Assembly (NCBI GenBank): GCA_016192035.1
Contig: JACPUW010000020.1
Coordinates: forward strand, 1 to 64,000
Source: Bacteroidota bacterium
GTDB lineage: Bacteria > Bacteroidota > Bacteroidia > CAILMK01 > JACPUW01
Direction of reading: 5' to 3'
Length of the DNA stretch: 64,000 nt
Position numbers and translations under genes: made by a program. Positions within the stretch are counted from its first letter, which is position 1. Each line of letters starts with the position of its first letter. A model generated the notes under the pieces. It ran no database searches, was not told where the DNA came from, and saw nothing but the letters and a program-made list of their open reading frames with translations. This document shows, piece by piece, positions 1-64,000 of this stretch.

Positions 1-1
1 C

Positions 2-937
2 TTGGTCAACACGGCTAGCGGCACTGCATTGCATGTCTTTACTATCAAGAACGTAGGCACGGACACACTCACCTTGGGTGTAGGGGCGGTAAGCATTTCG
101 GGCACCCATGCCTCTGATTTCGGCATTACTTTCCAACCGGCTCCCAGCATCTTGGCCGGTGACAGCACCACCTTCACCGTGGAGTTCGACCCCAGCGCCA
201 CCGGTATCCGCACGGCCACCATCAGCATCAGCAACGATGACCCCGACGAGGACCCCTACACCTTTGCCATTTCAGGCATCGGCGTATCGCCGGAAATCAA
301 TGTTTTGGGAAACAATACTTCAATAGCCAGTGGAAGCACCACCACATCAATCGCCAACCATACCGACTTTGGCTTGGCCGACACGGTCAGCGGCACTGCT
401 TCGCGCATATTTACCATAATTAATACCGGAAACGGCACCCTCACCCTGGGCACTTGGGCGGTAAGCATTTCGGGCACCCATGCCTCTGATTTCGGCATTA
501 CTTTCCAACCGGCTCCCAGCATCTTGCCCACTGACAGCACCACCTTCACCGTGAAGTTTAGCCCCAGTGCCACCGGTACCCGCACGGCCTCCATCCGTAT
601 AAACAACGACGACCCCGATGAAAACCCCTACACCTTTGCCATATCAGGAACTGGAACTGTAGGGATACCAAACTTAGAAAGCAAGGGTGCCTGGATAGCC
701 AGCGTGTTTCCAAACCCGGGCAATGGGCTGGTTATCATTCGGTTCATAGAGTCCGGCACGGAAGTTGGTGCCGGTAGCATAGAACTGACTGATATAAGGG
801 GAAGGAAATTGATGGGGTGGACTGGCCATCTTCAAAGCGAAAAACAACTAGACCTACTGCCATTTGGGCCAGGCGTTTATCTTTTGCGCATAAGCTCAGC
901 AAAGGGCATACAGATGGTGCGCTTGGTGGTGGAGTAA
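2..937 (+). CDS. T9SS-exported choice-of-anchor D repeat protein (3' part)
   Basis: This is the C-terminal 311 residues of a larger protein; the reading frame is open at the window edge, so the true start lies to the left. Two modules of about 115 residues are immunoglobulin-like choice-of-anchor D/HYDIN-type domains, with motifs such as FTIKNVGTDTL, SISNDDPDEDPY and FAISGIG. The last ~85 residues form a T9SS type A sorting domain (VFPNPGNG near residue 235, GVYLLRIS near the end). The protein should therefore pass the outer membrane through the type IX system and be anchored or released at the surface. The two modules share a 69-base stretch that is identical at DNA level (86-154 and 458-526). 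The binding role of the repeats is unknown. Confidence 0.9.
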   Translation: MVNTASGTALHVFTIKNVGTDTLTLGVGAVSISGTHASDFGITFQPAPSILAGDSTTFTVEFDPSATGIRTATISISNDDPDEDPYTFAISGIGVSPEINVLGNNTSIASGSTTTSIANHTDFGLADTVSGTASRIFTIINTGNGTLTLGTWAVSISGTHASDFGITFQPAPSILPTDSTTFTVKFSPSATGTRTASIRINNDDPDENPYTFAISGTGTVGIPNLESKGAWIASVFPNPGNGLVIIRFIESGTEVGAGSIELTDIRGRKLMGWTGHLQSEKQLDLLPFGPGVYLLRISSAKGIQMVRLVVE

Positions 938-1177
938 TTACATCAACAGTTTAGAGAAATGTGAATGTTCAATAGTGGTCGGCACCACCACTTGTTGACG
1001 GGAAATTTATGTACTAAGTGAACGGCATCAGGCACCACGTAACCTGCCAGACCGAACGGCCGCCTGGGGGCATGATATGTGAAGTCATCTGCACCAATTA
1101 GGTACTGCAAGAGGATCCCATGGCATAAGCCGCCATTAGGGCCGTCAAAACAAAGTAATCATTAGATGACGGGCACC

Positions 1178-2368
1178 TTACTTCACCACTCCCAGGGCCT
1201 TGCCCACTTTCACAAATGCCGCTATGGCCTGGTCTAGGTGCGCGGTTTCATGGGCAGCTGAAATCTGGGTGCGTATGCGGGCCTGGCCCTTGGGCACCAC
1301 CGGGTAGAAGAATCCTATGGCATACACCCCTTCTTGCAGCAGCATATCGGCAAACCGCTGTGAGAGCGCGGCATCATAGAGCATGATGGGTACTATGGGC
1401 GAGTCGCCGGGTTTGATGTCAAATCCCGCGGCCTTGATCCTTTCCTTAAAGTACCGGGTGTTGTACTCCAGCTTGTCGCGCAGGGCAGTGCTGGCACTCA
1501 GCAGCTCAAACACCTTGATGGATGCACCCACAATGGCCGGTGCCAGAGAATTGGAAAACAAGTAGGGCCGCGAACGCTGGCGCAATAGGTCTATCACTTC
1601 TTGGGGGCCCGTGGTGTAGCCGCCCATGGCGCCGCCGAGTGCCTTGCCCAGGGTGCCGGTTATTATGTCAACCCTGCCGCTCACTCCGTGGTATTCGGGC
1701 ACCCCGCGCCCGGTAGCACCTATGAATCCCGCCGAATGGCACTCGTCGCTCATTACCATGGCGTTGTACTTTTCGGCCAGGGCACAGATTTCATCCATCT
1801 TGGCTATGTCGCCATCCATGGAAAACACCCCATCGGTTACCACTATGCGGTGCTTTTGGGCTTGGGCAGCTTGCAGTTGCACTTCCAGGTCGGCCATGTC
1901 GGCGTGGTTGTAGCGGTAGCGCACCGCCTTGCATAGCCTCACCCCGTCTATTATGGAAGCGTGGTTTAACGCATCGGATATAATGGCATCTTCGGGGCCA
2001 AAAAGCGGCTCGAACACCCCGCCATTGGCATCAAAGGCAGCGGCATACAGAATGGTGTCGTCTGTGCCGTAGAACGCTGCAATGCGGCGTTCCAGGGTTT
2101 TGTGCAGGTCTTGTGTGCCACAGATAAACCGCACCGACGACATGCCATAGCCATGGCTGTCAAGGGCATCTTTGGCGGCTTGTATTACCTCGGGGTGAGA
2201 CGAGAGCCCCAGGTAGTTGTTGGCACACATGATGATGACCTCTTGGCCATTGGCCAGCCTCACTACCGGTCCCTGCGGGCTTGCTATGATGCGCTCGCGC
2301 TTGTACAGGCCTGCTTCCTCTATTCCGCTCAATTCTTCTGCCAGGTGCTTCTTGAAATCTCCGTACAT
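1178..2368 (-). CDS. kbl: Glycine C-acetyltransferase (2-amino-3-ketobutyrate CoA ligase)
   Basis: A PLP-dependent alpha-oxoamine synthase of 396 residues that interconverts 2-amino-3-oxobutyrate plus CoA with glycine plus acetyl-CoA in threonine breakdown. The protein aligns end to end with Kbl: [13 protein letters not shown] near residue 48, [12 protein letters not shown] near 131, [14 protein letters not shown] near 207 and the PLP lysine in [10 protein letters not shown] at K242. The start at 2368 gives MYGDFKKHL, the usual Kbl N terminus; the frame is open further upstream but that extension has no family similarity and crosses the promoter. The threonine dehydrogenase partner (tdh) is not adjacent. 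The gene is divergent from the MFS gene at 2520. Confidence 0.95.
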
Positions 2369-2417
2369 GGTGATGCTATGTTTATGCTTTGGGCCTTTAT
2401 CTGCGTGGCCTTGGGGG

Positions 2418-2425
2418 CAAAAGTA
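2418..2425 (-). promoter_or_regulatory. -7 element TACTTTTG upstream of kbl
   Basis: On the minus strand this is TACTTTTG, an exact match to the Bacteroidota -7 consensus TAnnTTTG, 49 bases before the kbl start. No clear -33 TTG is seen at the expected distance. It supports the shorter start at 2368, because the upstream extension of the frame overlaps it. Confidence 0.5.
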
Positions 2426-2519
2426 GAAAACCGCACATGAGTAAAGGATAGCCCGGGTTTGGGGCGGGCCTCTGGGCAGTGGGCTTGGGTATCGCAGCGC
2501 ATTGACCCACCTTTGCCGC

Positions 2520-3710
2520 ATGGCAAACAAGGCCGGCAATATGCCCTATGCCTGGGGTTTTTGGCGCATGTGCTTGGCATCCATGCTTTTTTTTGCCAGT
2601 TTCAACCTTATTATCCCCGAGTTGCCGCAGTATCTGCTTTCACTGGGCGGTGGTCAGGGCCAGAAGGGGTATATCATAGGCCTATTTACCCTGGCAGCCA
2701 TGTTGTCCAGGCCCTTGTCGGGCAAATTGGCCGATACGGTGGGCCGGGTCCCGGTGATGCTAATTGGCGGTGTGGTGTGCCTGGTGGTGGGTTTGTTGTA
2801 CCCAGTGCTTACCACCGTGGTAGGCTTCCTATTGTTGAGGTTTTTCCATGGTTTTTCCACCGGATTTACGCCCACGGGTTCGGCGGCTTACGTGGCCGAT
2901 GGGGTACCGGTGCAGCAACGGGGGCAGGCCATGGGATACTTGGGGTTTTTTAACAGCCTGGGCATGGCCGCAGGGCCTGCATTGGGATCTGCAATTATGC
3001 AGTTGACCCACATGGGGTACAATTGGCTGTTCTTGACCAGCACTGCCCTGGCCCTGGTTTCAGTGCTTGCCCTGGTGGGCCTAAAGGAAACCCTGCCCGT
3101 GCAATCCAGAAAGCCTATTTGGACACTCCGTTTGCGGAAAGAGGACTTGATAGAGCCGAGGGTACTGCCACCGGTGCTGGTGCTGCTCTTTACCTCATTT
3201 TCGTTTGGGGTGGTGCTAACGCTTATCCCTGACATGGCTACTGTATTGGGTATGAGCAATAAAGGCACTTTTTTCAGTGTGTTTACGCTGAGTTCGCTGC
3301 TGAGCAGGCTCACGGCAGGCAGGGTGAGCGACAGGGTGGGCAGGATTCCGGTACTTTTGGTGTCAACCGCTTTGCTCACGGCTGCCATGGTAGTGGTTGG
3401 CCTGGCACAAACGCGCGGTTACTTTATGCTCGGGGCGGCCCTATATGGTTTTGCCTTGGGCACCAATTCGCCTGCCTTATATGCCTGGGCACTTGACCTA
3501 AGCCCAGCCGACAAAAAGGGGAGGGGGATGGGCACAGTGTATATGGCCTTGGAAATGGCAATAGGACTGGGCGCACTGGTTTCTGGCTATCTGTACCAGG
3601 GCGTAGGCCCACGGCTATCATGGGCTTTTTTTATGTCGGGTGGTTTATGCGCCTTGGCATTTGCCTACCTGCTTCTGCACTTGCACCGCCAAGATCGGCC
3701 AAAAGGGTAA
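2520..3710 (+). CDS. MFS transporter, probable drug/metabolite exporter
   Basis: A 396-residue inner-membrane protein with about 12 hydrophobic segments. It has the major facilitator signature in the loop after TM2 ([13 protein letters not shown] near residue 75) and its weaker repeat in the second half ([13 protein letters not shown] near 265). The substrate cannot be deduced; the size and the motif resemble 12-TM drug/H+ antiporters. I chose the ATG at 2520; an ATG at 2541 is also possible. A near-consensus -7 element (CACCTTTG) ends only four bases before this ATG, so the mRNA may be nearly leaderless. The gene is divergent from kbl. Confidence 0.85.
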
Positions 3711-3748
3711 AAATAGTGAATGCATCAACGGGATAACTCTGTTTGGGT

Positions 3749-3756
3749 CAACTTTG
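3749..3756 (+). promoter_or_regulatory. CAACTTTG promoter-like element before gabD
   Basis: CAACTTTG followed by C, 27 bases before the gabD start. It differs from TAnnTTTG only at the first base. The same nine bases (CAACTTTGC) stand before the response regulator at 39542 and the hydratase at 41795, which suggests a used -7 variant. Confidence 0.35.
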
Positions 3757-3783
3757 CAATGCGTAAGTACAATAGTTAATTGC

Positions 3784-5256
3784 ATGACAAACAACACACG
3801 GGCCCTAAGTAATGCCGCACTGCTGCGACATACGGCCTATATAAACGGAGAATGGATAGAAGCGGCCAGCGGAAAATCGTTTGAGGTAAGGAACCCTTAT
3901 GACGGAGAGGTGCTGGGTACCGTGCCCGATATGGACGGCGATGATACAAGGGCGGCCATTGAGGCAGCTCAAAGGGCGTTTCTCACCTGGCGAAAGACCA
4001 CTGCGGCGCATAGGGCAGGGGTACTAAGGCGTTGGTTTGAGCTGCAACTGGAGCATGCCGATGACCTGGCGCTGATACTGACCCTGGAACAGGGAAAGCC
4101 CCTGGCCGAAGCCAAAGGCGAGATACTGTATGGGGCTTCGTTTGTGGAGTGGTTTTCGGAGGAAGCGCGCCGCGTGTATGGCGATGTGATACCTGGCCAT
4201 GGCCCCGACAAGCGGATCTTGGTGCTGAAACAACCCATAGGGGTGGCAGCGGCCATCACGCCGTGGAATTTTCCCAATGCCATGATAACGAGAAAAATAG
4301 CTCCTGCCCTGGCAGCGGGTTGCACTACCGTGATCAAACCGGCAGAAGATACCCCGCTCTCGGCCCTGGCCTTGGCTTACTTGGCAGAGAAGGCGGGCTT
4401 TCCGGCGGGTGCCATCAATGTGGTGACCACCGCCCGGCCCAAACTGGTGGGCGACGAGCTGACCCAGAACCCCTTGGTGCGCAAGCTGTCGTTTACCGGT
4501 TCTACCCCGGTGGGCAAGATGCTCATGGCCCAGTGTGCGGGCACGGTAAAGAAAATGTCGCTGGAACTGGGAGGCAATGCGCCTTTTATCGTGTTTGACG
4601 ATGCCGATATTGACGCTGCCGTTGATGGCGCGATAGCCTCCAAATACCGCAACGCGGGTCAGACCTGCGTGTGTGCCAACCGTTTGTATGTGCAAAAGGG
4701 GGTGTATGAGGTGTTTGTAGAGCGGCTGTCGGCCAAGGCGGCTGCCCTAAAAACGGGCAACGGGCTGGAAGAAGGCGTGCAAGTGGGGCCGCTAATAAAC
4801 CAAGAGGCCATGGACAAGGTGAGCTGGCTGGTGGAAGATGCGGTGAGCAAGGGCGCCCGGGCCATGACAGGCGGGAAGGCCGTGAAGGGTGGCCAGTTTT
4901 TGTACAGCCCCACGGTGCTGGCCCACGTGGATAGCAGCATGGAGATAGGGCGCGAGGAAATCTTTGGGCCGGTGGCACCGGTGTATATGTTTGATAGCGA
5001 AGCCGAAGCAATAGCCCTGGCCAATGATACGCCCTACGGCTTGGCGGCCTATTTCTATGGACGCGACTACGCCCGCATATGGCGGGTGGCCGAGGCCCTG
5101 GAGTACGGCATGGTGGGGATTAACACCGGTATGATTTCTACGGCAGTGGCGCCGTTTGGCGGCATCAAGGAGAGCGGCTTTGGCCGTGAAGGATCCAAGT
5201 ACGGAATGGATGACTTCTTGGAAATAAAGTACTTGTGCATGGGAGGGGTGGAGTAG
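3784..5256 (+). CDS. gabD: Succinate-semialdehyde dehydrogenase, NAD(P)+ (aldehyde dehydrogenase family)
   Basis: A 490-residue aldehyde dehydrogenase that oxidises succinate semialdehyde to succinate in the GABA shunt. Family motifs are complete: TPWNFPNAMITRKIAPALAAG near residue 159, the cofactor loop SFTGSTPVGK near 236, the catalytic glutamate E261 in LELGGNAP and the nucleophile C295 in AGQTCVCANR. The C-x-C at 295-297 is the form seen in GabD-type enzymes. The ATG at 3784 gives the normal family length; the frame is open 48 codons further upstream but that part overlaps the MFS gene. No aminotransferase (gabT) or permease is adjacent, so it appears monocistronic. Related semialdehydes could be additional substrates. 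Confidence 0.92.
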   Translation: MTNNTRALSNAALLRHTAYINGEWIEAASGKSFEVRNPYDGEVLGTVPDMDGDDTRAAIEAAQRAFLTWRKTTAAHRAGVLRRWFELQLEHADDLALILTLEQGKPLAEAKGEILYGASFVEWFSEEARRVYGDVIPGHGPDKRILVLKQPIGVAAAITPWNFPNAMITRKIAPALAAGCTTVIKPAEDTPLSALALAYLAEKAGFPAGAINVVTTARPKLVGDELTQNPLVRKLSFTGSTPVGKMLMAQCAGTVKKMSLELGGNAPFIVFDDADIDAAVDGAIASKYRNAGQTCVCANRLYVQKGVYEVFVERLSAKAAALKTGNGLEEGVQVGPLINQEAMDKVSWLVEDAVSKGARAMTGGKAVKGGQFLYSPTVLAHVDSSMEIGREEIFGPVAPVYMFDSEAEAIALANDTPYGLAAYFYGRDYARIWRVAEALEYGMVGINTGMISTAVAPFGGIKESGFGREGSKYGMDDFLEIKYLCMGGVE

Positions 5257-5379
5257 GAGGGGTTTCTTGGTAGTGGAGTTGTAGGAGGTGGGGAGTGGAT
5301 AGGGCCTCAAGTTTATTACACGTAAGACCATAACGCAGGGCCTAGGCTCATGTGGTGACGCCGGTGATGGTAGCTTGCT

Positions 5380-5387
5380 TACTTTTG
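5380..5387 (+). promoter_or_regulatory. -7 element TACTTTTG in gabD-AIPR intergenic region
   Basis: Exact TAnnTTTG match in the 308-base gap between gabD and the AIPR gene. The first start codon downstream is the short frame at 5414; the AIPR gene starts 178 bases away. It may serve either one. Confidence 0.35.
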
Positions 5388-5413
5388 TCGGGTTAACCTT
5401 AAACCCGTACATA

Positions 5414-5530
5414 ATGAATTATATAGCTCAAATTGTGCCCATTGAGGAAGTCGTTCAAGGATGGCCTGCCTTCCGGGATTTTGGGAAATGTCATTGCACA
5501 GGTTTGCCAAATGCACATATATCGGTATAA
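5414..5530 (+). CDS. Short reading frame, 38 residues, unidentified
   Basis: A 38-codon frame beginning MNYIAQIVPIEEVV, 26 bases downstream of a consensus -7 element. I do not recognise the product. It could be a leader peptide, the remaining 5' end of a gene displaced when the A+T-rich AIPR gene arrived, or chance. The rest of the 5257-5564 gap shows no other structure. Confidence 0.2.
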   Translation: MNYIAQIVPIEEVVQGWPAFRDFGKCHCTGLPNAHISV

Positions 5531-5564
5531 TGAGTTATTAAACAGGTATTTGACTTAGAAATTC

Positions 5565-7283
5565 ATGAATGTAAACAAGCATATAGTTGACCAAAGGATA
5601 AAGAAGATTGTTCGGGACAAACCAGAGTGGTTTACAGATATAAAAGAAGAGCACAGAAAAATCTCAAGGTCGTTTGTCCTACTATCTGTTTCCACATATT
5701 TGAACATAGGCCTAACGGAGGCCCATTCATTAATAACCGACGGTGGAGGCGATGCGGGAATTGATGCGATATATGTAGGAGACACGGCTGAACTAGAGCT
5801 GCCCGTAACGATTTTTCAAGGTAAGTATAAGCAAAACTTAGAGGTAGATGCACACTTTCCAGCAAATGAAGTTCAAAAAGTGATACACACGATTTGGACA
5901 ATTTTTGATGTTGATAAGGAAATACATACCCTAAATCCTTCTTTAAAATCAGAGATACAAGAAATTAGATCGCTTATTGCTGATGGCTATATACCAGTGG
6001 TAAAAGCCGTAATGGTAAACAATGGGTTAAAGTGGAATGAGGAAGGGGAACAACATTTGATAAATGCAAGCTTTCCAAAAGACCAAGTGGACTTTGAACA
6101 TGTCAACCACCAAAACATAGTAGATTTTATTCAATCCCACAAAGGAATAAAGGCATCAATAAAGCTTAGCGGAGCAAGTATTGTGGAGAACTTCAACTTC
6201 AAAAGGGTTTTAATAGGAAAGGTAAATGTGGCTGAAATAGCCAAACTTTTCAGCACATACGGGGATGGGCTATTGGAGAAAAATATTAGGAGATACCTGG
6301 GACTCAATAGAAACAGGGTAAATGAAGCAATCCAAGAAACATTGCTGGGCGAGAGAAAGGACAATTTCTATTTTAAGAACAATGGTATAACAATGATTTG
6401 CAAAGGATTTAGTTACAATGGCTTGCAAGAGAAAAATTGGGATGTGGCGGCTGATGATATACAAATAATTAATGGTGGGCAAACCTGCAAGACTATACAA
6501 CAAACCATTACAGATAATCCAGAAAATGATTATTCTCAAGTTTATGTATTGGTAAGACTTTATGAACTTTCTGTCTCTGACCACGACAACGAGAACTTGG
6601 TGAATGAAATAACATTGGCTACAAACAGCCAAAACCCAGTGGATCTAAGTGATTTAAGGTCAAATGACTTATTGCAACGAACCTTAGAAACTGACATAAA
6701 CGGACTTGGATATAATTATAGAAGGAAAAGGGATATAGCTAGTTCAAACGATTCTGTAATCCCATTATCGGTAGCTGCACAAGCCGTTTACGCTATTTGG
6801 AAGGAACAGCCTCACGTAGCTAAATTTAAAAGAAAGGAACTCTTTGGTAGTTTGTACCACAGGGTGTTCACACAAGATTTGAATGCTGCCCAGGTAGTCA
6901 TCGCGGTTGTTATTTATCGTTATTGCGACAATCTTAGAAGAAAAGTAAACATGCTGGAAGAATATCCACACATTTCCTACAGCAACTATTTTATCTCTAT
7001 GATCATTGGCAAATTGCTGCTCTCTAAAAATGGGTTACACCTTAAAGCCCTTACCCACAACAATTTTGAAGAGGTAAAGTCCTATTTTGAAGCGAACAGA
7101 GAAGCCTTGTTCCAAAGCGCCAATACCATTTTGATCCAAGCCCTCCAGGATCTATACAAGGAAGACTATAAAAATTTGAATATGCAAAGGCTTTCAGCCG
7201 CATTTAGACGTGGAGACCTATTTACACATATTAACCAGCGATTGAACGAGAATCCACTGTTTGCCACAAAGCAGGGTCAGTAG
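5565..7283 (+). CDS. AIPR-family (abortive infection phage resistance) protein with nuclease-like N terminus
   Basis: A 572-residue protein with the conserved core of the AIPR family: KNNGITMICKG near residue 269 and the INGGQTCKT signature near 302. The N-terminal region has GGGDAGIDAIYV (residues 60-71, D63 and D67) followed by a strand ending in FQGKY (Q85, K87). This arrangement resembles the D...QxK form of the PD-(D/E)xK nuclease fold found in Mrr-like defence proteins. The DNA is clearly more A+T-rich than gabD or the MFS gene on either side, which points to horizontal acquisition. No methyltransferase or partner lies next to it, so it would act as a single-gene phage defence. Family membership is firm; nuclease activity and phage role are inferred. 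Confidence 0.8.
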   Translation: MNVNKHIVDQRIKKIVRDKPEWFTDIKEEHRKISRSFVLLSVSTYLNIGLTEAHSLITDGGGDAGIDAIYVGDTAELELPVTIFQGKYKQNLEVDAHFPANEVQKVIHTIWTIFDVDKEIHTLNPSLKSEIQEIRSLIADGYIPVVKAVMVNNGLKWNEEGEQHLINASFPKDQVDFEHVNHQNIVDFIQSHKGIKASIKLSGASIVENFNFKRVLIGKVNVAEIAKLFSTYGDGLLEKNIRRYLGLNRNRVNEAIQETLLGERKDNFYFKNNGITMICKGFSYNGLQEKNWDVAADDIQIINGGQTCKTIQQTITDNPENDYSQVYVLVRLYELSVSDHDNENLVNEITLATNSQNPVDLSDLRSNDLLQRTLETDINGLGYNYRRKRDIASSNDSVIPLSVAAQAVYAIWKEQPHVAKFKRKELFGSLYHRVFTQDLNAAQVVIAVVIYRYCDNLRRKVNMLEEYPHISYSNYFISMIIGKLLLSKNGLHLKALTHNNFEEVKSYFEANREALFQSANTILIQALQDLYKEDYKNLNMQRLSAAFRRGDLFTHINQRLNENPLFATKQGQ

Positions 7284-7337
7284 CCCACCCATAGCAGCGA
7301 AACGCCACCCCTCCCCATCCCCATCACCCAGCGCCAG

Positions 7338-7345
7338 TACTTTTG
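7338..7345 (+). promoter_or_regulatory. -7 element TACTTTTG before MFS gene
   Basis: Exact TAnnTTTG match 37 bases before the ATG at 7383, in the 99-base gap after the AIPR gene. It gives the MFS gene its own promoter, independent of the AIPR gene. Confidence 0.5.
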
Positions 7346-7382
7346 AGCCCACTTTTCCACATATACCTAACCAGCCCTTTAC

Positions 7383-8576
7383 ATGCGTGGCAAACCACTG
7401 GCCGTTCTGTTTGTTACCATCCTTATTGACCTACTTGGCTTTGGGGTCATCATACCCATACTGCCCATCTATACCAAAGAGCTCGGCGCCGGCAACCTCG
7501 CCGTGAGCCTCGTGGGATTTGTCTTCCCCCTTATGCAGTTCCTGTTTGCCCCCCTCATGGGCACCATAAGCGACCGATACGGGCGAAAACCCATCATAGC
7601 CGGAAGCCTGTATGTCAACATAGTAGGCTACACCCTGTTTGCCAATGCCGCCACAGTGCCCCTCCTCTTCATGGGCCGACTGCTCAATGGCATAGGCTCG
7701 GCCAACCTGGGCGCCGCACAGGCCTACATAGCCGATGTGGTACCCATAGAACGACGGGCAAAGGCATACGGCATTATCGGGGCGGCATTTGGATTGGGCT
7801 TCATCTTTGGACCGCCACTGGGCGGCATGGTCAAGGAGTACCTGGGCATGGGCGCCGTGGGCTACACTCTGGTGGCACTCTGCGTGATAAACTTGGCAAT
7901 CGTCCACCTTTTCCTGCCCGAATCCATCAAGGCAAAAAACCACGGCGGGCGGCTCAACCTAAACCCCCTTCACGGCATGGACAAGGCATGGGCCCGCCCG
8001 GCCCTGCGCTGGGTCATCTCCATGAACTTTGTGTATGTCATAGCCTTTTCCCTTATGCAGCTGGCTTCGGCCCTGCTCTGGAAAGAGCGCTATGGGCTCA
8101 AGGACCTACATATCTCCTACCTATTCATGTACATAGGCTTCATGTCGGCCCTGTTTCAGGGCGGCCTGGTAGGCATCATGGCCAAACACATGGGCGAACA
8201 CCGCATGTTGTTGGTAGGCAGCTTGTTGGTAGCACTGGGCCTTGGCTTTCTGGCAGCCCCCGGCCCCCCCTCCTTTGTGGCCGTAGAACTCGCCTGCCTG
8301 GGCCTCATGGCCCTGGGAAACGCCATGCTCATGCCCGCACTCACCTCCCTCGTGTCAAAAAACAGCGACGAACGCTCACAGGGCGCCATGCTCGGCATAA
8401 ACCAGTCCATGAGCGCCCTGGCCAGGGCCATAGGCTTCCTGTTCAGCGCATCGCTCTACGGCATCCTGTTTTTCCTGCCCTTTGTCATAGGGGCCACCCT
8501 CATGGTTGTCGTGCTCCTCATGGCATTGGCCTTTGGCCGGCATGGCCAGGGCCAAAACGAATCCAGCCAAACCTGA
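7383..8576 (+). CDS. TetA-like MFS drug efflux transporter
   Basis: A 397-residue inner-membrane proton antiporter of the DHA1 type. The N terminus has LFVTILIDLLGFGVIIPILP, typical of TetA-like proteins; the MFS signature GTISDRYGRKPII is near residue 60, and the TM4-5 region has GSANLGAAQAYIADV followed by the antiporter motif GAAFGLGFIFGPPLGG near 139. About 12 membrane segments are visible. The drug substrate cannot be assigned, and resistance should not be assumed. It is convergent with the DUF1361 gene, sharing a long hairpin at the junction. Confidence 0.88.
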   Translation: MRGKPLAVLFVTILIDLLGFGVIIPILPIYTKELGAGNLAVSLVGFVFPLMQFLFAPLMGTISDRYGRKPIIAGSLYVNIVGYTLFANAATVPLLFMGRLLNGIGSANLGAAQAYIADVVPIERRAKAYGIIGAAFGLGFIFGPPLGGMVKEYLGMGAVGYTLVALCVINLAIVHLFLPESIKAKNHGGRLNLNPLHGMDKAWARPALRWVISMNFVYVIAFSLMQLASALLWKERYGLKDLHISYLFMYIGFMSALFQGGLVGIMAKHMGEHRMLLVGSLLVALGLGFLAAPGPPSFVAVELACLGLMALGNAMLMPALTSLVSKNSDERSQGAMLGINQSMSALARAIGFLFSASLYGILFFLPFVIGATLMVVVLLMALAFGRHGQGQNESSQT

Positions 8577-8618
8577 ACCTAGGTACCGTAGGTCATAAAA
8601 AACCTAAAGTTCAGGTTT
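8569..8618. terminator. Bidirectional terminator between convergent genes
   Basis: Ten-base arms AAACCTGAAC (8569-8578) and GTTCAGGTTT (8609-8618) enclose a second pairing TAGGT/ACCTA (8580-8584 with 8602-8606). The right arm ends in a T run on the plus strand, and the left arm is preceded by A residues. The hairpin contains the stop codon of the MFS gene and the last codons of the DUF1361 gene. Confidence 0.65.
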
Positions 8619-9267
8619 TTCGAATCCTGATCAAATGAAAAGACCAATACACCATGTTCAGAAAAATGCCAAAAAACAGCGTCATGCCCCAGGTGCGCGG
8701 GTGGGTAAACGGATTGCTAAGGTGCCCGCTTATGTCGTACGCCACGTTAAACGGCACCGATATGATGTCCCAGCTATTCCATCGCAGATACCGGCCCACA
8801 TATATGCCAAACGCCCCCACAAACAGCAGGGCGTTTGACAGCGCCACCACCCATACAGGGCGCATCCATTGGCCCATTATCCGCTCTATCTCCCACAGGC
8901 TCAGTAGCCCAAAAAGCAAGCCCGTCCATGCAAACGACAGGATCATCACCAGGTCAAACCACACAGGCATGGTGTTGCTCAGGTTTACGTGAAACAGGTC
9001 GGTGAGTATGTACGGTGCATTGGGGAAAAACAGCAGCCAGGTACAAAGGGCCAGGCCCACCACCCACCGGTTTTTCTTGCCCCTGGGCCATAGGCCCACC
9101 GCCGATACCACCGCCCAGGGCACAAAAGCCAAAAACAAGTTCCAGTTCAGAAACATAAATGTCTTGGTGTCAGAATAGTAATGCCTAAACATGGAAATAC
9201 CAAAACAGGTGAGCGACAGTACGGCCAGCAACGCCGCTTCGCGCATTTTGTGGCTTGGCCTTTTCAT
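8611..9267 (-). CDS. DUF1361 integral membrane protein
   Basis: A protein of about 218 residues with six or so hydrophobic segments and the DUF1361 hallmarks NLFLAFVPW and WLLFFPNAPYILTDLFH. Function is unknown for the family; members are polytopic inner-membrane proteins. I place the start at 9267, where ATG overlaps the dgkA stop as ATGA, implying translational coupling; an ATG at 9276 would add three residues. It follows dgkA in the same transcript, so an envelope lipid connection is possible but unproven. Confidence 0.82.
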   Translation of the reverse strand: MKRPSHKMREAALLAVLSLTCFGISMFRHYYSDTKTFMFLNWNLFLAFVPWAVVSAVGLWPRGKKNRWVVGLALCTWLLFFPNAPYILTDLFHVNLSNTMPVWFDLVMILSFAWTGLLFGLLSLWEIERIMGQWMRPVWVVALSNALLFVGAFGIYVGRYLRWNSWDIISVPFNVAYDISGHLSNPFTHPRTWGMTLFFGIFLNMVYWSFHLIRIRKT

Positions 9268-9668
9268 CCTTGCCATGCCTCCAGCAATTTGGGCAAAAAC
9301 ACCACCAAGCCCACTGCCGCCGCCGTGGCCGCGCTCACCAACACAGCCGCCGCCGCCAAATCCTTGGTTTTGCCTATGGCCGGCTTTTTTTCAGCGCTCA
9401 CATAGTCACACAGGTTTTCTATGGCCGAATTGATCAATTCCATGGCAAACACCAACCCTATGCATACCAGCACGGCCAGCCATTCGCCCGAAGAGAGCCC
9501 AAAGTAGAAACCCGCTAATACCACACATGCCCCCACCACCGCGTGTATGCGCGCATTGTGTTCTTCACGCAACAACACCGCCAGGCCCCTGGCGGCATAC
9601 ACAAAACTGCGCCCCCGGGCCCGCCATGAAAAGCGCTGTCCAGGCCCGCCCCCTGTTTTGTCGCTCAT
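9264..9668 (-). CDS. dgkA: Diacylglycerol kinase / undecaprenol kinase family
   Basis: A 134-residue membrane kinase of the DgkA family, which phosphorylates diacylglycerol or undecaprenol with ATP at the inner membrane. Family residues are present: EEHNARIHAVVG near residue 35, MELINSAIENLCDYVS near 78 with the catalytic glutamate and the ENS/AIE block, and KTKDLAAAAVLVSA near 101. Three membrane segments are visible. In Gram-positive bacteria the homologue is an undecaprenol kinase; the preferred lipid here is not predictable. It is the first gene of a two-gene unit with DUF1361. Confidence 0.9.
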   Translation of the reverse strand: MSDKTGGGPGQRFSWRARGRSFVYAARGLAVLLREEHNARIHAVVGACVVLAGFYFGLSSGEWLAVLVCIGLVFAMELINSAIENLCDYVSAEKKPAIGKTKDLAAAAVLVSAATAAAVGLVVFLPKLLEAWQG

Positions 9669-9818
9669 GCTGTCTATTGTTTTTATATAGTGCTATTAAC
9701 CTTATGGTTAAACGCCAATTCCAGCCCAAAGGTAAGGCCCGTGCCCACATTGCGCCAGCCATGCCCCTGCCCCTGCGCGCATTGCACCTATCCATCGGCC
9801 TTTCGCCTGCCAGGCGGT

Positions 9819-9826
9819 TAATTTTG
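9819..9826 (+). promoter_or_regulatory. -7 element TAATTTTG before the NdpA-like gene
   Basis: Exact TAnnTTTG match ending 17 bases before the ATG at 9844. It leaves a short leader and supports ATG 9844 over an in-frame TTG at 9835. Confidence 0.5.
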
Positions 9827-9843
9827 GGCGATAATTGTCTCCT

Positions 9844-10908
9844 ATGTTTGATTTCACCCGCACCGAATTCTTCAAATTGGCCATACACCAACTGGGCAAC
9901 AAAAGCCGGGGAGAAGGCTATGAGGCATCGGCCAGCGAACACCCCCTGCACGAAGACCTATTGCAAGAAGTCCTTTTCAAATACTTTTTTTCCGCTTTCA
10001 AGGGCGATGAACAATGGCGTTTTTCCCACCCCGCCGACCTGCGCATGAACGACATGTACACCTACTGCCAAAACATGTTTGCCCAGCCCGAGGCTTTTCT
10101 TGAAATTTCCGGCCATATGCTCCACCACCTCTATGAGGCCAGCAACCACCCAAAGATCAAACCCGGCGAACTCTTTGTGGCACTCTTTCACGATGTGCTC
10201 ATAGACGATGAACTGGTGGATGCCATAGGCATTTTCAAGGCCGAAAACAAACACACATTCCTGCAGGTGGGCCAGGAGTACAAGCGACTGCTGGTGCAGC
10301 CCAGGGAAGGAATAGATACCCGCAAACTTGATAAGGGCGTGCTCATTTTCAACACCTTGGCCGATGAAGGCTACCTAGTGAAAACCATTGATGCCCTGGC
10401 CGGCCAGAGTGATGATGCCCAGTACTGGAACACCGATTTCCTGGGCCTGGCCCCCATAGAAAACGCCGTGTACACCACACGGGCTTACCTGCACCTATAC
10501 AAGGATTTTGTGGAAGAAACCGTGGCCGCCGATACCGAAAAGGGTAAACTGGCCGCATTGGGTGCGGTAAACCGCGCCGTGGAATATTTTGAACAAAATG
10601 AAGATTTTAGGCTGGGCAACTTTGCCGAAACCGTGTTTGAACAGCCTGAAATGCAGGCCAAGTTTATAGACTACACCGAGCGCAAGGCCACCGAGCGAAA
10701 AAAACCCCTAGAAGAGGTGTTTGAAATTTCTAATACCGCCGTGAAACAAGAAAAAAAGCGGCTCAAACACCTTATCACCCTTGACGATGCCATTCAGATC
10801 AAGCTCAATCCCGCCTTGTCTGACCACAACAATGCGGCCATAGAGCGCGGCTACGACCCCGACCGCAAACAGTACTACTACAAAATCTATTACCGACAGG
10901 AAAACTAA
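9844..10908 (+). CDS. Nucleoid-associated protein, NdpA/YejK family
   Basis: A 354-residue protein of the 37-kDa nucleoid-associated family. Supporting features are the internal block LIFNTLADEGYLVKTIDAL (near residue 165) followed by DDAQYWNTDFLGLAP, which recurs in Bacteroidota members, and a charged C-terminal half ending near AIERGYDPDRKQYYYKIYY. Such proteins bind DNA in the nucleoid; their precise role is poorly known. The gene has its own -7 element, and the downstream TPR gene starts 62 bases later and may be co-transcribed. Confidence 0.75.
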   Translation: MFDFTRTEFFKLAIHQLGNKSRGEGYEASASEHPLHEDLLQEVLFKYFFSAFKGDEQWRFSHPADLRMNDMYTYCQNMFAQPEAFLEISGHMLHHLYEASNHPKIKPGELFVALFHDVLIDDELVDAIGIFKAENKHTFLQVGQEYKRLLVQPREGIDTRKLDKGVLIFNTLADEGYLVKTIDALAGQSDDAQYWNTDFLGLAPIENAVYTTRAYLHLYKDFVEETVAADTEKGKLAALGAVNRAVEYFEQNEDFRLGNFAETVFEQPEMQAKFIDYTERKATERKKPLEEVFEISNTAVKQEKKRLKHLITLDDAIQIKLNPALSDHNNAAIERGYDPDRKQYYYKIYYRQEN

Positions 10909-10970
10909 ACAAACCGTTAATGCCCATGTGGGCCTGCCAACCATTTATGCCCCGGAGCGTAACCGCCTTC

Positions 10971-12245
10971 ATGCCTAGAATTTCGTGGCTGTGGGCCCTA
11001 TGGCCGTGGCTGTGGGCCCTGCCCGCACAGGGCCAAGACCTGGCCGCCCTGCTGGCCCAGGGGGTAGAAGCCCATAGGCAGTACAACCTCTTGACTAGCG
11101 ACAGCTTACTGGCAGAAGTACTGGCTCATAAAGACCAACTTACCCGGCTTCAGCATGGCGAGGCCCTATACTTCTACTCCCGCAATATGCTGCGCATGGC
11201 CACCGACCAGGGCTCTGAAGAGGGCTTTGCCAACCCACTGGTCCAGTCGCGCATGTTTACCGCCTATGCCGGTTTTGCAGAGCTGGAAAAGAGCGGCATA
11301 CCCCGCTGGGGCGATAAGGGGAAGCCCGAACAACTGAATATGGTGGACGCCCTGATAAAGGCGGCCGTGGGTACCCTGGAAACCATAGTGGCCAACCCTG
11401 CACATATAAACAGGTATGAAACCCTGGCCCAAGCCTATATAAGCCTGGCTGCCACCATCTCACCACAGCTCTATACACCCCATGAGCTCATGGGGCAGCT
11501 CCACCTTATGGCCCAGCGGCCCGTGCCCGCGCGCGAGTCGTTTGAAAAAGCCATTGACCTACACCGCCAAAAAAGGGTACTGGCCATAGACAACATCCGG
11601 ATACCCACGGCCTACCACGCCCTGGCCAGCTTGGTTTTGGAATCTGATCCCGCCCGGGCCCACGCCCTGGCCAAAAGGGGATACATCATCAATGAACTGG
11701 AGTGGAACACACTACAGGTGAATGCGGCCAAAATTGGCCCGCAACTTATTGAAGAACACAAGGCCATTTATTACCACAACCGCTATTCCCTGGGCCTTTT
11801 GGAGCTGGAACTATGCCCCGCCTACGTACCCGCCGACACCGCCCTGGCACTCTACGGGCAGAGAAGTACGCATTACCAAGACAATGCCTATTTTCTGTAT
11901 AACTATGGCCAACTGCTCATTACCATAAACCCACGACTGGCAGCCGAGCAATTTGAAAAGTCACTCGACCTGGACACCAACTTTTTTGAGTCTTACTATG
12001 CCCTGGGCAACCTGTACCTAGACCTGGGCAACTACTACGCGGGGCTGGCCCTGGAAGAACAATTGGAAAATGGCGAAAATGCCCTGCGCGCCAGCGGGTT
12101 GCGGAGCACAGGATACACGTATTTGCGCAAGGCATTGACAGTAAACCCAGGGCACCGGGGCACTATGGTCAGACTGCTAGGGGCGGCACAGGTGCTGGGT
12201 AAGGCCCAGGCCGTGGAACGATATACCCAAATGCTTAATGACTGA
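10971..12245 (+). CDS. Secreted or periplasmic TPR-like protein
   Basis: About 424 residues. From the ATG at 10971 the protein starts with a tryptophan-rich hydrophobic signal peptide (MPRISWLWALWPWLWALPAQG) and continues as alpha-helical repeats. TPR-like helices are best seen at SLDLDTNFFESYYALGNLYLDLGNYY and at YLRKALTVNPGHRGTMVRLLGAAQ in the C-terminal third. In-frame ATGs at 10920 and 10947 would put extra residues before the signal peptide. There are no enzyme motifs. It probably serves as a protein-protein interaction scaffold in the periplasm; the partner is unknown. Confidence 0.6.
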   Translation: MPRISWLWALWPWLWALPAQGQDLAALLAQGVEAHRQYNLLTSDSLLAEVLAHKDQLTRLQHGEALYFYSRNMLRMATDQGSEEGFANPLVQSRMFTAYAGFAELEKSGIPRWGDKGKPEQLNMVDALIKAAVGTLETIVANPAHINRYETLAQAYISLAATISPQLYTPHELMGQLHLMAQRPVPARESFEKAIDLHRQKRVLAIDNIRIPTAYHALASLVLESDPARAHALAKRGYIINELEWNTLQVNAAKIGPQLIEEHKAIYYHNRYSLGLLELELCPAYVPADTALALYGQRSTHYQDNAYFLYNYGQLLITINPRLAAEQFEKSLDLDTNFFESYYALGNLYLDLGNYYAGLALEEQLENGENALRASGLRSTGYTYLRKALTVNPGHRGTMVRLLGAAQVLGKAQAVERYTQMLND

Positions 12246-12359
12246 GTGACAGCCCAAGCCGGATTTTCTGTATTCCCGGGTTAAGAAGGCCATTTTCATG
12301 GCCCAAACCCATGCGTAAACACGTGGCTCCCTTTCATCTGCCGGCCCTTTGCCAAACAA

Positions 12360-13445
12360 TCATTCCACCCCATCGGTATTGGGCTTGCGCACCAGAAGTT
12401 GCCCTTTGGGTATGTCGGTAAGCTTGCGCGACTCCACCACCGTAGGCCTTTCTTTTACCCATTGCTCATTAAAACTCACTTTTTCTACCTTGGGAAAGGA
12501 GCGCGAGTGGCCAAATCCCCGTTTGTAAAACATGCGAATGGGCGATAAGATGCCCAGACTTAATCGGTTGAGCATTTTTCGGTTCATCATGGCGTTTTTC
12601 CAGCCGCGCCACAGCAGGTCACTTTCGGTGTTTTCTTTGGCCGCCTTGGCCTCGCGTGACGACACGATGACCTGGTCAACCGCCAGTGGCAGGGCACTGG
12701 CCTTGGCCGCAAAGCCGTCAAGCAAAAACCCATCTATGGCACCAAAAACATCGGCATCCTTCAGGTGTAGGTAGTATAGTTTTTCCAGTACGGCGCCATG
12801 CCTGCCGGTCACTCCCATCCATCGCGGCTGGCCCATTTCAAGCAATTGGTTTTGTGGCGATTTGCCCAGAAGTGCCGAGCGTCCGTTGTCCACTAATATC
12901 AAATGCAGGTGTGGCATGGCATTGAGTGGCATGGCGGTGAGCCTGCCATATCCCCGCACAATGGGCAGTATAGCGTAAAGATCGGTAAATGAGGGCAACA
13001 GCTGGTCTATTGAGGCCAACATCACCACAAGGCCATCGCGCTGCCATGGTAGCCTGGCGCCATCTGGTGATAATATACAGGCCGTGGGCACATCACATGT
13101 CACAAAATCGGTTCCCGTTATCCAAGCAATCTCCTCTTCGTGTGTATTGTCCACCACTTGGGCACCAGGGCGGGCTCCCAGGCGTTGCTTTAGTTTTAGT
13201 TCGAGTGGTAGGGGGTCGGCGGCCACGTGTACTTTCCATTTTCCGGCGCCATCCAGGATCCTTGCCAGGCATTGAAAGACATCGTCCGCATCGGTACACC
13301 AGTACAGCTTGCCCTTACCGCGCTGAAAATTGGTTTCCAGCTCCACCAGGAAGTGGTCAATGTGCAGAATGGCCCTGCGCCTCACGGTTTTGGCCAGGCG
13401 GGTTGTTCCCCATTCCGCAGTAGTATGTGTATGGGCAGGGTTCAC
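12360..13445 (-). CDS. LUD-domain (LutB-like) protein without iron-sulfur cysteines
   Basis: A 361-residue protein whose middle matches the LUD domain of LutB: ITGTDFVTCDVPTACILSPDG near residue 119, VVMLASIDQLLPSFTDLYAILP near 139 and LILVDNGRSALLGKSPQNQLLEM near 184. In LutB this domain is followed by two cysteine clusters binding 4Fe-4S centres. Here the region is retained in length but no CxxCxxC cluster is present, so electron transfer like that of LutABC is not expected. The N terminus is also shorter than in LutB. The start is GTG at 13445, overlapping the rpiB stop as GTGA, so it is translationally coupled to rpiB. The function is unknown; it may be a repurposed, non-redox member. Confidence 0.65.
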   Translation of the reverse strand: MNPAHTHTTAEWGTTRLAKTVRRRAILHIDHFLVELETNFQRGKGKLYWCTDADDVFQCLARILDGAGKWKVHVAADPLPLELKLKQRLGARPGAQVVDNTHEEEIAWITGTDFVTCDVPTACILSPDGARLPWQRDGLVVMLASIDQLLPSFTDLYAILPIVRGYGRLTAMPLNAMPHLHLILVDNGRSALLGKSPQNQLLEMGQPRWMGVTGRHGAVLEKLYYLHLKDADVFGAIDGFLLDGFAAKASALPLAVDQVIVSSREAKAAKENTESDLLWRGWKNAMMNRKMLNRLSLGILSPIRMFYKRGFGHSRSFPKVEKVSFNEQWVKERPTVVESRKLTDIPKGQLLVRKPNTDGVE

Positions 13446-13876
13446 CTATGCGCCAGGGGTATTTTATCCACGCGGCGGGCGTGTCGCCCGCCATCAAAAG
13501 GTTCTTCAAAAAACGCAGCCACTATGGCATTGGCGGTGTGGGTATCCAGGTACCTGGCGGGCAGGCAGAGAATATTGGCATTGTTGTGTGCGCGTGCCAA
13601 ACGGGCTATTTCGGGGTTCCAACATAGGGCTGCACGCACCCCTTGGTGCTTATTTGCCGTGATGCATACCCCATTGGCCGACCCGCAAATCAATATGCCA
13701 TAGGGCACTTCACCGTTTTCTACCATGGCCGCCACCTTATGGGCGTAGTCGGGGTAGTCCACCGATTCAGGGCCGTGGGTACCCAAATCTATGAGCGAGA
13801 GCTGGGAAACAAACTGCTCCATCAAATGGCTCTTAAGCCCAAATCCAGCGTGGTCCGATCCAATTGCCACTTCCAT
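13442..13876 (-). CDS. rpiB: Ribose-5-phosphate isomerase B
   Basis: A 144-residue RpiB/LacAB-family sugar-phosphate isomerase that interconverts ribulose 5-phosphate and ribose 5-phosphate. Visible are GSDHAGFGLK at the N terminus, DLGTHGPESVDYPDYA near residue 30, and the catalytic cysteine C64 in LICGSANGVCITANKH. HNNANILCLPARYL near 97 is also typical. It is first in a two-gene transcript with the LUD gene. Together with rpe (57475) and the Rpe-CBS fusion (27411), it makes three pentose-phosphate enzymes in this window. Confidence 0.95.
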   Translation of the reverse strand: MEVAIGSDHAGFGLKSHLMEQFVSQLSLIDLGTHGPESVDYPDYAHKVAAMVENGEVPYGILICGSANGVCITANKHQGVRAALCWNPEIARLARAHNNANILCLPARYLDTHTANAIVAAFFEEPFDGGRHARRVDKIPLAHR

Positions 13877-13892
13877 CTGTCACATTTGGTAG

Positions 13893-13900
13893 CAAATGTA
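13893..13900 (-). promoter_or_regulatory. -7 element TACATTTG before rpiB
   Basis: On the minus strand TACATTTG, an exact TAnnTTTG match ending 16 bases before the rpiB ATG. No clear -33 TTG is visible. Confidence 0.45.
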
Positions 13901-14090
13901 TCTAAGCATGGGCATGTGTTGGCCGAGACTTCACCATTACCCCCATACCCTTACCATGTACACAGGGTAGGGGAGCGGTAGGCGCACTCAGGCCATTGGG
14001 GCACAATACAAACCGCTTCTTACCCATGGTTTGGCCATGTCCTGCAAAGGCATCAACCTTATGCCCGTACGCCATGTACAGTACCCGTGT

Positions 14091-15029
14091 TTAGCGTGCC
14101 TGCCTGCCTGTTCCCGCCACCCATGCCTTACAATTCAAATAGTGCAGGTATATGAACCGGCCCCAGTAGCGGGGCTTGCCCAGTACCTTGCAAATCAACA
14201 AAATGGCTTCCATGCTGCAATGCCCATAGCCACTTGGCGCGGTAACCAATTGATAGTAGCGAAACAGGGTCTTTTCATACTTGCGCCGAATCCAGGTATT
14301 GGAATGGTGCATATGCAACTCCCTAAAGGAATGGTATAACTGACGGTATTTGTCCAAATGGCTGGCCATGCTGCTTACCCCCCCGGGATGCACCCGGTAG
14401 CAGCCCATGAGGCGGTGAAAATAGTACCCAGGGCCCTGCGAGAGCAACAGATACGTCATGTGCGTGTCCCTAAGGTATTTATACTTGTGTAGGTCATGCT
14501 GCATGAGCAGTTCCTTCCTAAACACCACGGTCAGGGTTTTGGTAAGCCATTCCCTTTCCAAATCCGCCAGGCCAAATGTAAAATTCCCTTTGCCATATAG
14601 CCGGTGTTCCATTTGCCCGGTGTCCATATGCAGCATTTGGTAACCGCCACAAGTGAGGGAGTAGCTGGGGTTGGCTTCCAAAAATTCCACCTGTTGGGCC
14701 AGTTTTAATGGGTCTGTCCAGTAGTCATCGCCCTCACATAGCGCTATATAGCGGCCTTTGGCGCGGGCCAGCGCCCACCTGAGATTGGGCGATATGCCAA
14801 TCTGCTCCTCATGGCAAGTGTATGATATGGTATGGCCCATGGGGTGTGAATGGATAATTGAAGTCACCAACTCCCGGGTACCGTCTTGGGAGTGATCGTC
14901 GCCTATCAAAAGTTCAAAACAAAAACCACACTGCTGGGCCAAGACCCCCTCTAAGGCCTGCCCTATGAAATGGGCATGCCGATAGGTGAGCATGAGCACG
15001 GTAACCAAAACAGGTTCATTCCTTTCCAT
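14091..15029 (-). CDS. Family 2 glycosyltransferase
   Basis: About 312 residues with a GT-A fold N terminus: VTVLMLTYRHAHFIGQALEG, then FELLIGDDHSQDGTRELV containing the nucleotide-sugar DDxSxDGT motif. ALCEGDDYWTDPLKLAQQVEFL near residue 115 has the acceptor/metal EGDDYW motif. It would transfer a sugar in surface polysaccharide or glycoprotein synthesis, on the cytoplasmic side. The ATG at 15029 (MERNEP) is preferred; one at 15059 would lengthen the overlap with the acyltransferase gene. The sugar donor and acceptor cannot be predicted. It forms a two-gene unit with the acyltransferase. Confidence 0.85.
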   Translation of the reverse strand: MERNEPVLVTVLMLTYRHAHFIGQALEGVLAQQCGFCFELLIGDDHSQDGTRELVTSIIHSHPMGHTISYTCHEEQIGISPNLRWALARAKGRYIALCEGDDYWTDPLKLAQQVEFLEANPSYSLTCGGYQMLHMDTGQMEHRLYGKGNFTFGLADLEREWLTKTLTVVFRKELLMQHDLHKYKYLRDTHMTYLLLSQGPGYYFHRLMGCYRVHPGGVSSMASHLDKYRQLYHSFRELHMHHSNTWIRRKYEKTLFRYYQLVTAPSGYGHCSMEAILLICKVLGKPRYWGRFIYLHYLNCKAWVAGTGRQAR

Positions 15030-15597
15030 ATCGAATTGCCAATTCCTTTTCCCACTCAAGGAGTTTCATATCGCGTTTCATCACCATTCTGGCTGGGTTT
15101 CCATGATATACCCCAAAGGCGGCACAGTGGCCCGCCACCAGGCACAGGGCACCTATGGCCACCCCGGTTTCCAGCACCGCACCAGGCAGGATCACTGTCC
15201 CGCTACCCACCAGCACGTGTTTCATAAGGTGTACAGCTTGGTTTTTGGTATTGCGGTACTCGTTGGGCAACATAGGATTGGTCATAAACCCACCCAGGTA
15301 ATCGTCCGTACTGCTGTATATGGATACCCTGGATGATAGGCCAGCAAAGTCGTCCAAACGGATATTGGCCTTTCCCTGTAGGTTGGTGTACACCCCTATA
15401 TGCACATACGAACCTATATCAATGCCTTCATCGCCAGCCGAGAGCACCACAAAATCGTCTATGCGCACATGGCACCCTATCCGTATGCGGGCCGCCCCGT
15501 ACAAACTCGATTTCCGGCTTATTAATACGTTATGGCCCACCTGGCCAAGGCCCAAGCCGGGCAGTTCGTCTTGGCTATAAAATGAATTGGCTGTCAA
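15016..15597 (-). CDS. Hexapeptide-repeat acyltransferase (sugar O/N-acetyltransferase)
   Basis: A 193-residue left-handed beta-helix protein of the LacA/WbbJ type. Hexapeptide turns run through residues 25-90 (IGCHVRIDDFVVLSAG, IDIGSYVHIGVYTNLQG, LDDFAGLSSRVSIYSSTDDY) and again at HVLVGSGTVILPGAVLETGVAIGALCLVAG. The loop with MTNPMLPNEYRNTKNQAV is typical of sugar acetyltransferases. The end, HGNPARMVMKRD, is the usual YxGxPAR coenzyme A site with H for Y-x. It likely acetylates the product of the overlapping glycosyltransferase. Confidence 0.82.
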   Translation of the reverse strand: MTANSFYSQDELPGLGLGQVGHNVLISRKSSLYGAARIRIGCHVRIDDFVVLSAGDEGIDIGSYVHIGVYTNLQGKANIRLDDFAGLSSRVSIYSSTDDYLGGFMTNPMLPNEYRNTKNQAVHLMKHVLVGSGTVILPGAVLETGVAIGALCLVAGHCAAFGVYHGNPARMVMKRDMKLLEWEKELAIRYGKE

Positions 15598-16293
15598 TGG
15601 ATTTGATATTTTGGTGTTTTACCGAAATGCGAAGGTGGGGATTTTCGGCAATCAATTGTATTAGAAGCACAAAACTTGGATAAAACAGGAGATTGTCATA
15701 ACAGCCCCACTACCTTAAAACGTGCATGTCCCTCTGGCGGTTTTGTAAAGATCTTGGTAGTATTGACCACTGCCAAGTGTTCGCCGCCGCCTGGCCCTAG
15801 CCTAAGCTGCATACTACCTGGGTTTACTATTCTTCTCAAATAGCTGGTTCCAAGTTGTATTGATAATAAAATCACGATGATATGGCGCGGTTTCGCTTTT
15901 GGTGGGCTGATATGTTATTGTGGGGGCCACGCGAATCCCTAAGGACTTCTCAAGTGTATGGCTGTGTAGCCGATGCCGTAGCACACCCATACCCACTGTC
16001 ATGTCGCCTGTATCTGGCCAAGTCCATAGGTGGGCACATCGATAGTCGCCCAGGGCAAGACAAGTTATAAATCTCCTTGAAAAACAGATAGATGAAGCGC
16101 GGACAAGTGGTTTAAAAAGACAAACATGAGCCATTCCGTGGGCATTGGCGAAGTATGGGGCCGGTGGGGGGCCTGACTTGTCAGAATTAATGTGCCTTGA
16201 CAAAAGCTGGACCGGGGACGGGATACTAAAAGTGAAACGGATCACCCAGCTTCACTAAACTAAGCGTTGGCAACCGGCTGTTATTTATTGCCA
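15598..16293. other. Gene-free stretch between polysaccharide genes and vapBC
   Basis: Nearly 700 bases without a convincing gene. A 143-codon minus-strand frame (15814-16245) has no recognisable motif, atypical composition and no promoter element, and I treat it as chance. I see no RNA gene, repeat or insertion sequence. It could be a decayed segment beside the acquired toxin-antitoxin pair. Confidence 0.5.
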
Positions 16294-16677
16294 TCACCAG
16301 ATAGATTTAATATCATATTGCACAATATGCTCATCCTTAGTGATTATCGTCAGATTATCAACCATTGCTTGAGATACAATCAATCGATCAAAAGGATCTC
16401 GGTGAATAAATTTTAATGTTGAAACAGCTAGTGCATGATCAAATGAAATTGGAATTAGGTCAAACCCATTATCATCTATTAAATCCAAAAATTTCTTTAA
16501 TCCTTTGTCAAATTTAAATTTGTCAAGACTTATTTTTATAGCTATCTCCCAAACCGAAGCAATACTCACAAATTTGTAATTATCTTGATTTTCAATAATT
16601 TCTTTCGATTTAATAGAAAGTTTATCGTCACCATTAAGAAACCAAATTATAGTGTGAGTATCTAATATATAATTCAT
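16294..16677 (-). CDS. PIN-domain toxin, VapC-like
   Basis: A 127-residue PIN ribonuclease. The acidic site is visible: D6 in YILDTHTIIWFL, E44 in ASVWEIAIK, D94/D97 in HRDPFDRLIVSQA and D115 in TKDEHI. PIN toxins of type II systems cut RNA, often tRNA or rRNA, when the antitoxin is degraded. Its ATG overlaps the antitoxin stop by one base (TAATG), so translation is coupled. The pair is A+T-rich and stands next to an insertion sequence remnant, consistent with horizontal gain. The specific RNA target is unknown. Confidence 0.85.
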   Translation of the reverse strand: MNYILDTHTIIWFLNGDDKLSIKSKEIIENQDNYKFVSIASVWEIAIKISLDKFKFDKGLKKFLDLIDDNGFDLIPISFDHALAVSTLKFIHRDPFDRLIVSQAMVDNLTIITKDEHIVQYDIKSIW

Positions 16678-16880
16678 TACATATATTCTTTAAAGTCATC
16701 CAGTGGCCCATCAAAATCGGGTGCGATATAAATCTGACCTTTTGCACATCCAAATTTTGGTTTCTTTTTTTTAATTTCTTTTTTCTTTTTGGTCATTAAA
16801 AAATCAATAAAGTCGTTTACCTCAGATTTAAGGTCATTGGGTAAAGAATTAATCTTGGTATATAATTGTATTTGATTCAT
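16677..16880 (-). CDS. DUF2281-type antitoxin of the PIN toxin
   Basis: A 67-residue protein with LYTKINSLPNDLKSEVNDFIDFLMTKKK at the start, the DUF2281 pattern found upstream of VapC-like toxins, followed by a lysine-rich linker and an acidic tail (FDGPLDDFKEYM) that would bind the toxin. It lacks a clear DNA-binding domain. It is the first gene of the pair, and a -7 element lies 16 bases upstream. Confidence 0.8.
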   Translation of the reverse strand: MNQIQLYTKINSLPNDLKSEVNDFIDFLMTKKKKEIKKKKPKFGCAKGQIYIAPDFDGPLDDFKEYM

Positions 16881-16896
16881 TTATTTCGTTTTAACG

Positions 16897-16904
16897 CAAA
16901 GATA
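16897..16904 (-). promoter_or_regulatory. -7 element TATCTTTG before the toxin-antitoxin pair
   Basis: On the minus strand TATCTTTG, an exact TAnnTTTG match ending 16 bases before the antitoxin ATG. Expected autoregulation by the toxin-antitoxin complex would act here, but no operator repeat is obvious. Confidence 0.5.
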
Positions 16905-16992
16905 CAAATGAATTTTAATGACCATCGGTTTGTTTGCCACTACGCGGCAAAACTGCGCAGTGACGGCCTCGGTTTGCCATATAACTAACCAA

Positions 16993-17220
16993 CTGGACAT
17001 TTTCAGGTTCGCCCAAGTATTCAACACCGAGGCCCAGTGCCGTACCTTTCTAAGAGAACAAAGGGAGAAAGAAGGAATTACGTGCAAGAAATGCACGCGC
17101 AAAGGCCATTTCTACCTGGATGTCAAAGGATAAAGGCAATGCCGTAACTGCTCATACCGTACCAAACCCACCTCAGGGGCCATATTTGAAAGCACATAGG
17201 TTTACCTTATTAAGTGGTTA
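16993..17220 (+). pseudogene. IS1595-family transposase N-terminal remnant
   Basis: One continuous frame, interrupted by stops at 17131 (TAA) and 17197 (TAG), encodes the zinc-ribbon start of an IS1595/ISXO2-type transposase. Recognisable parts are FRFAQVFNTEAQCRTFL, a CxxC pair in ITCKKC, a second in CRNC, then SGAIFEST and LIKWL, which correspond to the conserved TIFExS..PL..WF. The catalytic domain is absent and no inverted terminal repeats are visible. The fragment ends within about 90 bases of the sprT-like coding region, which may have lost its native start. Confidence 0.7.
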
Positions 17221-17306
17221 GGGGGGCATTATGCCCACCTCCGGCCCGGCACCCTGTCCCTTGCCATACACATGTCCAGGCCCATCTTTGCCATCAAATA
17301 CGCCTA

Positions 17307-17927
17307 TTGTTGTCCAGCCCCTTCCATGCCCTGGAAAAATACCTGCCCAAGGACACCTTTCATCTGGTAGATCCACATTTGCGGGCTAATAAGGTGGCCC
17401 TTACCATCACTAGGCCGCGCAGCACCAAGTATGGCGACTACCGGCCGCCCAGGCCGGGGCAGGCATGCCCTCACCGCATTAGTGTGAACGCCAACCTGAA
17501 CCCATACGCCTTTTTGCTTACCCTGGTGCATGAAATAGCCCATCTCTACACCCACAAGGCTTATGAACGAAGGGCCAAACCGCATGGCCCAGAGTGGAAG
17601 TCTTATTTCCGCCAATTGTTGCAACCCTTTTTGAACGAACGCGTTTTTCCAGCCAATGTGGAAGAAGCCCTACTAAAATCCCTACACGACCTCTCCGCCA
17701 GCTCTTGCACCGACCCCGTACTGCACCTAGCCCTTCAATCGCACAACGCCGTGCCTGTGAAGGGCGTACTGATTACCCAACTGAACCAGGGCGACCAGTT
17801 CTGGTACAACAACAGGGTCTTTAGGCTAGAAGGACAGTTGCGAAAACGGTACAAATGCACCGAAATGGCCACCAACAAACCCTATCTATTTAGTCCCATT
17901 GCGCTTATATCGCCCCATCATGGCTAG
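17307..17927 (+). CDS. SprT-like zinc-binding protein
   Basis: About 206 residues if begun at one of the TTG codons at 17307/17310; the frame is open back to 17214, but that part reads into the insertion sequence remnant. The SprT-like core is intact: ITRPRSTKYGDYRPP, then ISVNANLNPYAFLLTLVHEIAHLYTHKAY with the HExxH zinc site and PHGPEWKSYFRQL with the third ligand. A C-terminal section (QGDQFWYNNRVFRLEGQLRKRYKC) fits Bacteroidota members. SprT/Spartan relatives are DNA-protein crosslink proteases; activity here is inferred. It overlaps the OstA-like gene by eight bases. The start codon is uncertain. Confidence 0.7.
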   Translation: MLSSPFHALEKYLPKDTFHLVDPHLRANKVALTITRPRSTKYGDYRPPRPGQACPHRISVNANLNPYAFLLTLVHEIAHLYTHKAYERRAKPHGPEWKSYFRQLLQPFLNERVFPANVEEALLKSLHDLSASSCTDPVLHLALQSHNAVPVKGVLITQLNQGDQFWYNNRVFRLEGQLRKRYKCTEMATNKPYLFSPIALISPHHG

Positions 17928-19455
17928 AAACGCGTGGTTGGTTTGCCTGGCTTTCATGGTCTCTGTGCAGGCGCTCAAAGCCCAGGGCGGCAAAGTGGAA
18001 GTGCTGAGCTTGGACAAGTTGAGCTATATGAAAATCAATGGCGAGCGGGTGCGCGTGTTGGTGGGCAACGTAGCCTTTAGGAAAGACAACGTGGTGTTTA
18101 CCTGTGATAGCGCCATTCAATTTATAGATCAAGAACGCATTAGGGCGTTTAGCAATGTTAAGTTCAACCAAGGTGACACCCTCATACTTACCGGCGATGA
18201 GCTGGACTTTGACGATGAGCGCGACATGGCCCTGGTAAAAGGAAAGGAAGTGCGCATGACCGATGGAAAAATGCGCCTGCGCACCACCGCATTACACTAT
18301 GATATGGCCAATCAATTGGCGTACTACACCGATTCGGCCCACATTACCGATGGCGACAACGTGCTTACCAGCATCAAGGGATACTACTACGCCGCTACCA
18401 AGGATATGTATTTTAAGAAACGTGTACGGCTCACCAACCCCGACCACCGCATAGCTACCGATACCCTTAGGTACAACGTGGGCACAGAAAACAGCTATTT
18501 CAAAGGCCCCAGCCACATACACACCGCTGATGGGCAGTACCTATACTGCGAAAACGGCACTTTTTATGGCCGGGGCAATGAGGTGCGCCTGGGCCGTAAT
18601 TCCCGCCTGATAGATGGCAGCCAAGAACTGGTGGGCGATAGCCTCTATTTCAACAATACCACCGGTATGGGCTTGGCACTCAAGCGCGCAAGGCTCACCG
18701 ATACCGCCCAGGGACTGGTGGTGGAAGGCAACCGTGCTGTGTATAACCGAGACGAAGACTGGTATTTGATAACCGATAGTTTGCTCATGTTGCAGTATAA
18801 TGAACAGGGCGACAGCGTATATCTGAGCAGCGATACCCTGCGGTTGATATATGACACCGCCCATAAACAGCGCGTGGCACTGGCCTACCACCATGTGCGG
18901 TTCTATGAACACGCCTACCAAGGTGTCTGTGACAGCATGGTCTATTGCCAGGCCGACTCTTCTGTGAGCTACCACGGCCACCCAGTGGTGTGGCTAGACA
19001 GCTTTCAGATTACCTGCGATTTTATACTGGGGCATACCGACGGACACGGACTAAAGCAGGTAGCGCTCCAGGGCGCGGCCCTCATGGGCCAGCGTTTAGC
19101 CCTGGGCCTCTATGACCAAATAAGCGGCGACTCCATGACCGCTTACTTTGACAAGGGTGAATTGCGGCGGGTGCAAGTGCACGATAAGGCCAAAGCCATA
19201 TACCATGTAATGGATGGCGATACGGCACTGGTGGGGGCCAATGAAGTGGGGGCCGCCAGTGCACAGATATTATTTGGGGCCAAGGGAATAAGAAAACTAT
19301 CATTCGTGGGACAAGGGGAAGCACTGGTAACCCCTGCCAAAGATGTGGACCCCAGTGCCATGCGGCTCTCAGGTTTTGAGTGGAAAGGGCGGCTACGCCC
19401 CCGTCAACCCAGCCACGTGTTCTGGTTGCCAAGCATGGCAATTCCTGTTGACTAG
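17920..19455 (+). CDS. OstA/LptA-like periplasmic protein
   Basis: A 511-residue exported protein with a signal peptide (MARNAWLVCLAFMVSVQALKAQ) and repeated beta-strand units of the OstA/LptA jelly-roll type, such as GNVAFRKDNVVFTCDSAIQF, RAFSNVKFNQGDTLILTGDELDFDDE, RMRLRTTALHYD-like strands and LVVEGNRAVYN. Such proteins carry or assemble lipopolysaccharide between the membranes. The length exceeds LptA (about 180) and suggests the Bacteroidota OstA-like form with several repeats. The start at 17920 overlaps the sprT-like stop, and it seems cotranscribed with it and probably with the following barrel protein. Confidence 0.8.
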   Translation: MARNAWLVCLAFMVSVQALKAQGGKVEVLSLDKLSYMKINGERVRVLVGNVAFRKDNVVFTCDSAIQFIDQERIRAFSNVKFNQGDTLILTGDELDFDDERDMALVKGKEVRMTDGKMRLRTTALHYDMANQLAYYTDSAHITDGDNVLTSIKGYYYAATKDMYFKKRVRLTNPDHRIATDTLRYNVGTENSYFKGPSHIHTADGQYLYCENGTFYGRGNEVRLGRNSRLIDGSQELVGDSLYFNNTTGMGLALKRARLTDTAQGLVVEGNRAVYNRDEDWYLITDSLLMLQYNEQGDSVYLSSDTLRLIYDTAHKQRVALAYHHVRFYEHAYQGVCDSMVYCQADSSVSYHGHPVVWLDSFQITCDFILGHTDGHGLKQVALQGAALMGQRLALGLYDQISGDSMTAYFDKGELRRVQVHDKAKAIYHVMDGDTALVGANEVGAASAQILFGAKGIRKLSFVGQGEALVTPAKDVDPSAMRLSGFEWKGRLRPRQPSHVFWLPSMAIPVD

Positions 19456-19507
19456 CCTCGCACCATCGGTGCCCTACCCCTCCCGACCCGTAATTTCGGC
19501 CCCGCGC

Positions 19508-20287
19508 ATGACCCGGATATCCCTGTACCCCTTAGCGGCCTGCATGGCCTTAGCAGTGGCCTTACCGGGTTTGGCCAAGGCGCAATACCGAGATTTTCAC
19601 AACCTGGAGCTACAATTTGGCTTTAAAAATTTCAAGGTTGACCACGGAAATTTTTTCTTTAGCCACGATACCTTGCTGCCCGATACATCCGGCGTTTCGG
19701 CCAGGCACGACATCGGTTCGCCCAATAGCATCAGCCTGCTGTCGCTGGGGTTTGAAACCCAGCTGCCCCACGGCATTTTTTTATCGACCAAGGCAGAAGT
19801 TAACGTGCGGGGCCCTCTGGGTGGTGGATTTCAGATAGGTGCCGGCTACCGGTTCAGGCTCAACTATTTCATGCGCATTCAGCCAGAAATTTTATTGTCG
19901 TGGGGCATACTGTATGACACATTAGGCGCGGTAAGCTATTTTCCATCGCCGCTCACCCTTAGCGGCATCCGATTCTGGGAAGGTGCGGAGATTACGGCCA
20001 TTTATCGGGGGCAACAATATGGTTTTCAGCCCCGAATGACCTTTGTTGCCGATTTTGCCCCCAAATGGGAATTTAGGTTTACTATGATGTGGCAAGTGGC
20101 ACTGGCCTATAACCAGGCCGTGGTGCTGAGCGGCCCTATAGGCCCGGTACAAACCGGCAGGGTGGCCATCCCGTTTAGGCAACCCTATATGCTCACCGCG
20201 TTTGAGGGGGCAGCCTTGGATAAGGCACTCTACCGGCCCAGTGGACTCAGCGCCCGCGTGGGCATAGCCTTTAAGGTAGTTAAGTAA
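19508..20287 (+). CDS. Outer-membrane beta-barrel protein, possibly PorT-like
   Basis: A 259-residue protein with a signal peptide (ISLYPLAACMALAVALPGLAKAQ) and alternating hydrophobic strands through to the C terminus (YRFRLNYFMRIQPEILLSWG, MTFVADFAPKWEFRFTMMW, ARVGIAFKVVK). This suggests an 8-10 strand barrel. The YRDFHNLELQFGF start and overall size resemble PorT-type proteins of the T9SS, but the match is loose and PorT identity is not established. The ATG at 19508 is chosen because it begins the signal peptide. It follows the OstA-like gene by 52 bases. Confidence 0.6.
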   Translation: MTRISLYPLAACMALAVALPGLAKAQYRDFHNLELQFGFKNFKVDHGNFFFSHDTLLPDTSGVSARHDIGSPNSISLLSLGFETQLPHGIFLSTKAEVNVRGPLGGGFQIGAGYRFRLNYFMRIQPEILLSWGILYDTLGAVSYFPSPLTLSGIRFWEGAEITAIYRGQQYGFQPRMTFVADFAPKWEFRFTMMWQVALAYNQAVVLSGPIGPVQTGRVAIPFRQPYMLTAFEGAALDKALYRPSGLSARVGIAFKVVK

Positions 20288-20304
20288 GGGGAAACGCTCC
20301 TGGG

Positions 20305-20841
20305 TCAGCGCGTGGTCTCTACCTCTGCGGTCAGGTCTATTTCAGTGGTAAGCACTATATTATAGCCTGTTTGCTCGGCCAGCCTAAGCCCGCCGCGCAG
20401 GCTAAATGCCGTTCCATAGTAGTCTAGCACGTTTACCTGGTCGCGCACATCCATTACATACGTGCGCGAAACAAAATCCATATCCTGGCTTTCTATCACC
20501 GTATTTTCAGGTCCGTTGTTCCAAAATATGGTGTTGAAGCCTTCTATTATGCCAGGGTCATACGCCGATTCGGGCAGGCGCACGGTAACGCGGATCTGTT
20601 CTACCCTAAGCCCCTGCAATTGCCCGGTGCCAAAACCAACCCTTTGGAGCGCATCATGTAGGTCCACCGCGCCTGGGCAATCCATATAGAGGTGCATACC
20701 GGCAGGTGTGCCTTGCATTACCGTATCGGTGGATGAAAAGGTGGGTAAGTGGATGATTTTTGTGGATACCGGTTCCTGACAGCCATGGGCCACCAGGGCT
20801 ATGCACATGGCATAAAAGGGTTTTTTCAGATTGATTACCAT
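20305..20841 (-). CDS. Lipoprotein of unknown function
   Basis: A 178-residue protein with a short basic start and lipobox ALVAHGC (cysteine at 21), so it is lipid-anchored. The mature part is beta-rich, with no motif I recognise. It is convergent with the barrel protein gene, with 17 bases between the stops, and it looks monocistronic. Confidence 0.6.
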   Translation of the reverse strand: MVINLKKPFYAMCIALVAHGCQEPVSTKIIHLPTFSSTDTVMQGTPAGMHLYMDCPGAVDLHDALQRVGFGTGQLQGLRVEQIRVTVRLPESAYDPGIIEGFNTIFWNNGPENTVIESQDMDFVSRTYVMDVRDQVNVLDYYGTAFSLRGGLRLAEQTGYNIVLTTEIDLTAEVETTR

Positions 20842-21071
20842 TGGTTTGTACTGCTTGGTTTCAAAGAAAACCAGCGGCCTTTGTTCCGGTTAACAACATT
20901 GTACACAGCTTAGGGGATAATGTGGGCACCAGGGCCCTGGCAAAGAAGGACAAGGGGCAGGACAGGATGGCTAGGGCCAAGGGGCATTGTAACTCACGTT
21001 CTTGATTACAAGCTATTTAAGCGAGTGATCTGGCCATAGCCGCAGGTGGTATGTGGGTTGTTTTTCTTCCC

Positions 21072-21108
21072 AAAAAAAGCCCCGCAAGCGGGTGTCTTGC
21101 GGGGCTTT
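21072..21108 (-). terminator. Rho-independent terminator after tRNA-Lys
   Basis: Thirteen-base arms AAAGCCCCGCAAG (21076-21088) and CTTGCGGGGCTTT (21096-21108) with a seven-base loop. Read on the minus strand, the hairpin is followed by a run of seven T. It begins eight bases beyond the 3' end of the tRNA. Confidence 0.9.
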
Positions 21109-21115
21109 ATATTTT

Positions 21116-21191
21116 TGGTGACTCGGTTGGGATTCGAACCCAAGACCCTCTCCTTAAAAGGGAGATGCTCTACCTACTGAGCTACCGAGTC
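21116..21191 (-). tRNA. tRNA-Lys (anticodon TTT)
   Basis: The cloverleaf is complete on the minus strand. The acceptor stem GACTCGG pairs with CCGAGTC, followed by discriminator A and an encoded CCA. The D arm is AGCTCAGTAGGTAGAGC-like; the anticodon stem is TCTCC/GGAGA with loop CTTTTAA (anticodon TTT); the T arm contains GGTTCGAATCC. Length is 76 bases with CCA. A strong terminator follows. Confidence 0.97.
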
Positions 21192-21242
21192 AAAATCTTG
21201 AAATCGGGCTGCAAATGTAATCCAAATATTCACCTATATGGG

Positions 21243-22388
21243 TCATTGATGAATTTTTTTGTGGCTTGCCAGCGACAAGCGGTAGATCCTGTGCTTTTTG
21301 GCTACCACCGCATTGATTTTCTCCATGAGTGAGGCCATTCTTTCATTGGTTTTTCCTATCCAGGGCAACTCTACGGTGTGGTATTGCCAGGTTTGTGATA
21401 CGGCCTTGTAAAACTTGTAAATAAGCACCGTTTCTATTCCATATTGGCGGTATTTGGGCACTACCCCAAACACCAATCCCTTGGCCTGTGTCATGCGCAT
21501 GGTTTTGAGCAGGAGCAAGAATTTCAAGCGGTTTAGTGTATCGAGTTTGCTGTTTACATGTTTTAACAGTTGGTTTACATCGGGTATCATCACCATTACC
21601 CCTGCGGGTTCGCCCTGTACATATCCAAACCATATGAAATCTTCCACCAGTATATGCCGCATGGCTTTTAGGTTGTTATATACCAGCCGTTCTGTGGCGG
21701 GCTTAAAATTTTCCAGTCCCTGCCATGCCTGGTTGTAAATCTCCACGTAGTCTTTGGCAAATCGGGCGGCTTGGTCATGGGCAAAATGTGCAAACTCAAA
21801 CCCCGGCTTGCGGCTTATCCATTCGGCCACATTGGTAAATCGGTGTGCATCAAAATTCTCTCGGTCTATGCGGTAGGTGTCGTAGTCGGCCAATGGGCTA
21901 AAACCGTAGGATTCCCACAACTGGGCATAGTAACTCGGATTGTAGTTTTCTAAATAGGTGGGCGCGGAAAAACCTTCTATCATCACCCCCCGGTATTTGG
22001 TCACGTCGCCCAGGCATACGGGGCCTTCTACGGCCTCTATTCCTTCGTTGCCAAGCCATTGCAGCGCGGTATCAAACAGGGCGTGGGCCACAGGGGCTTG
22101 GTCCACCGATTCAAAGAAGCCCAGGCCGCCCAGGGGGGCGCCGCCGTTGGTGCGGTCGCCCTGTTGGTAATAGGCCGCTATGCGCCCCAGCGGGATTCCC
22201 CTTTCATCTATCGCTACCCACCTCTGTGACTTGGCACCGGCGTACACGGGATTTCGGTCTTGGTCAAACACAAAGTCCACGTCGTTTTCCATGGGATGGA
22301 TAAAATGGGGATCCTTGCGGTAAATATGTCTTAACACATGGTGAAACAGCCGTTTGGTTTGACTGTCGTGAACTTCGGTTATGCGCAT
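21243..22388 (-). CDS. GNAT-like N-acetyltransferase, uncharacterised
   Basis: A 381-residue cytoplasmic protein of the type often annotated as GNAT or YghO-like. It starts with a segment like DPHFIHPMENDVDFVFDQDRNPVY, followed by acetyltransferase-like strands (RWVAIDERGIPLGRIAAYY). A second such domain contains FIWFGYVQGEPAGVMVMIPDVNQ and KGLVFGVVPKYRQYGIETVLIYKFY, where the RxxGxE/A coenzyme A loop appears in degenerate form. The substrate is unknown. The gene is single, between tRNA-Lys and the divergent SDR gene. Confidence 0.65.
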   Translation of the reverse strand: MRITEVHDSQTKRLFHHVLRHIYRKDPHFIHPMENDVDFVFDQDRNPVYAGAKSQRWVAIDERGIPLGRIAAYYQQGDRTNGGAPLGGLGFFESVDQAPVAHALFDTALQWLGNEGIEAVEGPVCLGDVTKYRGVMIEGFSAPTYLENYNPSYYAQLWESYGFSPLADYDTYRIDRENFDAHRFTNVAEWISRKPGFEFAHFAHDQAARFAKDYVEIYNQAWQGLENFKPATERLVYNNLKAMRHILVEDFIWFGYVQGEPAGVMVMIPDVNQLLKHVNSKLDTLNRLKFLLLLKTMRMTQAKGLVFGVVPKYRQYGIETVLIYKFYKAVSQTWQYHTVELPWIGKTNERMASLMEKINAVVAKKHRIYRLSLASHKKIHQ

Positions 22389-22507
22389 CTTGCCAGGCAG
22401 GTTAGCAATGGGTGATAATCAACAGAGGGTACCAAAATCTTCCAACAATGCTACTATCCAAACACGAACTTTGAAACATCCTACTTTGGCTGCAAATACA
22501 TGCTTTC

Positions 22508-23314
22508 ATGAAAGGTAAAGTTGCCATTATCACGGGGGCATCCTCCGGTATAGGCAGGGCATGCGCCCTGGCCCTGGCCATGGAAGGCTGCCATGTGGCC
22601 ATTGCCGCAAGAAGCGTAGATAAGCTGCGGGAAACCGAAATGGCCTGTAAATCACATGGTGTAAACGCCATTTCGGTGGTTTGCGACGTGTCGGTGGAAG
22701 GGGATTGCCAAAACCTGGTTGACCAAACGATCCAGGCTTTTGGCAGGATCGATATTTTGGTAAACAACGCGGGCATTTCCATGCGGGCGGCTTTTGTGCA
22801 CACGGAAATTGCCGTTCTTCAGCAGGTGATGGCCATCAACTTTTGGGGCGCCGTGTATTGCACCAAATATGCATTGCCGCATTTGCTTGCTACCGGTGGG
22901 CACCTGGTTGGGGTGTCGAGTGTGGCAGGGTTTAGGGGGCTGCCCGGACGCACCGGCTATTCGGCCAGCAAGTTTGCCATGAACGGTTTCCTGGAAGCCC
23001 TGCGGACCGAAAATCTATATACCGGCCTACACGTGCTCACCCTTTGCCCCAATTACACACAGAGCAATATCCGCAATACGGCACTCAACGCCAAGGGCCT
23101 GCAACAGGGCGAATCGCCCCTCAGGGAGAGCAAGCTCATGCAACCCGAAGAAGTGGCCCGGCGCATGATAGGGGCATTGAGAAAAAGAAAGAAGCTGCTC
23201 ATAATCAGTCCTATGGGTAAACTTACCGTCTGGATGAACCGTTTGTTTAATACCTGGATGGACGCCAAAACCTACGCATACGTAAAGAAGGAACCCGATT
23301 CTCCTTTTGCCTGA
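22508..23314 (+). CDS. Short-chain dehydrogenase/reductase
   Basis: A 268-residue classical SDR with the NAD(P) loop TGASSGIG (residues 9-16), an AARS motif that favours NADP, NNAG near 87, catalytic serine in VSSVAGFRG, and YSASK (Tyr and Lys) near 155. The C-terminal extension contains basic residues (ALRKRKKLLIIS) and an amphipathic/hydrophobic helix, a layout found in membrane-associated SDRs acting on lipids. The substrate is not predictable. It stands alone, divergent from the GNAT gene. Confidence 0.88.
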   Translation: MKGKVAIITGASSGIGRACALALAMEGCHVAIAARSVDKLRETEMACKSHGVNAISVVCDVSVEGDCQNLVDQTIQAFGRIDILVNNAGISMRAAFVHTEIAVLQQVMAINFWGAVYCTKYALPHLLATGGHLVGVSSVAGFRGLPGRTGYSASKFAMNGFLEALRTENLYTGLHVLTLCPNYTQSNIRNTALNAKGLQQGESPLRESKLMQPEEVARRMIGALRKRKKLLIISPMGKLTVWMNRLFNTWMDAKTYAYVKKEPDSPFA

Positions 23315-23453
23315 ACTTGGCAATCAATAGCTTATTGGCCGGTATATTCAGTTTGACCGCCATTCCTTTTGGCCGCCAGGCCCAAACCTTACCTTACCTA
23401 TGCCGCATCTTTGCGCACTTGGCCCTGGTGGGGCTTTCTTCTATACGCATAGT

Positions 23454-25250
23454 ATGTCAAGACAAATACAAACCAAACGGCAACTTACCGACACGGCCCT
23501 TTTGGGTATGGCAAGGCTATTCCCCCAATGCCAGGACTTGGAAATACCCATTCAGCGCACCCGCAAGGAGTATGAAGGTGACTATACCCTGGTGCTTTTT
23601 GGGCCTGCCAAATCTGCCCGGTTGGCCCCCCTGGCCATGGCCCAGGCACTGGGCCCGTGGATGGCCGAACACCTGCCCATCATCCACTCTTTTAACGTAG
23701 TGCAGGGTTTTCTGAACATCAGGTTAAGCGACACCTATTGGTTGGGATGCTTACAGGGCTTACAGGACGGGTCACTTGACCGGGTGCACCTCACAGCCAA
23801 ACCGGCCAAGGTGATGGTGGAATACTCCTCACCAAACACCAACAAGCCGCTGCACCTGGGCCATGTGCGAAACAACTTTTTAGGACATGCCCTGGCCCGG
23901 CTGCTCCAGGCGCGTGGACATGAGGTGATTAAGGCCAATCTGGTGAACGATAGGGGCATACACATCTGTAAGTCTATGCTGGCTTGGCAGCGCTACGGAA
24001 ACGGGGAAACACCCCTGACAAGTGGCATGAAAGGCGACCATCTGGTGGGCAAATACTATGTGGCTTTTGATAAGGCATACAAGACAGAAATAGCAGAATT
24101 GGTGGCCCAGGGCATGGCACCCGAGCAGGCCAAGAAGGAAGCCCCCATAATGCAGGAAGCCCAAGAGATGCTCCGCAACTGGGAATCTGGGCAGCCCGGG
24201 GTAAGGGCCTTATGGTATGACATGAACCAATGGGTGTATGCCGGTTTTGAGCAAACCTATGCAAGGCTTGGGGTGGATTTTGACGTAATGTACTATGAGT
24301 CTGACACCTATTTGCTGGGCAAGGACTTGGTGGAAGAGGGTTTGGAAAAGGGGGTTTTTGAACGCGATGATCATGGCGCGGTTTGGTGTGACCTGACCGC
24401 CGATGGACTGGACAGGAAAATTGTGCAGCGGGCTGATGGTACCTCGGTGTATATAACCCAAGACCTGGGCACCGCCGAGCTTAAATACCGTCAGCATGGC
24501 ATAGACCGATCGGTATATGTGGTGGGCGATGAGCAGGATTATCATTTCAAAGTGCTCATAGCCATAATGAAAAAACTGGGAAGGCCATATGCTCATGGCA
24601 TTTTCCACCTGAGCTACGGCATGATAGAGCTCCCAACCGGGCGCATGAAGTCAAGGGAAGGCACGGTGGTGGATGCCGATGATTTGATGGACGAGATGGA
24701 AAGGGTGGCCGAAGCGCACACCCGGGCGCTGGGCAAAACAGAAGGGCTGGGCACTGCGGAACTCTCAACACTCTATGCCCAGCTGGCCATGGGCGCACTA
24801 AGGTACTACCTGCTCAAGGTGGAACCCAAGAAAAAAATGGTGTTTAACCCCGAAGAATCCATAGATTTTCAGGGAAATACGGGCCCTTTTATTCAGTACA
24901 ACCATGCCCGCATTTGCAGTATGCAGCGCAAACTGGCCCACCATGGCACGCAAGGACAGGTGCGCCTGGGAAACACCACCCTGCTGGACCACGAAAGGGA
25001 ACTCTGCCGCATGGTGTGCGACTATGGGGATGTGCTGGCCGAAGCCGAGGCAGCATACAGTCCTGCCCTGGTGGCCAACTATTGCTATGAACTGGCCAAG
25101 GCGTTTAGCAGCTATTACGCCGAAACCCATATTGCCAAAGAAGAAGACCCCGACAAACGCTTGATGCGCTTGGTGTTGGTACACCAAATAAAGCTCACCT
25201 TACAACATGCCTGTGGCATACTGGGCATGGCCCTTCCCGAACAGATGTAA
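23454..25250 (+). CDS. argS: Arginyl-tRNA synthetase
   Basis: A 598-residue class I synthetase that charges tRNA-Arg with arginine in the cytoplasm. It has the N-terminal ArgS domain, the signature YSSPNTNKPLHLGHVRNN with HLGH at 134-137, and GRMKSREGTVVDADDL in the place of KMSK, as is normal for many ArgS. The DALR anticodon-binding domain covers the last ~130 residues (FIQYNHARICSMQRKL). The ATG at 23454 is selected because the family begins shortly before the Arg-S domain; the frame extends 18 codons further upstream. A CATCTTTG element lies 40 bases upstream. Confidence 0.96.
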   Translation: MSRQIQTKRQLTDTALLGMARLFPQCQDLEIPIQRTRKEYEGDYTLVLFGPAKSARLAPLAMAQALGPWMAEHLPIIHSFNVVQGFLNIRLSDTYWLGCLQGLQDGSLDRVHLTAKPAKVMVEYSSPNTNKPLHLGHVRNNFLGHALARLLQARGHEVIKANLVNDRGIHICKSMLAWQRYGNGETPLTSGMKGDHLVGKYYVAFDKAYKTEIAELVAQGMAPEQAKKEAPIMQEAQEMLRNWESGQPGVRALWYDMNQWVYAGFEQTYARLGVDFDVMYYESDTYLLGKDLVEEGLEKGVFERDDHGAVWCDLTADGLDRKIVQRADGTSVYITQDLGTAELKYRQHGIDRSVYVVGDEQDYHFKVLIAIMKKLGRPYAHGIFHLSYGMIELPTGRMKSREGTVVDADDLMDEMERVAEAHTRALGKTEGLGTAELSTLYAQLAMGALRYYLLKVEPKKKMVFNPEESIDFQGNTGPFIQYNHARICSMQRKLAHHGTQGQVRLGNTTLLDHERELCRMVCDYGDVLAEAEAAYSPALVANYCYELAKAFSSYYAETHIAKEEDPDKRLMRLVLVHQIKLTLQHACGILGMALPEQM

Positions 25251-25488
25251 TAAAACGTTTGTGATACAGCGCGGTAAAGTGCATGTGAAACAAACTGTGC
25301 CCAATCCAAAATTCCGTGAGCGATCCCCGGGCCAACACAGTTGGACAAGCCGTAGGTGGGCCTAAAACCGCTCAGATTCACCTATATGGCAGTCGGTTAG
25401 TGAAATTTCCTATCAGGTACTGAATAAACCTTGAGGGCAGAGCCGGGCAGGCGGCCTCCGGCAAATGGCATCCCGCATATATTCAGGC

Positions 25489-26211
25489 CTATTTAATCAA
25501 ATACCTTCCTTGAGAATCAATATAATACATAGGTACCAGATGGCTTTGTTCAAAAGCGCGGTACATGGGCTGGAGCTCTTGCCAAAAGCCTAGGAATGGA
25601 TGACCTGCGTAGGCGTTTTGAAATCCTTCAATGAGCCTAAATGGAAATATATGTACTTCCAGGTTGTCTTGCCCTGCATCGCGTGCCAGTACGGCTAAAA
25701 CATAGAGCGTTTTGATATGGTAGTCTGTAAGGGGTATGCACCCTATGGTCACACAGCTGCCGTGGATAAAGATATCGCCTCCAGGGTTTTTACCCTTTGA
25801 CCGTATGCGGTCGCTAAGGTTGGGGTAATTGATGCCCAGCGATAAATGGAAGCTGCTGAATGGGTTAAAACGGTCTATTGTATATAGGCCTTCCGGCACT
25901 TGGCCATCGCCTTGCTGCCTTTTGGGGCCCAAATGCCCGCTGCTAAGGCAAATGGGTATGGTGTCAAAGAGCTGAAAAGGGCCTGTATGCCCGGCAACCC
26001 AGATTTCTAACAATTCCTCTTGCTTAAAGGCACGGATACACAAGCGTAGGTTTTCCCTGGTAATGCCAAGTTCCTGAAGGCGGGCACTTATTTCTGCACC
26101 CTTCTCATCATATGCGGCGCGGACCCTGGCGTAGCCCAACTGTTCTGACAGAAACCCCTGCAACGGCACAAGGACAAGAAGGCCAAGGAAACAAACAATC
26201 TTTGGAGCCAT
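25489..26211 (-). CDS. L,D-transpeptidase (YkuD/YafK-like)
   Basis: A 240-residue exported protein with a hydrophobic N terminus (VCFLGLLVLVPLQGFL). The YkuD catalytic motif is present as HGSCVTIGCIPLTD, with H150 and nucleophile C158. This layout (long gap, IPLTD ending) matches YafK-type proteins. The family forms or cuts L,D crosslinks to peptidoglycan or attached proteins; which reaction applies is unclear. The neighbours do not specify its role. Confidence 0.85.
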   Translation of the reverse strand: MAPKIVCFLGLLVLVPLQGFLSEQLGYARVRAAYDEKGAEISARLQELGITRENLRLCIRAFKQEELLEIWVAGHTGPFQLFDTIPICLSSGHLGPKRQQGDGQVPEGLYTIDRFNPFSSFHLSLGINYPNLSDRIRSKGKNPGGDIFIHGSCVTIGCIPLTDYHIKTLYVLAVLARDAGQDNLEVHIFPFRLIEGFQNAYAGHPFLGFWQELQPMYRAFEQSHLVPMYYIDSQGRYLIK

Positions 26212-26253
26212 GCGGCCAAAACGAACCTATACTAACGGAAGTACAGCCCTATA

Positions 26254-27207
26254 TCACAAAAGTTTCCATGTATAGGCTATGTATGGAATGGGAAAGGTGG
26301 TGTTTTCCCGGCCTTGGGTTATACTAAAGACCCAAAACCCAAAATCCCAAAGGTTTCCGCCCCGGGTAACCCGTAGGCCCGGGCCGCCAAAGAAAAGGCC
26401 TGCCTTGTCCTGTGGCGGATTGTTGCCCCATGCGCCCACCTGTGGGGCCAGCCAAAATTCGCCAATCACAAACATATTGTCCCTGAGCTGCTTCATGCCG
26501 CATAGACTAAAAGCAAGGCCTGCGTTGTAGTCATACACCTTTTCTTCATATCCAGTCCAATTGGTGCTATCCGTTATAATGAATCGGTGGTCGGGAATGC
26601 GCGCCCCATAGTAGCCCACCCCAAAACTGATGTTCCCGCTCTGATCGCCACGGGTCACCACCGCATAGCCTATTCCGAGCAGTGCCCCCCATTCACTCTG
26701 TATCCATCCCAGGCTTCCCATTTGCGCGCCTATGGCAGCCCATGTTTTATCACCAAGCTGCATGCTGTATTTAGGTGTTATCCAGATAGGTGCCCCTATG
26801 AGCGGGGTGCCTATGCCTATGGAGAAACGGTCGGTCATTCCGTATTGAAATTGCCAAACGGCCCCATATATAGACTGCACATAGCCATCGCCGCGCTTTA
26901 TTGGCAATGCAGATGGCGTGTAGAAATACCTGGAAGCGTGTGGGTTGTCGGCCAAAAGGTGCCCTGCCTTGAGGGCATCGCTTTGCATCACAATGGAGGC
27001 AATCTGGTAGGTGGGTATATAGAGTCTATCCCCATTGTCCAGGGCCACATATACCTCACGGGCGTTTTTCAGGATTACCTTGCCCGTGTATTCCACCCCG
27101 GCATGGGTGGTGATGAGCATCATGGTATTGGTATCGCGGGTCTGGGCTTGAGCGGCCTGGGCCCAACCCAGTAGCAGGCCTAAGAGCAAGACAGTGATTT
27201 TTTGCAT
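26254..27207 (-). CDS. Putative outer-membrane beta-barrel protein
   Basis: A 317-residue protein with a clear signal peptide (MQKITVLLLGLLLGWAQAAQAQ). An N-terminal soluble part of about 60 residues (HAGVEYTGKVILKNAREVYVALDNGDRL) looks like an SH3-like strand cluster. It is followed by alternating strands that end in an aromatic residue region (FPIPYIAYTWKLL). The barrel is inferred from the strand pattern. It may share a transcript with the downstream L,D-transpeptidase gene, whose start is 42 bases away. The function is unknown. Confidence 0.55.
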   Translation of the reverse strand: MQKITVLLLGLLLGWAQAAQAQTRDTNTMMLITTHAGVEYTGKVILKNAREVYVALDNGDRLYIPTYQIASIVMQSDALKAGHLLADNPHASRYFYTPSALPIKRGDGYVQSIYGAVWQFQYGMTDRFSIGIGTPLIGAPIWITPKYSMQLGDKTWAAIGAQMGSLGWIQSEWGALLGIGYAVVTRGDQSGNISFGVGYYGARIPDHRFIITDSTNWTGYEEKVYDYNAGLAFSLCGMKQLRDNMFVIGEFWLAPQVGAWGNNPPQDKAGLFFGGPGLRVTRGGNLWDFGFWVFSITQGRENTTFPIPYIAYTWKLL

Positions 27208-27410
27208 GGTAGCAGGATTTTAGGGGGCAAACCTAGCCATGCCGGACGGAGCTTAACATGCGCCAAGTCATTGTTTTTAATTTTATTTCATGGGCAGATT
27301 GATAGATTTATGGACAGCCCCCGGGGATAACATTAGTGGGGGCCCATCAAACCCTGTGGCACCCAAGCCCTGGGCATTCCTACCTTCGCGGCTCAAACCG
27401 CCATCCACTT

Positions 27411-28418
27411 TTGAAAGTATCCGCCTCTGTGTATGCCCTTGCCGGCACCAACCTTGAAGAAGATGTGCGGCACCTGGCGTCCATAGGCATAGATTATTTC
27501 CACGTGGACTGTCTGGACAATCCTCAATCCCTTGAGGTTATAGAAAGGATACGCGCCATTTCGCGCTTACCCATAGACCTTCATCTCATTACCCCGCGTC
27601 CCGCATTTTTTGAGCCCTATTTGCTCAAATATCGCCCTGATTTTGTGGCTTTTCAGTATGAGCCGCTCCCCAAGGGCTATACCCTCCCCGCCTTTGATGG
27701 GGTTCAGGTAGGATTGGCCATGGAAACCGATACGCCATTGGATGCCTTTACTCCTTGGGCGCCCATGGTGCAATTTGCCCTGTTTATGGCCACTACCCCT
27801 GGCCGCAGCGGTGGCCAATTTGACCCTGCCAATTTCAAGAAAATACGGGCGTTTCAGCGACTATTCCCCAGCAAAAGGGTCACCGTTGATGGGGGGGTAA
27901 ATGCTGAGGTAAGCTTCGTGCTAAGGTCATACGGCGTGAACACTGCCGTGGTAGGTAGCTACCTGGCCCAGGCCGATAAACGCTGGGCACACCTACAGTT
28001 GCTAAAATACCAGCCCACAGAGTCGCATTTCTTGGTATCTGATATCATGGTGCTGCCAGAGTTCCTCCCCGTGGTGGACATAGCCTCCTGCTCCGCGCGC
28101 CAGCTCTTGCAATCCAACCAAGACTTTAGGCTAGGGTACACCCTGGTAACCAACGACCAGGGCAAGTTGGTGGGCATTTCTACCAATGCCGACATACGGC
28201 TGGCCCTTTTGCGCAAACTGGGCAATTACAGCCAACTCAGCCCTGAAGACCTGATCAATTTCAAGCCACTGACAATCCGCCAGCGGGCTACCGTAAAGGA
28301 ACTTTTATCCACCATAGCAAATAGCCCAAACTACATATCATACCTCCCGGTGGTAGATGATGACAATACCCTGATGGGAGCGGTTAACCTCCATTTCATG
28401 CTAAAAGGCGAACTATGA
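27411..28418 (+). CDS. Ribulose-phosphate 3-epimerase-like domain fused to a CBS pair
   Basis: A 335-residue two-domain protein. Residues 1-195 are a TIM barrel of the Rpe family: start KVSASVYAL, HVD (H31, D33), DLHLI (H58), the loop TTPGRSGGQFDP in place of VNPGFGGQ, and VTVDGGVN (D160). The four metal-ligand positions of Rpe are kept, while the DG.FVPN loop is missing. Residues 208-335 are two CBS motifs that look most like the KdsD/KpsF type (LGYTLVTNDQGKLVGISTNADIRLAL, then LPVVDDDNTLMGAVNLHFMLKGEL). A TTG at 27411 is the best start by alignment; GTG 27336 would add 25 unlikely residues. It overlaps the DAHP synthase start as ATGA. Epimerase activity and the CBS ligand are inferred. Confidence 0.75.
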   Translation: MKVSASVYALAGTNLEEDVRHLASIGIDYFHVDCLDNPQSLEVIERIRAISRLPIDLHLITPRPAFFEPYLLKYRPDFVAFQYEPLPKGYTLPAFDGVQVGLAMETDTPLDAFTPWAPMVQFALFMATTPGRSGGQFDPANFKKIRAFQRLFPSKRVTVDGGVNAEVSFVLRSYGVNTAVVGSYLAQADKRWAHLQLLKYQPTESHFLVSDIMVLPEFLPVVDIASCSARQLLQSNQDFRLGYTLVTNDQGKLVGISTNADIRLALLRKLGNYSQLSPEDLINFKPLTIRQRATVKELLSTIANSPNYISYLPVVDDDNTLMGAVNLHFMLKGEL

Positions 28419-29413
28419 TCGTACACCTCAAGCCAACCATTGGCCAACAACAAGCCGAATACCTGGCAGCCCAAACCCAATCCATCGTACTGCTACAGGA
28501 AGGCGGCCCCGTGGTACTTATCACGCCCTCTGCCCTAAAAACACTGCCCGCAGTACTAGAGCCCCATACCGAAGCATTTTTTTCCATGGATTCTGATATT
28601 CAACTTGCATCAAACCAGTACGTTGGTGAACGTATAGTGAAGGTTGGCAATGTTTTGTTGGGCAAGGATCAGGGAAATACCCTAATGATAGGCGGCCCAT
28701 GTTCTGTAGAAAGCTGGGAACAAATTTCGGCATCGGCCCAATTGATGGTCTCGCTGGGCATTACCACCCTCAGGGCCGGCTGCTACAAGCCCCGCACCTC
28801 GCCCTATTCTTTTCAGGGCTTGGGGTATGAAGGCTTGCTGATGCTAGCCAAAATCCGCGAAGAGTATGGTCTCCATATCATTACCGAAGTAAAGGACAGT
28901 TCGCATGTGCATGAGGTCATAGCCCTAGCCGACATAGTGCAGATAGGGGCTAAGGCCATGTATGACCACAGCATACTGCGTGCCTGCGGCAAGTCAAATA
29001 AACCAGTGTTGCTCAAGCGTGGTTTTGGCAGCAACCTACAGGAGTTTGTACAGGCTGCGGAATTCATTTTGTCGGGAGGCAATGCACAGGTTATGCTCTG
29101 TGAAAGGGGCATAAGGACGTTTGAACAAAAAACCAGGTTTACGCTTGACCTGTGCGGGGTGGCTTACTTACGGGAATACACCAACTTACCCATTGTGCTT
29201 GACCCCAGCCATGCCATGGGGTACCGCTACGGGGTATCGAGCCTGGCGCGGGCCTGTGTGGCCATGGGCGTAGAAGGGCTGCTGGTTGAAACGCATCCCA
29301 ACCCCCAAGTGGCCATGTCAGATGCATCACAACAGCTAAATCACCCACAGTTTACGGAGATGTTTCACAGCCTGAAGCCCATAGCCGCAGCGGTAGGACG
29401 TACATTGGTATAA
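28415..29413 (+). CDS. 3-deoxy-7-phosphoheptulonate (DAHP) synthase, type I-beta
   Basis: A 332-residue enzyme condensing phosphoenolpyruvate with erythrose 4-phosphate, the first step of aromatic amino acid synthesis. It starts MIVHLKP, like Thermotoga-type enzymes with an N-terminal ferredoxin-like regulatory domain (residues 1-70). Catalytic blocks are IGGPCSVES near 92, RAGCYKPRTSPYSFQGLG near 122, VLLKRGFGSN near 196, CERGIRTFE near 225 and VLDPSHAMGYR near 265. It overlaps the Rpe-CBS gene by four bases and is followed after six bases by purK, so all four genes probably form one transcript. Confidence 0.95.
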   Translation: MIVHLKPTIGQQQAEYLAAQTQSIVLLQEGGPVVLITPSALKTLPAVLEPHTEAFFSMDSDIQLASNQYVGERIVKVGNVLLGKDQGNTLMIGGPCSVESWEQISASAQLMVSLGITTLRAGCYKPRTSPYSFQGLGYEGLLMLAKIREEYGLHIITEVKDSSHVHEVIALADIVQIGAKAMYDHSILRACGKSNKPVLLKRGFGSNLQEFVQAAEFILSGGNAQVMLCERGIRTFEQKTRFTLDLCGVAYLREYTNLPIVLDPSHAMGYRYGVSSLARACVAMGVEGLLVETHPNPQVAMSDASQQLNHPQFTEMFHSLKPIAAAVGRTLV

Positions 29414-29419
29414 GCCCGC

Positions 29420-30571
29420 ATGGATATAGATCCCCACATATTTACCGGCCAACGGGTCATTGGCATATTGGGCGGAGGCCAGTTGGGCCAAATGATGCTG
29501 CAAGCGGGCGCATCGCTTAACCTGGCTTTTCATGTACTCGACCCATCAGCCCAGGCACCCAGCCGCCACCTATGCACAAAATTTGTGCAGGGCGATTTTA
29601 ATCACGAAGGTCAAGTGGTAAAATTTGGCCAGGCATGTGATATACTTACCGTTGAGATAGAACACGTGTCGCTGGAAGCCCTGAACAAGCTGGCATCCAT
29701 GGGCAAGGAAGTGCATCCATCCCCACAAGTGTTGGCCACCATAGCCGATAAAGGGCTGCAGAAGCAATTTTATGAAAAACACGGATTTCCCACCGCCCCA
29801 TTTAGGCTGGTGGATGGCAGGGAACCGCTATACAGCCACCAAGAATGGCTGCCTGCCGTGCAGAAACTGCGAAAAGGCGGCTATGACGGCAAGGGGGTGG
29901 TGGTACTCAAGGGCCTTCAAGATGTGGACCGCGCCTTTGATGCACCTTGTGTGCTTGAAAATTTGGTGGATATACAAAAGGAATTGTCTTTTGTGGTAGC
30001 CCGCAGCAAGACCGGCCAAATAGCGGCTTATCCGCCTGCCGAGCTGGTGTTCGATCCCAGGTACAACCTAGTGGACTATTTGGTGTCGCCAGCCCGCATA
30101 GAACCTGTCCTGGCGGAGATGGGCACGGAAATGGCCATGGAAATAGCCAATAAACTTGATTTGGTAGGGCTTTTGGCAGTGGAGATGTTTCTGGATACAC
30201 AGGGAGATTTGTTGGTGAACGAGATGGCCCCCCGACCCCACAACAGTGGCCACCATACCATAGAGGGCAACGTGACCAGTCAGTTTGAACAGCATCTCCG
30301 GGCCATCCTGGGCCTGCCCCTGGGCAGCACCCAAGCCAGGGGGCATAGTGTCATGTTTAACCTCATAGCCGGAGAAGGGGCTGAGGGCCCCGCCATTTAC
30401 CAGGGCATGCAAGAGGTGCTGGCCATAGCCGGCACACATACCCACCTGTATGGAAAGGCCCTGGCCAAACCCGGGCGCAAAATGGGCCATGTAACCGTGG
30501 TGGACGAGAAGCTAGAGACGGCACTTGAAAAGGCTATCCATTTGAAAAACATACTAATAGTACGCGCATGA
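29420..30571 (+). CDS. purK: 5-(carboxyamino)imidazole ribonucleotide synthase
   Basis: A 383-residue ATP-grasp enzyme that carboxylates AIR to N5-CAIR in purine synthesis. The start [13 protein letters not shown], central YDGKGVVVL near residue 155, [16 protein letters not shown] near 270 and the C-terminal [16 protein letters not shown] are diagnostic. It overlaps purE by four bases (ATGA). Confidence 0.97.
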
Positions 30572-31059
30572 ACACACCATTGGTAGGCATTATTATGGGC
30601 AGCAAGAGTGATTGGCCCACCATGAAAGCTGCGGGCGACATATTGGGGCAGTTTTCGGTGCCCTTTGAGTCGGCCATTGTGTCGGCCCACCGCACCCCCG
30701 AATGGATGGTGGAATATGCCAAAGGCGCCGCCGATAGGGGTTTGAAGGTAATCATTGCCGGGGCAGGGGGAGCTGCACACCTGCCGGGCATGGTGGCCTC
30801 ACTCACCCATTTGCCCGTGGTAGGGGTGCCGGTCAGGTCAGCCAATTCCATAGATGGATGGGATTCCCTGCTCTCTATAGTGCAGATGCCCGGGGGGATA
30901 CCGGTGGCCACGGTGGCTATTAATGGGGCACTCAATGCCGGCATACTGGCAGCACGGATACTGGCCACAGACCGCCCATGGCTGGCACAGGCCCTACTGG
31001 AGTATATGCGTGGCCTGAAAGACAAGGTGATGCGCGACAATCAAGAATTTCGTGGATAA
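30568..31059 (+). CDS. purE: N5-carboxyaminoimidazole ribonucleotide mutase
   Basis: A 163-residue class I PurE, which converts N5-CAIR to CAIR. Clear motifs are [12 protein letters not shown], the loop [10 protein letters not shown] with its catalytic histidine, and [15 protein letters not shown]. Near the end, [21 protein letters not shown] is also typical. It is the last gene of the four-gene operon; a terminator lies 137 bases beyond its stop. Confidence 0.97.
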
Positions 31060-31195
31060 ATTTCCTTGATAATTGGGCAAGGAAAACTACTTTTGGCATC
31101 GGTATCCGCACACAGGAGTGGTGAACCGCTAAAAACCAAAGATATCCCACGCGAGTGGGTTTGTTAATCCATTAACAAGTACTGCTAGTTTGATG

Positions 31196-31228
31196 ACCCC
31201 GGCACGATACCAGCCGGGGTTTTTTTTT
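31196..31228 (+). terminator. Rho-independent terminator downstream of purE
   Basis: Arms ACCCCGGC (31196-31203) and GCCGGGGT (31213-31220) with a nine-base loop, followed by eight T. It is the first strong terminator after the purK-purE operon. A weaker CCCAC/GTGGG hairpin lies at 31145-31159. Confidence 0.85.
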
Positions 31229-31601
31229 GTAGTGGGGTGGCATATGCCCTGGGCGGCGTGATGGAAACTTGGTCTTGGCCGCTTACGGTTAGGAGCCCAA
31301 ATGGACTTGGAGGGCAATTAGGTGTTAAAACACATTTTGTCACAAAAATCAGAGAATAGGATGTTGATACAGGTAATATATTTGGAATCAATGGGATAGA
31401 ATATAAGATATAAATATCTGAAGTATAAGAATATATGTCATTATGTTAAACCGTGGTAAGAATACTAAAATGGCGTTGTGGCCTTGATATGGCTTAACAA
31501 TAAAGCCATTTTTTCGCGGCCTTAAATAGGCAGTGAGATGGCGGTGATATGCCCCAAGTCAAAATTTGAGAAGGCATTACCGGAGAGCGGGCAGCGACCA
31601 G
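31229..31601. other. A+T-rich gene-free stretch before the OmpA fragment
   Basis: No coding frame of interest. A TATATTTG -7-like element lies at 31377-31384, with a TTG too close to be its -33 box. The stretch may be the decayed 5' part of the OmpA-domain gene that follows, since that gene has no signal peptide. Confidence 0.35.
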
Positions 31602-32063
31602 ATGGATGCCCTGGCCAAGGCCAATGCGCTCCAAAGGCAAAGGATTGAGGGCCTGAACAAGAAAATTGACTCCCTGCACACCAATATAGACGAAATGGAG
31701 AAAGAGGCTGCCACGGTGGTGGTGCGTGATGGATTTGTGGCCAACGACCTACAGTTTGAAACTAGTAGTGCCAAGCTCACCGGAGCCTCCTTGACCGAAC
31801 TAAATAGGATAGCCTACTATCTACAAGTGAATGAGGGGGTTTACCTAACCATAAGTGGCCACACCGACAATACGGGCAATGCGGCAGCCAACCTGCTGCT
31901 GAGCCAAAAAAGGGGGCAGGCCGTGTACGACTACCTGGTGGCCCGTGGCGTACAAGGCAATAGGATGGAACACCAGGGCTACGGTGACCGCCAGCCCATA
32001 GGTGACAACAACACCGAGATAGGCAGGAACCAAAACCGAAGGGTGGAACTTAGGATAAAGTAG
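31602..32063 (+). CDS. OmpA C-terminal-domain protein, probably 5'-truncated
   Basis: About 153 residues from ATG 31602; the frame opens only at 31548. The first part is a coiled coil (ALAKANALQRQRIEGLNKKIDSLHTNIDEMEKE). The rest is a complete OmpA peptidoglycan-binding domain with LTISGHTDNTGNAAANLLLSQKRG and GYGDRQPIGDNNTEIGRNQNRRVEL. There is no signal peptide, which such a domain needs to work in the periplasm. So the gene is probably the 3' part of a longer OmpA-family gene that lost its beginning, rather than an intact cytoplasmic protein. A strong terminator follows. Confidence 0.6.
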   Translation: MDALAKANALQRQRIEGLNKKIDSLHTNIDEMEKEAATVVVRDGFVANDLQFETSSAKLTGASLTELNRIAYYLQVNEGVYLTISGHTDNTGNAAANLLLSQKRGQAVYDYLVARGVQGNRMEHQGYGDRQPIGDNNTEIGRNQNRRVELRIK

Positions 32064-32091
32064 CACAACAACAGGCACTTGATATGAAAAG

Positions 32092-32117
32092 CCCTTGGCA
32101 TTGCCAAGGGTTTTTTT
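32092..32117 (+). terminator. Rho-independent terminator after the OmpA-domain gene
   Basis: Arms CCCTTGGC (32092-32099) and GCCAAGGG (32103-32110) with a three-base loop, followed by seven T. It starts 29 bases after the stop codon. From here to the promoter at 32466 I see no gene. Confidence 0.9.
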
Positions 32118-32465
32118 GGTATCATCAGACACAATGGCCGGCCTATGGGCGTGGGCAAGGGGTGGGGGAGCATGTTTTCTGGTGGGGAGGGGATGTTGTG
32201 GCATAAATTGAAAGGCGCATAATGGTGTGAGCTGGAATAGCCGTACCAAAGGAATTGGATGGTAATTGAGGTTTCAAATCACCCTCCTATTCCGGGCGGT
32301 CTTCTTAGCTCAATATAGCGGGGTGGTATAGGATGAATTAGTGTGCCATAATTATAAATGGGTGATTATGAAGCGTGTATCAGTAGTCAATTTGTGAAAT
32401 TGCGGGAAATTGCCACAGTCACAAAACCCAAAGAATTGAATTTAGAAATATTAACGTAAATGATT

Positions 32466-32493
32466 TTGCAGTTTCGTTTTTTTTTTAGCTTTG
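32466..32493 (+). promoter_or_regulatory. Full Bacteroidota promoter before the secreted-peptide cassette
   Basis: A -33 TTG (32466-32468) and an exact -7 TAGCTTTG (32486-32493) are separated by 17 bases that include a T-rich run. This is the best two-part promoter match in the window. It lies about 94 bases before the small gene at 32587, giving a long leader. Confidence 0.65.
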
Positions 32494-32586
32494 CCGCTGA
32501 ATAGTCAAACTCACCAGCAATTTCTAGGAGTACTACTAGGGATTTTTTGGTGGCAAGCAAGGCCATAAATTATTAAATATAACAGT

Positions 32587-32886
32587 ATGAGAACATTTTT
32601 TTTGCGGATTACGGTATTGGTCGCGGTATTTGCACTCGCTGGCCCCTTGGCTTTCGCTGAACCACTTCAAGCTTCAGGGCATGCCTGGATATGGCCAGGG
32701 GGTGATAAGGTAAGATGCTGGGGGCACAATGGCATTTGTTGGGTGGCCAGTTGTGGGGAGCCAGGCTGTACAGGCGTGGTTTACACCAACCCACCGATTC
32801 CATTTACAGTAGATGGAATTGTCCAGGATGGTTCTGGGGAAGAGGGAGGGGAAACCTATACGGATTGGTTGTTTATTACAGAGTAG
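32587..32886 (+). CDS. Small exported cysteine-containing peptide (cassette 1)
   Basis: A 99-residue protein with a signal peptide (MRTFFLRITVLVAVFALAGPLAFA). The mature part of ~75 residues has the motif CWGHNGICWVASC and a further cysteine in EPGCTG. I recognise no family. The 55428 product shares the start MR[TK]FF, a matching position of the C-x(6)-C motif (C....N.IC.V), and similar length, so the two are probably relatives. The layout of a small exported peptide, then a hairpin, then a large exported protein resembles peptide/propeller gene pairs (NVEALA-type) in Bacteroidales; this is an analogy only. Confidence 0.6.
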   Translation: MRTFFLRITVLVAVFALAGPLAFAEPLQASGHAWIWPGGDKVRCWGHNGICWVASCGEPGCTGVVYTNPPIPFTVDGIVQDGSGEEGGETYTDWLFITE

Positions 32887-32895
32887 ATTAAAAGG

Positions 32896-32922
32896 CCGAG
32901 CCCGTTATTTGCGGGCTCGGTT
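32896..32922 (+). terminator. Intercistronic hairpin (attenuator) in cassette 1
   Basis: Nine-base arms CCGAGCCCG (32896-32904) and CGGGCTCGG (32912-32920) followed by only two T. It lies between the small and the large gene. With a short T run it would terminate only part of the transcripts, leaving the small gene better expressed than the large one. Confidence 0.65.
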
Positions 32923-32934
32923 AACTAACGCACA

Positions 32935-34302
32935 ATGATGAGGTATAAGTCATTCCTTTATGCACTATTGTTTACCTGCACAAACAGCGGGGCGCAGCAC
33001 TTGGTGATTTACTATTCTGTGCAAGATTGTCAAATGTGCAATCTGTATATCCAACAGTTGGGTTTGTTTGATATTTCAAAAACGGTATTTTTTAATGATT
33101 CAAGCCTTTACGAACATCTGAGCCTTGATCCGTCGAGCCGCAAGGTGTTTCAGAAGTTTAGGGCCACGAGCACGTATAAATTGATGGACCGCGACTCAAA
33201 CTTGGTGATGCATGGGAGGCTTTCGCGCTTAATGGAAAATGCGGATGGGATAAATGCCATGGTTAGCTATATGCAAATCAAGGATATGGAGGAGTTTATC
33301 AAGCTTTCCGTTTCCACTGAAATACTGGTAGGGATTACGGTTACCAATAAGCTGTTCATGGTAAGCCCCAAGCAAAGCAATCTTGTCGTAACCATAGACT
33401 ATGATCTATTGGAAATGTATGAGCAATGCTTAAAAGCCATTTATCCTGATAGCTATAAAGATGAATACCAAAGGGCCATGGATACTTACGCTAAATTGAC
33501 AAGCCTAAGGATACAAAAAACTGAATTATGCAATTTTAAGGTTTTAGGTAACAGGGTGTACTGTGTGGTAGGCGTGACTATACCGAGACGTATGCTTATT
33601 AGCGAAGCTTTGGGGTATGGTACATCCCTTACCAAAGAGTTTGTAATACAAGAGTATAACTTGGATAACAGGACTATAACCAATAGGTATCTCGACGATA
33701 ATGATTTGAAGGAGAGTAATATAAATCAATATAACGATTTTATGGTCACCGAGGAGGAATTGCTATTTACCATAGGGCCCGCAGAGAATAGTTCACAAAT
33801 ACTTGGCAGGTTTCTAAGGAATGAAAACACTTACTGCAAGCCCAAAGTGTTAAAAAACAAAGTGCCCGATCTGTTTGGCCCATCGGGAACGCAAGGGGTT
33901 TATAGCGGGCATATCATTGTTGGCGATTGGTTTTTTTACACTCATTACCCTGAAATGGCACCAATTGGAAAAGACAGGCCCATTAATCACGGGTTATTTA
34001 CCTACGCAAACAAAATAGTAAACGCTGATAATCTGGAATTTGATTTTAAATCATATGTAATGGACTGCGTGCAACGGCAGAATGAAACCTATATGTTGCT
34101 TAGAAATGACGATAGGGTGGATTATTATAAGTTTAATGCAACAGATTACAAAAGCGGCCCTATACTTGTTAGTACAATGGAATACCCTGTAAGCCAAGAT
34201 AATATGGGGTTGTTTAGGGGCATAAATGATTTGTTGTACTACTATGACTTCGATAAGAAAGCCTTGATTTTTAAGGAAATTTTATCGGTCCACCTAGACT
34301 AG
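32935..34302 (+). CDS. Large exported protein with N-terminal DCxxC (cassette 1)
   Basis: A 455-residue protein with a signal peptide (LYALLFTCTNSGAQ), then a strand and a redox-like motif, LVIYYSVQDCQMC (C32, C35). The remaining ~400 residues show repeating beta-strand pairs (e.g. VLGNRVYCVVGVTI, LNDLLYYYDFDKKALIF), which suggest a beta-propeller. I recognise no family. The protein at 55822 has the same layout: signal peptide, a strand, then S..DC..C, then strand repeats of similar length. The DNA is A+T-rich compared with the neighbours. Thiol exchange with the small cysteine peptide is a reasonable guess only. Confidence 0.55.
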   Translation: MMRYKSFLYALLFTCTNSGAQHLVIYYSVQDCQMCNLYIQQLGLFDISKTVFFNDSSLYEHLSLDPSSRKVFQKFRATSTYKLMDRDSNLVMHGRLSRLMENADGINAMVSYMQIKDMEEFIKLSVSTEILVGITVTNKLFMVSPKQSNLVVTIDYDLLEMYEQCLKAIYPDSYKDEYQRAMDTYAKLTSLRIQKTELCNFKVLGNRVYCVVGVTIPRRMLISEALGYGTSLTKEFVIQEYNLDNRTITNRYLDDNDLKESNINQYNDFMVTEEELLFTIGPAENSSQILGRFLRNENTYCKPKVLKNKVPDLFGPSGTQGVYSGHIIVGDWFFYTHYPEMAPIGKDRPINHGLFTYANKIVNADNLEFDFKSYVMDCVQRQNETYMLLRNDDRVDYYKFNATDYKSGPILVSTMEYPVSQDNMGLFRGINDLLYYYDFDKKALIFKEILSVHLD

Positions 34303-34414
34303 GACGGTACTACCAGTCTTCATCGATTGACTTTCATAGACAGTTTTTGAAGTGCTGTTTGCAATAGCGTAAGCTGCGAAATGGCAAAGGCCCCTTTCCC
34401 AGTAGGTAAGCTTT

Positions 34415-34433
34415 CTTGGCCAGTCTGGCCAAG
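34415..34433. repeat. Near-perfect palindrome CTTGGCCAG-T-CTGGCCAAG
   Basis: Nine-base perfect inverted arms with a one-base centre, between the cassette 1 stop (34302) and the beta-helix gene end (34457). There is no T run, so it is not a typical terminator; it may be a protein binding site or a transcript-end hairpin for the converging genes. Confidence 0.4.
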
Positions 34434-34456
34434 CCAACCTGGTAATACACGGGGTT

Positions 34457-37400
34457 TTAATGAATATACACGTTGTCAAACCAGGTTTGGCCCGTATGGG
34501 TGTCGGTTATCTTTACCAACACCACGGTGGCCGATAGGCCCAGGGTGGAAATGCGGCCCTGGCCTATGAAAGTGCTCTCGGCACATGGTGTTCCTATTAA
34601 CGTAATGAGTTCTAAGGCAAGTGGGTAGCTTAGGTCTGACCGGGCTAGTAGGTAGCCTGGGTGCTGGATTAACCTCATTTGGGGAGCTGCGCGCTGGGGG
34701 ATGGAATGAAAGGCTATCTTGATGCAGGTGTCAGGCGTAATGCCTTGGCAACCTTCAAGGAAGCAGGTGAGTTTATAGCAGCCTGCATCTGAGGGCAATT
34801 TTATCTGTAATGCTGGATATTGCGAGAACCACTTGGCCCCTGTGGTGGTATTGTGCCATTGGATACTATCAAGTCCATCATAAGATTCAATATAAGCAAA
34901 AGCCCATATTTCTTGGTCTAGGCCTATTATGTCAAAGCCGGTGACCACGCTGGGCATCAATATGTCAATGGTGACCGTATCCGAGCGGCCCACGCATCCA
35001 TGTATTGGGTCGGCGGCATCTACCCAGTATGGGCCGGCAGTGGTAGGATGCAGGTTACTGCCACCATTTCCGTTGCTCCATGTATAGGTGCTAAATGTAT
35101 CGCGCACCCTTAGGTAGTAATCATTGGTCACGCATAGCTGTGTGTCCTGGCCCAGTAAGGCCACTTTTGGTATTGGCGCCAAGGCCAGGTGTAGGGTATC
35201 GGAGTTGGTAGTCCCTGCCTCATTGCGGGCAACAACCCAGTATTTGCCGGTATCTTGGTTCCCAAAGTCAACCATATTTAGGCTAAACTGTTGAGATAAA
35301 ATTAATTGGCCGTTCTTATACCAACTTACCTGTGCACCACCGGCACCGCTCAGCCATAAGGTGAGGCTAGCGCCCGGGCATACCTGGGGGTCGGCGGGCC
35401 CTGTGAGTAGGGGTTCGGGCTTTTCTAAAAGTTCAATGGCACCTATGTCAATCCTTCCCCCTTTTATTCGGGCTTTTCCTATTAGGTCATAGGTGCTTAG
35501 CCGTAGCTTGGCGGTATCTGGGCGGCCGGCGTTATATAGATTGGAAATTGCAGGGAAAAAGTAGCTTAGCTGAGTAGTGGTATCCATGCCGGCCATACCT
35601 GGCGAATAGAATTTCGGATCATTTTCAGCCACCTGGTTCCAGGTGCCGTTGAAGTTTCCGCCGTTTAGGTCAAAATTTGCCTTTCCGCCTTCTACCACAC
35701 AGTATTGAAACCCAGGGTCCAGGTTGTCCCATTCGCTGTAAAAGTCTGGGCCATTGGATGATTCATTTCCCCAAAAAACACAATTGACAAACGAAAGGGC
35801 ATAGCGCGAGGCATTGCGCACGGATCCAAATTTCTTGGTGCCCAGGTTGTGGCATACGGTAAGGTTGCTTAGGGTAATTTCATGGTTTCCATTGTCTTCA
35901 AAGTTGATGCCTGCACCAAAAGGCGCTTCGTTGTTGTTGATGAGCAAACCCGATACCCAGGCTTTGGTGGCGGCATACAGGGTGAGTCCGCCACCGGCAT
36001 GTCCGGCCCTGTTGTTTTCCAAATGGTTGTTTCGCCACCTGATATGGCGGTCTGCCACCACCAGGGCACCGCCCCCCAGCGAATCGGCAGTGTTGTGGGC
36101 CAAGTAGTTGTTTTCTATCAAAGAAGTATAGGAAGACGACACTTGGTTGGCCATGCCGCCCCCTGAAAATGCCTTGTTGTAAGTCAAGGTGTTGCCAACA
36201 AACGTACAGCCCTGGACAAAGGCACCGCCGCCATGGCCAAAGGCCTCGTTGCCATAAAAAACACAAGATTCAATAGTGGATCCTGCACCTGCAGCCAGCC
36301 CTCCGCCCGTGGTAGCCACATTCCCTATAAAGGTGCAATTTTTGACACTTGACAAGGAGCGGTCGGCTAGGTACAGGCCGCCACCATAGTTTGCACTGTT
36401 ATTTTTAAAATAGCACCTGTCCACGGTAACCCAAGAAGTGGAATACCCCACATTGAGCCCGCCGCCGCCGTTGTGTATGAACGAGTCGCGCACAAAGTCA
36501 ACCTTGCTGTCGCGCACGATGGTTATGCCCCCTTTTTTACAGTTTTTAAAGGTACAATCATTGAATTGTGCCCTTACGTCTATGCCTGCATACACGCCTT
36601 CTTCGGCCATGTTGGCAATGGTATTTTTGGAAAAAAGCACTGGCGTGGAGGCATGGGTTTTTGAAAGCAGCACCGCAGCATGGCAATCAACCATACGATT
36701 TTCAATAATTTGTGGCGCCGCCCCACCCTCTATTCGCAGAGCCAGAAGACTACAGTCCTTAAATAGGTTCTTTTTCACCACGGTGGTAGTTCCCTGGTCA
36801 AGTAGCACTACCGCGCTTGTTTTGCTTGGATGGCTTGTATCGCCACAATGGGCTATGCGGTTATTTTCAAAAGTGTGCTGGCCCGCCCCAAAGAATATAA
36901 GGTTGGCTGCCCACCTATTGTGTAAGCAAGAATCTATGGTGTTTCCCTTGAGTGATGAACTGCCATCAAACACCATCGCTTCGTCGGCCAGATGGGTTAA
37001 GTGGTTGTAGTTAAACCGAACGGTACTTTTATAGGCATATAGAAACAAGGCATTTTGAATGAAATTGCCATTGAAAGTGGAATGCTTGATGGCTATTTTG
37101 TTGCTGCCCCGAATCTCAAGTAAGGGGTCGCTCCCCATTTGTTGAAACGTGCAGTGGAGGAGTAGGCTGCTGTCATTTGACCACACAACGTCTATCCATT
37201 TTATTCCGGCAAAGGGCTTAAAATCAATTGTGTTGCCGTTATTGAAATGCGTAAAGGCAATGGGCTTTTGGCGTGTGCCCCGAGCCTGTATGGCCCCTTT
37301 AACCTCTATGCTGCCGCCCAGTATGGTCACGCCGGGTTGCACCGTAAGGGTGGCTCCGTTTGCTATAACCAGTGTGCCTTGTATCAACACCGAATCGGCT

Positions 37401-37504
37401 GACCAAACGGTATGGGCGCTCATCTGGCCACTTACCGAAATCCTGGATGCATAAGCCGTTAAGGAGTGGATAGTAAGTAATAAGAATATGAGTGCTTTAT
37501 GCAT
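34457..37504 (-). CDS. T9SS-exported right-handed beta-helix protein with Ig-like domain
   Basis: A 1015-residue surface protein. The signal peptide is MHKALIFLLLTIHSLTAYAS. Residues ~30-650 form a parallel beta-helix with repeated units such as SSVKNCTFIGNVATTGGGL and NNSANYGGGLYLADRSL, typical of polymorphic outer-membrane or pectate-lyase-like coils. Residues ~710-790 form an Ig-like domain (QVSWYKNGQLI...DTGKYWVVARNEAGT), followed by a second beta domain. The last ~75 residues look like a T9SS sorting domain. The ATG at 37504 starts the signal peptide; the frame is open seven codons further. It may be an adhesin or polysaccharide-active protein; the substrate is unknown. Confidence 0.8.
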   Translation of the reverse strand: MHKALIFLLLTIHSLTAYASRISVSGQMSAHTVWSADSVLIQGTLVIANGATLTVQPGVTILGGSIEVKGAIQARGTRQKPIAFTHFNNGNTIDFKPFAGIKWIDVVWSNDSSLLLHCTFQQMGSDPLLEIRGSNKIAIKHSTFNGNFIQNALFLYAYKSTVRFNYNHLTHLADEAMVFDGSSSLKGNTIDSCLHNRWAANLIFFGAGQHTFENNRIAHCGDTSHPSKTSAVVLLDQGTTTVVKKNLFKDCSLLALRIEGGAAPQIIENRMVDCHAAVLLSKTHASTPVLFSKNTIANMAEEGVYAGIDVRAQFNDCTFKNCKKGGITIVRDSKVDFVRDSFIHNGGGGLNVGYSTSWVTVDRCYFKNNSANYGGGLYLADRSLSSVKNCTFIGNVATTGGGLAAGAGSTIESCVFYGNEAFGHGGGAFVQGCTFVGNTLTYNKAFSGGGMANQVSSSYTSLIENNYLAHNTADSLGGGALVVADRHIRWRNNHLENNRAGHAGGGLTLYAATKAWVSGLLINNNEAPFGAGINFEDNGNHEITLSNLTVCHNLGTKKFGSVRNASRYALSFVNCVFWGNESSNGPDFYSEWDNLDPGFQYCVVEGGKANFDLNGGNFNGTWNQVAENDPKFYSPGMAGMDTTTQLSYFFPAISNLYNAGRPDTAKLRLSTYDLIGKARIKGGRIDIGAIELLEKPEPLLTGPADPQVCPGASLTLWLSGAGGAQVSWYKNGQLILSQQFSLNMVDFGNQDTGKYWVVARNEAGTTNSDTLHLALAPIPKVALLGQDTQLCVTNDYYLRVRDTFSTYTWSNGNGGSNLHPTTAGPYWVDAADPIHGCVGRSDTVTIDILMPSVVTGFDIIGLDQEIWAFAYIESYDGLDSIQWHNTTTGAKWFSQYPALQIKLPSDAGCYKLTCFLEGCQGITPDTCIKIAFHSIPQRAAPQMRLIQHPGYLLARSDLSYPLALELITLIGTPCAESTFIGQGRISTLGLSATVVLVKITDTHTGQTWFDNVYIH

Positions 37505-37805
37505 TTGGGGGTATTTCACCCACAAAACTAGCCAATTATTTGTACCAGGATACTGGCTTCCTTTTCAGGGATAATTTGTAAGCGATGGCAATTGATTTCT
37601 AACAAGTTGTCCGTACGCCGTTGTGCCGGTGGTTGCCTGAATTCGGCCACCCACAATGGCAAGGGCTTATGCACGGTTTAGGATGAAACGGTGAATCTGC
37701 CAATGCCTGGCCAATGATGTATGATTAGGGTGATAAGGTTAGGCCCCACCACACGGCATGGCTAAGAATGGAAGTGTAAATACAAGCGCGCCAATAGGCC
37801 CTGGC

Positions 37806-38855
37806 CTATAGATCCATAGACAGTTGGCGGGTCTTGTCGTTGTTTTTGGCCAGGGTAAAAGAGAATATGGTGCCCTTGCCCAGGCTGCTGCGCACCTTGA
37901 TCTCTGAGTTGTGGGCTTCTATAAAGTGTTTCACTATGGAAAGCCCCAGGCCCGTGCTGGCTCCCTGGTTGCGGCTCCTGTTCTTGTCCACCCGGTAAAA
38001 CCGCTCAAATATCCTGGGCAGGTCATCCTTGCTAATACCTATTCCATTGTCGGCCACTTCTATCATTACCTTGTCCTTGAGCTCAAAAAGGCTCACGCTG
38101 CTCGAACCGCCATCCATGCCATACTTGAGGGAATTGCTCACCAGGTTGGTTAGCACCTGCTTTATCTTTTGGTAGTCGGCATATACCAAGGCCATCTGCA
38201 GGCCCTTGCGCACCATGTGAATGCCCTTTTTTTCGGCCTGGTACTCCAGTGAGTCAAACACATCGTCCACCAGCTCTACCAGGTCAAAGGCCGTAGGGTC
38301 TATGCCCAGTTGGTTGGTTTCTATGCGCGATATAGTAATGAGGTCTTCAATAATGGCGGTGAGCCCGTCGGCGTTTTTCACGGCCTTTTCAAGAAAACGC
38401 TGCCGGGTGGCCTCATCGGCGGCCGCGCCATCCAGTAGGGTGTGCAGGTAGCCCTGTATGCCAAACACCGGAGTGCGGAGCTCATGGGCCACATTGCCCA
38501 AAAAATCTTTCCTAAACTGCTCTACTTCCTTGAGTTTGCCTATTTCCGTGGCCTTTTCCTTTATCAGGAGCTTTACTTCGTCGTCTATCCATTTGGTGCT
38601 AAAGGTGTGGTCAAATGGGTTGTGGGGCGATTTCTCCCTGCGCAGGGACCTCACATTTTCCCAAATCAACTCCAAATCCCTAAATACCAATACATAGTGC
38701 AGCACCCTGAAGAGAACAAAATAGGCCGCAAAAAACACCAGGAAAAACATGGCCCCGGTAGAAAACGATTTGGTGCCTATGTACAGCACCAGGCTGGAAA
38801 TGACCGATGCGGCTAGGGAGAATATGGTAGAAACCCGGTTGTTTGTGGCGGCCAT
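37806..38855 (-). CDS. PhoR-like sensor histidine kinase
   Basis: A 349-residue inner-membrane kinase with two hydrophobic helices (residues ~10-28 and ~34-58), no large periplasmic sensor, a HisKA box DFLGNVAHELRTPVFGIQGY with phospho-accepting H124, and a HATPase domain with LVSNSLKYG, VADNGIGI and GLGLSIVK. The absence of a real extracellular domain suggests sensing through a partner, as PhoR does with the PstSCAB/PhoU system. It follows the response regulator by three bases, so the two are one operon. Confidence 0.88.
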   Translation of the reverse strand: MAATNNRVSTIFSLAASVISSLVLYIGTKSFSTGAMFFLVFFAAYFVLFRVLHYVLVFRDLELIWENVRSLRREKSPHNPFDHTFSTKWIDDEVKLLIKEKATEIGKLKEVEQFRKDFLGNVAHELRTPVFGIQGYLHTLLDGAAADEATRQRFLEKAVKNADGLTAIIEDLITISRIETNQLGIDPTAFDLVELVDDVFDSLEYQAEKKGIHMVRKGLQMALVYADYQKIKQVLTNLVSNSLKYGMDGGSSSVSLFELKDKVMIEVADNGIGISKDDLPRIFERFYRVDKNRSRNQGASTGLGLSIVKHFIEAHNSEIKVRSSLGKGTIFSFTLAKNNDKTRQLSMDL

Positions 38856-38858
38856 TGG

Positions 38859-39542
38859 CTAATTCGACAGTTCGAATTTATAGCCGACACCTTTGATGGT
38901 CTTAATTAGTACTGGGTCAATCTTTTCCCTGATCTTTCTGATGTGTACGTCTATGGTCCTATCGCCCACATACACGTCGTTGCCCCATATGTTATCCAGT
39001 ATGTCATTGCGGCTAAAGACCTTGCCTGGGTTTGAGGCCAGCATGTACAGGAGCTCAAACTCCTTGCGGGCAAAATGTATCTTCTCGCCTTTATAGGTCA
39101 CTTCAAATGACTTGCGGTCTATGTTCAGGCTGCCATAGTCTAGCTCCTCCAGGTCGGCTTCCTTTTCCTTGCGCTTGAGCACCGAGCGCAGTCGGCTAAG
39201 CAGGGCACCGGGTTTAATGGGTTTGCTCAGGTAGTCGTCGGCACCGGCGGTAAACCCGGCAATCTCTGAATACTCCTCTATCCTGGCAGTAAGGAATATG
39301 ATGTAAGCACCGTCCAGGGTGGGCTCCTTGCGCATTTCTTGGCAGGCCTGTATGCCGTCCATAAGGGGCATCATGATGTCAAGCAGTACTATGTCTGGAA
39401 TCACCTTTAGTGCTAGGTCGAGCGCCTCCTTGCCATTCTTGGCCTTATACACTTCGTATCCTTCTTTTTGGAGGTTGTACTCCAGCAATTCCAGTATGTC
39501 CTCTTCATCATCTACTACCAGTACCTTAACATTGCTTGCCAT
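38859..39542 (-). CDS. PhoB/OmpR-family response regulator
   Basis: A 227-residue regulator: receiver domain with D11-D12, phosphorylated D55 in IVLLDIMMPLMDG, and K in SKPIKPGALLSRL; winged-helix DNA-binding domain with FARKEFELLYMLASNPG and VGDRTIDVHIRKIREKI. It precedes the PhoR-like kinase, its likely partner. Phosphate control is the most probable role by similarity, but there is no Pst or phosphatase gene nearby. Confidence 0.9.
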   Translation of the reverse strand: MASNVKVLVVDDEEDILELLEYNLQKEGYEVYKAKNGKEALDLALKVIPDIVLLDIMMPLMDGIQACQEMRKEPTLDGAYIIFLTARIEEYSEIAGFTAGADDYLSKPIKPGALLSRLRSVLKRKEKEADLEELDYGSLNIDRKSFEVTYKGEKIHFARKEFELLYMLASNPGKVFSRNDILDNIWGNDVYVGDRTIDVHIRKIREKIDPVLIKTIKGVGYKFELSN

Positions 39543-39575
39543 AATTGCTATTTTTTACGCTATATTAATTGTCTG

Positions 39576-39583
39576 CAAAGTTG
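39576..39583 (-). promoter_or_regulatory. CAACTTTG promoter-like element before the response regulator
   Basis: On the minus strand CAACTTTG followed by C, ending 33 bases before the ATG of the PhoB-like gene. It is identical to the elements before gabD and the hydratase gene. Confidence 0.35.
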
Positions 39584-39693
39584 CCTTAAGGGAATGTTGG
39601 CCATTTGGCCCACGCGTTAATTTTGCGTTACCAATGTTAAGGCCTTTTTGGCCTTGAGGTTACAAAATTGTAAATGGACTAAAAAAAAAGGCC

Positions 39694-41754
39694 TTGGGGC
39701 GCATCCATCTCCTTCCTTTATTCCGCATTTGTGTGGCTTGGATACTTGGAATCGTGTTTTTCGATACCACGGGCAGGCATCTCCAATGGCCTATTTGGGC
39801 GGGGGCGACAGTTTGCCTGCTGGGACTTGCATTGGGGGCCCTGGTGCAGAAGCCTGCTGGCCATATTGTATGGAAGGCCAGGGTTTTGTTTGCTTTTGGG
39901 TTTTTCTTTCTAGTGTCTGGCATTCACTCGCACTATTCCAACCCTTTTAATAAACCAGGCCACTACATACACCTGCCCCATGCCACCAAACTGGAAGTAG
40001 TGGTGGAAGAGTGGCCAGCAGCGTATAGCGCAGGCAGTTTCAAGGCTAAAGGGCGGGTAAGGGCTGTCCAGGTGGACGGACAGTGGAAGGCAGCCACAGG
40101 TAGGGTGTTCCTGTATTTCCTGGGGCATGGGTTGCCCATGGGCGGGCAGATGCTGGGTTGCCCCCTGGTGGTGGATGCTGCCCAACTTGCCCTCATGAAG
40201 CCTGCGTCCAACCCAGGTCAGTTTGACTATGCCCACCTTATGCGCCTGGAGGGCATTGTTCACCAGGTGTTTTTGCGCCCCCAGGGGTATGTGGTTGACA
40301 GTGTGCACCGCGAACAAAATTGGCGACTCGGCCTACAGGCATGGAGACACCATCTTCTTGAAAACCTACTGTTTCTGGATGGAAATACCCGAGGGGTGGC
40401 CGAAGCCCTCTTGCTGGGCTACAAGGAAAACTTGGATGATTATACCCGCAATGCCTTTTCGCGCACCGGCACCATGCACGTACTGGCTGTATCAGGCCTG
40501 CATGTGGGCATAGTGTATATGGTGCTGGCTTGGCTGCTGCAATTTATACTGGGTGCCCACAAGTACCGACTGCCCAAATTGGCCATTACGCTGGGCGTGT
40601 TGTGGGGGTATGCCTTTATTACCGGATTGCCGCCTTCCGCTCAGCGGGCCGCCTTTATGTTTAGCCTTCTGGCCATTGGTGAACAGCTTGACCGGCCTTA
40701 CAACGTGTATAATGCACTCGTGCTCTCTGCCTTTGTGTTGTTGTTCATACAGCCCATGTTGTTGTATCAATTGGGTTTTCAACTGTCATATTTGGCCGTG
40801 CTTGGCATTGTGGCTTTTCAGCCTACCATACAGGCATGGCTCAGCCCCCCCTACGCCATACTGAGATATGCTTGGGGCTTGGTGGCTGTTTCCATTGCGG
40901 CTCAAATCACCACCTTTCCACTCAGTATCTATCATTTTCACCAGTTCCCCATCATCTTTCCCCTGGCCAATCTTATTGCCATACCTGGGGCCTTTGCTGT
41001 CTTGGTCTTTGGTATGTTGCTCATGGCTGTTTCAGCCTTGGGTGGGCAGGTGCTTTGGCTGGCACAGTGGATGTACCAGGCCATCCTTGATTTTTTGACC
41101 AAGGGGATTGACCTACTTGAAGGGCTGCCCTGGGCAAGTTTGCAGGGGCTGGGTATGTTTCACTATGAATTGGGCCTCTGGTATGCCATTATTATCTGCC
41201 TAACAGCGGCATGGCTAGGCCGGAGCAAAAGGGTATGGTACATAGGGCTTGCACTGCTGGTACTGGGCGAGACGGGGTTGACGGTAAAACAGGTAATCAC
41301 TTACCAACCGGCAGAAATGGTGGTTTTTGATGTGCCCAGGGGCAGCCTTTACGGGATCCGCAGCGGCAGCGAGGCTATTTTATTGCTCGACAGCCACTAT
41401 CAAAGGGACATTGCCTTTCAAACCCAGGGATGGCTGGCCCGGCTACATGGGCGCGGCAAGGCCTATCTGGGCGGCCAGGCGCTTGAGCTGCCCGGGGTTG
41501 CCATCCGACACTCGCTCATAGGCATGGGCCACTCGGTAGTTTGCCTGGTGGGCCACACGTGGAAGAAACTCCCTGAAGCCCACTGGTACATCATTTCTTC
41601 TCATGGGCTTGCGGCCCCTTTTCATGGGCTGCCCAGTGAAGCACTGGTGTTTGATGCCAGCGTAGATCCCAAGCGCATATTGATGGCCCATCCGGGCCTG
41701 GTCCACGCGCACTTTGTGCAGCGCGACGGTGCATGGAAGGCGGGATTTGAATGA
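39694..41754 (+). CDS. ComEC/Rec2-family DNA uptake channel protein
   Basis: A 686-residue polytopic inner-membrane protein of natural transformation. After an N-terminal membrane part and a periplasmic OB-like domain (residues ~100-200) comes the ComEC core: LLGYKENLDDYTRNAFSRTG, then TMHVLAVSGLHVGIVY near residue 265, and ALVLSAFVLLFIQPMLLYQLGFQLSYLAVLGI near 350. Membrane helices continue to ~530. The C-terminal ~130 residues are soluble but lack the HxHxDH metal site of the full-length ComEC nuclease-like domain. The start is TTG 39694: no ATG or GTG fits and a stop lies five codons upstream. Confidence 0.88.
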   Translation: MGRIHLLPLFRICVAWILGIVFFDTTGRHLQWPIWAGATVCLLGLALGALVQKPAGHIVWKARVLFAFGFFFLVSGIHSHYSNPFNKPGHYIHLPHATKLEVVVEEWPAAYSAGSFKAKGRVRAVQVDGQWKAATGRVFLYFLGHGLPMGGQMLGCPLVVDAAQLALMKPASNPGQFDYAHLMRLEGIVHQVFLRPQGYVVDSVHREQNWRLGLQAWRHHLLENLLFLDGNTRGVAEALLLGYKENLDDYTRNAFSRTGTMHVLAVSGLHVGIVYMVLAWLLQFILGAHKYRLPKLAITLGVLWGYAFITGLPPSAQRAAFMFSLLAIGEQLDRPYNVYNALVLSAFVLLFIQPMLLYQLGFQLSYLAVLGIVAFQPTIQAWLSPPYAILRYAWGLVAVSIAAQITTFPLSIYHFHQFPIIFPLANLIAIPGAFAVLVFGMLLMAVSALGGQVLWLAQWMYQAILDFLTKGIDLLEGLPWASLQGLGMFHYELGLWYAIIICLTAAWLGRSKRVWYIGLALLVLGETGLTVKQVITYQPAEMVVFDVPRGSLYGIRSGSEAILLLDSHYQRDIAFQTQGWLARLHGRGKAYLGGQALELPGVAIRHSLIGMGHSVVCLVGHTWKKLPEAHWYIISSHGLAAPFHGLPSEALVFDASVDPKRILMAHPGLVHAHFVQRDGAWKAGFE

Positions 41755-41765
41755 GGCGATTGCCC

Positions 41766-41773
41766 CAACTTTG
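41766..41773 (+). promoter_or_regulatory. CAACTTTG promoter-like element before the hydratase
   Basis: CAACTTTG followed by C, 21 bases before the ATG at 41795 and just after the comEC stop. It is the third copy of the same element in the window. Confidence 0.35.
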
Positions 41774-41794
41774 CGCCAACACCAGGCTAGCATC

Positions 41795-42571
41795 ATGACC
41801 GAAATGGTAGAATACCAAGTAGAAGAACGGGTGGGGTATATCACCCTTAACCGCCCAGACAAACGCAATGCCCTAAACGCTGAAATGGTACTGGCCCTAA
41901 CCCGGGCGGTGGAACGGGCAGGCAAGGATAAGCAGTGTAAAGTGGTGGTGGTAAGGGCCCATGGTGCCGCTTTTAGCGCGGGCGCCGACCTGGGACACCT
42001 ACAGGCACTTCAGGACAACACATTTGATGAAAACCTGGCAGACAGCCGCCAGTTGAAACTCCTTTTTGAACGTATTTACAACCACCCTAAAGTGGTGATT
42101 GCCCAGATAGAAGGCCATGCCATAGCCGGTGGTTGCGGTTTGATGACGGTGTGCGACTTTGTTTTTGCCGTGCCCGAGGCGCGGTTTGGCTATACCGAGG
42201 TGAAAATAGGCTTTGTGCCGGCCATAGTCATGTTGTTCTTGATAAGGAAAATAGGTGAATCTAGGGCTAAGGATTTGTTGCTCACAGGTCGGCTATTTGA
42301 CGCACAGGAGGCCCAGTCACTGGGTTTGGTAAAAGAACTTATAGGCCCTGATGCCATAGCTGAACGGGTAAGGGGTTTTGCCAAAAGCCTGGCACTGGAG
42401 TGTTCAGGAGAATCCCTGCGCACTACCAAGTCCATGATAGCCGAAATACAGGCCATGCACCATGCCGATGCGCTTGACTTTGCCGCCAGGCTCAATGCTC
42501 AGGCGCGCGCTACCGATGACTGCAAACGTGGCATAGCCGCTTTTCTGAACAAGGAAAAAATAACATGGTAA
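41795..42571 (+). CDS. Enoyl-CoA hydratase/isomerase, methylglutaconyl-CoA hydratase-like
   Basis: A 258-residue crotonase-family enzyme. The oxyanion-hole parts AFSAGADLGHLQ (near residue 65) and IEGHAIAGGCGLMTVCDFVFA (near 105) are present, and the catalytic glutamate lies in FGYTEVKIGFVPA (near 130). Methylglutaconyl-CoA hydration in leucine breakdown is the closest match by overall appearance, but crotonases are hard to assign. The ATG 41795 is the normal start. The stop overlaps the amidase start by seven bases, so these genes are coupled. Confidence 0.85.
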   Translation: MTEMVEYQVEERVGYITLNRPDKRNALNAEMVLALTRAVERAGKDKQCKVVVVRAHGAAFSAGADLGHLQALQDNTFDENLADSRQLKLLFERIYNHPKVVIAQIEGHAIAGGCGLMTVCDFVFAVPEARFGYTEVKIGFVPAIVMLFLIRKIGESRAKDLLLTGRLFDAQEAQSLGLVKELIGPDAIAERVRGFAKSLALECSGESLRTTKSMIAEIQAMHHADALDFAARLNAQARATDDCKRGIAAFLNKEKITW

Positions 42572-43803
42572 GCCGCTGGGAGGTGTCTTTCCTACGGCTA
42601 TTTGGCTTTCTGTTATGGGCTATAGGTGCCCAGGCACAAGACGTGGCGCGCTTGGCCGTGTATCCTGGGCCAACGGCAGCGGTGCACATGCCCGACTCGG
42701 TAACAGGTTTTTCCATCTTTTCATCACAAGACCTGAGCGGAAATGAGGTGAGGGTTGGGCACCGGGCATATACCCTGCATACCCAAGCCGACATGGAAAT
42801 TGGCGGATTTGTGTCACAGTTGTTTCTGGTAGATACCCCATTGGCGCAAGTGGTGCTGCTGCCCAGAGATACCTGGCCACTGGTATATATAGACTGCTAT
42901 AAGGGCGGATACGGCCCTGGCGTGGCAGTGGCTGTAGGGCAGGCCAGGGCCAATGGAAAGGCTGGCACATGCGCCCCGCCCCCCATAATCCCCCAATCGG
43001 TTTGGCGACAAGGACTTAAAGCGCCCAAACCGGGGCCTGGCGCTACCAAGGTGGCCCACGTGGTGATACACCATAGCGCTACCTCCAACACGGCTACGGA
43101 CTACCTTCTGGCGGTGCGCAATATTTACCTGTACCATGTGAACTACAACGGCTGGGACGACGTGGGGTACAACTACTTGATTACTGCCGATGGCAGTGTA
43201 TGGGCAGGACGCGATGGACAGGGCATGGTGGACGGCGACAATGTGAAGGGGGCGCATTTTTGTGCCAAGAATAGCGGCACTATGGGGGTTTGCCTGGTGG
43301 GCGATTTCACATTGGCCTCGCCAAGCGACACCGCCCTGGGCAGCTTGAGGGACTTACTTGCCTGGAAGCTTGAAAAGGAGGGTCTGCAGCCGTTTGGCCA
43401 ATCATTTCACCCAACTGGGGCGGGAGATGGATTTGAACTGCCCACACTCTGTGGCCACCGCGATGGCCACCGTCCGGGCGTGTATGGCGGCTGCCAAACC
43501 GAGTGCCCTGGCGACCAGGTATATGTGCACATGGATAGCCTACGGGCGGCTGTGGCCAACAGACTGGTATCCTGTGGGTATGCGGTGGGAAGTGACAGGG
43601 GGGCTCACCCGGTTGAGACTGAGGCAACCTACCTAGACATAGGTAAAGAGGCCCAGGTTTATGACCTGTATGGTAGATGGGTGGGAAGCCTGGTGTGGCA
43701 GGGCCAATACCCAAGTGCTTATTCCAGTGGCTGGTATATACTCAGCCAAGTACAGGGTGAAGAATGGGTGAGGGCAATTTTTTACTTGGGGCTCACAAAT
43801 TGA
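42565..43803 (+). CDS. N-acetylmuramoyl-L-alanine amidase (PGRP/amidase_2 type), exported
   Basis: A 412-residue secreted enzyme with a signal peptide (LFGFLLWAIGAQAQ). Residues ~160-330 form the amidase/PGRP domain: VVIHHSATSN with zinc histidines near 169-170, YLYHVNYNGWDDVGYNYLI, AHFCAKNSGTMGVCLVGDF, CGHRDGHRPGVYGG and TECPGD with the cysteine ligand. It cleaves the bond between muramic acid and the peptide. The N-terminal ~140 residues are a separate beta-rich part, and the last ~60 may be a weak T9SS-like sorting region (VYDLYGRWVG, SSGWYILSQVQGEEWVRAI). It is translationally coupled to the hydratase gene. Confidence 0.85.
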   Translation: MVSRWEVSFLRLFGFLLWAIGAQAQDVARLAVYPGPTAAVHMPDSVTGFSIFSSQDLSGNEVRVGHRAYTLHTQADMEIGGFVSQLFLVDTPLAQVVLLPRDTWPLVYIDCYKGGYGPGVAVAVGQARANGKAGTCAPPPIIPQSVWRQGLKAPKPGPGATKVAHVVIHHSATSNTATDYLLAVRNIYLYHVNYNGWDDVGYNYLITADGSVWAGRDGQGMVDGDNVKGAHFCAKNSGTMGVCLVGDFTLASPSDTALGSLRDLLAWKLEKEGLQPFGQSFHPTGAGDGFELPTLCGHRDGHRPGVYGGCQTECPGDQVYVHMDSLRAAVANRLVSCGYAVGSDRGAHPVETEATYLDIGKEAQVYDLYGRWVGSLVWQGQYPSAYSSGWYILSQVQGEEWVRAIFYLGLTN

Positions 43804-43813
43804 TCAAATACAT

Positions 43814-44269
43814 ATGACTGAAATGGAACAAGGAAGGATGGAGGGTTACTGGTTTACGGCCCGGTGGGCTGATGTGGATGCCAACGGGCACCTGCGGCAT
43901 TCGGCCTATGCAGACTACTGCACCCATGCCAGGATGGAACTTCTTGAAAAAATAGGCCTTACGGGAGCCGTGCTCCAAAAACTGGCCATTATGCCGGTGC
44001 TGTTTAGGGAGGAGTTGGTATATAAAAGGGAACTGGTACTGGGCGAATCGGCTAGGATACACACGGCACTCTATGCGGCAAGGGCCGATGGCACGCGCTG
44101 GGGCATAGCCCACCAAATAATTAAGGTTGACCACAGATTGGCCTGCCTGGTAAAGGTAGAAGGAGCTTGGATAGACCTGCGTACGCGCAAATTGGGCGTG
44201 TTGCGGGGGAAATATGCCGACTTGCTCCTGGCGCTGCCCAAGTCGCCAGATTTTTCCTGGATGGATTAA
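43814..44269 (+). CDS. Acyl-CoA thioesterase, 4HBT hotdog family
   Basis: A 151-residue hotdog protein with RWADVDANGHLRHSAYADYCTHARMELLEKIG, the 4HBT/YbgC pattern with its conserved aspartate before NGHL. It would hydrolyse acyl-CoA in the cytoplasm. It begins 11 bases after the amidase stop and is probably in the same transcript as the hydratase. The acyl specificity is unknown. Confidence 0.85.
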   Translation: MTEMEQGRMEGYWFTARWADVDANGHLRHSAYADYCTHARMELLEKIGLTGAVLQKLAIMPVLFREELVYKRELVLGESARIHTALYAARADGTRWGIAHQIIKVDHRLACLVKVEGAWIDLRTRKLGVLRGKYADLLLALPKSPDFSWMD

Positions 44270-44284
44270 GGATTGGGGGCCGGC

Positions 44285-44737
44285 TTACTGGAGCTGCACC
44301 CAGAGTTGGCAATTGCTGAGCCTGAACTTGCCGTTGCCAGAGATAGCCAGGTGGGATTTAACGGTATAGGTGCCGGGTCTGTCTATAAGGATGGCCAGGT
44401 TCTTGGTGCGGGTTTTATGGTATTCTATCCCTTCAAAGCTGCTTTTTTGCTCATCCCTTTTCACCTGTGCCAGCCTGGGGTCGCCGGTAAAGGAGCATAC
44501 CCTGCCATCTTCATTGGATACTTCAAGATTCAGCGAAAACGCTACGTCGCCAGTGTATTCCATTTCCAGGTAGGTCCACACGGAGAGTCTATCGCCAGGC
44601 AAAAGGTTTAGGGAGGTGTTTTCAAACACCAGGTTGCTCCCTTCATGCTTGTATCCCACCTTGACTAGATCTTTGGTGGGCAGGCAGCCCGATAGCATGG
44701 CTGCAAGTGCCAGGCATGGGGTGATATACTTGCTCAT
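44285..44737 (-). CDS. Lipoprotein of unknown function
   Basis: A 150-residue protein whose ATG (44737) overlaps the ABC-F stop as ATGA. The signal has the lipobox AMLSGC. The mature part is beta-rich, with no known motif. It is convergent with the thioesterase gene. It lies at the end of the ABC-F transcript, but no functional link is evident. Confidence 0.6.
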   Translation of the reverse strand: MSKYITPCLALAAMLSGCLPTKDLVKVGYKHEGSNLVFENTSLNLLPGDRLSVWTYLEMEYTGDVAFSLNLEVSNEDGRVCSFTGDPRLAQVKRDEQKSSFEGIEYHKTRTKNLAILIDRPGTYTVKSHLAISGNGKFRLSNCQLWVQLQ

Positions 44738-46674
44738 GGCTCTTGGTTTAGGTCTTGGCTTGCCTTTTCCCATTCGGCGTAGAGAGCCGCTATCTTGGTT
44801 TTGAGCCTTTCATAGCGCTCATATACTTTTTGGTAGTCGGGCATGGCCTCAAAATTAGGTCGCGCCATGTTGGTTTCTATATCGGCCAACATGCGTTCAT
44901 GGAGCTCTATGTCTGCCTCTACCATTTTTACCCGCTTTTCCTTTTTCCCTTTGTTTTTATTGTACTCCTTCTGTTTTTCATAGGCTTGCACCCCACCGCC
45001 GGCCCGGCCTTGTGCATCAATGGCGTTGGGTGAGCGCAGTTTGTTGATTGCCAATGTTTCTGATATGGAATCGGCCTCTTTGGATTCTAGGTATTCGTCA
45101 ATTCCGCCCAGGTGCACCTTTACGTTTCCGCTGTCAAACTCAAAGACCTTATTGGCCAGTCCGCGTAAAAACTCCCTGTCATGGCTCACCACCACGTAGG
45201 TGCCGTCAAACTTGAGCAGGGCTTCCTTGAGTATGTCCTTGCTCTGCATGTCCAGGTGGTTGGTAGGTTCGTCCAGTATAAGAAAATTGTACTTTTCTAA
45301 AAGGAGTTTTGCCAGTGAGAGCCTGGACTTTTCACCGCCTGAGAGCATGGATACTTTTTTGTCCACATCGTCGCCGCTAAATAGGAAGGCACCCAATAGG
45401 TTGCGCACTTTCGTCCGCATTTCGCCGGTGGCCAGGTCATCAATCACTTGAAAAGCAGTTTTTTGCGGCGAGAGGGACTGGATGTTGTCTTGGGCAAAAT
45501 ATCCTTTGATGGTATTGTGGCCTTCTTTAAGCATACCGGTATGGGAGGTGAGGCCCATCACAATTTTGCTGAGGGTGGATTTGCCCATGCCGTTTCTTCC
45601 CACAAATGCCACTTTATCACCCCGTTCTATTTCAAAGTTTACTTCGGTCAGTACTTGCTTGTTTCCGTAAGATTTGCCCAGGTTTTGGGCTTCAAAAATG
45701 ATGGCCCCGGCCCTGGGCGCAGGTGGGAAATAGAAATTGAGGGCTACGCCCTCTTCGGTGTCCACTTCTATGCGCTCCACTTTGTCCAGTAGTTTCATTT
45801 TGCTCTGCACTTGCCGTGCCTTGGTGGCTTGTGCCCTAAAACGTTCTATAAAGCGCTCTGTTTGGGCTATTTGTTTAGCTTGGTTTTCGGCGGCGGCGGC
45901 CAGGTGTGCCATTCTTTCGGCCCGTTGTAGCTTGTAGTTGCTGTAGTTACATGGGTAGTCGTAAAACTTTCTATTGGATATTTCCACGGTCCGGTTGGTG
46001 ATGGTATCCAGAAACTGCCGGTCGTGGGAGATGAGGATAACGGCACCTGGGTAGTTTTTTAAGAATTTCTCCAGCCACTGTATGGAGTCTATATCCAGGT
46101 GGTTGGTGGGCTCGTCGAGCAGGATGAGGTGGGGCCTCTGAAGGAGGATTTTGGCCAGCTCTACCCGCATTTGCCATCCGCCACTGAATTCAGAAATTTC
46201 CCTGTAGAAGTCTAAGTCGCTAAAACCCAGTCCGCGCAAGACCTGTGCAATGTTTTTTTCCCGCTGGTCACCACCCAGTAATGCAAAACGCTCCTCTGCA
46301 CTGGCCAGGTCGTCACACGCCTTGAGGTAGCCTGGGCTTTCATAGTCTGTCCTGATGGTAAGTTCTTGGTTAAGGCGTTCAATTTCAGCTTCGAGTTTGG
46401 TAAGCTCCGTAAATGCGGTCTTGGCTTCTTCAAACACCGATCGCCCGCGCAGTTGGCCCAGTTCCTGGCGCAGGTGGCCAATGGTGGTGCCAGGTTGTAT
46501 GGCCAAGTCGCCCTGCGGCTGGTGTTCGCCCAATATGACCTTAAAAAGGGAAGATTTGCCAGCGCCGTTACGGCCTACCAAGCCCAGTTTATCCTTTTTG
46601 TCGATGAAAAGCGAAACATCTTCAAAAAGGACCCTGCCACCAAAAGACAGGGTGATACCGGACAAATTGATCAT
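44734..46674 (-). CDS. ABC-F family ATPase
   Basis: A 646-residue soluble protein with two ABC cassettes in tandem: Walker A GLVGRNGAGKSSLFK near residue 35 and VAFVGRNGMGKSTLSK near 345; signature motifs FSGGWQMRVELAK and LSGGEKSRLSLAK; Walker B LLDEPTNHLD and ILDEPTNHLD. A linker around residues 240-320 is rich in charged helices (QTERFIERFRAQATKARQVQSK), and a C-terminal coiled coil covers the last 80. There are no membrane domains. ABC-F proteins act on ribosomes to relieve stalling or, in some cases, give antibiotic resistance; which applies here is not clear. It resembles the Uup/YdiF type. Confidence 0.92.
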   Translation of the reverse strand: MINLSGITLSFGGRVLFEDVSLFIDKKDKLGLVGRNGAGKSSLFKVILGEHQPQGDLAIQPGTTIGHLRQELGQLRGRSVFEEAKTAFTELTKLEAEIERLNQELTIRTDYESPGYLKACDDLASAEERFALLGGDQREKNIAQVLRGLGFSDLDFYREISEFSGGWQMRVELAKILLQRPHLILLDEPTNHLDIDSIQWLEKFLKNYPGAVILISHDRQFLDTITNRTVEISNRKFYDYPCNYSNYKLQRAERMAHLAAAAENQAKQIAQTERFIERFRAQATKARQVQSKMKLLDKVERIEVDTEEGVALNFYFPPAPRAGAIIFEAQNLGKSYGNKQVLTEVNFEIERGDKVAFVGRNGMGKSTLSKIVMGLTSHTGMLKEGHNTIKGYFAQDNIQSLSPQKTAFQVIDDLATGEMRTKVRNLLGAFLFSGDDVDKKVSMLSGGEKSRLSLAKLLLEKYNFLILDEPTNHLDMQSKDILKEALLKFDGTYVVVSHDREFLRGLANKVFEFDSGNVKVHLGGIDEYLESKEADSISETLAINKLRSPNAIDAQGRAGGGVQAYEKQKEYNKNKGKKEKRVKMVEADIELHERMLADIETNMARPNFEAMPDYQKVYERYERLKTKIAALYAEWEKASQDLNQEP

Positions 46675-46678
46675 GGGG

Positions 46679-46686
46679 CAAAGGTA
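46679..46686 (-). promoter_or_regulatory. -7 element TACCTTTG immediately before the ABC-F start
   Basis: On the minus strand TACCTTTG, an exact match to TAnnTTTG. Only four bases separate it from the ATG at 46674, so transcription would begin at or near the start codon (a leaderless mRNA). Confidence 0.55.
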
Positions 46687-46720
46687 TTGGTAGGGCTAAG
46701 GAGGAAAATGAAAAGAAAAT

Positions 46721-46751
46721 TTGGAAAACCAAAAAGGAAAAAATACCTTTG
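46721..46751 (+). promoter_or_regulatory. Promoter of the Xre/RES toxin-antitoxin pair
   Basis: A TTG at 46721-46723 and an exact -7 TACCTTTG at 46744-46751 lie 20 bases apart. The -7 element ends 33 bases before the antitoxin ATG at 46785. The promoter stands back to back with the ABC-F promoter (35 bases from TTG to its -7). Confidence 0.5.
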
Positions 46752-46784
46752 AGGGTGAGTTATAGAATAGAAGACGACGAACAA

Positions 46785-47183
46785 ATGGAAAACATTCCAT
46801 CTACCGTAAATGAAAGCCAGGTGCTTTACATGGTGCAGGGCGGCGGCATAAACCACCGGTTTCTTCATGCCCTAAAAACCTACACATCAGCCCAAGACGA
46901 CACACTGGCCCGTTGGCTAAACATCAATGTAAAGACTTACCGGAACTACCGCGATGGCCTATCGGCCCTGCGCCCAGACACACAGGAGCATACAGTCTTG
47001 TTGATTTCGTTGGTAAAGCACGGGTTGGAAGTATTTGGTTCAAAAACCGATTTTATGCAATGGCTGGGTTCCCCCAATCCATTTTTTGGCGGGGCCACCC
47101 CCGATTCCCTTCTGCACACCATAAGCGGCATACGCCTAATAGACCACCGACTAACCGCCATGGAGTACGGTGACAACGTCTAA
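46785..47183 (+). CDS. Antitoxin Xre/MbcA/ParS family
   Basis: A 132-residue antitoxin of the Xre-RES type. An N-terminal helix-turn-helix region (LARWLNINVKTYRNYRDGLSAL near residue 57) is followed by the toxin-binding domain (HTVLLISLVKHGLEVFGSKTDFMQWLGSPNPFFGGATPDSLLHTISGIRLIDHRLTAMEYG). The ending of this domain reads as expected. The start ATG at 46785 (MENIPST) follows the -7 element. The toxin start overlaps the stop by 14 bases. Autoregulation through the HTH is likely, as in other members. Confidence 0.88.
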   Translation: MENIPSTVNESQVLYMVQGGGINHRFLHALKTYTSAQDDTLARWLNINVKTYRNYRDGLSALRPDTQEHTVLLISLVKHGLEVFGSKTDFMQWLGSPNPFFGGATPDSLLHTISGIRLIDHRLTAMEYGDNV

Positions 47184-47649
47184 ACCGAGGAAGGGGCTTG
47201 ATTTGTTGGTTTACCGGATATGTCGCGCCAAATACGCACGGGGGCTTATGGCATCGGGGGTTGCCAACCGATGGAACAGGGACCAGGAATACGTGATCTA
47301 TACGTCGGAAAGCCGCTCCCTGGCGCTGCTGGAAATGATGGCCCATAGGGTGTGTATCAGGCCACATGATGACTACATGCTGTTGACCATACAGATAGTG
47401 GATGCATTGGTAATCCATGTGGAAGAATGGGGCCGGGTGCCGGATGAGCCCAACATGAAGAACCTACATGAAACCCAGGAGGTGGGCAGTGCTTGGTACC
47501 GGGCTTGCGCATCGCTGGTGCTGCGGGTACCCTCCGTGCTGGTGGCGCAGGAGTACAATTATGTGGTCCATGCAAACCACCCTGATTTTCACCGAAAGGT
47601 TACCATAGCGCGGTGTGCGCCCTATCTGTGGGATAGCCGGTTGGTGTAG
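47170..47649 (+). CDS. RES-domain toxin
   Basis: A 159-residue RES-family toxin. Typical are VYRICRAKYA, GVANRWNRDQEYVIYTSESRSLALLEMMAH and the end HANHPDFHRKVTI. Conserved arginine, tyrosine and glutamate of the RES motif appear in this pattern. RES toxins deplete NAD+ in the cell. The start is GTG 47170, overlapping the antitoxin gene. The pair is intact. Confidence 0.88.
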   Translation: MTTSKPRKGLDLLVYRICRAKYARGLMASGVANRWNRDQEYVIYTSESRSLALLEMMAHRVCIRPHDDYMLLTIQIVDALVIHVEEWGRVPDEPNMKNLHETQEVGSAWYRACASLVLRVPSVLVAQEYNYVVHANHPDFHRKVTIARCAPYLWDSRLV

Positions 47650-47667
47650 CTATTTGGCAGTGGCACA

Positions 47668-48000
47668 TTAAATTACTTTTGTGGCCACCACTTGTATATA
47701 CGCTTCGGCACCGGGCCCGCAGGTGAGTATGTCTTCTCCTTGGGCTTCCTGGCCTTCCAGGTATATTTCCAAGTCGGCGTACTGGTACATCTCGGCCAGG
47801 TTTACCACTATATAAGTGTTGTCCTTGGAAGAAGGCAATGACCCGGGGGCTTCAAAAAACTTGACCAACCACCCACATCCGGGGCCTTCACCAGCTACCA
47901 CGGCATTGGCGGTTATGGGGCCTTCCTTGTCACAGGCATGCATACCCGCCACGGCGGCCAAAACCAGGGCTAAGTACATGATGCGTATTCTGTTTATCAT
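47668..48000 (-). CDS. Small lipoprotein of unknown function
   Basis: A 110-residue protein with a signal peptide and lipobox AAVAGMHAC (cysteine at 23). The mature part has a Cys pair (PGCGWLV, ILTCGPG) and no known domain. It is convergent with the RES gene and looks monocistronic. Confidence 0.55.
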   Translation of the reverse strand: MINRIRIMYLALVLAAVAGMHACDKEGPITANAVVAGEGPGCGWLVKFFEAPGSLPSSKDNTYIVVNLAEMYQYADLEIYLEGQEAQGEDILTCGPGAEAYIQVVATKVI

Positions 48001-48148
48001 TGATTTACAGGGTTAAGAATTGGGTGTATATACTGGTTTCAAATATAGCCGTAAGGAGGTGTGCTACCGGGTTTCATACACAATAAATCCTAATTGACCG
48101 GCCAATGCCCGCACCTGAACTGGGGAATCTATTTACTTTGGCTGACCC

Positions 48149-49723
48149 ATGCGTAAGAACAAGTATAGCTTCACGCTCACGGTGGTGGCCTGCTGTGCAG
48201 GGGCACTGATCGTGGTGCAGTTTTTCTGGATGCGCGACGCCTTGGTACTAAAGAACCAACAGTTTGACAAGAACGTGCAGACGGCCTTGACTTCACTGGC
48301 TGCCGATTTTGACGATGATATTTTTTGCAGTGAGCTGTTTACCAATATCAAGTTTAATGCGGGGGAGGGCTTGGAACTGATGCAACGAAACTGGGAGGAA
48401 CGGGGTGGCCAAAGGGATTGGACGCTAGGGCCGGCAAAAAGCCTGGGATTTTATTACTATGATGAGGGAGAGGAGCTTATAGCCTACGATGACCTCAAGT
48501 TTAACTACCCTGCCACGGTACAATTGGTGCTCAAGATCAATACGGGGTTTGATACCACCAAGGGTAGGGTGTTTGGTGCCAACGATTATTTGGAACTGGA
48601 CGGAGCTCAAATGCCAAACAGCAAGAGTTTTAAGGAGTTTGTGCTTTCTGGGCAGGATCCTGCCGTGCTCTTTTCCAATGATTATATAGACTCTACCTTG
48701 GCCTACTATCTGGCAGCTAACGATATACCCACCGGTTTTGAATATGCGGTGTACAACCACCGGAATGAAATGGTGTATCCGGTGGACAATCCGGGTTTGG
48801 CCAGTAGGGCGCAGGATTTCAAGATGGGTGTTGCCCTGCTTGCCAACAATCATTTTTTTGACCCATATTACCTTAGGGTCTATTTTCCGCACCGGGGCGT
48901 GCTCCTGTTTAAGCGCAGCATGGTGCTTTTGCTCGTTTCTATCGGCATATTGTTGGCACTCATAGGTTCATTTTGGTGGTTTGTGCGGTTCCTTTTCAGG
49001 CAGAGCCATTTGGAGCAGATGAAATCAAATTTTGTGAACAACATGACCCATGAGTTTAAAACCCCGACTACCAATATCTCATTGGCCATGGAGAACATAG
49101 AGATACTCAATGGTGATGTGAGCCCACGGTTTAAGAAGTACCTGCGCATAATAAATGAGGAAAACCAGCGGATGATAGCCAATGTGGAGCGCATACTGGA
49201 GGTGGCGCGGTACAGCCAGGCGTCTGAAGTACAACTACGAAAAGTTCAATTTGATATACATCAAGTAGTTAAGGAGGTTAATGAGCGATTTGCCCTAAGG
49301 GTGGATAAGGCAGGCGGCAGTCTAACCTGTAAGCTTGGCGCACAACAGGCGCTCATACATGGCGACCGGCACCATATAAAAAACAGTATAAGCAATGTGC
49401 TGGACAACGCGCTGAAATACTGCAAGGAAACGCCCAATATCACGCTTCAGACCACCGATAGGGATGGATTCTTGGAAATTTCGGTGACGGATGAGGGCAT
49501 AGGGATGGACCGAAAGGATATAGACCGGATATTTGAGGCCTTTTACCGGAAAGATACCGGCAACGTGCACAACGTGAAGGGTTTTGGCCTAGGCCTGAGC
49601 TATGTAAAACGGGTATTTGATATGCACGGTGGCAAAATAGAAGTGGAGAGCAAGTTGGACAAGGGCACAACCTTTAGGCTGCTTTTGCCTGTTAATACAA
49701 TAGTAGAAAACCAAACAACATGA
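48149..49723 (+). CDS. Sensor histidine kinase
   Basis: A 524-residue inner-membrane kinase. Helix 1 is at ~8-28, a periplasmic domain of about 225 residues follows, and helix 2 is at ~252-282. There is no clear HAMP domain. The HisKA box has FVNNMTHEFKTPTTNISLAME with H301; the ATPase domain has VLDNALKYCKETP, VTDEGIGMD and GFGLGLSYVKRV. It resembles the RprX-type kinases of Bacteroides in layout. It overlaps the response regulator by four bases (ATGA). The signal is unknown. Confidence 0.9.
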   Translation: MRKNKYSFTLTVVACCAGALIVVQFFWMRDALVLKNQQFDKNVQTALTSLAADFDDDIFCSELFTNIKFNAGEGLELMQRNWEERGGQRDWTLGPAKSLGFYYYDEGEELIAYDDLKFNYPATVQLVLKINTGFDTTKGRVFGANDYLELDGAQMPNSKSFKEFVLSGQDPAVLFSNDYIDSTLAYYLAANDIPTGFEYAVYNHRNEMVYPVDNPGLASRAQDFKMGVALLANNHFFDPYYLRVYFPHRGVLLFKRSMVLLLVSIGILLALIGSFWWFVRFLFRQSHLEQMKSNFVNNMTHEFKTPTTNISLAMENIEILNGDVSPRFKKYLRIINEENQRMIANVERILEVARYSQASEVQLRKVQFDIHQVVKEVNERFALRVDKAGGSLTCKLGAQQALIHGDRHHIKNSISNVLDNALKYCKETPNITLQTTDRDGFLEISVTDEGIGMDRKDIDRIFEAFYRKDTGNVHNVKGFGLGLSYVKRVFDMHGGKIEVESKLDKGTTFRLLLPVNTIVENQTT

Positions 49724-50460
49724 ACATACTGCTGGTAGAAGACGATTTTAACATGGGCGAACTGGTAAAGGATGCCCTGGAGGAAAACAATTTTACGGTG
49801 ACCCTATGCCGGGACGGAAAAGAAGGGCTGAGGGCCTTTATAAAAGGGAGTTTCAACATAGTGATACTCGACGTGATGATGCCCAAGATCGATGGTTTTT
49901 CGCTGGCCGAAAAAATCAGGAAATTGAACCACGACATCCCCTTTATGTTTATGACTGCGCTCACCGAAACCGACAATAAGCTTAGGGGTTTTGAGCTGGG
50001 TGCCGATGATTACCTGGCCAAGCCTTTTAGCGTGAAGGAATTGGTAATGCGCATTCACGTAATAGCCCGTAGGATACACGGAAGCATGGTGGCAGATTCG
50101 GAAAATAGCCAGTTTCAGCTTGGCAAGATGCGGTTTGACTACGCCAAGCGCGATTTGGAATACGATGGCACTTTGGTGAAGGTAAGCTCAAAGGAATCGG
50201 AGTTACTGAAGCTTTTCTGTTTGAATCCCAACAAGATAGTACGACGCGACTTTTTGTTGCGCCATGTGTGGGGCGGAGACGATTACTTCTCGTCAAAAAG
50301 CATGGATGTGTACATATCCCGTTTGCGCAAGCTACTAAAACCAGCACCTGAAATACAGATTATCAATATACATGGAGCAGGTTTCAGGTTTTTGGTACCG
50401 GCCCTACAGGGGCCAGGTGATATTGGATCCCCGGAGGGAGCCGGGCCCACCACTTCCTAA
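49720..50460 (+). CDS. OmpR-family response regulator (RprY-like)
   Basis: A 246-residue regulator with a receiver domain (LLVEDDF, phosphorylated D51 in IVILDVMMPKIDG, K in AKPFSVKEL) and a winged-helix C-terminal domain (VSSKESELLKLFCLNPNKIV, SKSMDVYISRLRKLLK). It is translationally coupled to the kinase before it. The last ~15 residues beyond the winged helix are not conserved in the family. The accessory island begins immediately downstream. Confidence 0.9.
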   Translation: MNILLVEDDFNMGELVKDALEENNFTVTLCRDGKEGLRAFIKGSFNIVILDVMMPKIDGFSLAEKIRKLNHDIPFMFMTALTETDNKLRGFELGADDYLAKPFSVKELVMRIHVIARRIHGSMVADSENSQFQLGKMRFDYAKRDLEYDGTLVKVSSKESELLKLFCLNPNKIVRRDFLLRHVWGGDDYFSSKSMDVYISRLRKLLKPAPEIQIINIHGAGFRFLVPALQGPGDIGSPEGAGPTTS

Positions 50461-50487
50461 ACCGCGACCTAAGCGATTGGTAGGGCC

Positions 50488-50658
50488 ATTTCCCGTCTGG
50501 GTGCGAAAATGCGGAAGCCGGGAAGCCCGCCGCTACCTTAGCCCAGTCATCTTCACATGATGGGGAAGGGGGACTTGGTTGGATTGGGCTCCAGCTATTT
50601 GGCAACGATGCAATAACCCAAGCGGAGCACCGGATAGCCCATGGCCGGGAGGTGGGGA
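50488..50658. repeat. Repeat R1, copy a
   Basis: A 171-base sequence starting at the ATTTCCCGTCTGGGTG segment, whose last ~85 bases are the same as 54852-54935 (copy b). The first ~55 bases occur in variant form twice more, at 54695 and 54779. It has no plausible gene. A reverse-strand frame MGYPVLRLGYCIVAK is encoded in both copies; it is too short to support a product. It begins 27 bases after the response regulator stop. Confidence 0.85.
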
Positions 50659-51171
50659 TAGGGTAGAAAAGCCTTAATATGGACAATAGGGAAGGGTTTG
50701 AATTTTATTTGGGATTTTTTTACCATGGATGTACCAAGTACCAAAAGTCCGACTAGCTTTGTCTAGCTAATCAAAATATTCTGGATGTTATACACGGCAC
50801 CTGCATCTCATTTATTTGGCCTACTCGACTTTAGTTGGCCAGCCCTTCTGTGGGAGCCAAGCCATGAGGCGGGCAGTGGTGGGTTTCAGGCCCAAGGGCT
50901 GGCAGCGGTACTACAGTATGCAGCGGCCCATGGCTGCAGTCTGAAGCTTGTTACACAGCGTTGGTTTCCAGGGGCGTATGCGGCACCACCCCGCGAACCG
51001 GGTACGGTAATGCGCCACATACAGTGGGCACAGGGGCATTTGAGTAGGAAGGCCACAGCAGCATGTCCCCAGGTAAAGCCATCAACCAGAAAACAAGGCG
51101 GAGTCCAATGGATAGTGCGTATGATTCAGCTCCGTTTGGCCATGACTATCTCAAACCACGCACATAGTCAA
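50659..51171. other. Non-coding stretch between R1a and the restriction-modification module
   Basis: No convincing gene. A 173-codon frame (50785-51306) runs over the hairpin and GTTATGCC site at 51172-51220 and lacks any family signal or promoter element, so I do not call it. The segment may be a degraded cassette. Confidence 0.45.
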
Positions 51172-51220
51172 TATATACGCAATAGGACAAGTGGAGTTGC
51201 GTATATACGGATGTTATGCC
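51172..51220 (+). other. Integron attC-like site left of the restriction-modification operon
   Basis: A perfect 11-base inverted repeat, TATATACGCAA (51172-51182) and TTGCGTATATA (51197-51207), with a 14-base loop, is followed five bases later by GTTATGCC (51213-51220). This matches the L''/L' hairpin followed by an R' box of attC sites, with recombination expected at G/TT. TGTTATGCCT recurs inverted at 54161-54170, downstream of the methyltransferase gene. The upstream R'' box is not clear. Confidence 0.5.
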
Positions 51221-51432
51221 TCATTGTAGGACGACCCTGCAAACAGACAGACTTCGACAAGAAAACAAAAAACCGACCGCACATTTTAGCACATTTGGTT
51301 GCCTGATAAACAGTCTACCGCTTCGCTACCAAAAGAGCTAAAATTTCCCACCCACGACAATGTTAATAAGATCTTGTGGACTACTTTTGACCAAAAGAAA
51401 ATATTAGCTATTTTTGGATACAAATTGAACAA

Positions 51433-51753
51433 ATGACAGTCGTAAAAAAAATTGCAACTTTCGGAGAACATCTCAGGACACTAAGAGAAATGAATAGCTT
51501 GACCTTGCGAGAAGTTGCAGCGAGTTTAGCTCTTGATACATCTCTTCTTGCAAAAATTGAACGCAACGAAAGACAACCAACTCGACAACATATAAAACAG
51601 TTTGCTGATTTTTTTAAAGTTGAAGAAAAAGAATTGGTTGATGAATTTCTTAGTGACCAAATTGTTTATAAAATTTTAAATGAAGAAACTGATTTAAACA
51701 TTTTAAAAGTTGCTGAAAGCAAAATAAAATATCTAAAAACTCACAATGGCTAA
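51433..51753 (+). CDS. Restriction-modification controller protein (XRE family)
   Basis: A 106-residue helix-turn-helix protein with LRTLREMNSLTLREVAASLALDTSLLAKIERNERQPTRQHI, a complete XRE fold. Such C proteins delay endonuclease expression until the methyltransferase has protected the host. It overlaps the endonuclease gene by eight bases and is first in the operon. A+T content is clearly higher than in the flanking genes. Note the residues after ~85 form a charged helix of no known domain. Confidence 0.85.
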   Translation: MTVVKKIATFGEHLRTLREMNSLTLREVAASLALDTSLLAKIERNERQPTRQHIKQFADFFKVEEKELVDEFLSDQIVYKILNEETDLNILKVAESKIKYLKTHNG

Positions 51754-52777
51754 ATACAACAGAAATATAACGGAACTTAAAACCAAGGCCGCAATGTGGT
51801 GGCCTGAAGAGTTAAAGACGAAAAACGCATTAGCAAATGTTCTTCCTTTACTTCTCAAATCACAAGATGACTTTTTACACCTTATCGTTTTAAGTAAAAA
51901 TGATCCATTTCAACTTTTTGATTTAATAAAGGTTGCTAAATATCCTTCAAATCTTTTCCTCAAACATTTAGCTGTGTTATCAGATTACGGAGGCGAACCA
52001 ATTCAACGATTAGGTCGTTCATTCAAAGATATTTTTCCAAAAGGAAAGGGAGCAAATGGAAAATATTATTTCGATTTTATTTGGAAAGAAAAAACATTTA
52101 GATACGAGTTTAAGGCTTTACCTGTTAATGGACTAAACAGTAAAAGGTTGTTCATTGACGGCTCAGGATTAATTGTAGAAAAAGAATTGGACGATTTAAC
52201 GGGTGATATGATTGCACTTTTATTGTTTGCTTCAACTTCTGATTATGCTGAACACGCAGGCTTAACTGCTTGTGAAATTGGTACTATGCTTGGCGATGAA
52301 GATGCTTTAATAAAATTCGTAAAGCAGAGATACATTGTTGTTAGTAAACAAACAAGCGGTGCAACTGCAAATAGTTTGGGTCAATTAGCCCAAACAGAAA
52401 TTGTAAGTTTCCTTACTAAAGAGCTTGGAGACAAATACAAAATCATTCGTAATGGATATATTACCATAGACGGTTATGATAAAAAAGGTGGGATGCCTTT
52501 CGACTTAGTTGTTGAAAAAGGAAAGAAAAAAGTTGGAATAGAAGTTAGCTTCCAAGTTACCACAAATAGCACCATAGAAAGAAAAGCAGGGCAAGCTGCC
52601 GACCGTCAGGTATTAGTTCACAAAAGCGGTTACCACATTGCTTATGTTCTTGACGGTGCAGGAAATTTTCAACGTTCATCTGCAATATCAACAATTTGTA
52701 ATTACAGCGATTGTACTGTTGCCTACACTCTTTCGGAATTCAAAGTATTGTCTAACTGGATAAAAAGTGTGTTATGA
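51746..52777 (+). CDS. Type II restriction endonuclease, PD-(D/E)xK-like
   Basis: A 343-residue protein between the controller and methyltransferase genes, which supports a restriction role. The C-terminal third has GGMPFDLVVEKGKKKVGIEVSFQ, a candidate catalytic core with D253 and E266-x-S268 in a PD-(D/E)xK arrangement where lysine is replaced. The first ~170 residues would hold DNA recognition and dimerisation. The recognition site is unknown. It overlaps the methyltransferase start by four bases (ATGA). A related domain architecture is seen in endonucleases with XRE controllers, but I cannot assign a subtype. Confidence 0.75.
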   Translation: MAKYNRNITELKTKAAMWWPEELKTKNALANVLPLLLKSQDDFLHLIVLSKNDPFQLFDLIKVAKYPSNLFLKHLAVLSDYGGEPIQRLGRSFKDIFPKGKGANGKYYFDFIWKEKTFRYEFKALPVNGLNSKRLFIDGSGLIVEKELDDLTGDMIALLLFASTSDYAEHAGLTACEIGTMLGDEDALIKFVKQRYIVVSKQTSGATANSLGQLAQTEIVSFLTKELGDKYKIIRNGYITIDGYDKKGGMPFDLVVEKGKKKVGIEVSFQVTTNSTIERKAGQAADRQVLVHKSGYHIAYVLDGAGNFQRSSAISTICNYSDCTVAYTLSEFKVLSNWIKSVL

Positions 52778-54138
52778 TAAAATTCATTGATTTATTCGCA
52801 GGAACTGGTGGCATTCGTTTAGGTTTTGAACAAGCTTGTAAAAAGTTTAATTTAAAAGCTGAATGTGTGTTTTCATCAGAGATTGATAAGAATGCTTGTG
52901 CATCTTATGAATTGAATTTTGGACACAACCCATATTCAGACGTTACACAAGTTGAGGAATTACCACCTTTCGATTTCATGCTAGCAGGTTTTCCTTGTCA
53001 ATCGTTTTCCTATGCAGGAAAACGCAGAGGATTTGGTGAAACAAGAGGGACACTATTTTTTGAAGTAGAAAGGCTACTTGCTAAATACAAACCCAAAGGA
53101 TTTTTATTGGAAAATGTTAGAGGACTTACAACACACGATGAAGGACGGACTTTTGAAACAATTATCCATAGTTTAAAAAATCTCGGGTACAGTGTCAATT
53201 ATCTCTTATTGAACAGTAGCAACTTTGGTGTTCCTCAAAACAGAGTCAGAATATACATACTTGGGACATTGGAAGAACCAATAAAGATGAAACTTCAATC
53301 TGACGTTGGTGCATCTGACTCTCATAAATTTAAAGAACAAAACGGACAAATGTCCCTTTTTTCAGTACCTAAAACAATTAGAGTTGTAAAGGATATACTT
53401 GAAAAAGAATTTCCAGAAAAACACGAGTGTACAAAAGATTTTGTAAATAAGTTAAAAAATGTAGTTGGTGAAGATTTATCCAAACTTCACGGTTATAGAC
53501 TTATTGATTACAGAGGTGGACAAGCAATTCACTCGTGGGAATTAGGTATAAAAGGAAAGTGTACAAAATCAGAAATTGAATTTTTGAATCTTCTAATCGG
53601 AAACCGAAGAAAGAAAACTTTCGGCACTCATCAAGACGGAAAATCATTGACAATTGAGCAAATAAAAACATTTTATAAAAAGAATGACCTTGACAATGTT
53701 TTGAGTTCATTAGTGAACAAAGGCTATTTGAGTGCTTATGAAGACAAATACAATCCAGTAGCAGGAAATATGTCTTTCGAGGTTTTCAAATTCCTTGACC
53801 CTGAAAGTATATCAATTACTTTGACAGCTTCAGACACAAACAGACTTGGAATTGTTCAAAATGGCAAAGCAAGAAAAATGACACCGAGAGAATGTGCAAG
53901 ACTTCAAGGTTTCCCAGACACATATAAACTAATAGACAACGACAACGCAGTTTATAAACAAATGGGCAATGCTGTTTCAGTTCCAGTAATTGAGGCAGTA
54001 ATTTCAGATCTAATTGAAAACAACGACATCTTTAACAAGACAAAAGCCAACGCTTCAAAGACATACACATTAGCAAGTCGCACAATCCCAACGCTTGACC
54101 AAAACTTGCCAAAGAGTGTGCCTTCTCTAACACACTGA
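52774..54138 (+). CDS. DNA (cytosine-5-)-methyltransferase
   Basis: A 454-residue C5 methyltransferase with motif I FIDLFAGTGGIRLGFEQA, motif IV GFPCQSFSYAG (catalytic C75), motif VI LLENVRGL (ENV 113-115), motif VIII NFGVPQNRVRIYILG, and motifs IX-X RKMTPRECARLQGFPDTY and QMGNAVSVPVIEAV. Residues ~165-350 form the target recognition domain, which sets the sequence specificity. It protects the site cut by the upstream endonuclease. The gene ends 23 bases before the attC-like site. Confidence 0.97.
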   Translation: MIKFIDLFAGTGGIRLGFEQACKKFNLKAECVFSSEIDKNACASYELNFGHNPYSDVTQVEELPPFDFMLAGFPCQSFSYAGKRRGFGETRGTLFFEVERLLAKYKPKGFLLENVRGLTTHDEGRTFETIIHSLKNLGYSVNYLLLNSSNFGVPQNRVRIYILGTLEEPIKMKLQSDVGASDSHKFKEQNGQMSLFSVPKTIRVVKDILEKEFPEKHECTKDFVNKLKNVVGEDLSKLHGYRLIDYRGGQAIHSWELGIKGKCTKSEIEFLNLLIGNRRKKTFGTHQDGKSLTIEQIKTFYKKNDLDNVLSSLVNKGYLSAYEDKYNPVAGNMSFEVFKFLDPESISITLTASDTNRLGIVQNGKARKMTPRECARLQGFPDTYKLIDNDNAVYKQMGNAVSVPVIEAVISDLIENNDIFNKTKANASKTYTLASRTIPTLDQNLPKSVPSLTH

Positions 54139-54161
54139 CAGACGGATGAAAGAACAACGAA

Positions 54162-54296
54162 GGCATAACAGCACCTACCCAAAAGTGGCGATTCAGTGGC
54201 TAAATCAAGCTTTGTGCTTCTATCAAGTTCGGTGCGGGCAGACAGTTTTGTGCTTCGAAATCGCCAACTTCTTAAACCCCCGAACCGTTGTACGGC
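54162..54296 (+). other. Integron attC-like site right of the restriction-modification operon
   Basis: An R''-like GGCATAAC (54162-54169), an arm AAGTGGCGATT (54183-54193), a centre of about 65 bases, an arm AATCGCCAACTT (54259-54270) and an R'-like GTTGTACGGC (54287-54296). The two inner arms are complementary except for one unpaired base, the classical extrahelical base of attC. R'' is the reverse complement of the GTTATGCC at 51213-51220; it pairs only partly with the R' proposed here. Total length is about 135 bases, in the usual attC range. Confidence 0.5.
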
Positions 54297-54363
54297 ATAC
54301 GAAGAATGCCTACGCTCGGTCAAGCACAAGTTCTTTTCACACGCTTTTACGCGGAATTGGATT

Positions 54364-54694
54364 GAGACCTTCCCAAAACCTAGGGTTTCATCCGTCATTG
54401 GGCCCAAATCGCCTTGGCAGGTTTAGGGTACAGGGAAAAATGAAGACAGGAACGCTATAATTGGCATAAAAACGCCCTAGTGCACTATGGTGTTGCCCAA
54501 ATACTAGGCCAATAGACAGCGGTGCCAAACCCGGTCTTAGCCCATGAGCCGTTTCATGGATGCAATGGTTTCGGTGGGGTCGCCCGTCTTAAACACCGCG
54601 TTGCCCGCCACCAGCACAAGGGCACCGGCGGCCACCAGTTGGGCACAGTTGTGCATGCCCACGCCGCCATCCACTTCCACCAGGGTGTGTGGTT
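54364..54694. repeat. Repeat R2, copy a (rpe 3' end plus flank)
   Basis: 331 bases highly similar to 57301-57632 (copy b), starting at GAGACCTTCCC and ending at GTGTGTGGTT inside the rpe coding region. Copy a contains the rpe fragment at 54537-54694. Right at its end (54695) the next repeat R1b begins, so this is a junction of two units. Confidence 0.9.
54537..54694 (-). pseudogene. 3' fragment of rpe
   Basis: The last ~52 codons of ribulose-phosphate 3-epimerase, in the same frame as the intact gene, ending in a stop (TAA) where the intact gene has TAG. Over 158 bases I count ten differences from the intact rpe, most at third positions, giving about three amino-acid changes. The bias to silent changes suggests that it derived from a functional rpe of a related strain instead of long decay. 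It cannot be functional alone. Confidence 0.85.
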
Positions 54695-54935
54695 TTTCCC
54701 GTTTGGGTGTTAAATTGCGGAAGCCGGGAATCCTACCGCTTTCTAATCAGCACCCTGTCAACAGGATAGGAAATGTCCATTTTCCGTTTGGGTGTTAAAT
54801 TGCGGAAGTCAGGAAGCCCGCCGCTACCTATCATCATGATGGGGAAAGGCATTGGTTGGATTGGGCTCCAGCTATTTGGCAACGATGCAATAACCCAAGC
54901 GGAGCACCGGATAGCCCATGGCCGGGAGGTGGGGA
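54695..54935. repeat. Repeat R1, copy b (with an extra partial unit)
   Basis: It has two copies of a short element (54695-54731 and 54779-54830) with the start CCGTTTGGGTGTTAAATTGCGG, and then the ~85 bases shared with copy a. So the short element occurs three times in the window and the longer part twice. Ends at GGTGGGGA (54935). Confidence 0.85.
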
Positions 54936-55427
54936 AGGTTTTTTCATTTTTCTCAAAAATTTTTTTGCACCGGTGGTACTAAGTTCAAATAAGTGGTTTA
55001 TGTTTGCCAAGCGATACAAAATTTACTACTATGTTAATCGGTTTACTGCCTATTCACTTATCGGGTATGTTTGGCGCATGGTGGCTCGGCTTGCCGGGGG
55101 AAACGAGATATACACCCGCTCATAGGCAAGGCTTGGCAGGCAGGGTAGAGGGAGTACTCAGTAAAGGGTTAGAGGCGATATTTATCTTGGCGGCGAGTAA
55201 TATCATTGACTATGATGTGCATGGCGCGGACTGTTTTTTTCAGACATAGATTTAGAGTATGATAGTGTTGATTGTTTGAGAATAATGAACTAGTTAAAAT
55301 AAACCAAGGTTAAGAAACGGGCTGACCACCCAGAGTGACAACAAACAAAAAAATGGAGACCAGGAACCATTTCAAAAAACGGGGCGTATTCGAAAAGCCA
55401 AACGAGTAGGAATTTAAATAAAGCAAA
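54936..55427. other. Non-coding stretch before cassette 2
   Basis: An 81-codon frame (55004-55249, MLIGLLPIHLSGMFGAWW) and other short frames have no recognisable product. The last 150 bases are A+T-rich and could include the promoter of the small gene at 55428, but no exact TAnnTTTG is seen. Confidence 0.4.
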
Positions 55428-55745
55428 ATGAGAAAGTTTTTTATTTTGGCAGTTGTTGCATTATGTTTTACAACTATGTCCACATCAGTAAAGGCGGTAG
55501 ATATTATTGCGGGCAGACTAAAAACGGTGTATTCTGATGGACAAGGTAACACCGTTATCCTCTGTAAAAACCGTAATGATATTTGTATGGTAGTGGACAA
55601 TATTGGTGGCGGTGGCACCAAAGAGGTTGAATTGCATTTTGACACTGGCTTCATCACTCAAACTGTTCAGGACGTAATAATTTCACCGACATACCTCGAT
55701 GGTGAAGGCAATGAGATTACTGAAGTAACCTTAGTGCCTTTATAG
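55428..55745 (+). CDS. Small exported peptide with C-x6-C (cassette 2)
   Basis: A 105-residue protein with a signal peptide (MRKFFILAVVALCFTTMSTSVKA). The mature part has CKNRNDICMVVDN, with a gap of six between the cysteines and the same IC.V ending as the 32587 product. Shared features of the two: MR[TK]FF start, hydrophobic signal, N-terminal GN/GD-x-V strand before the first cysteine, length about 100. No known family is recognised. The 3' neighbour is a large exported protein, as in cassette 1. Confidence 0.6.
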   Translation: MRKFFILAVVALCFTTMSTSVKAVDIIAGRLKTVYSDGQGNTVILCKNRNDICMVVDNIGGGGTKEVELHFDTGFITQTVQDVIISPTYLDGEGNEITEVTLVPL

Positions 55746-55777
55746 GCTATTATCTGAATGAAAGTCTGTTAATTAAA

Positions 55778-55804
55778 AAAGGGGCATGCGAAAGCGAGCC
55801 CTTT
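55778..55804 (+). terminator. Intercistronic hairpin in cassette 2
   Basis: Arms AAAGGGGC (55778-55785) and GCCCTTT (55798-55804), with one bulged base and a 12-base loop. It lies between the small and the large gene, as the hairpin in cassette 1 does. An in-frame ATG at 55786 lies in its loop and so is a poor start for the large gene. Confidence 0.5.
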
Positions 55805-55821
55805 ATACAAGAGAATACTTA

Positions 55822-57240
55822 ATGATTATGAGTTTAATACGAATTGGATTTATTGTTGGAACATGCCTAGCAGTTAAGTTTTGTCAAGGCAACACCTTGA
55901 TTGTGAAGCTAAATTCTATGGATTGTGTTACCTGCTTTTTTGGTTTAAATCAAGTGAACTTCCTTAAATCTTCTGTTGAACTAAAGGTGCTCATTAGTGA
56001 ATACCAGGATACAAGTTTGATTAGAGAATTGGTATCTCCCATTCTCGAAAGAAATTGGGAGTTTCTTGTTTCCAGCTCTATGTACCGAGATTCTGAATAC
56101 AATAGAAGTAGTTATTACCTGTACACGGAGACGAATGAAATCTTGGTTTCTGGGCACCTTGACCAGATTGATATATCCAAGGTAAATTTCATTTGCAATA
56201 CATACGGAGCATTAGATACAAGTCGCGTTGTGAAATGTTCAAGTGGTCAAAAGTTTATCAAGTTTGCAGGTCCTGACTATATTGTTGCATACACAGTACC
56301 ACTAAATAGTTACGAAATCATTGATCTGGAAAAACGTACAAGCAAAAAAGTATCTGGTAGCCAATTTGATCCACTACTAGTGTATAAAGTTATGAATCTA
56401 GGTGACACCAATGGGTATTGGAGTAGGGTTGTTAGACGGGCTGAAGATATGAAGAAGTACCGCATGTATGGACTGAAGCTTGAATCATTAAGTATTAAGA
56501 ACGACTCCTGTTTTTTCTTTGCCAATTTTTTCATGGTGGAGAAGGTGAAAAGTGCTTCGGGTTACGATAACTACTTTTTACCTAGAACGTTGCTCCTGGC
56601 TTTTAAAGTTACACAGCCTGATCAGGTTAAGCTACTGCCTATATTGGATTTACCACATAAGTTCCAAAAGAGGTATGCAATAGATAATACTCAACCGGTA
56701 CTTGTATTAGAGCATAGTGCCGATTTGCTCGTAGGCGTTTACAAGGATGATTTGAGGGGTAAAAAACCAATATTTGCCCATTATAGTAGAAATAATGGTA
56801 AGTTTTTATTCAAAGGGTTCTCGAAACACAGGTTACCGCGGACCTTTGTGGAAGACAAAATGGGTTACGAATCTAATTTTTACGATATTTCAGATAATAT
56901 GCTTTTATTTGTGAGTACCGGAGATTATATCAACCTGAACACCGACCAGAAAGGAAACATTGGCTTGGGAAAAATAAAATTTGAAAAAAAGGCGCGTGAA
57001 GTGAAAGTCACCTACGATTGGCATATATCAGGTTTTGGAAAGATTGCCTCCGGGAGTTATATCATGCTTTATATGGAAGAAGGTGCTTTAAAGGGTGCCC
57101 TGCTTCAAAGCAACATGGAAGTAAGCAGTAAATGGGAACTTAAAGAAATTCAGAATATTGGCATTGGTAGCAACGTGCTAGTTAGGGCCAACGGCATAAT
57201 ACTGTTTGTTGATAAAGAAGGTTATTTGGTTTCTATATAG
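55822..57240 (+). CDS. Large exported protein with N-terminal DCxxC (cassette 2)
   Basis: A 472-residue protein from ATG 55822, chosen because the upstream in-frame ATG is in a hairpin and the signal peptide (MSLIRIGFIVGTCLAVKFCQG) starts here. It is followed by TLIVKLNSMDCVTC (C35, C38), the same strand-S..DC..C layout as in the 32935 product. The rest shows repeated strand pairs (PVLVLEHSADLLVGVYKDD, VRANGIILFVDKEGYLVSI) suggesting a propeller. No known family is recognised. It is A+T-rich and followed by repeat R2b. Confidence 0.55.
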   Translation: MIMSLIRIGFIVGTCLAVKFCQGNTLIVKLNSMDCVTCFFGLNQVNFLKSSVELKVLISEYQDTSLIRELVSPILERNWEFLVSSSMYRDSEYNRSSYYLYTETNEILVSGHLDQIDISKVNFICNTYGALDTSRVVKCSSGQKFIKFAGPDYIVAYTVPLNSYEIIDLEKRTSKKVSGSQFDPLLVYKVMNLGDTNGYWSRVVRRAEDMKKYRMYGLKLESLSIKNDSCFFFANFFMVEKVKSASGYDNYFLPRTLLLAFKVTQPDQVKLLPILDLPHKFQKRYAIDNTQPVLVLEHSADLLVGVYKDDLRGKKPIFAHYSRNNGKFLFKGFSKHRLPRTFVEDKMGYESNFYDISDNMLLFVSTGDYINLNTDQKGNIGLGKIKFEKKAREVKVTYDWHISGFGKIASGSYIMLYMEEGALKGALLQSNMEVSSKWELKEIQNIGIGSNVLVRANGIILFVDKEGYLVSI

Positions 57241-57300
57241 CCAGTTGAATCGATGAATGGCGTATCCATGTAAGGCTACACTTAGGTTAAATATCATATG

Positions 57301-57632
57301 GAGACCTTCCCAAAACCTCGGGTTTCATCCGTCATTGGGCCCAAATCGCCTTGGCAGGTTTAGGGTTCAGATAAAAAATGAAGACAGGAACGCTGCAATT
57401 GGCATAAAAACGCCCTAGTGCACTATGGTGTTGCCTCTATATTATGCCTATAGACAGCGGTGCCAAACCCGGTCCTAGCCCATGAGCTGTTTCATGGATG
57501 CTATCGTTTCCATGGGGTCGCCCGTCTTAAACACCGCGTTGCCCGCCACCAGCACATGGGCACCGGCGGCCACCAATTGGGCACAGTTGTGCATGCCCAC
57601 GCCGCCGTCCACCTCCACCAGGGTGTGTGGTT
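57301..57632. repeat. Repeat R2, copy b (native rpe 3' end plus flank)
   Basis: 332 bases similar to copy a at 54364-54694. The part from 57475 is inside the intact rpe gene; the rest is its downstream flank. Because this copy joins the intact gene it is likely the original one. Confidence 0.9.
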
Positions 57633-58119
57633 GGAGCAGTACCTTGGATTTCTTTACTTTATCTATAGTGCCGGGTAAAAACTGCTGCCCACCAAAACCA
57701 GGATTCACCGACATGATGAGAAGCACGTCAACTAGGTCGGTGAGCTCCTCTATAAGGTGTATGGGGCTGTGCGGGTTGAGTGCCAGGCCCGCCTTGGCCC
57801 CACAGTCGCGTATCTGCTGAAGTACGCGGTGCACATGGGTACAGGCTTCGTAGTGTATGCTTACCACATTGGCACCAGCGGCCACAAACCGCTCTACATA
57901 CCGATCCGGCTTGTCCACCATCAGGTGTACGTCTAGGCATTTATTGGTGAGCGGGCGTATGGATTCCAGTATGGGGAAACCAAAGGAAATATTGGGTACA
58001 AAACTGCCGTCCATCACGTCCACGTGTACCCAGTCGGCCTGGCTGCGGTGGAGCATGTCCACGTCGCGTCCCAAGTGGGCAAAATTGGCCGACAGCAGGG
58101 AAGGGGCTAGCAGGGCCAT
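57475..58119 (-). CDS. rpe: Ribulose-phosphate 3-epimerase
   Basis: A 214-residue TIM barrel that interconverts ribulose 5-phosphate and xylulose 5-phosphate in the pentose-phosphate pathway. Motifs are APSLLSANFAHLG, WVHVDVMDGSFVPNISFG (H32, D34), DVHLMVDKPDRY (H65), MSVNPGFGGQQF and VEVDGGVGMHN. It is the standard housekeeping form; the fusion at 27411 is a divergent second member. It is followed (upstream in its transcript) by pnp 45 bases away. Confidence 0.97.
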   Translation of the reverse strand: MALLAPSLLSANFAHLGRDVDMLHRSQADWVHVDVMDGSFVPNISFGFPILESIRPLTNKCLDVHLMVDKPDRYVERFVAAGANVVSIHYEACTHVHRVLQQIRDCGAKAGLALNPHSPIHLIEELTDLVDVLLIMSVNPGFGGQQFLPGTIDKVKKSKVLLQPHTLVEVDGGVGMHNCAQLVAAGAHVLVAGNAVFKTGDPMETIASMKQLMG

Positions 58120-58164
58120 GGCTACAAGTGGATTATGTATCTGGTAGGCATAAGGTGCTTGCTA

Positions 58165-60417
58165 TCAGCGCCTATCCCTTCCGCCACCCCTTCGGTCGTC
58201 GCGGCGGTCGTCGCGCCTTCCTCCATCACGGCCTCCCCGGTCAAACCGGTCGCGGTCACTCCTCTCGCGGGGCGGTCGGTCCACCCAGCCTTCGGGTTTC
58301 TCCAGCAGTGCCCGGCGCGAAAGTTTTAGTTTGCCGGCACGCGGGTCTATGTCAAGCAGTTTCACGTCTATATACTCGCCCACTTTCACCACGTCATCTA
58401 TGGTTTCTATGCGCTCATATGACCATTCCGACACGTGGAGCAGGCCTTTTTTACCGGGCAAGATCTCCACCAGCACCCCAAAACCGAGTGATTCTACCAC
58501 TTTGCCGTGATATACTGTGCCCACTTCGGGGTCGGTTATTATGCCCGTTATCCAGTCTATGGCCTGTTGCAGTTTGGCAGGATCCACGCCCGCTATCTGC
58601 ACCACGCCCACGCCGCGTTCAAAATCTTCGTCAATAGATATCGTGGTGCCCGTTTCGGCTTGCATCTTTTGGATCACCTCTCCGCCCTTGCCTATCACCG
58701 CGCCTATATATTCCTTGGGTATGGTCATCTGGTGCATCCTGGGTACAAAATCCTTGTAGTCAGGCCTTGGCACCGAAATCACCTGGTTCATTTGTTCAAG
58801 TATGTGCATTCGGCCCCTGTGCGCCTGCATCAGGGCCTCTTCCAGCAGTTCAAAGGTGAGCCCGTCCACCTTTATGTCCATTTGGCAAGCCGTGATCCCA
58901 TCCTTGGTACCGGCCACCTTAAAGTCCATGTCGCCAAGGTGGTCTTCATCGCCAAGTATATCCGACAATATGGCGTATTTGCCTTTGCCCGAGTCAGATA
59001 TAAGCCCCATGGCAATGCCTGAAACTTGTCCTTTGACCGGTACCCCGGCATCCATGAGCGCCATGCTGCCAGAGCAAACGGTGGCCATGGAGGAGGAACC
59101 GTTGGATTCAAGCACTTCCGATGTGATCCTGATGGTATAGGGACAGGTTTCGGGTGAGGGCAGTACCCCCCTGAGCGCGCGCAGTGCCAAGTTGCCATGG
59201 CCGATTTCCCGGCGAGATGAGGCACGCAGAAAACGCGCCTCGCCCGTGCTGAAGGGCGGGAAGTTGTAGTGCAACAAAAAGCGCTCTGAGCCTTGGTCCA
59301 GTGCGCGGTCCACCAACTGCTCATCCAGTTTGGTGCCTAGGGTCACGGTGGCCAGGGCCTGCGTTTCGCCCCGGGTAAACACCGATGAACCGTGTACCGA
59401 AGGCAGGTAATCGGCTATGCCCCAAATTGGGCGTATCTCATCCAGTTGGCGTCCGTCAAGGCGCTGGCGGGTGCTCAGCATCATGTCGCGAACCGCTTTT
59501 TTTAGTGTTTTCTTGTAGTACCGCTTCACCAATTCCGGGTCTTCGGCGGGTTCCTCGCCCAGAGATTCCAGGTATTCGTCTAGGTAAGCATCAAATTTTT
59601 CGCTTCGTTCTTTTTTACTGGTTTGCTGTGCTGCGGTTTCGTATATCTTGTCGTAGAACAAGTTGTGTATTTTTTCGCGCAGTGCTTCGTCGTTGGTCTC
59701 GTGGTCGTAGGTGCGCTTTTCTTGTGCCCCCACCATTTCGGCCAATTCCAATTGTGCCTCACATAGGCGCTTTATGGCTTCGTGGGCAAGTTTGAGCGCG
59801 GCGAGCATATCGGCCTCGCTCACTTCTTTCATTTCGCCCTCCACCATGTTCAGGGTATCTATGGTGCCTGATACTATCAGGTCAATATCGGCCTTGCCCA
59901 GGTCCAGCCTAGATGGGTTAATCTTGTATTCGCCCTCTATCCTGGCCACCCTCACCTCGGCTATTGGGCCGCCAAAGGGAATGTTTGACACGGCTATGGC
60001 TGCCGATGCGGCCAAGCCCGCCAAGCAATCGGGCGCTACGGTCACATCCGAAGAAATCATTTGGATAATAACCTGTGTCTCAGCGTGAAAATCGTCTGGA
60101 AACAAAGGGCGCAAGGCACGGTCCACCAATCGCGATATCAGTATTTCGTAGTCAGAGGGACGGGTTTCGCGCTTAAGGAATCCACCGGGAAAACGCCCGG
60201 CCGAGGCAAACCGCTCCAAATAGTCAACAGAAAGGGGAAGGAAGTCAATTCCCTCACGGGCATTTTTTGAAGCCACTACAGTGGCCAGCATCACGCAGTT
60301 GCCTGTTCTTAGCACTACCGATCCGTCCGCTTGCTTGGCAAGCAATCCTGTTTCCAGGCTTATTACTTGGCCGTCGGACATTACGATCTCCTTGCGTATG
60401 GGAGTGGGTATGGTCAT
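58165..60417 (-). CDS. pnp: Polyribonucleotide nucleotidyltransferase (PNPase)
   Basis: A 750-residue 3'-5' phosphorolytic exoribonuclease that forms a trimeric ring and part of the degradosome. Two RNase PH domains (VVASKNAREGIDFLPLSVDYLERF near residue 48; LATVTLGTKLDEQLVDRALDQ near 350, with GSMALMDAGVPVKGQVSGIAMGL) are joined by a helical linker. They are followed by KH (IPKEYIGAVIGKGGEVIQKM near 570) and S1 (GTVYHGKVVESLGFGVLVEILPGKKGLLHVSEW near 640). The tail is rich in Arg and Gly. It follows rpsO, the common arrangement. Confidence 0.97.
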   Translation of the reverse strand: MTIPTPIRKEIVMSDGQVISLETGLLAKQADGSVVLRTGNCVMLATVVASKNAREGIDFLPLSVDYLERFASAGRFPGGFLKRETRPSDYEILISRLVDRALRPLFPDDFHAETQVIIQMISSDVTVAPDCLAGLAASAAIAVSNIPFGGPIAEVRVARIEGEYKINPSRLDLGKADIDLIVSGTIDTLNMVEGEMKEVSEADMLAALKLAHEAIKRLCEAQLELAEMVGAQEKRTYDHETNDEALREKIHNLFYDKIYETAAQQTSKKERSEKFDAYLDEYLESLGEEPAEDPELVKRYYKKTLKKAVRDMMLSTRQRLDGRQLDEIRPIWGIADYLPSVHGSSVFTRGETQALATVTLGTKLDEQLVDRALDQGSERFLLHYNFPPFSTGEARFLRASSRREIGHGNLALRALRGVLPSPETCPYTIRITSEVLESNGSSSMATVCSGSMALMDAGVPVKGQVSGIAMGLISDSGKGKYAILSDILGDEDHLGDMDFKVAGTKDGITACQMDIKVDGLTFELLEEALMQAHRGRMHILEQMNQVISVPRPDYKDFVPRMHQMTIPKEYIGAVIGKGGEVIQKMQAETGTTISIDEDFERGVGVVQIAGVDPAKLQQAIDWITGIITDPEVGTVYHGKVVESLGFGVLVEILPGKKGLLHVSEWSYERIETIDDVVKVGEYIDVKLLDIDPRAGKLKLSRRALLEKPEGWVDRPPRERSDRDRFDRGGRDGGRRDDRRDDRRGGGRDRR

Positions 60418-60510
60418 GTTGTTTTTGGGTTATTTCTTCTTAAAAAAATACATCTTGGAGGCGCAAGTTAGACCCTAGCAGACCTTACTCCTTTTTTTCT
60501 TTTCATCGGG

Positions 60511-60537
60511 TAAAAAGAAAGGGCAGCCCAGCTGCCC
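60511..60537 (-). terminator. Rho-independent terminator between rpsO and pnp
   Basis: Arms GGGCAGC (60521-60527) and GCTGCCC (60531-60537) with a three-base loop. On the minus strand it is followed by a T-rich run (TTTCTTTTT). It lies 24 bases after the rpsO stop. Confidence 0.8.
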
Positions 60538-60560
60538 TCCCATTTTGTGTTAACTGGAAT

Positions 60561-60830
60561 TTATTTCCTGATTCCAAGTTCCTTAATGATGTTCCTGTAG
60601 CGGAAAATGTCGTTCTTGATGAGGTAATTGAGCAACGACCGCCGCTGACCTACCAACTTGAGCAAACTGCGCTGGGTGGTAAAGTCTTTCTTGTTCTTCT
60701 TGAGGTGTTCGGTCAAGTGATTGATGCGGTAAGTAAACAGGGCAATTTGTGATTCGGGTGAACCGGTATCGACATCGCCTTTGCCATACTGGGCAAAAAT
60801 CTCTTTCTTCTTCTCGCTGGATAAGTACAT
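60561..60830 (-). CDS. rpsO: 30S ribosomal protein S15
   Basis: An 89-residue S15, normal length. [46 protein letters not shown] and [21 protein letters not shown] are diagnostic. It binds 16S rRNA in the small subunit platform. A strong terminator separates it from pnp. Confidence 0.98.
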
Positions 60831-60878
60831 CTTACGAAATTTTAAAAGATTGTGGGTTGATTAAAAAAATGAAGGGCG

Positions 60879-60886
60879 CAAAAGTA
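60879..60886 (-). promoter_or_regulatory. -7 element TACTTTTG before rpsO
   Basis: On the minus strand TACTTTTG, an exact TAnnTTTG match, 48 bases before the rpsO ATG. It is the most likely rpsO promoter. Confidence 0.55.
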
Positions 60887-60928
60887 GGCCTTTTTGGAGC
60901 TTATTGGCTGTGCCATATTTCCTTTTTT

Positions 60929-63900
60929 TTAATCCGCTACCTCAAACAGCCATCGGTACTTGTGCCCATCCTCTAATTCTACTACCAGTACATAGCAGCC
61001 GCCATCCAGTTGTTTTGTGTTAATAACCAACTTGTTAATACCGATTTGGGCTTTGCCGTCAAATATGGGCAACACCAGTCGGCCACCCATGTCATAGGCA
61101 CTCACCCGCATGATGCCGCCCTGGGCCATTTCTAGGTCTATGTGGGCGGTACCAAAAGATGGGTTGGGGTATATGGAAGCGCTTACCCTGGGCAGTTCGC
61201 CCACCCATGTCACATCGATATACACGGAATCAAGCTGTTCATTGGTGCAGCCATTGCTACCGGTTACCGTAAGGCGCACATATACCCATCCTTTTTTTAT
61301 GGCGTAGGTATGGGTTTCGTTTTTCTTGCTTGACTTGGTGCCATCGCCAAAATCCCATTCATAGCTCGATAGGGATATGTCGTTGGGCGACACCATTATC
61401 GTGGCCCCGGTAAGCTCTAGGGTAAAACTGGCGTTTGGGCCCTCTTGCACCACCACCGTTTTGCTCGCCGAATCGCGGCAACCCAGGTTGTCGGCTAACA
61501 GCCAAACCTTGTATGTGCCGGAGTTTTCGTAAGCATGGCCGGGGGTTTTATCTGTTGAGTTGCCATTTCCAAAATCCCAGGCGTAGGTGGCATTTCCCGT
61601 TGTATTGTTCACTATTCCAAGGTCATCGCCTTCGCAAACATTGGTTTTTAGTTCAAATGCCACGGCGGGTTTTTCACCCACGGTCAGGGTTTTTTCGGCT
61701 GTGTCGGCGCAGCCTGCCGCCGTGCCCGCTATCAGGCGTACGGTGTAACTTCCTTCCTGGCTATACTCAGTCGTGGGTTTGGCCTTTGTGGCCGTTTTGC
61801 CATTGCCAAAATCCCAGGTCCTGTTTTCGATGTCGGTGCTTTCATCCGTAAAATTGACTGGTTGGCCCACGCAACGCCCAGAAAAACTGAACGCTGCCAC
61901 AGGGTAGGCCCATATGTCCAGCGCAAGGGAACCGGTATCGCTGCAGCCCATATTATTGGATTCAATTACCTGCAAACTGGCTTTTCCCGCATTGTCCCAG
62001 CGTATGTCAACCGAATGGGATCCCAACCCTGACTTGACTGTGCCGCCCACTACGGTCCAGGTATAGGTATTGCCCGGGTTGTCGGTGGTGAGATAGCTGT
62101 GTTTGGTGCCGGCACATACCAGGGTGTCGCCGCTCAACACCACGGTAGGAGAGGGCACCACGCTAATGCTTACCTCTCCTGTGGCGCTGCAGCCTGTTAG
62201 GTCTATGGTCTGTACAAGGGTGTACACCGTGCTTGCCTGGGGCATTACACTGGGGTTTGATTTGGTGGAAACAAATCCTGAAGGGTTGCTGGACCAGGCA
62301 TAGCTGTTGCCCGTGACTGCTGACTGGCCCAGTACCACGCCATCGCCCTGGCATATGGAGGTGTCTCTTCCGGCATATAGGCTGGGGCCTGCGTTTACCA
62401 CCACATACACCGTATCTCGATTGGTGCATCCCGTGGTTTTTTGTACCACTTGTTGTACGTAATGAGTAGAAGAAGTGGGTTTTACGTAAATCCTTGATTC
62501 GGTAGATACGGCTGTGTTAGAAGCGTCAAACCAAGTGTAGGTCACGGCGCTGGACGGGGGTAAACCCAGCCTGGCAGAGTCACCGTAGCAAAACTCCTTG
62601 TCGGTACCCCCATTTACATAAGGCAGGGCACTAAAAGCCCTTTTGGTTTCAAAGGCATCGTTAAATGTAAAGCCATCGGTGCCGCTATTGGGGTCTGAAG
62701 TCCATGCCTTGAAAGTTACCGGATTAGATGCCTTGAACATTTTGGTGGCCAGCAGTAAGGTATCAGTTTCCAATGGTTTGAGCGTGCCGCTCCAGCTATA
62801 GGGCGTTTGTGCCGTGCCGTTCATGCTCCACTCTATGGTGGCGCTTACCAGGTTGTTCGTGCCAAAGTTCTTTAGCACCACACGTATATCCTGTTGCCCT
62901 TCACAGGTACCGTTTTTGGGTTCTGAAAAATCGGCAATTCCAGCGTCAATGGCTTGTGCGTCAAACTCATCAGCACCAATATCAGGCAAAGTGGAATTGC
63001 GGGTTTGCCCGTCATAGTCCAGGCCCACGCCCACCACTGGCGTACCCGCGCCATTGAGAGAGGTGTTGCGGGCATGCAGGTCGGTAGCCGACACGTAGTA
63101 GGGGTTCATGCTCAACGAGTTTGTATCGGTCTTTCCGCCTTTTTTATAGGCATCCAGGGTTTTGTACCACTTGCCGCTAAACCTACCTAGCCGGGGGCTA
63201 TTGGTTATGTAGTTGTTGTAGTCACTGCGGCTAACGTGAGATTTGAGCGGGATAATGAACACCTGCCCACTGTCCATGGCTATGTTGTTGTTGAGCAATT
63301 GAAGGCCGCCTACACCTGAAGTACCGGTCTGTATGCCAATGTTTCCCGTATTGGTGCCCCTAAATGACAGGCTATTGAATACTATGCGCTGGTTGTAGGT
63401 ATTGTTTGCATACACGCCCACGCCATTTCTCCTCACCAGCATATTGTTGGCCACCAATCCGGGCTCTTTGGCCTTGGAATCGCAGTTTTCTAGGCTTATT
63501 CCCCTTTCGGCGTTGTTGTCCGCTATGTAGTTTCCTTCCACCACTATCTCCTTGTCACAGTAGGTCAGTCCTATGTTAAAGGTGCCCGATAGGGTGTTTC
63601 TTACATTCTTAAAGGTGTTGTTGCGCACTTCAGCCCCATCGTTGTAGAGCAGGTGTACCGCCGAAACATAGGCACTGTCAAAGGTGTTTCCCTGCACTAC
63701 GGTGCCGGTTTCAGGCGTGGCATCCACCCCGGTGTAGAGCATATTGTAGGTGCCGTGCTTTATATAGTTGTTTAAGAATACATTGCCCGTATCCCGGCTT
63801 TGGTCTGACCATATATTCACCCCGCTGGCATTGTTAGAGGTTACCGCTGTGGCTATCATGGCGCAGTTGCTAAAAGTGTTGTCATGTGCCCCATTCAGTA

Positions 63901-64000
63901 TATGCACCACCTGGGCATAAGTATTGGTGCCTGTCCGCCTAAAGGTTATCCATTTGAAAGTGCAGTTGTCGGCCCCGCGCAACTGTATGGCCGCGTTGTT
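60929..64000 (-). CDS. T9SS-exported beta-helix/PKD surface protein (3' part)
   Basis: More than 1020 residues are visible; the frame continues across the right window edge, so the N terminus is missing. The first part is a right-handed beta-helix of NosD/polysaccharide-lyase type (repeats such as VVQGNTFDSAYVSAVHLLYND). After it come a CARDB-like domain (IDAGIADFSEP..., EIEWSMNGTAQ-like), several Ig/PKD modules (WDFGNGKTATKAKP, WDFGNGNSTDKTPG, WDFGDGTKSSKK), and a C-terminal T9SS sorting domain (VSASIYPNPSFGTAHIDL...QLDGGCYVLVVELEDG). It would act at the cell surface as an adhesin or carbohydrate-binding protein. The ligand is unknown. Confidence 0.9.
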   Translation of the reverse strand, partial: NNAAIQLRGADNCTFKWITFRRTGTNTYAQVVHILNGAHDNTFSNCAMIATAVTSNNASGVNIWSDQSRDTGNVFLNNYIKHGTYNMLYTGVDATPETGTVVQGNTFDSAYVSAVHLLYNDGAEVRNNTFKNVRNTLSGTFNIGLTYCDKEIVVEGNYIADNNAERGISLENCDSKAKEPGLVANNMLVRRNGVGVYANNTYNQRIVFNSLSFRGTNTGNIGIQTGTSGVGGLQLLNNNIAMDSGQVFIIPLKSHVSRSDYNNYITNSPRLGRFSGKWYKTLDAYKKGGKTDTNSLSMNPYYVSATDLHARNTSLNGAGTPVVGVGLDYDGQTRNSTLPDIGADEFDAQAIDAGIADFSEPKNGTCEGQQDIRVVLKNFGTNNLVSATIEWSMNGTAQTPYSWSGTLKPLETDTLLLATKMFKASNPVTFKAWTSDPNSGTDGFTFNDAFETKRAFSALPYVNGGTDKEFCYGDSARLGLPPSSAVTYTWFDASNTAVSTESRIYVKPTSSTHYVQQVVQKTTGCTNRDTVYVVVNAGPSLYAGRDTSICQGDGVVLGQSAVTGNSYAWSSNPSGFVSTKSNPSVMPQASTVYTLVQTIDLTGCSATGEVSISVVPSPTVVLSGDTLVCAGTKHSYLTTDNPGNTYTWTVVGGTVKSGLGSHSVDIRWDNAGKASLQVIESNNMGCSDTGSLALDIWAYPVAAFSFSGRCVGQPVNFTDESTDIENRTWDFGNGKTATKAKPTTEYSQEGSYTVRLIAGTAAGCADTAEKTLTVGEKPAVAFELKTNVCEGDDLGIVNNTTGNATYAWDFGNGNSTDKTPGHAYENSGTYKVWLLADNLGCRDSASKTVVVQEGPNASFTLELTGATIMVSPNDISLSSYEWDFGDGTKSSKKNETHTYAIKKGWVYVRLTVTGSNGCTNEQLDSVYIDVTWVGELPRVSASIYPNPSFGTAHIDLEMAQGGIMRVSAYDMGGRLVLPIFDGKAQIGINKLVINTKQLDGGCYVLVVELEDGHKYRWLFEVAD

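Follow-up and report, generated by a model that had tools for sequence, protein, structure and literature searches.

The window analysed here, a 64 000-nucleotide stretch of a Bacteroidota genome, harbours a three-gene operon coding for an HTH regulator, a BanI-type endonuclease and a C5 methyltransferase (Table 1). Profile searches identified the PF24447 endonuclease gene adjoining the C5 methyltransferase gene as a type II restriction-modification (R-M) system of BanI type. A sequence-only reading had proposed that the operon is an integron cassette enclosed by two inverted sites. The structural elements that it described are there: an inverted-repeat search recovered the perfect 11/11 hairpin on the left and the exact inverted pair 51212–51221/54161–54170 (TGTTATGCCT), and the arms on the right read AAGTGGCGATT (54183–54193) and AATCGCCAACTT (54259–54270). 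Several other perfect 10-bp inverted pairs occur within the same 3.7 kb, so a single pair is not beyond chance; the pair becomes significant because both sites recur in the genome, the left one 11 times and the right one in about eight further places (at 81–87% identity), and because the complementarity between cassette start and R'' repeats across cassettes and genomes. Elsewhere in the window (46749–47649) lies a RES/Xre toxin–antitoxin pair, whose toxin matches NF049844 over its cut-off.

Table 1. Features of the putative cassette and its attI-like site (window positions)
Feature	Position	Strand	Details
Decayed 3' end of tyrosine-recombinase (integrase) gene	50938..51150	+	DNA similarity to other copies
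attI-like site	51156..51213	+	Arms 51172–51182 and 51197–51207; crossover between G51213 and T51214
Putative integrated gene cassette	51214..54287	+	3.07 kb; start base shared by homologous cassettes of five genomes
HTH regulator, probable controller protein	51433..51753	+	PF12844, PF13560 and PF01381 above cut-off
BanI-type restriction endonuclease	51746..52777	+	PF24447, E 3.6e-145; PADLOC REase_II
C5 cytosine DNA methyltransferase	52774..54138	+	PF00145, E 3.1e-95; TIGR00675 over cut-off
R'' box GGCATAAC	54162..54169	+	Reverse complement of cassette start GTTATGCC; kept in loci L148 and L161
attC site of Bacteroidia family	54162..54296	+	Mosaic with unpaired outer stem; crossover in R' follows G54287

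Homologues of the endonuclease, 87–97% identical, were found in records of Flavobacterium, Emticicia, Cyclobacteriaceae, Porphyromonas, Chitinophagales and Sphingobacteriaceae. At five loci (L146, L147, L149, L161 and L169) the same operon starts exactly at the base corresponding to 51213, with unrelated DNA upstream, and at three of them (L146, L147 and L161) an attC ends at that base; in the Sphingobacteriaceae copy, DNA homology to the window cassette extends to 54289. These comparisons establish the boundaries: the crossover follows G51213 and the cassette spans 51214–54287, where the module proposed earlier had ended at 54293. Differing flanks had been named as evidence that would count against a cassette. 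The flanks do differ, yet the operon starts at the predicted crossover base in all five genomes, and the attC that precedes it in three of them supports a cassette, as does the membership of the right-hand site in a covarying attC family (see below). Judged by its limits, 51214–54287 is one integron cassette with an R-M operon, and cassettes of this system, the window one included, evidently move between orders. R-M operons are often mobile, and transfer by a transposon, homologous recombination or a genomic island, with the repeats incidental, would also accommodate flanks that vary in several homologues; it is very improbable, given the identical start base, the attC ends that meet it and the coincidence of the cassette end with an attC.

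Several further observations concern the homologous loci. The Emticicia copy (L148) has an attI-like hairpin upstream of the cassette and no integrase, the preceding gene being recO as read by eye. In Flavobacterium filum (L146, 3130–3250) unrelated DNA splits the cassette's attC inside R'' (GGCATAA|); a group II intron that targets attC was considered and dropped, the interrupting DNA being without an Rfam match. A plasmid search for the window cassette gave no match, and no clean empty site was demonstrable in the nearest relatives G001 and G002, where synteny stops at 50400, ahead of the site.

The attI-like site and the decayed integrases

The left-hand site had been taken for a second attC. 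Our comparison supports the cassette interpretation of the operon but not this assignment, as the site is attI-like and follows an integrase remnant. It folds at −8.3 kcal/mol, with none of 200 shuffles as good. The search for similar hairpins in the same genome, suggested with the original proposal, returned 11 copies, located on contigs C7, C8, C9, C13 (two), C17, C18, C19, C31, C35 and C38, and none was found in the 59 relatives searched. All 11 adjoin truncated or decayed integrase ends. Mean pairwise identity among the copies is 91% in 51156–51183 and 72% in 51192–51213; outside the site it is 45–70% upstream, within the decayed integrase end, and 42% just past 51213. In other genomes, equivalent attI-like sites lie directly downstream of intact integrases, and a TATAWAnnnAGTT-like core is present downstream of 19/23 integrase genes versus 3.5% of control pieces, which establishes the association of site and integrase.

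The integrase remnant of the window can be recognised only by comparing its DNA with that of the other copies (C18 copy: 69% identity across 288 bp, E 1e-24; C31 copy: 80%), and in the frame continuing it the catalytic tyrosine position reads cysteine. The C31 remnant still reads LGHTSSKTTEVYT...LRSPLD, also given as LGHTSSKTTEVYTRV...LRSPLD, and is matched by intact integrases at E 1e-14 in tblastn. Our searches of this genome recovered no intact cognate integrase; several arrays stop at contig ends, and the gene may be unassembled. The earlier idea of an integrase-less cluster is thus right in that none is intact here, but the genome holds more than ordinary attC sites, namely 11 attI sites with dead integrases. 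Platforms can also be repeated elsewhere: genome G249 has two intact, near-identical copies and one truncated copy.

The recombinases that are intact in the present genome are XerC, XerD and one of 428 residues. Host XerC/XerD or another recombinase might consequently act in trans, which would make a neighbouring integrase unnecessary and would agree with the still good conservation of the 11 attI copies. Elsewhere, however, it is the cognate integrase and not Xer that abuts attI, and the conservation could reflect a promoter or a recent loss of the integrase; we consider action in trans quite unlikely.

The attC family and the array rule

We aligned 21 attC sites from four genomes, which share a 23-pair structure of the form R''-L''...L'-R'. 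In this set 81.5% of cells are paired, 16 pairs have two-sided changes, and the covariation score is 0.446 versus 0.127 for shuffled and <0.09 for slid versions, which establishes the site family. Columns 30/143 are unpaired in 21/21 sites (A.C in all) and columns 13/154 rarely pair; since the arms are of equal length, these are mismatches and not bulges. The resulting model, R1, scores 108.6 bits (E 7.7e-21) on the window attC, which was itself among the 21 sites behind the model. The window attC has lost its outer stem and folds no better than shuffled sequence, and therefore the window cassette may be stuck. Imperfect pairing of R' and R'' at this site had been noted before and is borne out by the broken outer stem; it is expected because the R' of an integrated cassette belongs to the next element, the cassette's own R' (GTTATGCC) lying at the cassette start.

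Two properties of the attC bodies deserve separate mention. The loop is so strongly conserved that it yields a chance shared reading frame, NSTYPKVAIQWLNQAL (window 54146–54260; L005 2302–2490), a trap for gene callers. Among the BanI cassettes of L148 (attC at 5734–5869), L161 (6417–6552) and the window (54162–54296), the start and the R'' box GGCATAAC are kept and the attC bodies are quite different, as if the bodies had been swapped at the R'' edge.

The cassettes follow a common rule, in which the R'' of the attC at the end of a cassette is the reverse complement of the bases that follow G^TT at the start of that cassette. The matching R'/R'' pairs are GTTATGCC/GGCATAAC in the window and GTTATAGCC/GGCTATAAC on C31; the rule is also obeyed by the cassettes of C8, where a tandem attC array has sites about 0.8–2 kb apart, and by C9, and with one mismatch by C18. 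Locus L161 is part of an array (G641:C35) headed by an intact integrase and comprising about 15 attC, where 12/13 pairs conform. Across adjacent attC pairs, 37/41 agree at no fewer than five of the six variable positions, compared with a mean of 4.6 and a maximum of 14 in 10,000 shuffles, one miss among the 41 pairs (L017) being an artefact of R'' box extraction; this establishes the array rule. The start next to attI matches the first attC in 9/9 genomes. Such complementarity between start and R'' is characteristic of circular cassettes that have been opened at R'.

The presence of inverted repeats at the ends of an operon would also fit structured RNA or terminators with no role in recombination. 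No Rfam family matches the window sites, the sites recur beside unrelated genes, and the R' of one site predicts the next R'', as no terminator would; we regard this explanation as extremely improbable.

An integrase family without the IntI insert

The integrases associated with these sites combine PF13495 and PF00589, and the catalytic residues R252, K277, H341, R344, H367 and Y376 are invariant in the alignment. The spacing from KGxKDR to LRHSFATHL is 75–76 residues in 30/30 members examined, versus 117 in true IntI of the same phylum. The IntI-specific insert of about 41 residues is hence missing in all 30, and this is established also by comparison with IntI4 (2A3V). Two intact members score 186.9 and 201.3 bits against TIGR02249, below its 265-bit cut-off, and the best NCBIfam score is XerA-type. 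The integrase tree separates the family poorly from Xer and IntI, and sister-group claims from it were dropped, given long Xer branches and few outgroups. Most members have an N-terminal domain that resembles the HARP domain of SMARCAL1 (PDB 4o66, E 3.6e-4; Pfam HARP, PF07443, in 7/20 members, best 4.6e-4). From what is known of HARP we infer a tie to single-stranded or forked DNA, and the domain may help the binding of folded attC.

The attC model finds matches in 280/395 genomes of the class at E up to 0.01, with counts per genome that are lower bounds (eight candidates were scored per genome), and in 0/7 outgroup genomes from Methylococcales, CPR and cyanobacteria. The cognate integrase was found in 151/295 genomes. 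Thirteen contigs have a listed integrase no more than about 36 kb from a listed attC, and on all of them the attC is downstream on the same strand; the MAG assemblies are broken at arrays. One record outside the class, G643 (Desulfobulbaceae MAG CROMO_A_116), has 14 attC matches, contigs of 34–36% GC among those read and an insert-less integrase fragment, and is probably misnamed or misbinned. R1-type attC arrays with short cassettes that keep the R'/R'' rule were also seen on IMG/VR viral contigs L198, L202 and L217 (up to 180 kb); on L202 and L217 the arrays diverge from integrases that lack both the insert and the HARP-like domain, and on L198 the integrase frame is broken. Polaribacter phage P12002L gave a weak match to the attC model (E 0.1) and was rejected as an experimental anchor on this account.

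The sequence-only reading was correct in seeing a cassette system, but an integrase family without the IntI-specific insert means that this is no ordinary IntI integron. An ordinary integron would need canonical sites, a bona fide IntI that has since been lost and insert-less recombinases that are bystanders. The G^TT R box, the R''/R' rule and the array layout are all integron-like, other classes of the phylum often have a bona fide IntI (84/296 phylum genomes over cut-off), and an attC of a Polaribacter phage is usable by IntI1 (PMC9892861). On the other side, only one of these 84 genomes (G149) is of the same class, against the prevalence of the insert-less integrase given above; the latter lies directly upstream of attI and arrays, R1-type attC were found in the flanks of 0/20 IntI loci, and the remnants next to attI in the present genome match the insert-less family. 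We think a lost IntI unlikely.

Proposed origin of the locus and comparison with known systems

Taken as a whole, the operon is very probably one mobile cassette that was captured at an attI-like site of an integron-type platform, the integrase of which has since decayed. In the circular form of the cassette, the R'' box of the attC (GGCATAAC) would have paired with the cassette's own R' (GTTATGCC), and the integrase would have joined the circle at the G^TT of attI, giving attI-G51213/TTATGCC...operon...attC-G54287. The active enzyme would most likely belong to the tyrosine recombinase family found intact in relatives, with about 350–390 residues, in which the core-binding domain and a catalytic domain free of the IntI insert usually follow a HARP-like N-terminal domain, and with its gene oriented toward its attI and cassettes. 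The insert-less integrase would itself perform the recombination, presumably with the folded bottom strand of attC as substrate.

At present the region probably works as a fixed defence locus, because the cargo of the platforms examined is mostly defence-like: besides the BanI R-M system of the window, the C18 platform carries AriA/AriB-like and NsnB-like genes and the C8 platform an NERD/UvrD helicase and a PDC-S35/TIR protein, and other cargo, read by eye, resembles Fic, RhuM and methyltransferase genes.

We consider it likely that the class, together with some of its phages, has a widespread integron type of its own, with a tyrosine integrase that lacks the IntI domain and often has a HARP-like N-terminus. 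In Bacteroidetes, IntegronFinder 2.0 reported In0 elements (integrase without cassettes) and one complete integron, in Salinibacter (PMC9024848), and we found no description of the present system in open-access papers, the scope of our search. Surveys probably overlooked it because its integrase is without the domain by which integron integrases are recognised. The additional domain of IntI near patch III has been treated as defining and necessary (PMC9668308, PMC2426708, PMC8138268). If our interpretation is correct, cassette recombination either dispenses with a domain regarded as essential for it or uses a replacement, and the insert-less family offers a natural test of that domain's function; the HARP-like domain suggests a different handling of folded attC DNA. 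Integrons would then be common in Bacteroidota and not nearly absent, and standard finders would miss them by construction. With a cassette system present in between about half and 70% of the sampled class genomes, the known distribution of integrons would be altered and a large pool of cassettes opened; among those examined in the present genome, phage defence genes are plentiful.

With IntI integrons the system shares an integrase beside attI, the G^TT crossover, attC arrays and the R'/R'' rule, as well as cassettes of few genes, CALIN-like remnants and frequent integrase pseudogenes (PMC2426708). It differs from them in the missing insert and, in most members, the HARP-like domain, in an integrase gene that is co-directional with the cassettes, in an attI with an inverted repeat, and in attC arms of equal length where a conserved A.C mismatch replaces clear extrahelical bases. 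Catalytic and core-binding domains are common to XerA, XerC and XerD (NF040815, TIGR02224 and TIGR02225), whereas the insert-less integrase is bound to attI and cassette arrays and not to chromosome dimer resolution, and has an IntI-like C-terminus (...YTHV...SPLD/SPFD). Defence genes, R-M systems included, are known as integron cassettes in Vibrio and Xanthomonas (PMC8618304, PMC12409362, PMC12444791); here, in contrast, a three-gene BanI system occupies a cassette of a Bacteroidota system. Lastly, phage-borne integrons and CALINs (PMC9892861) likewise place cassette arrays in phage DNA, one of them in a Polaribacter phage, whereas the viral contigs described here have insert-less integrases and divergent arrays.
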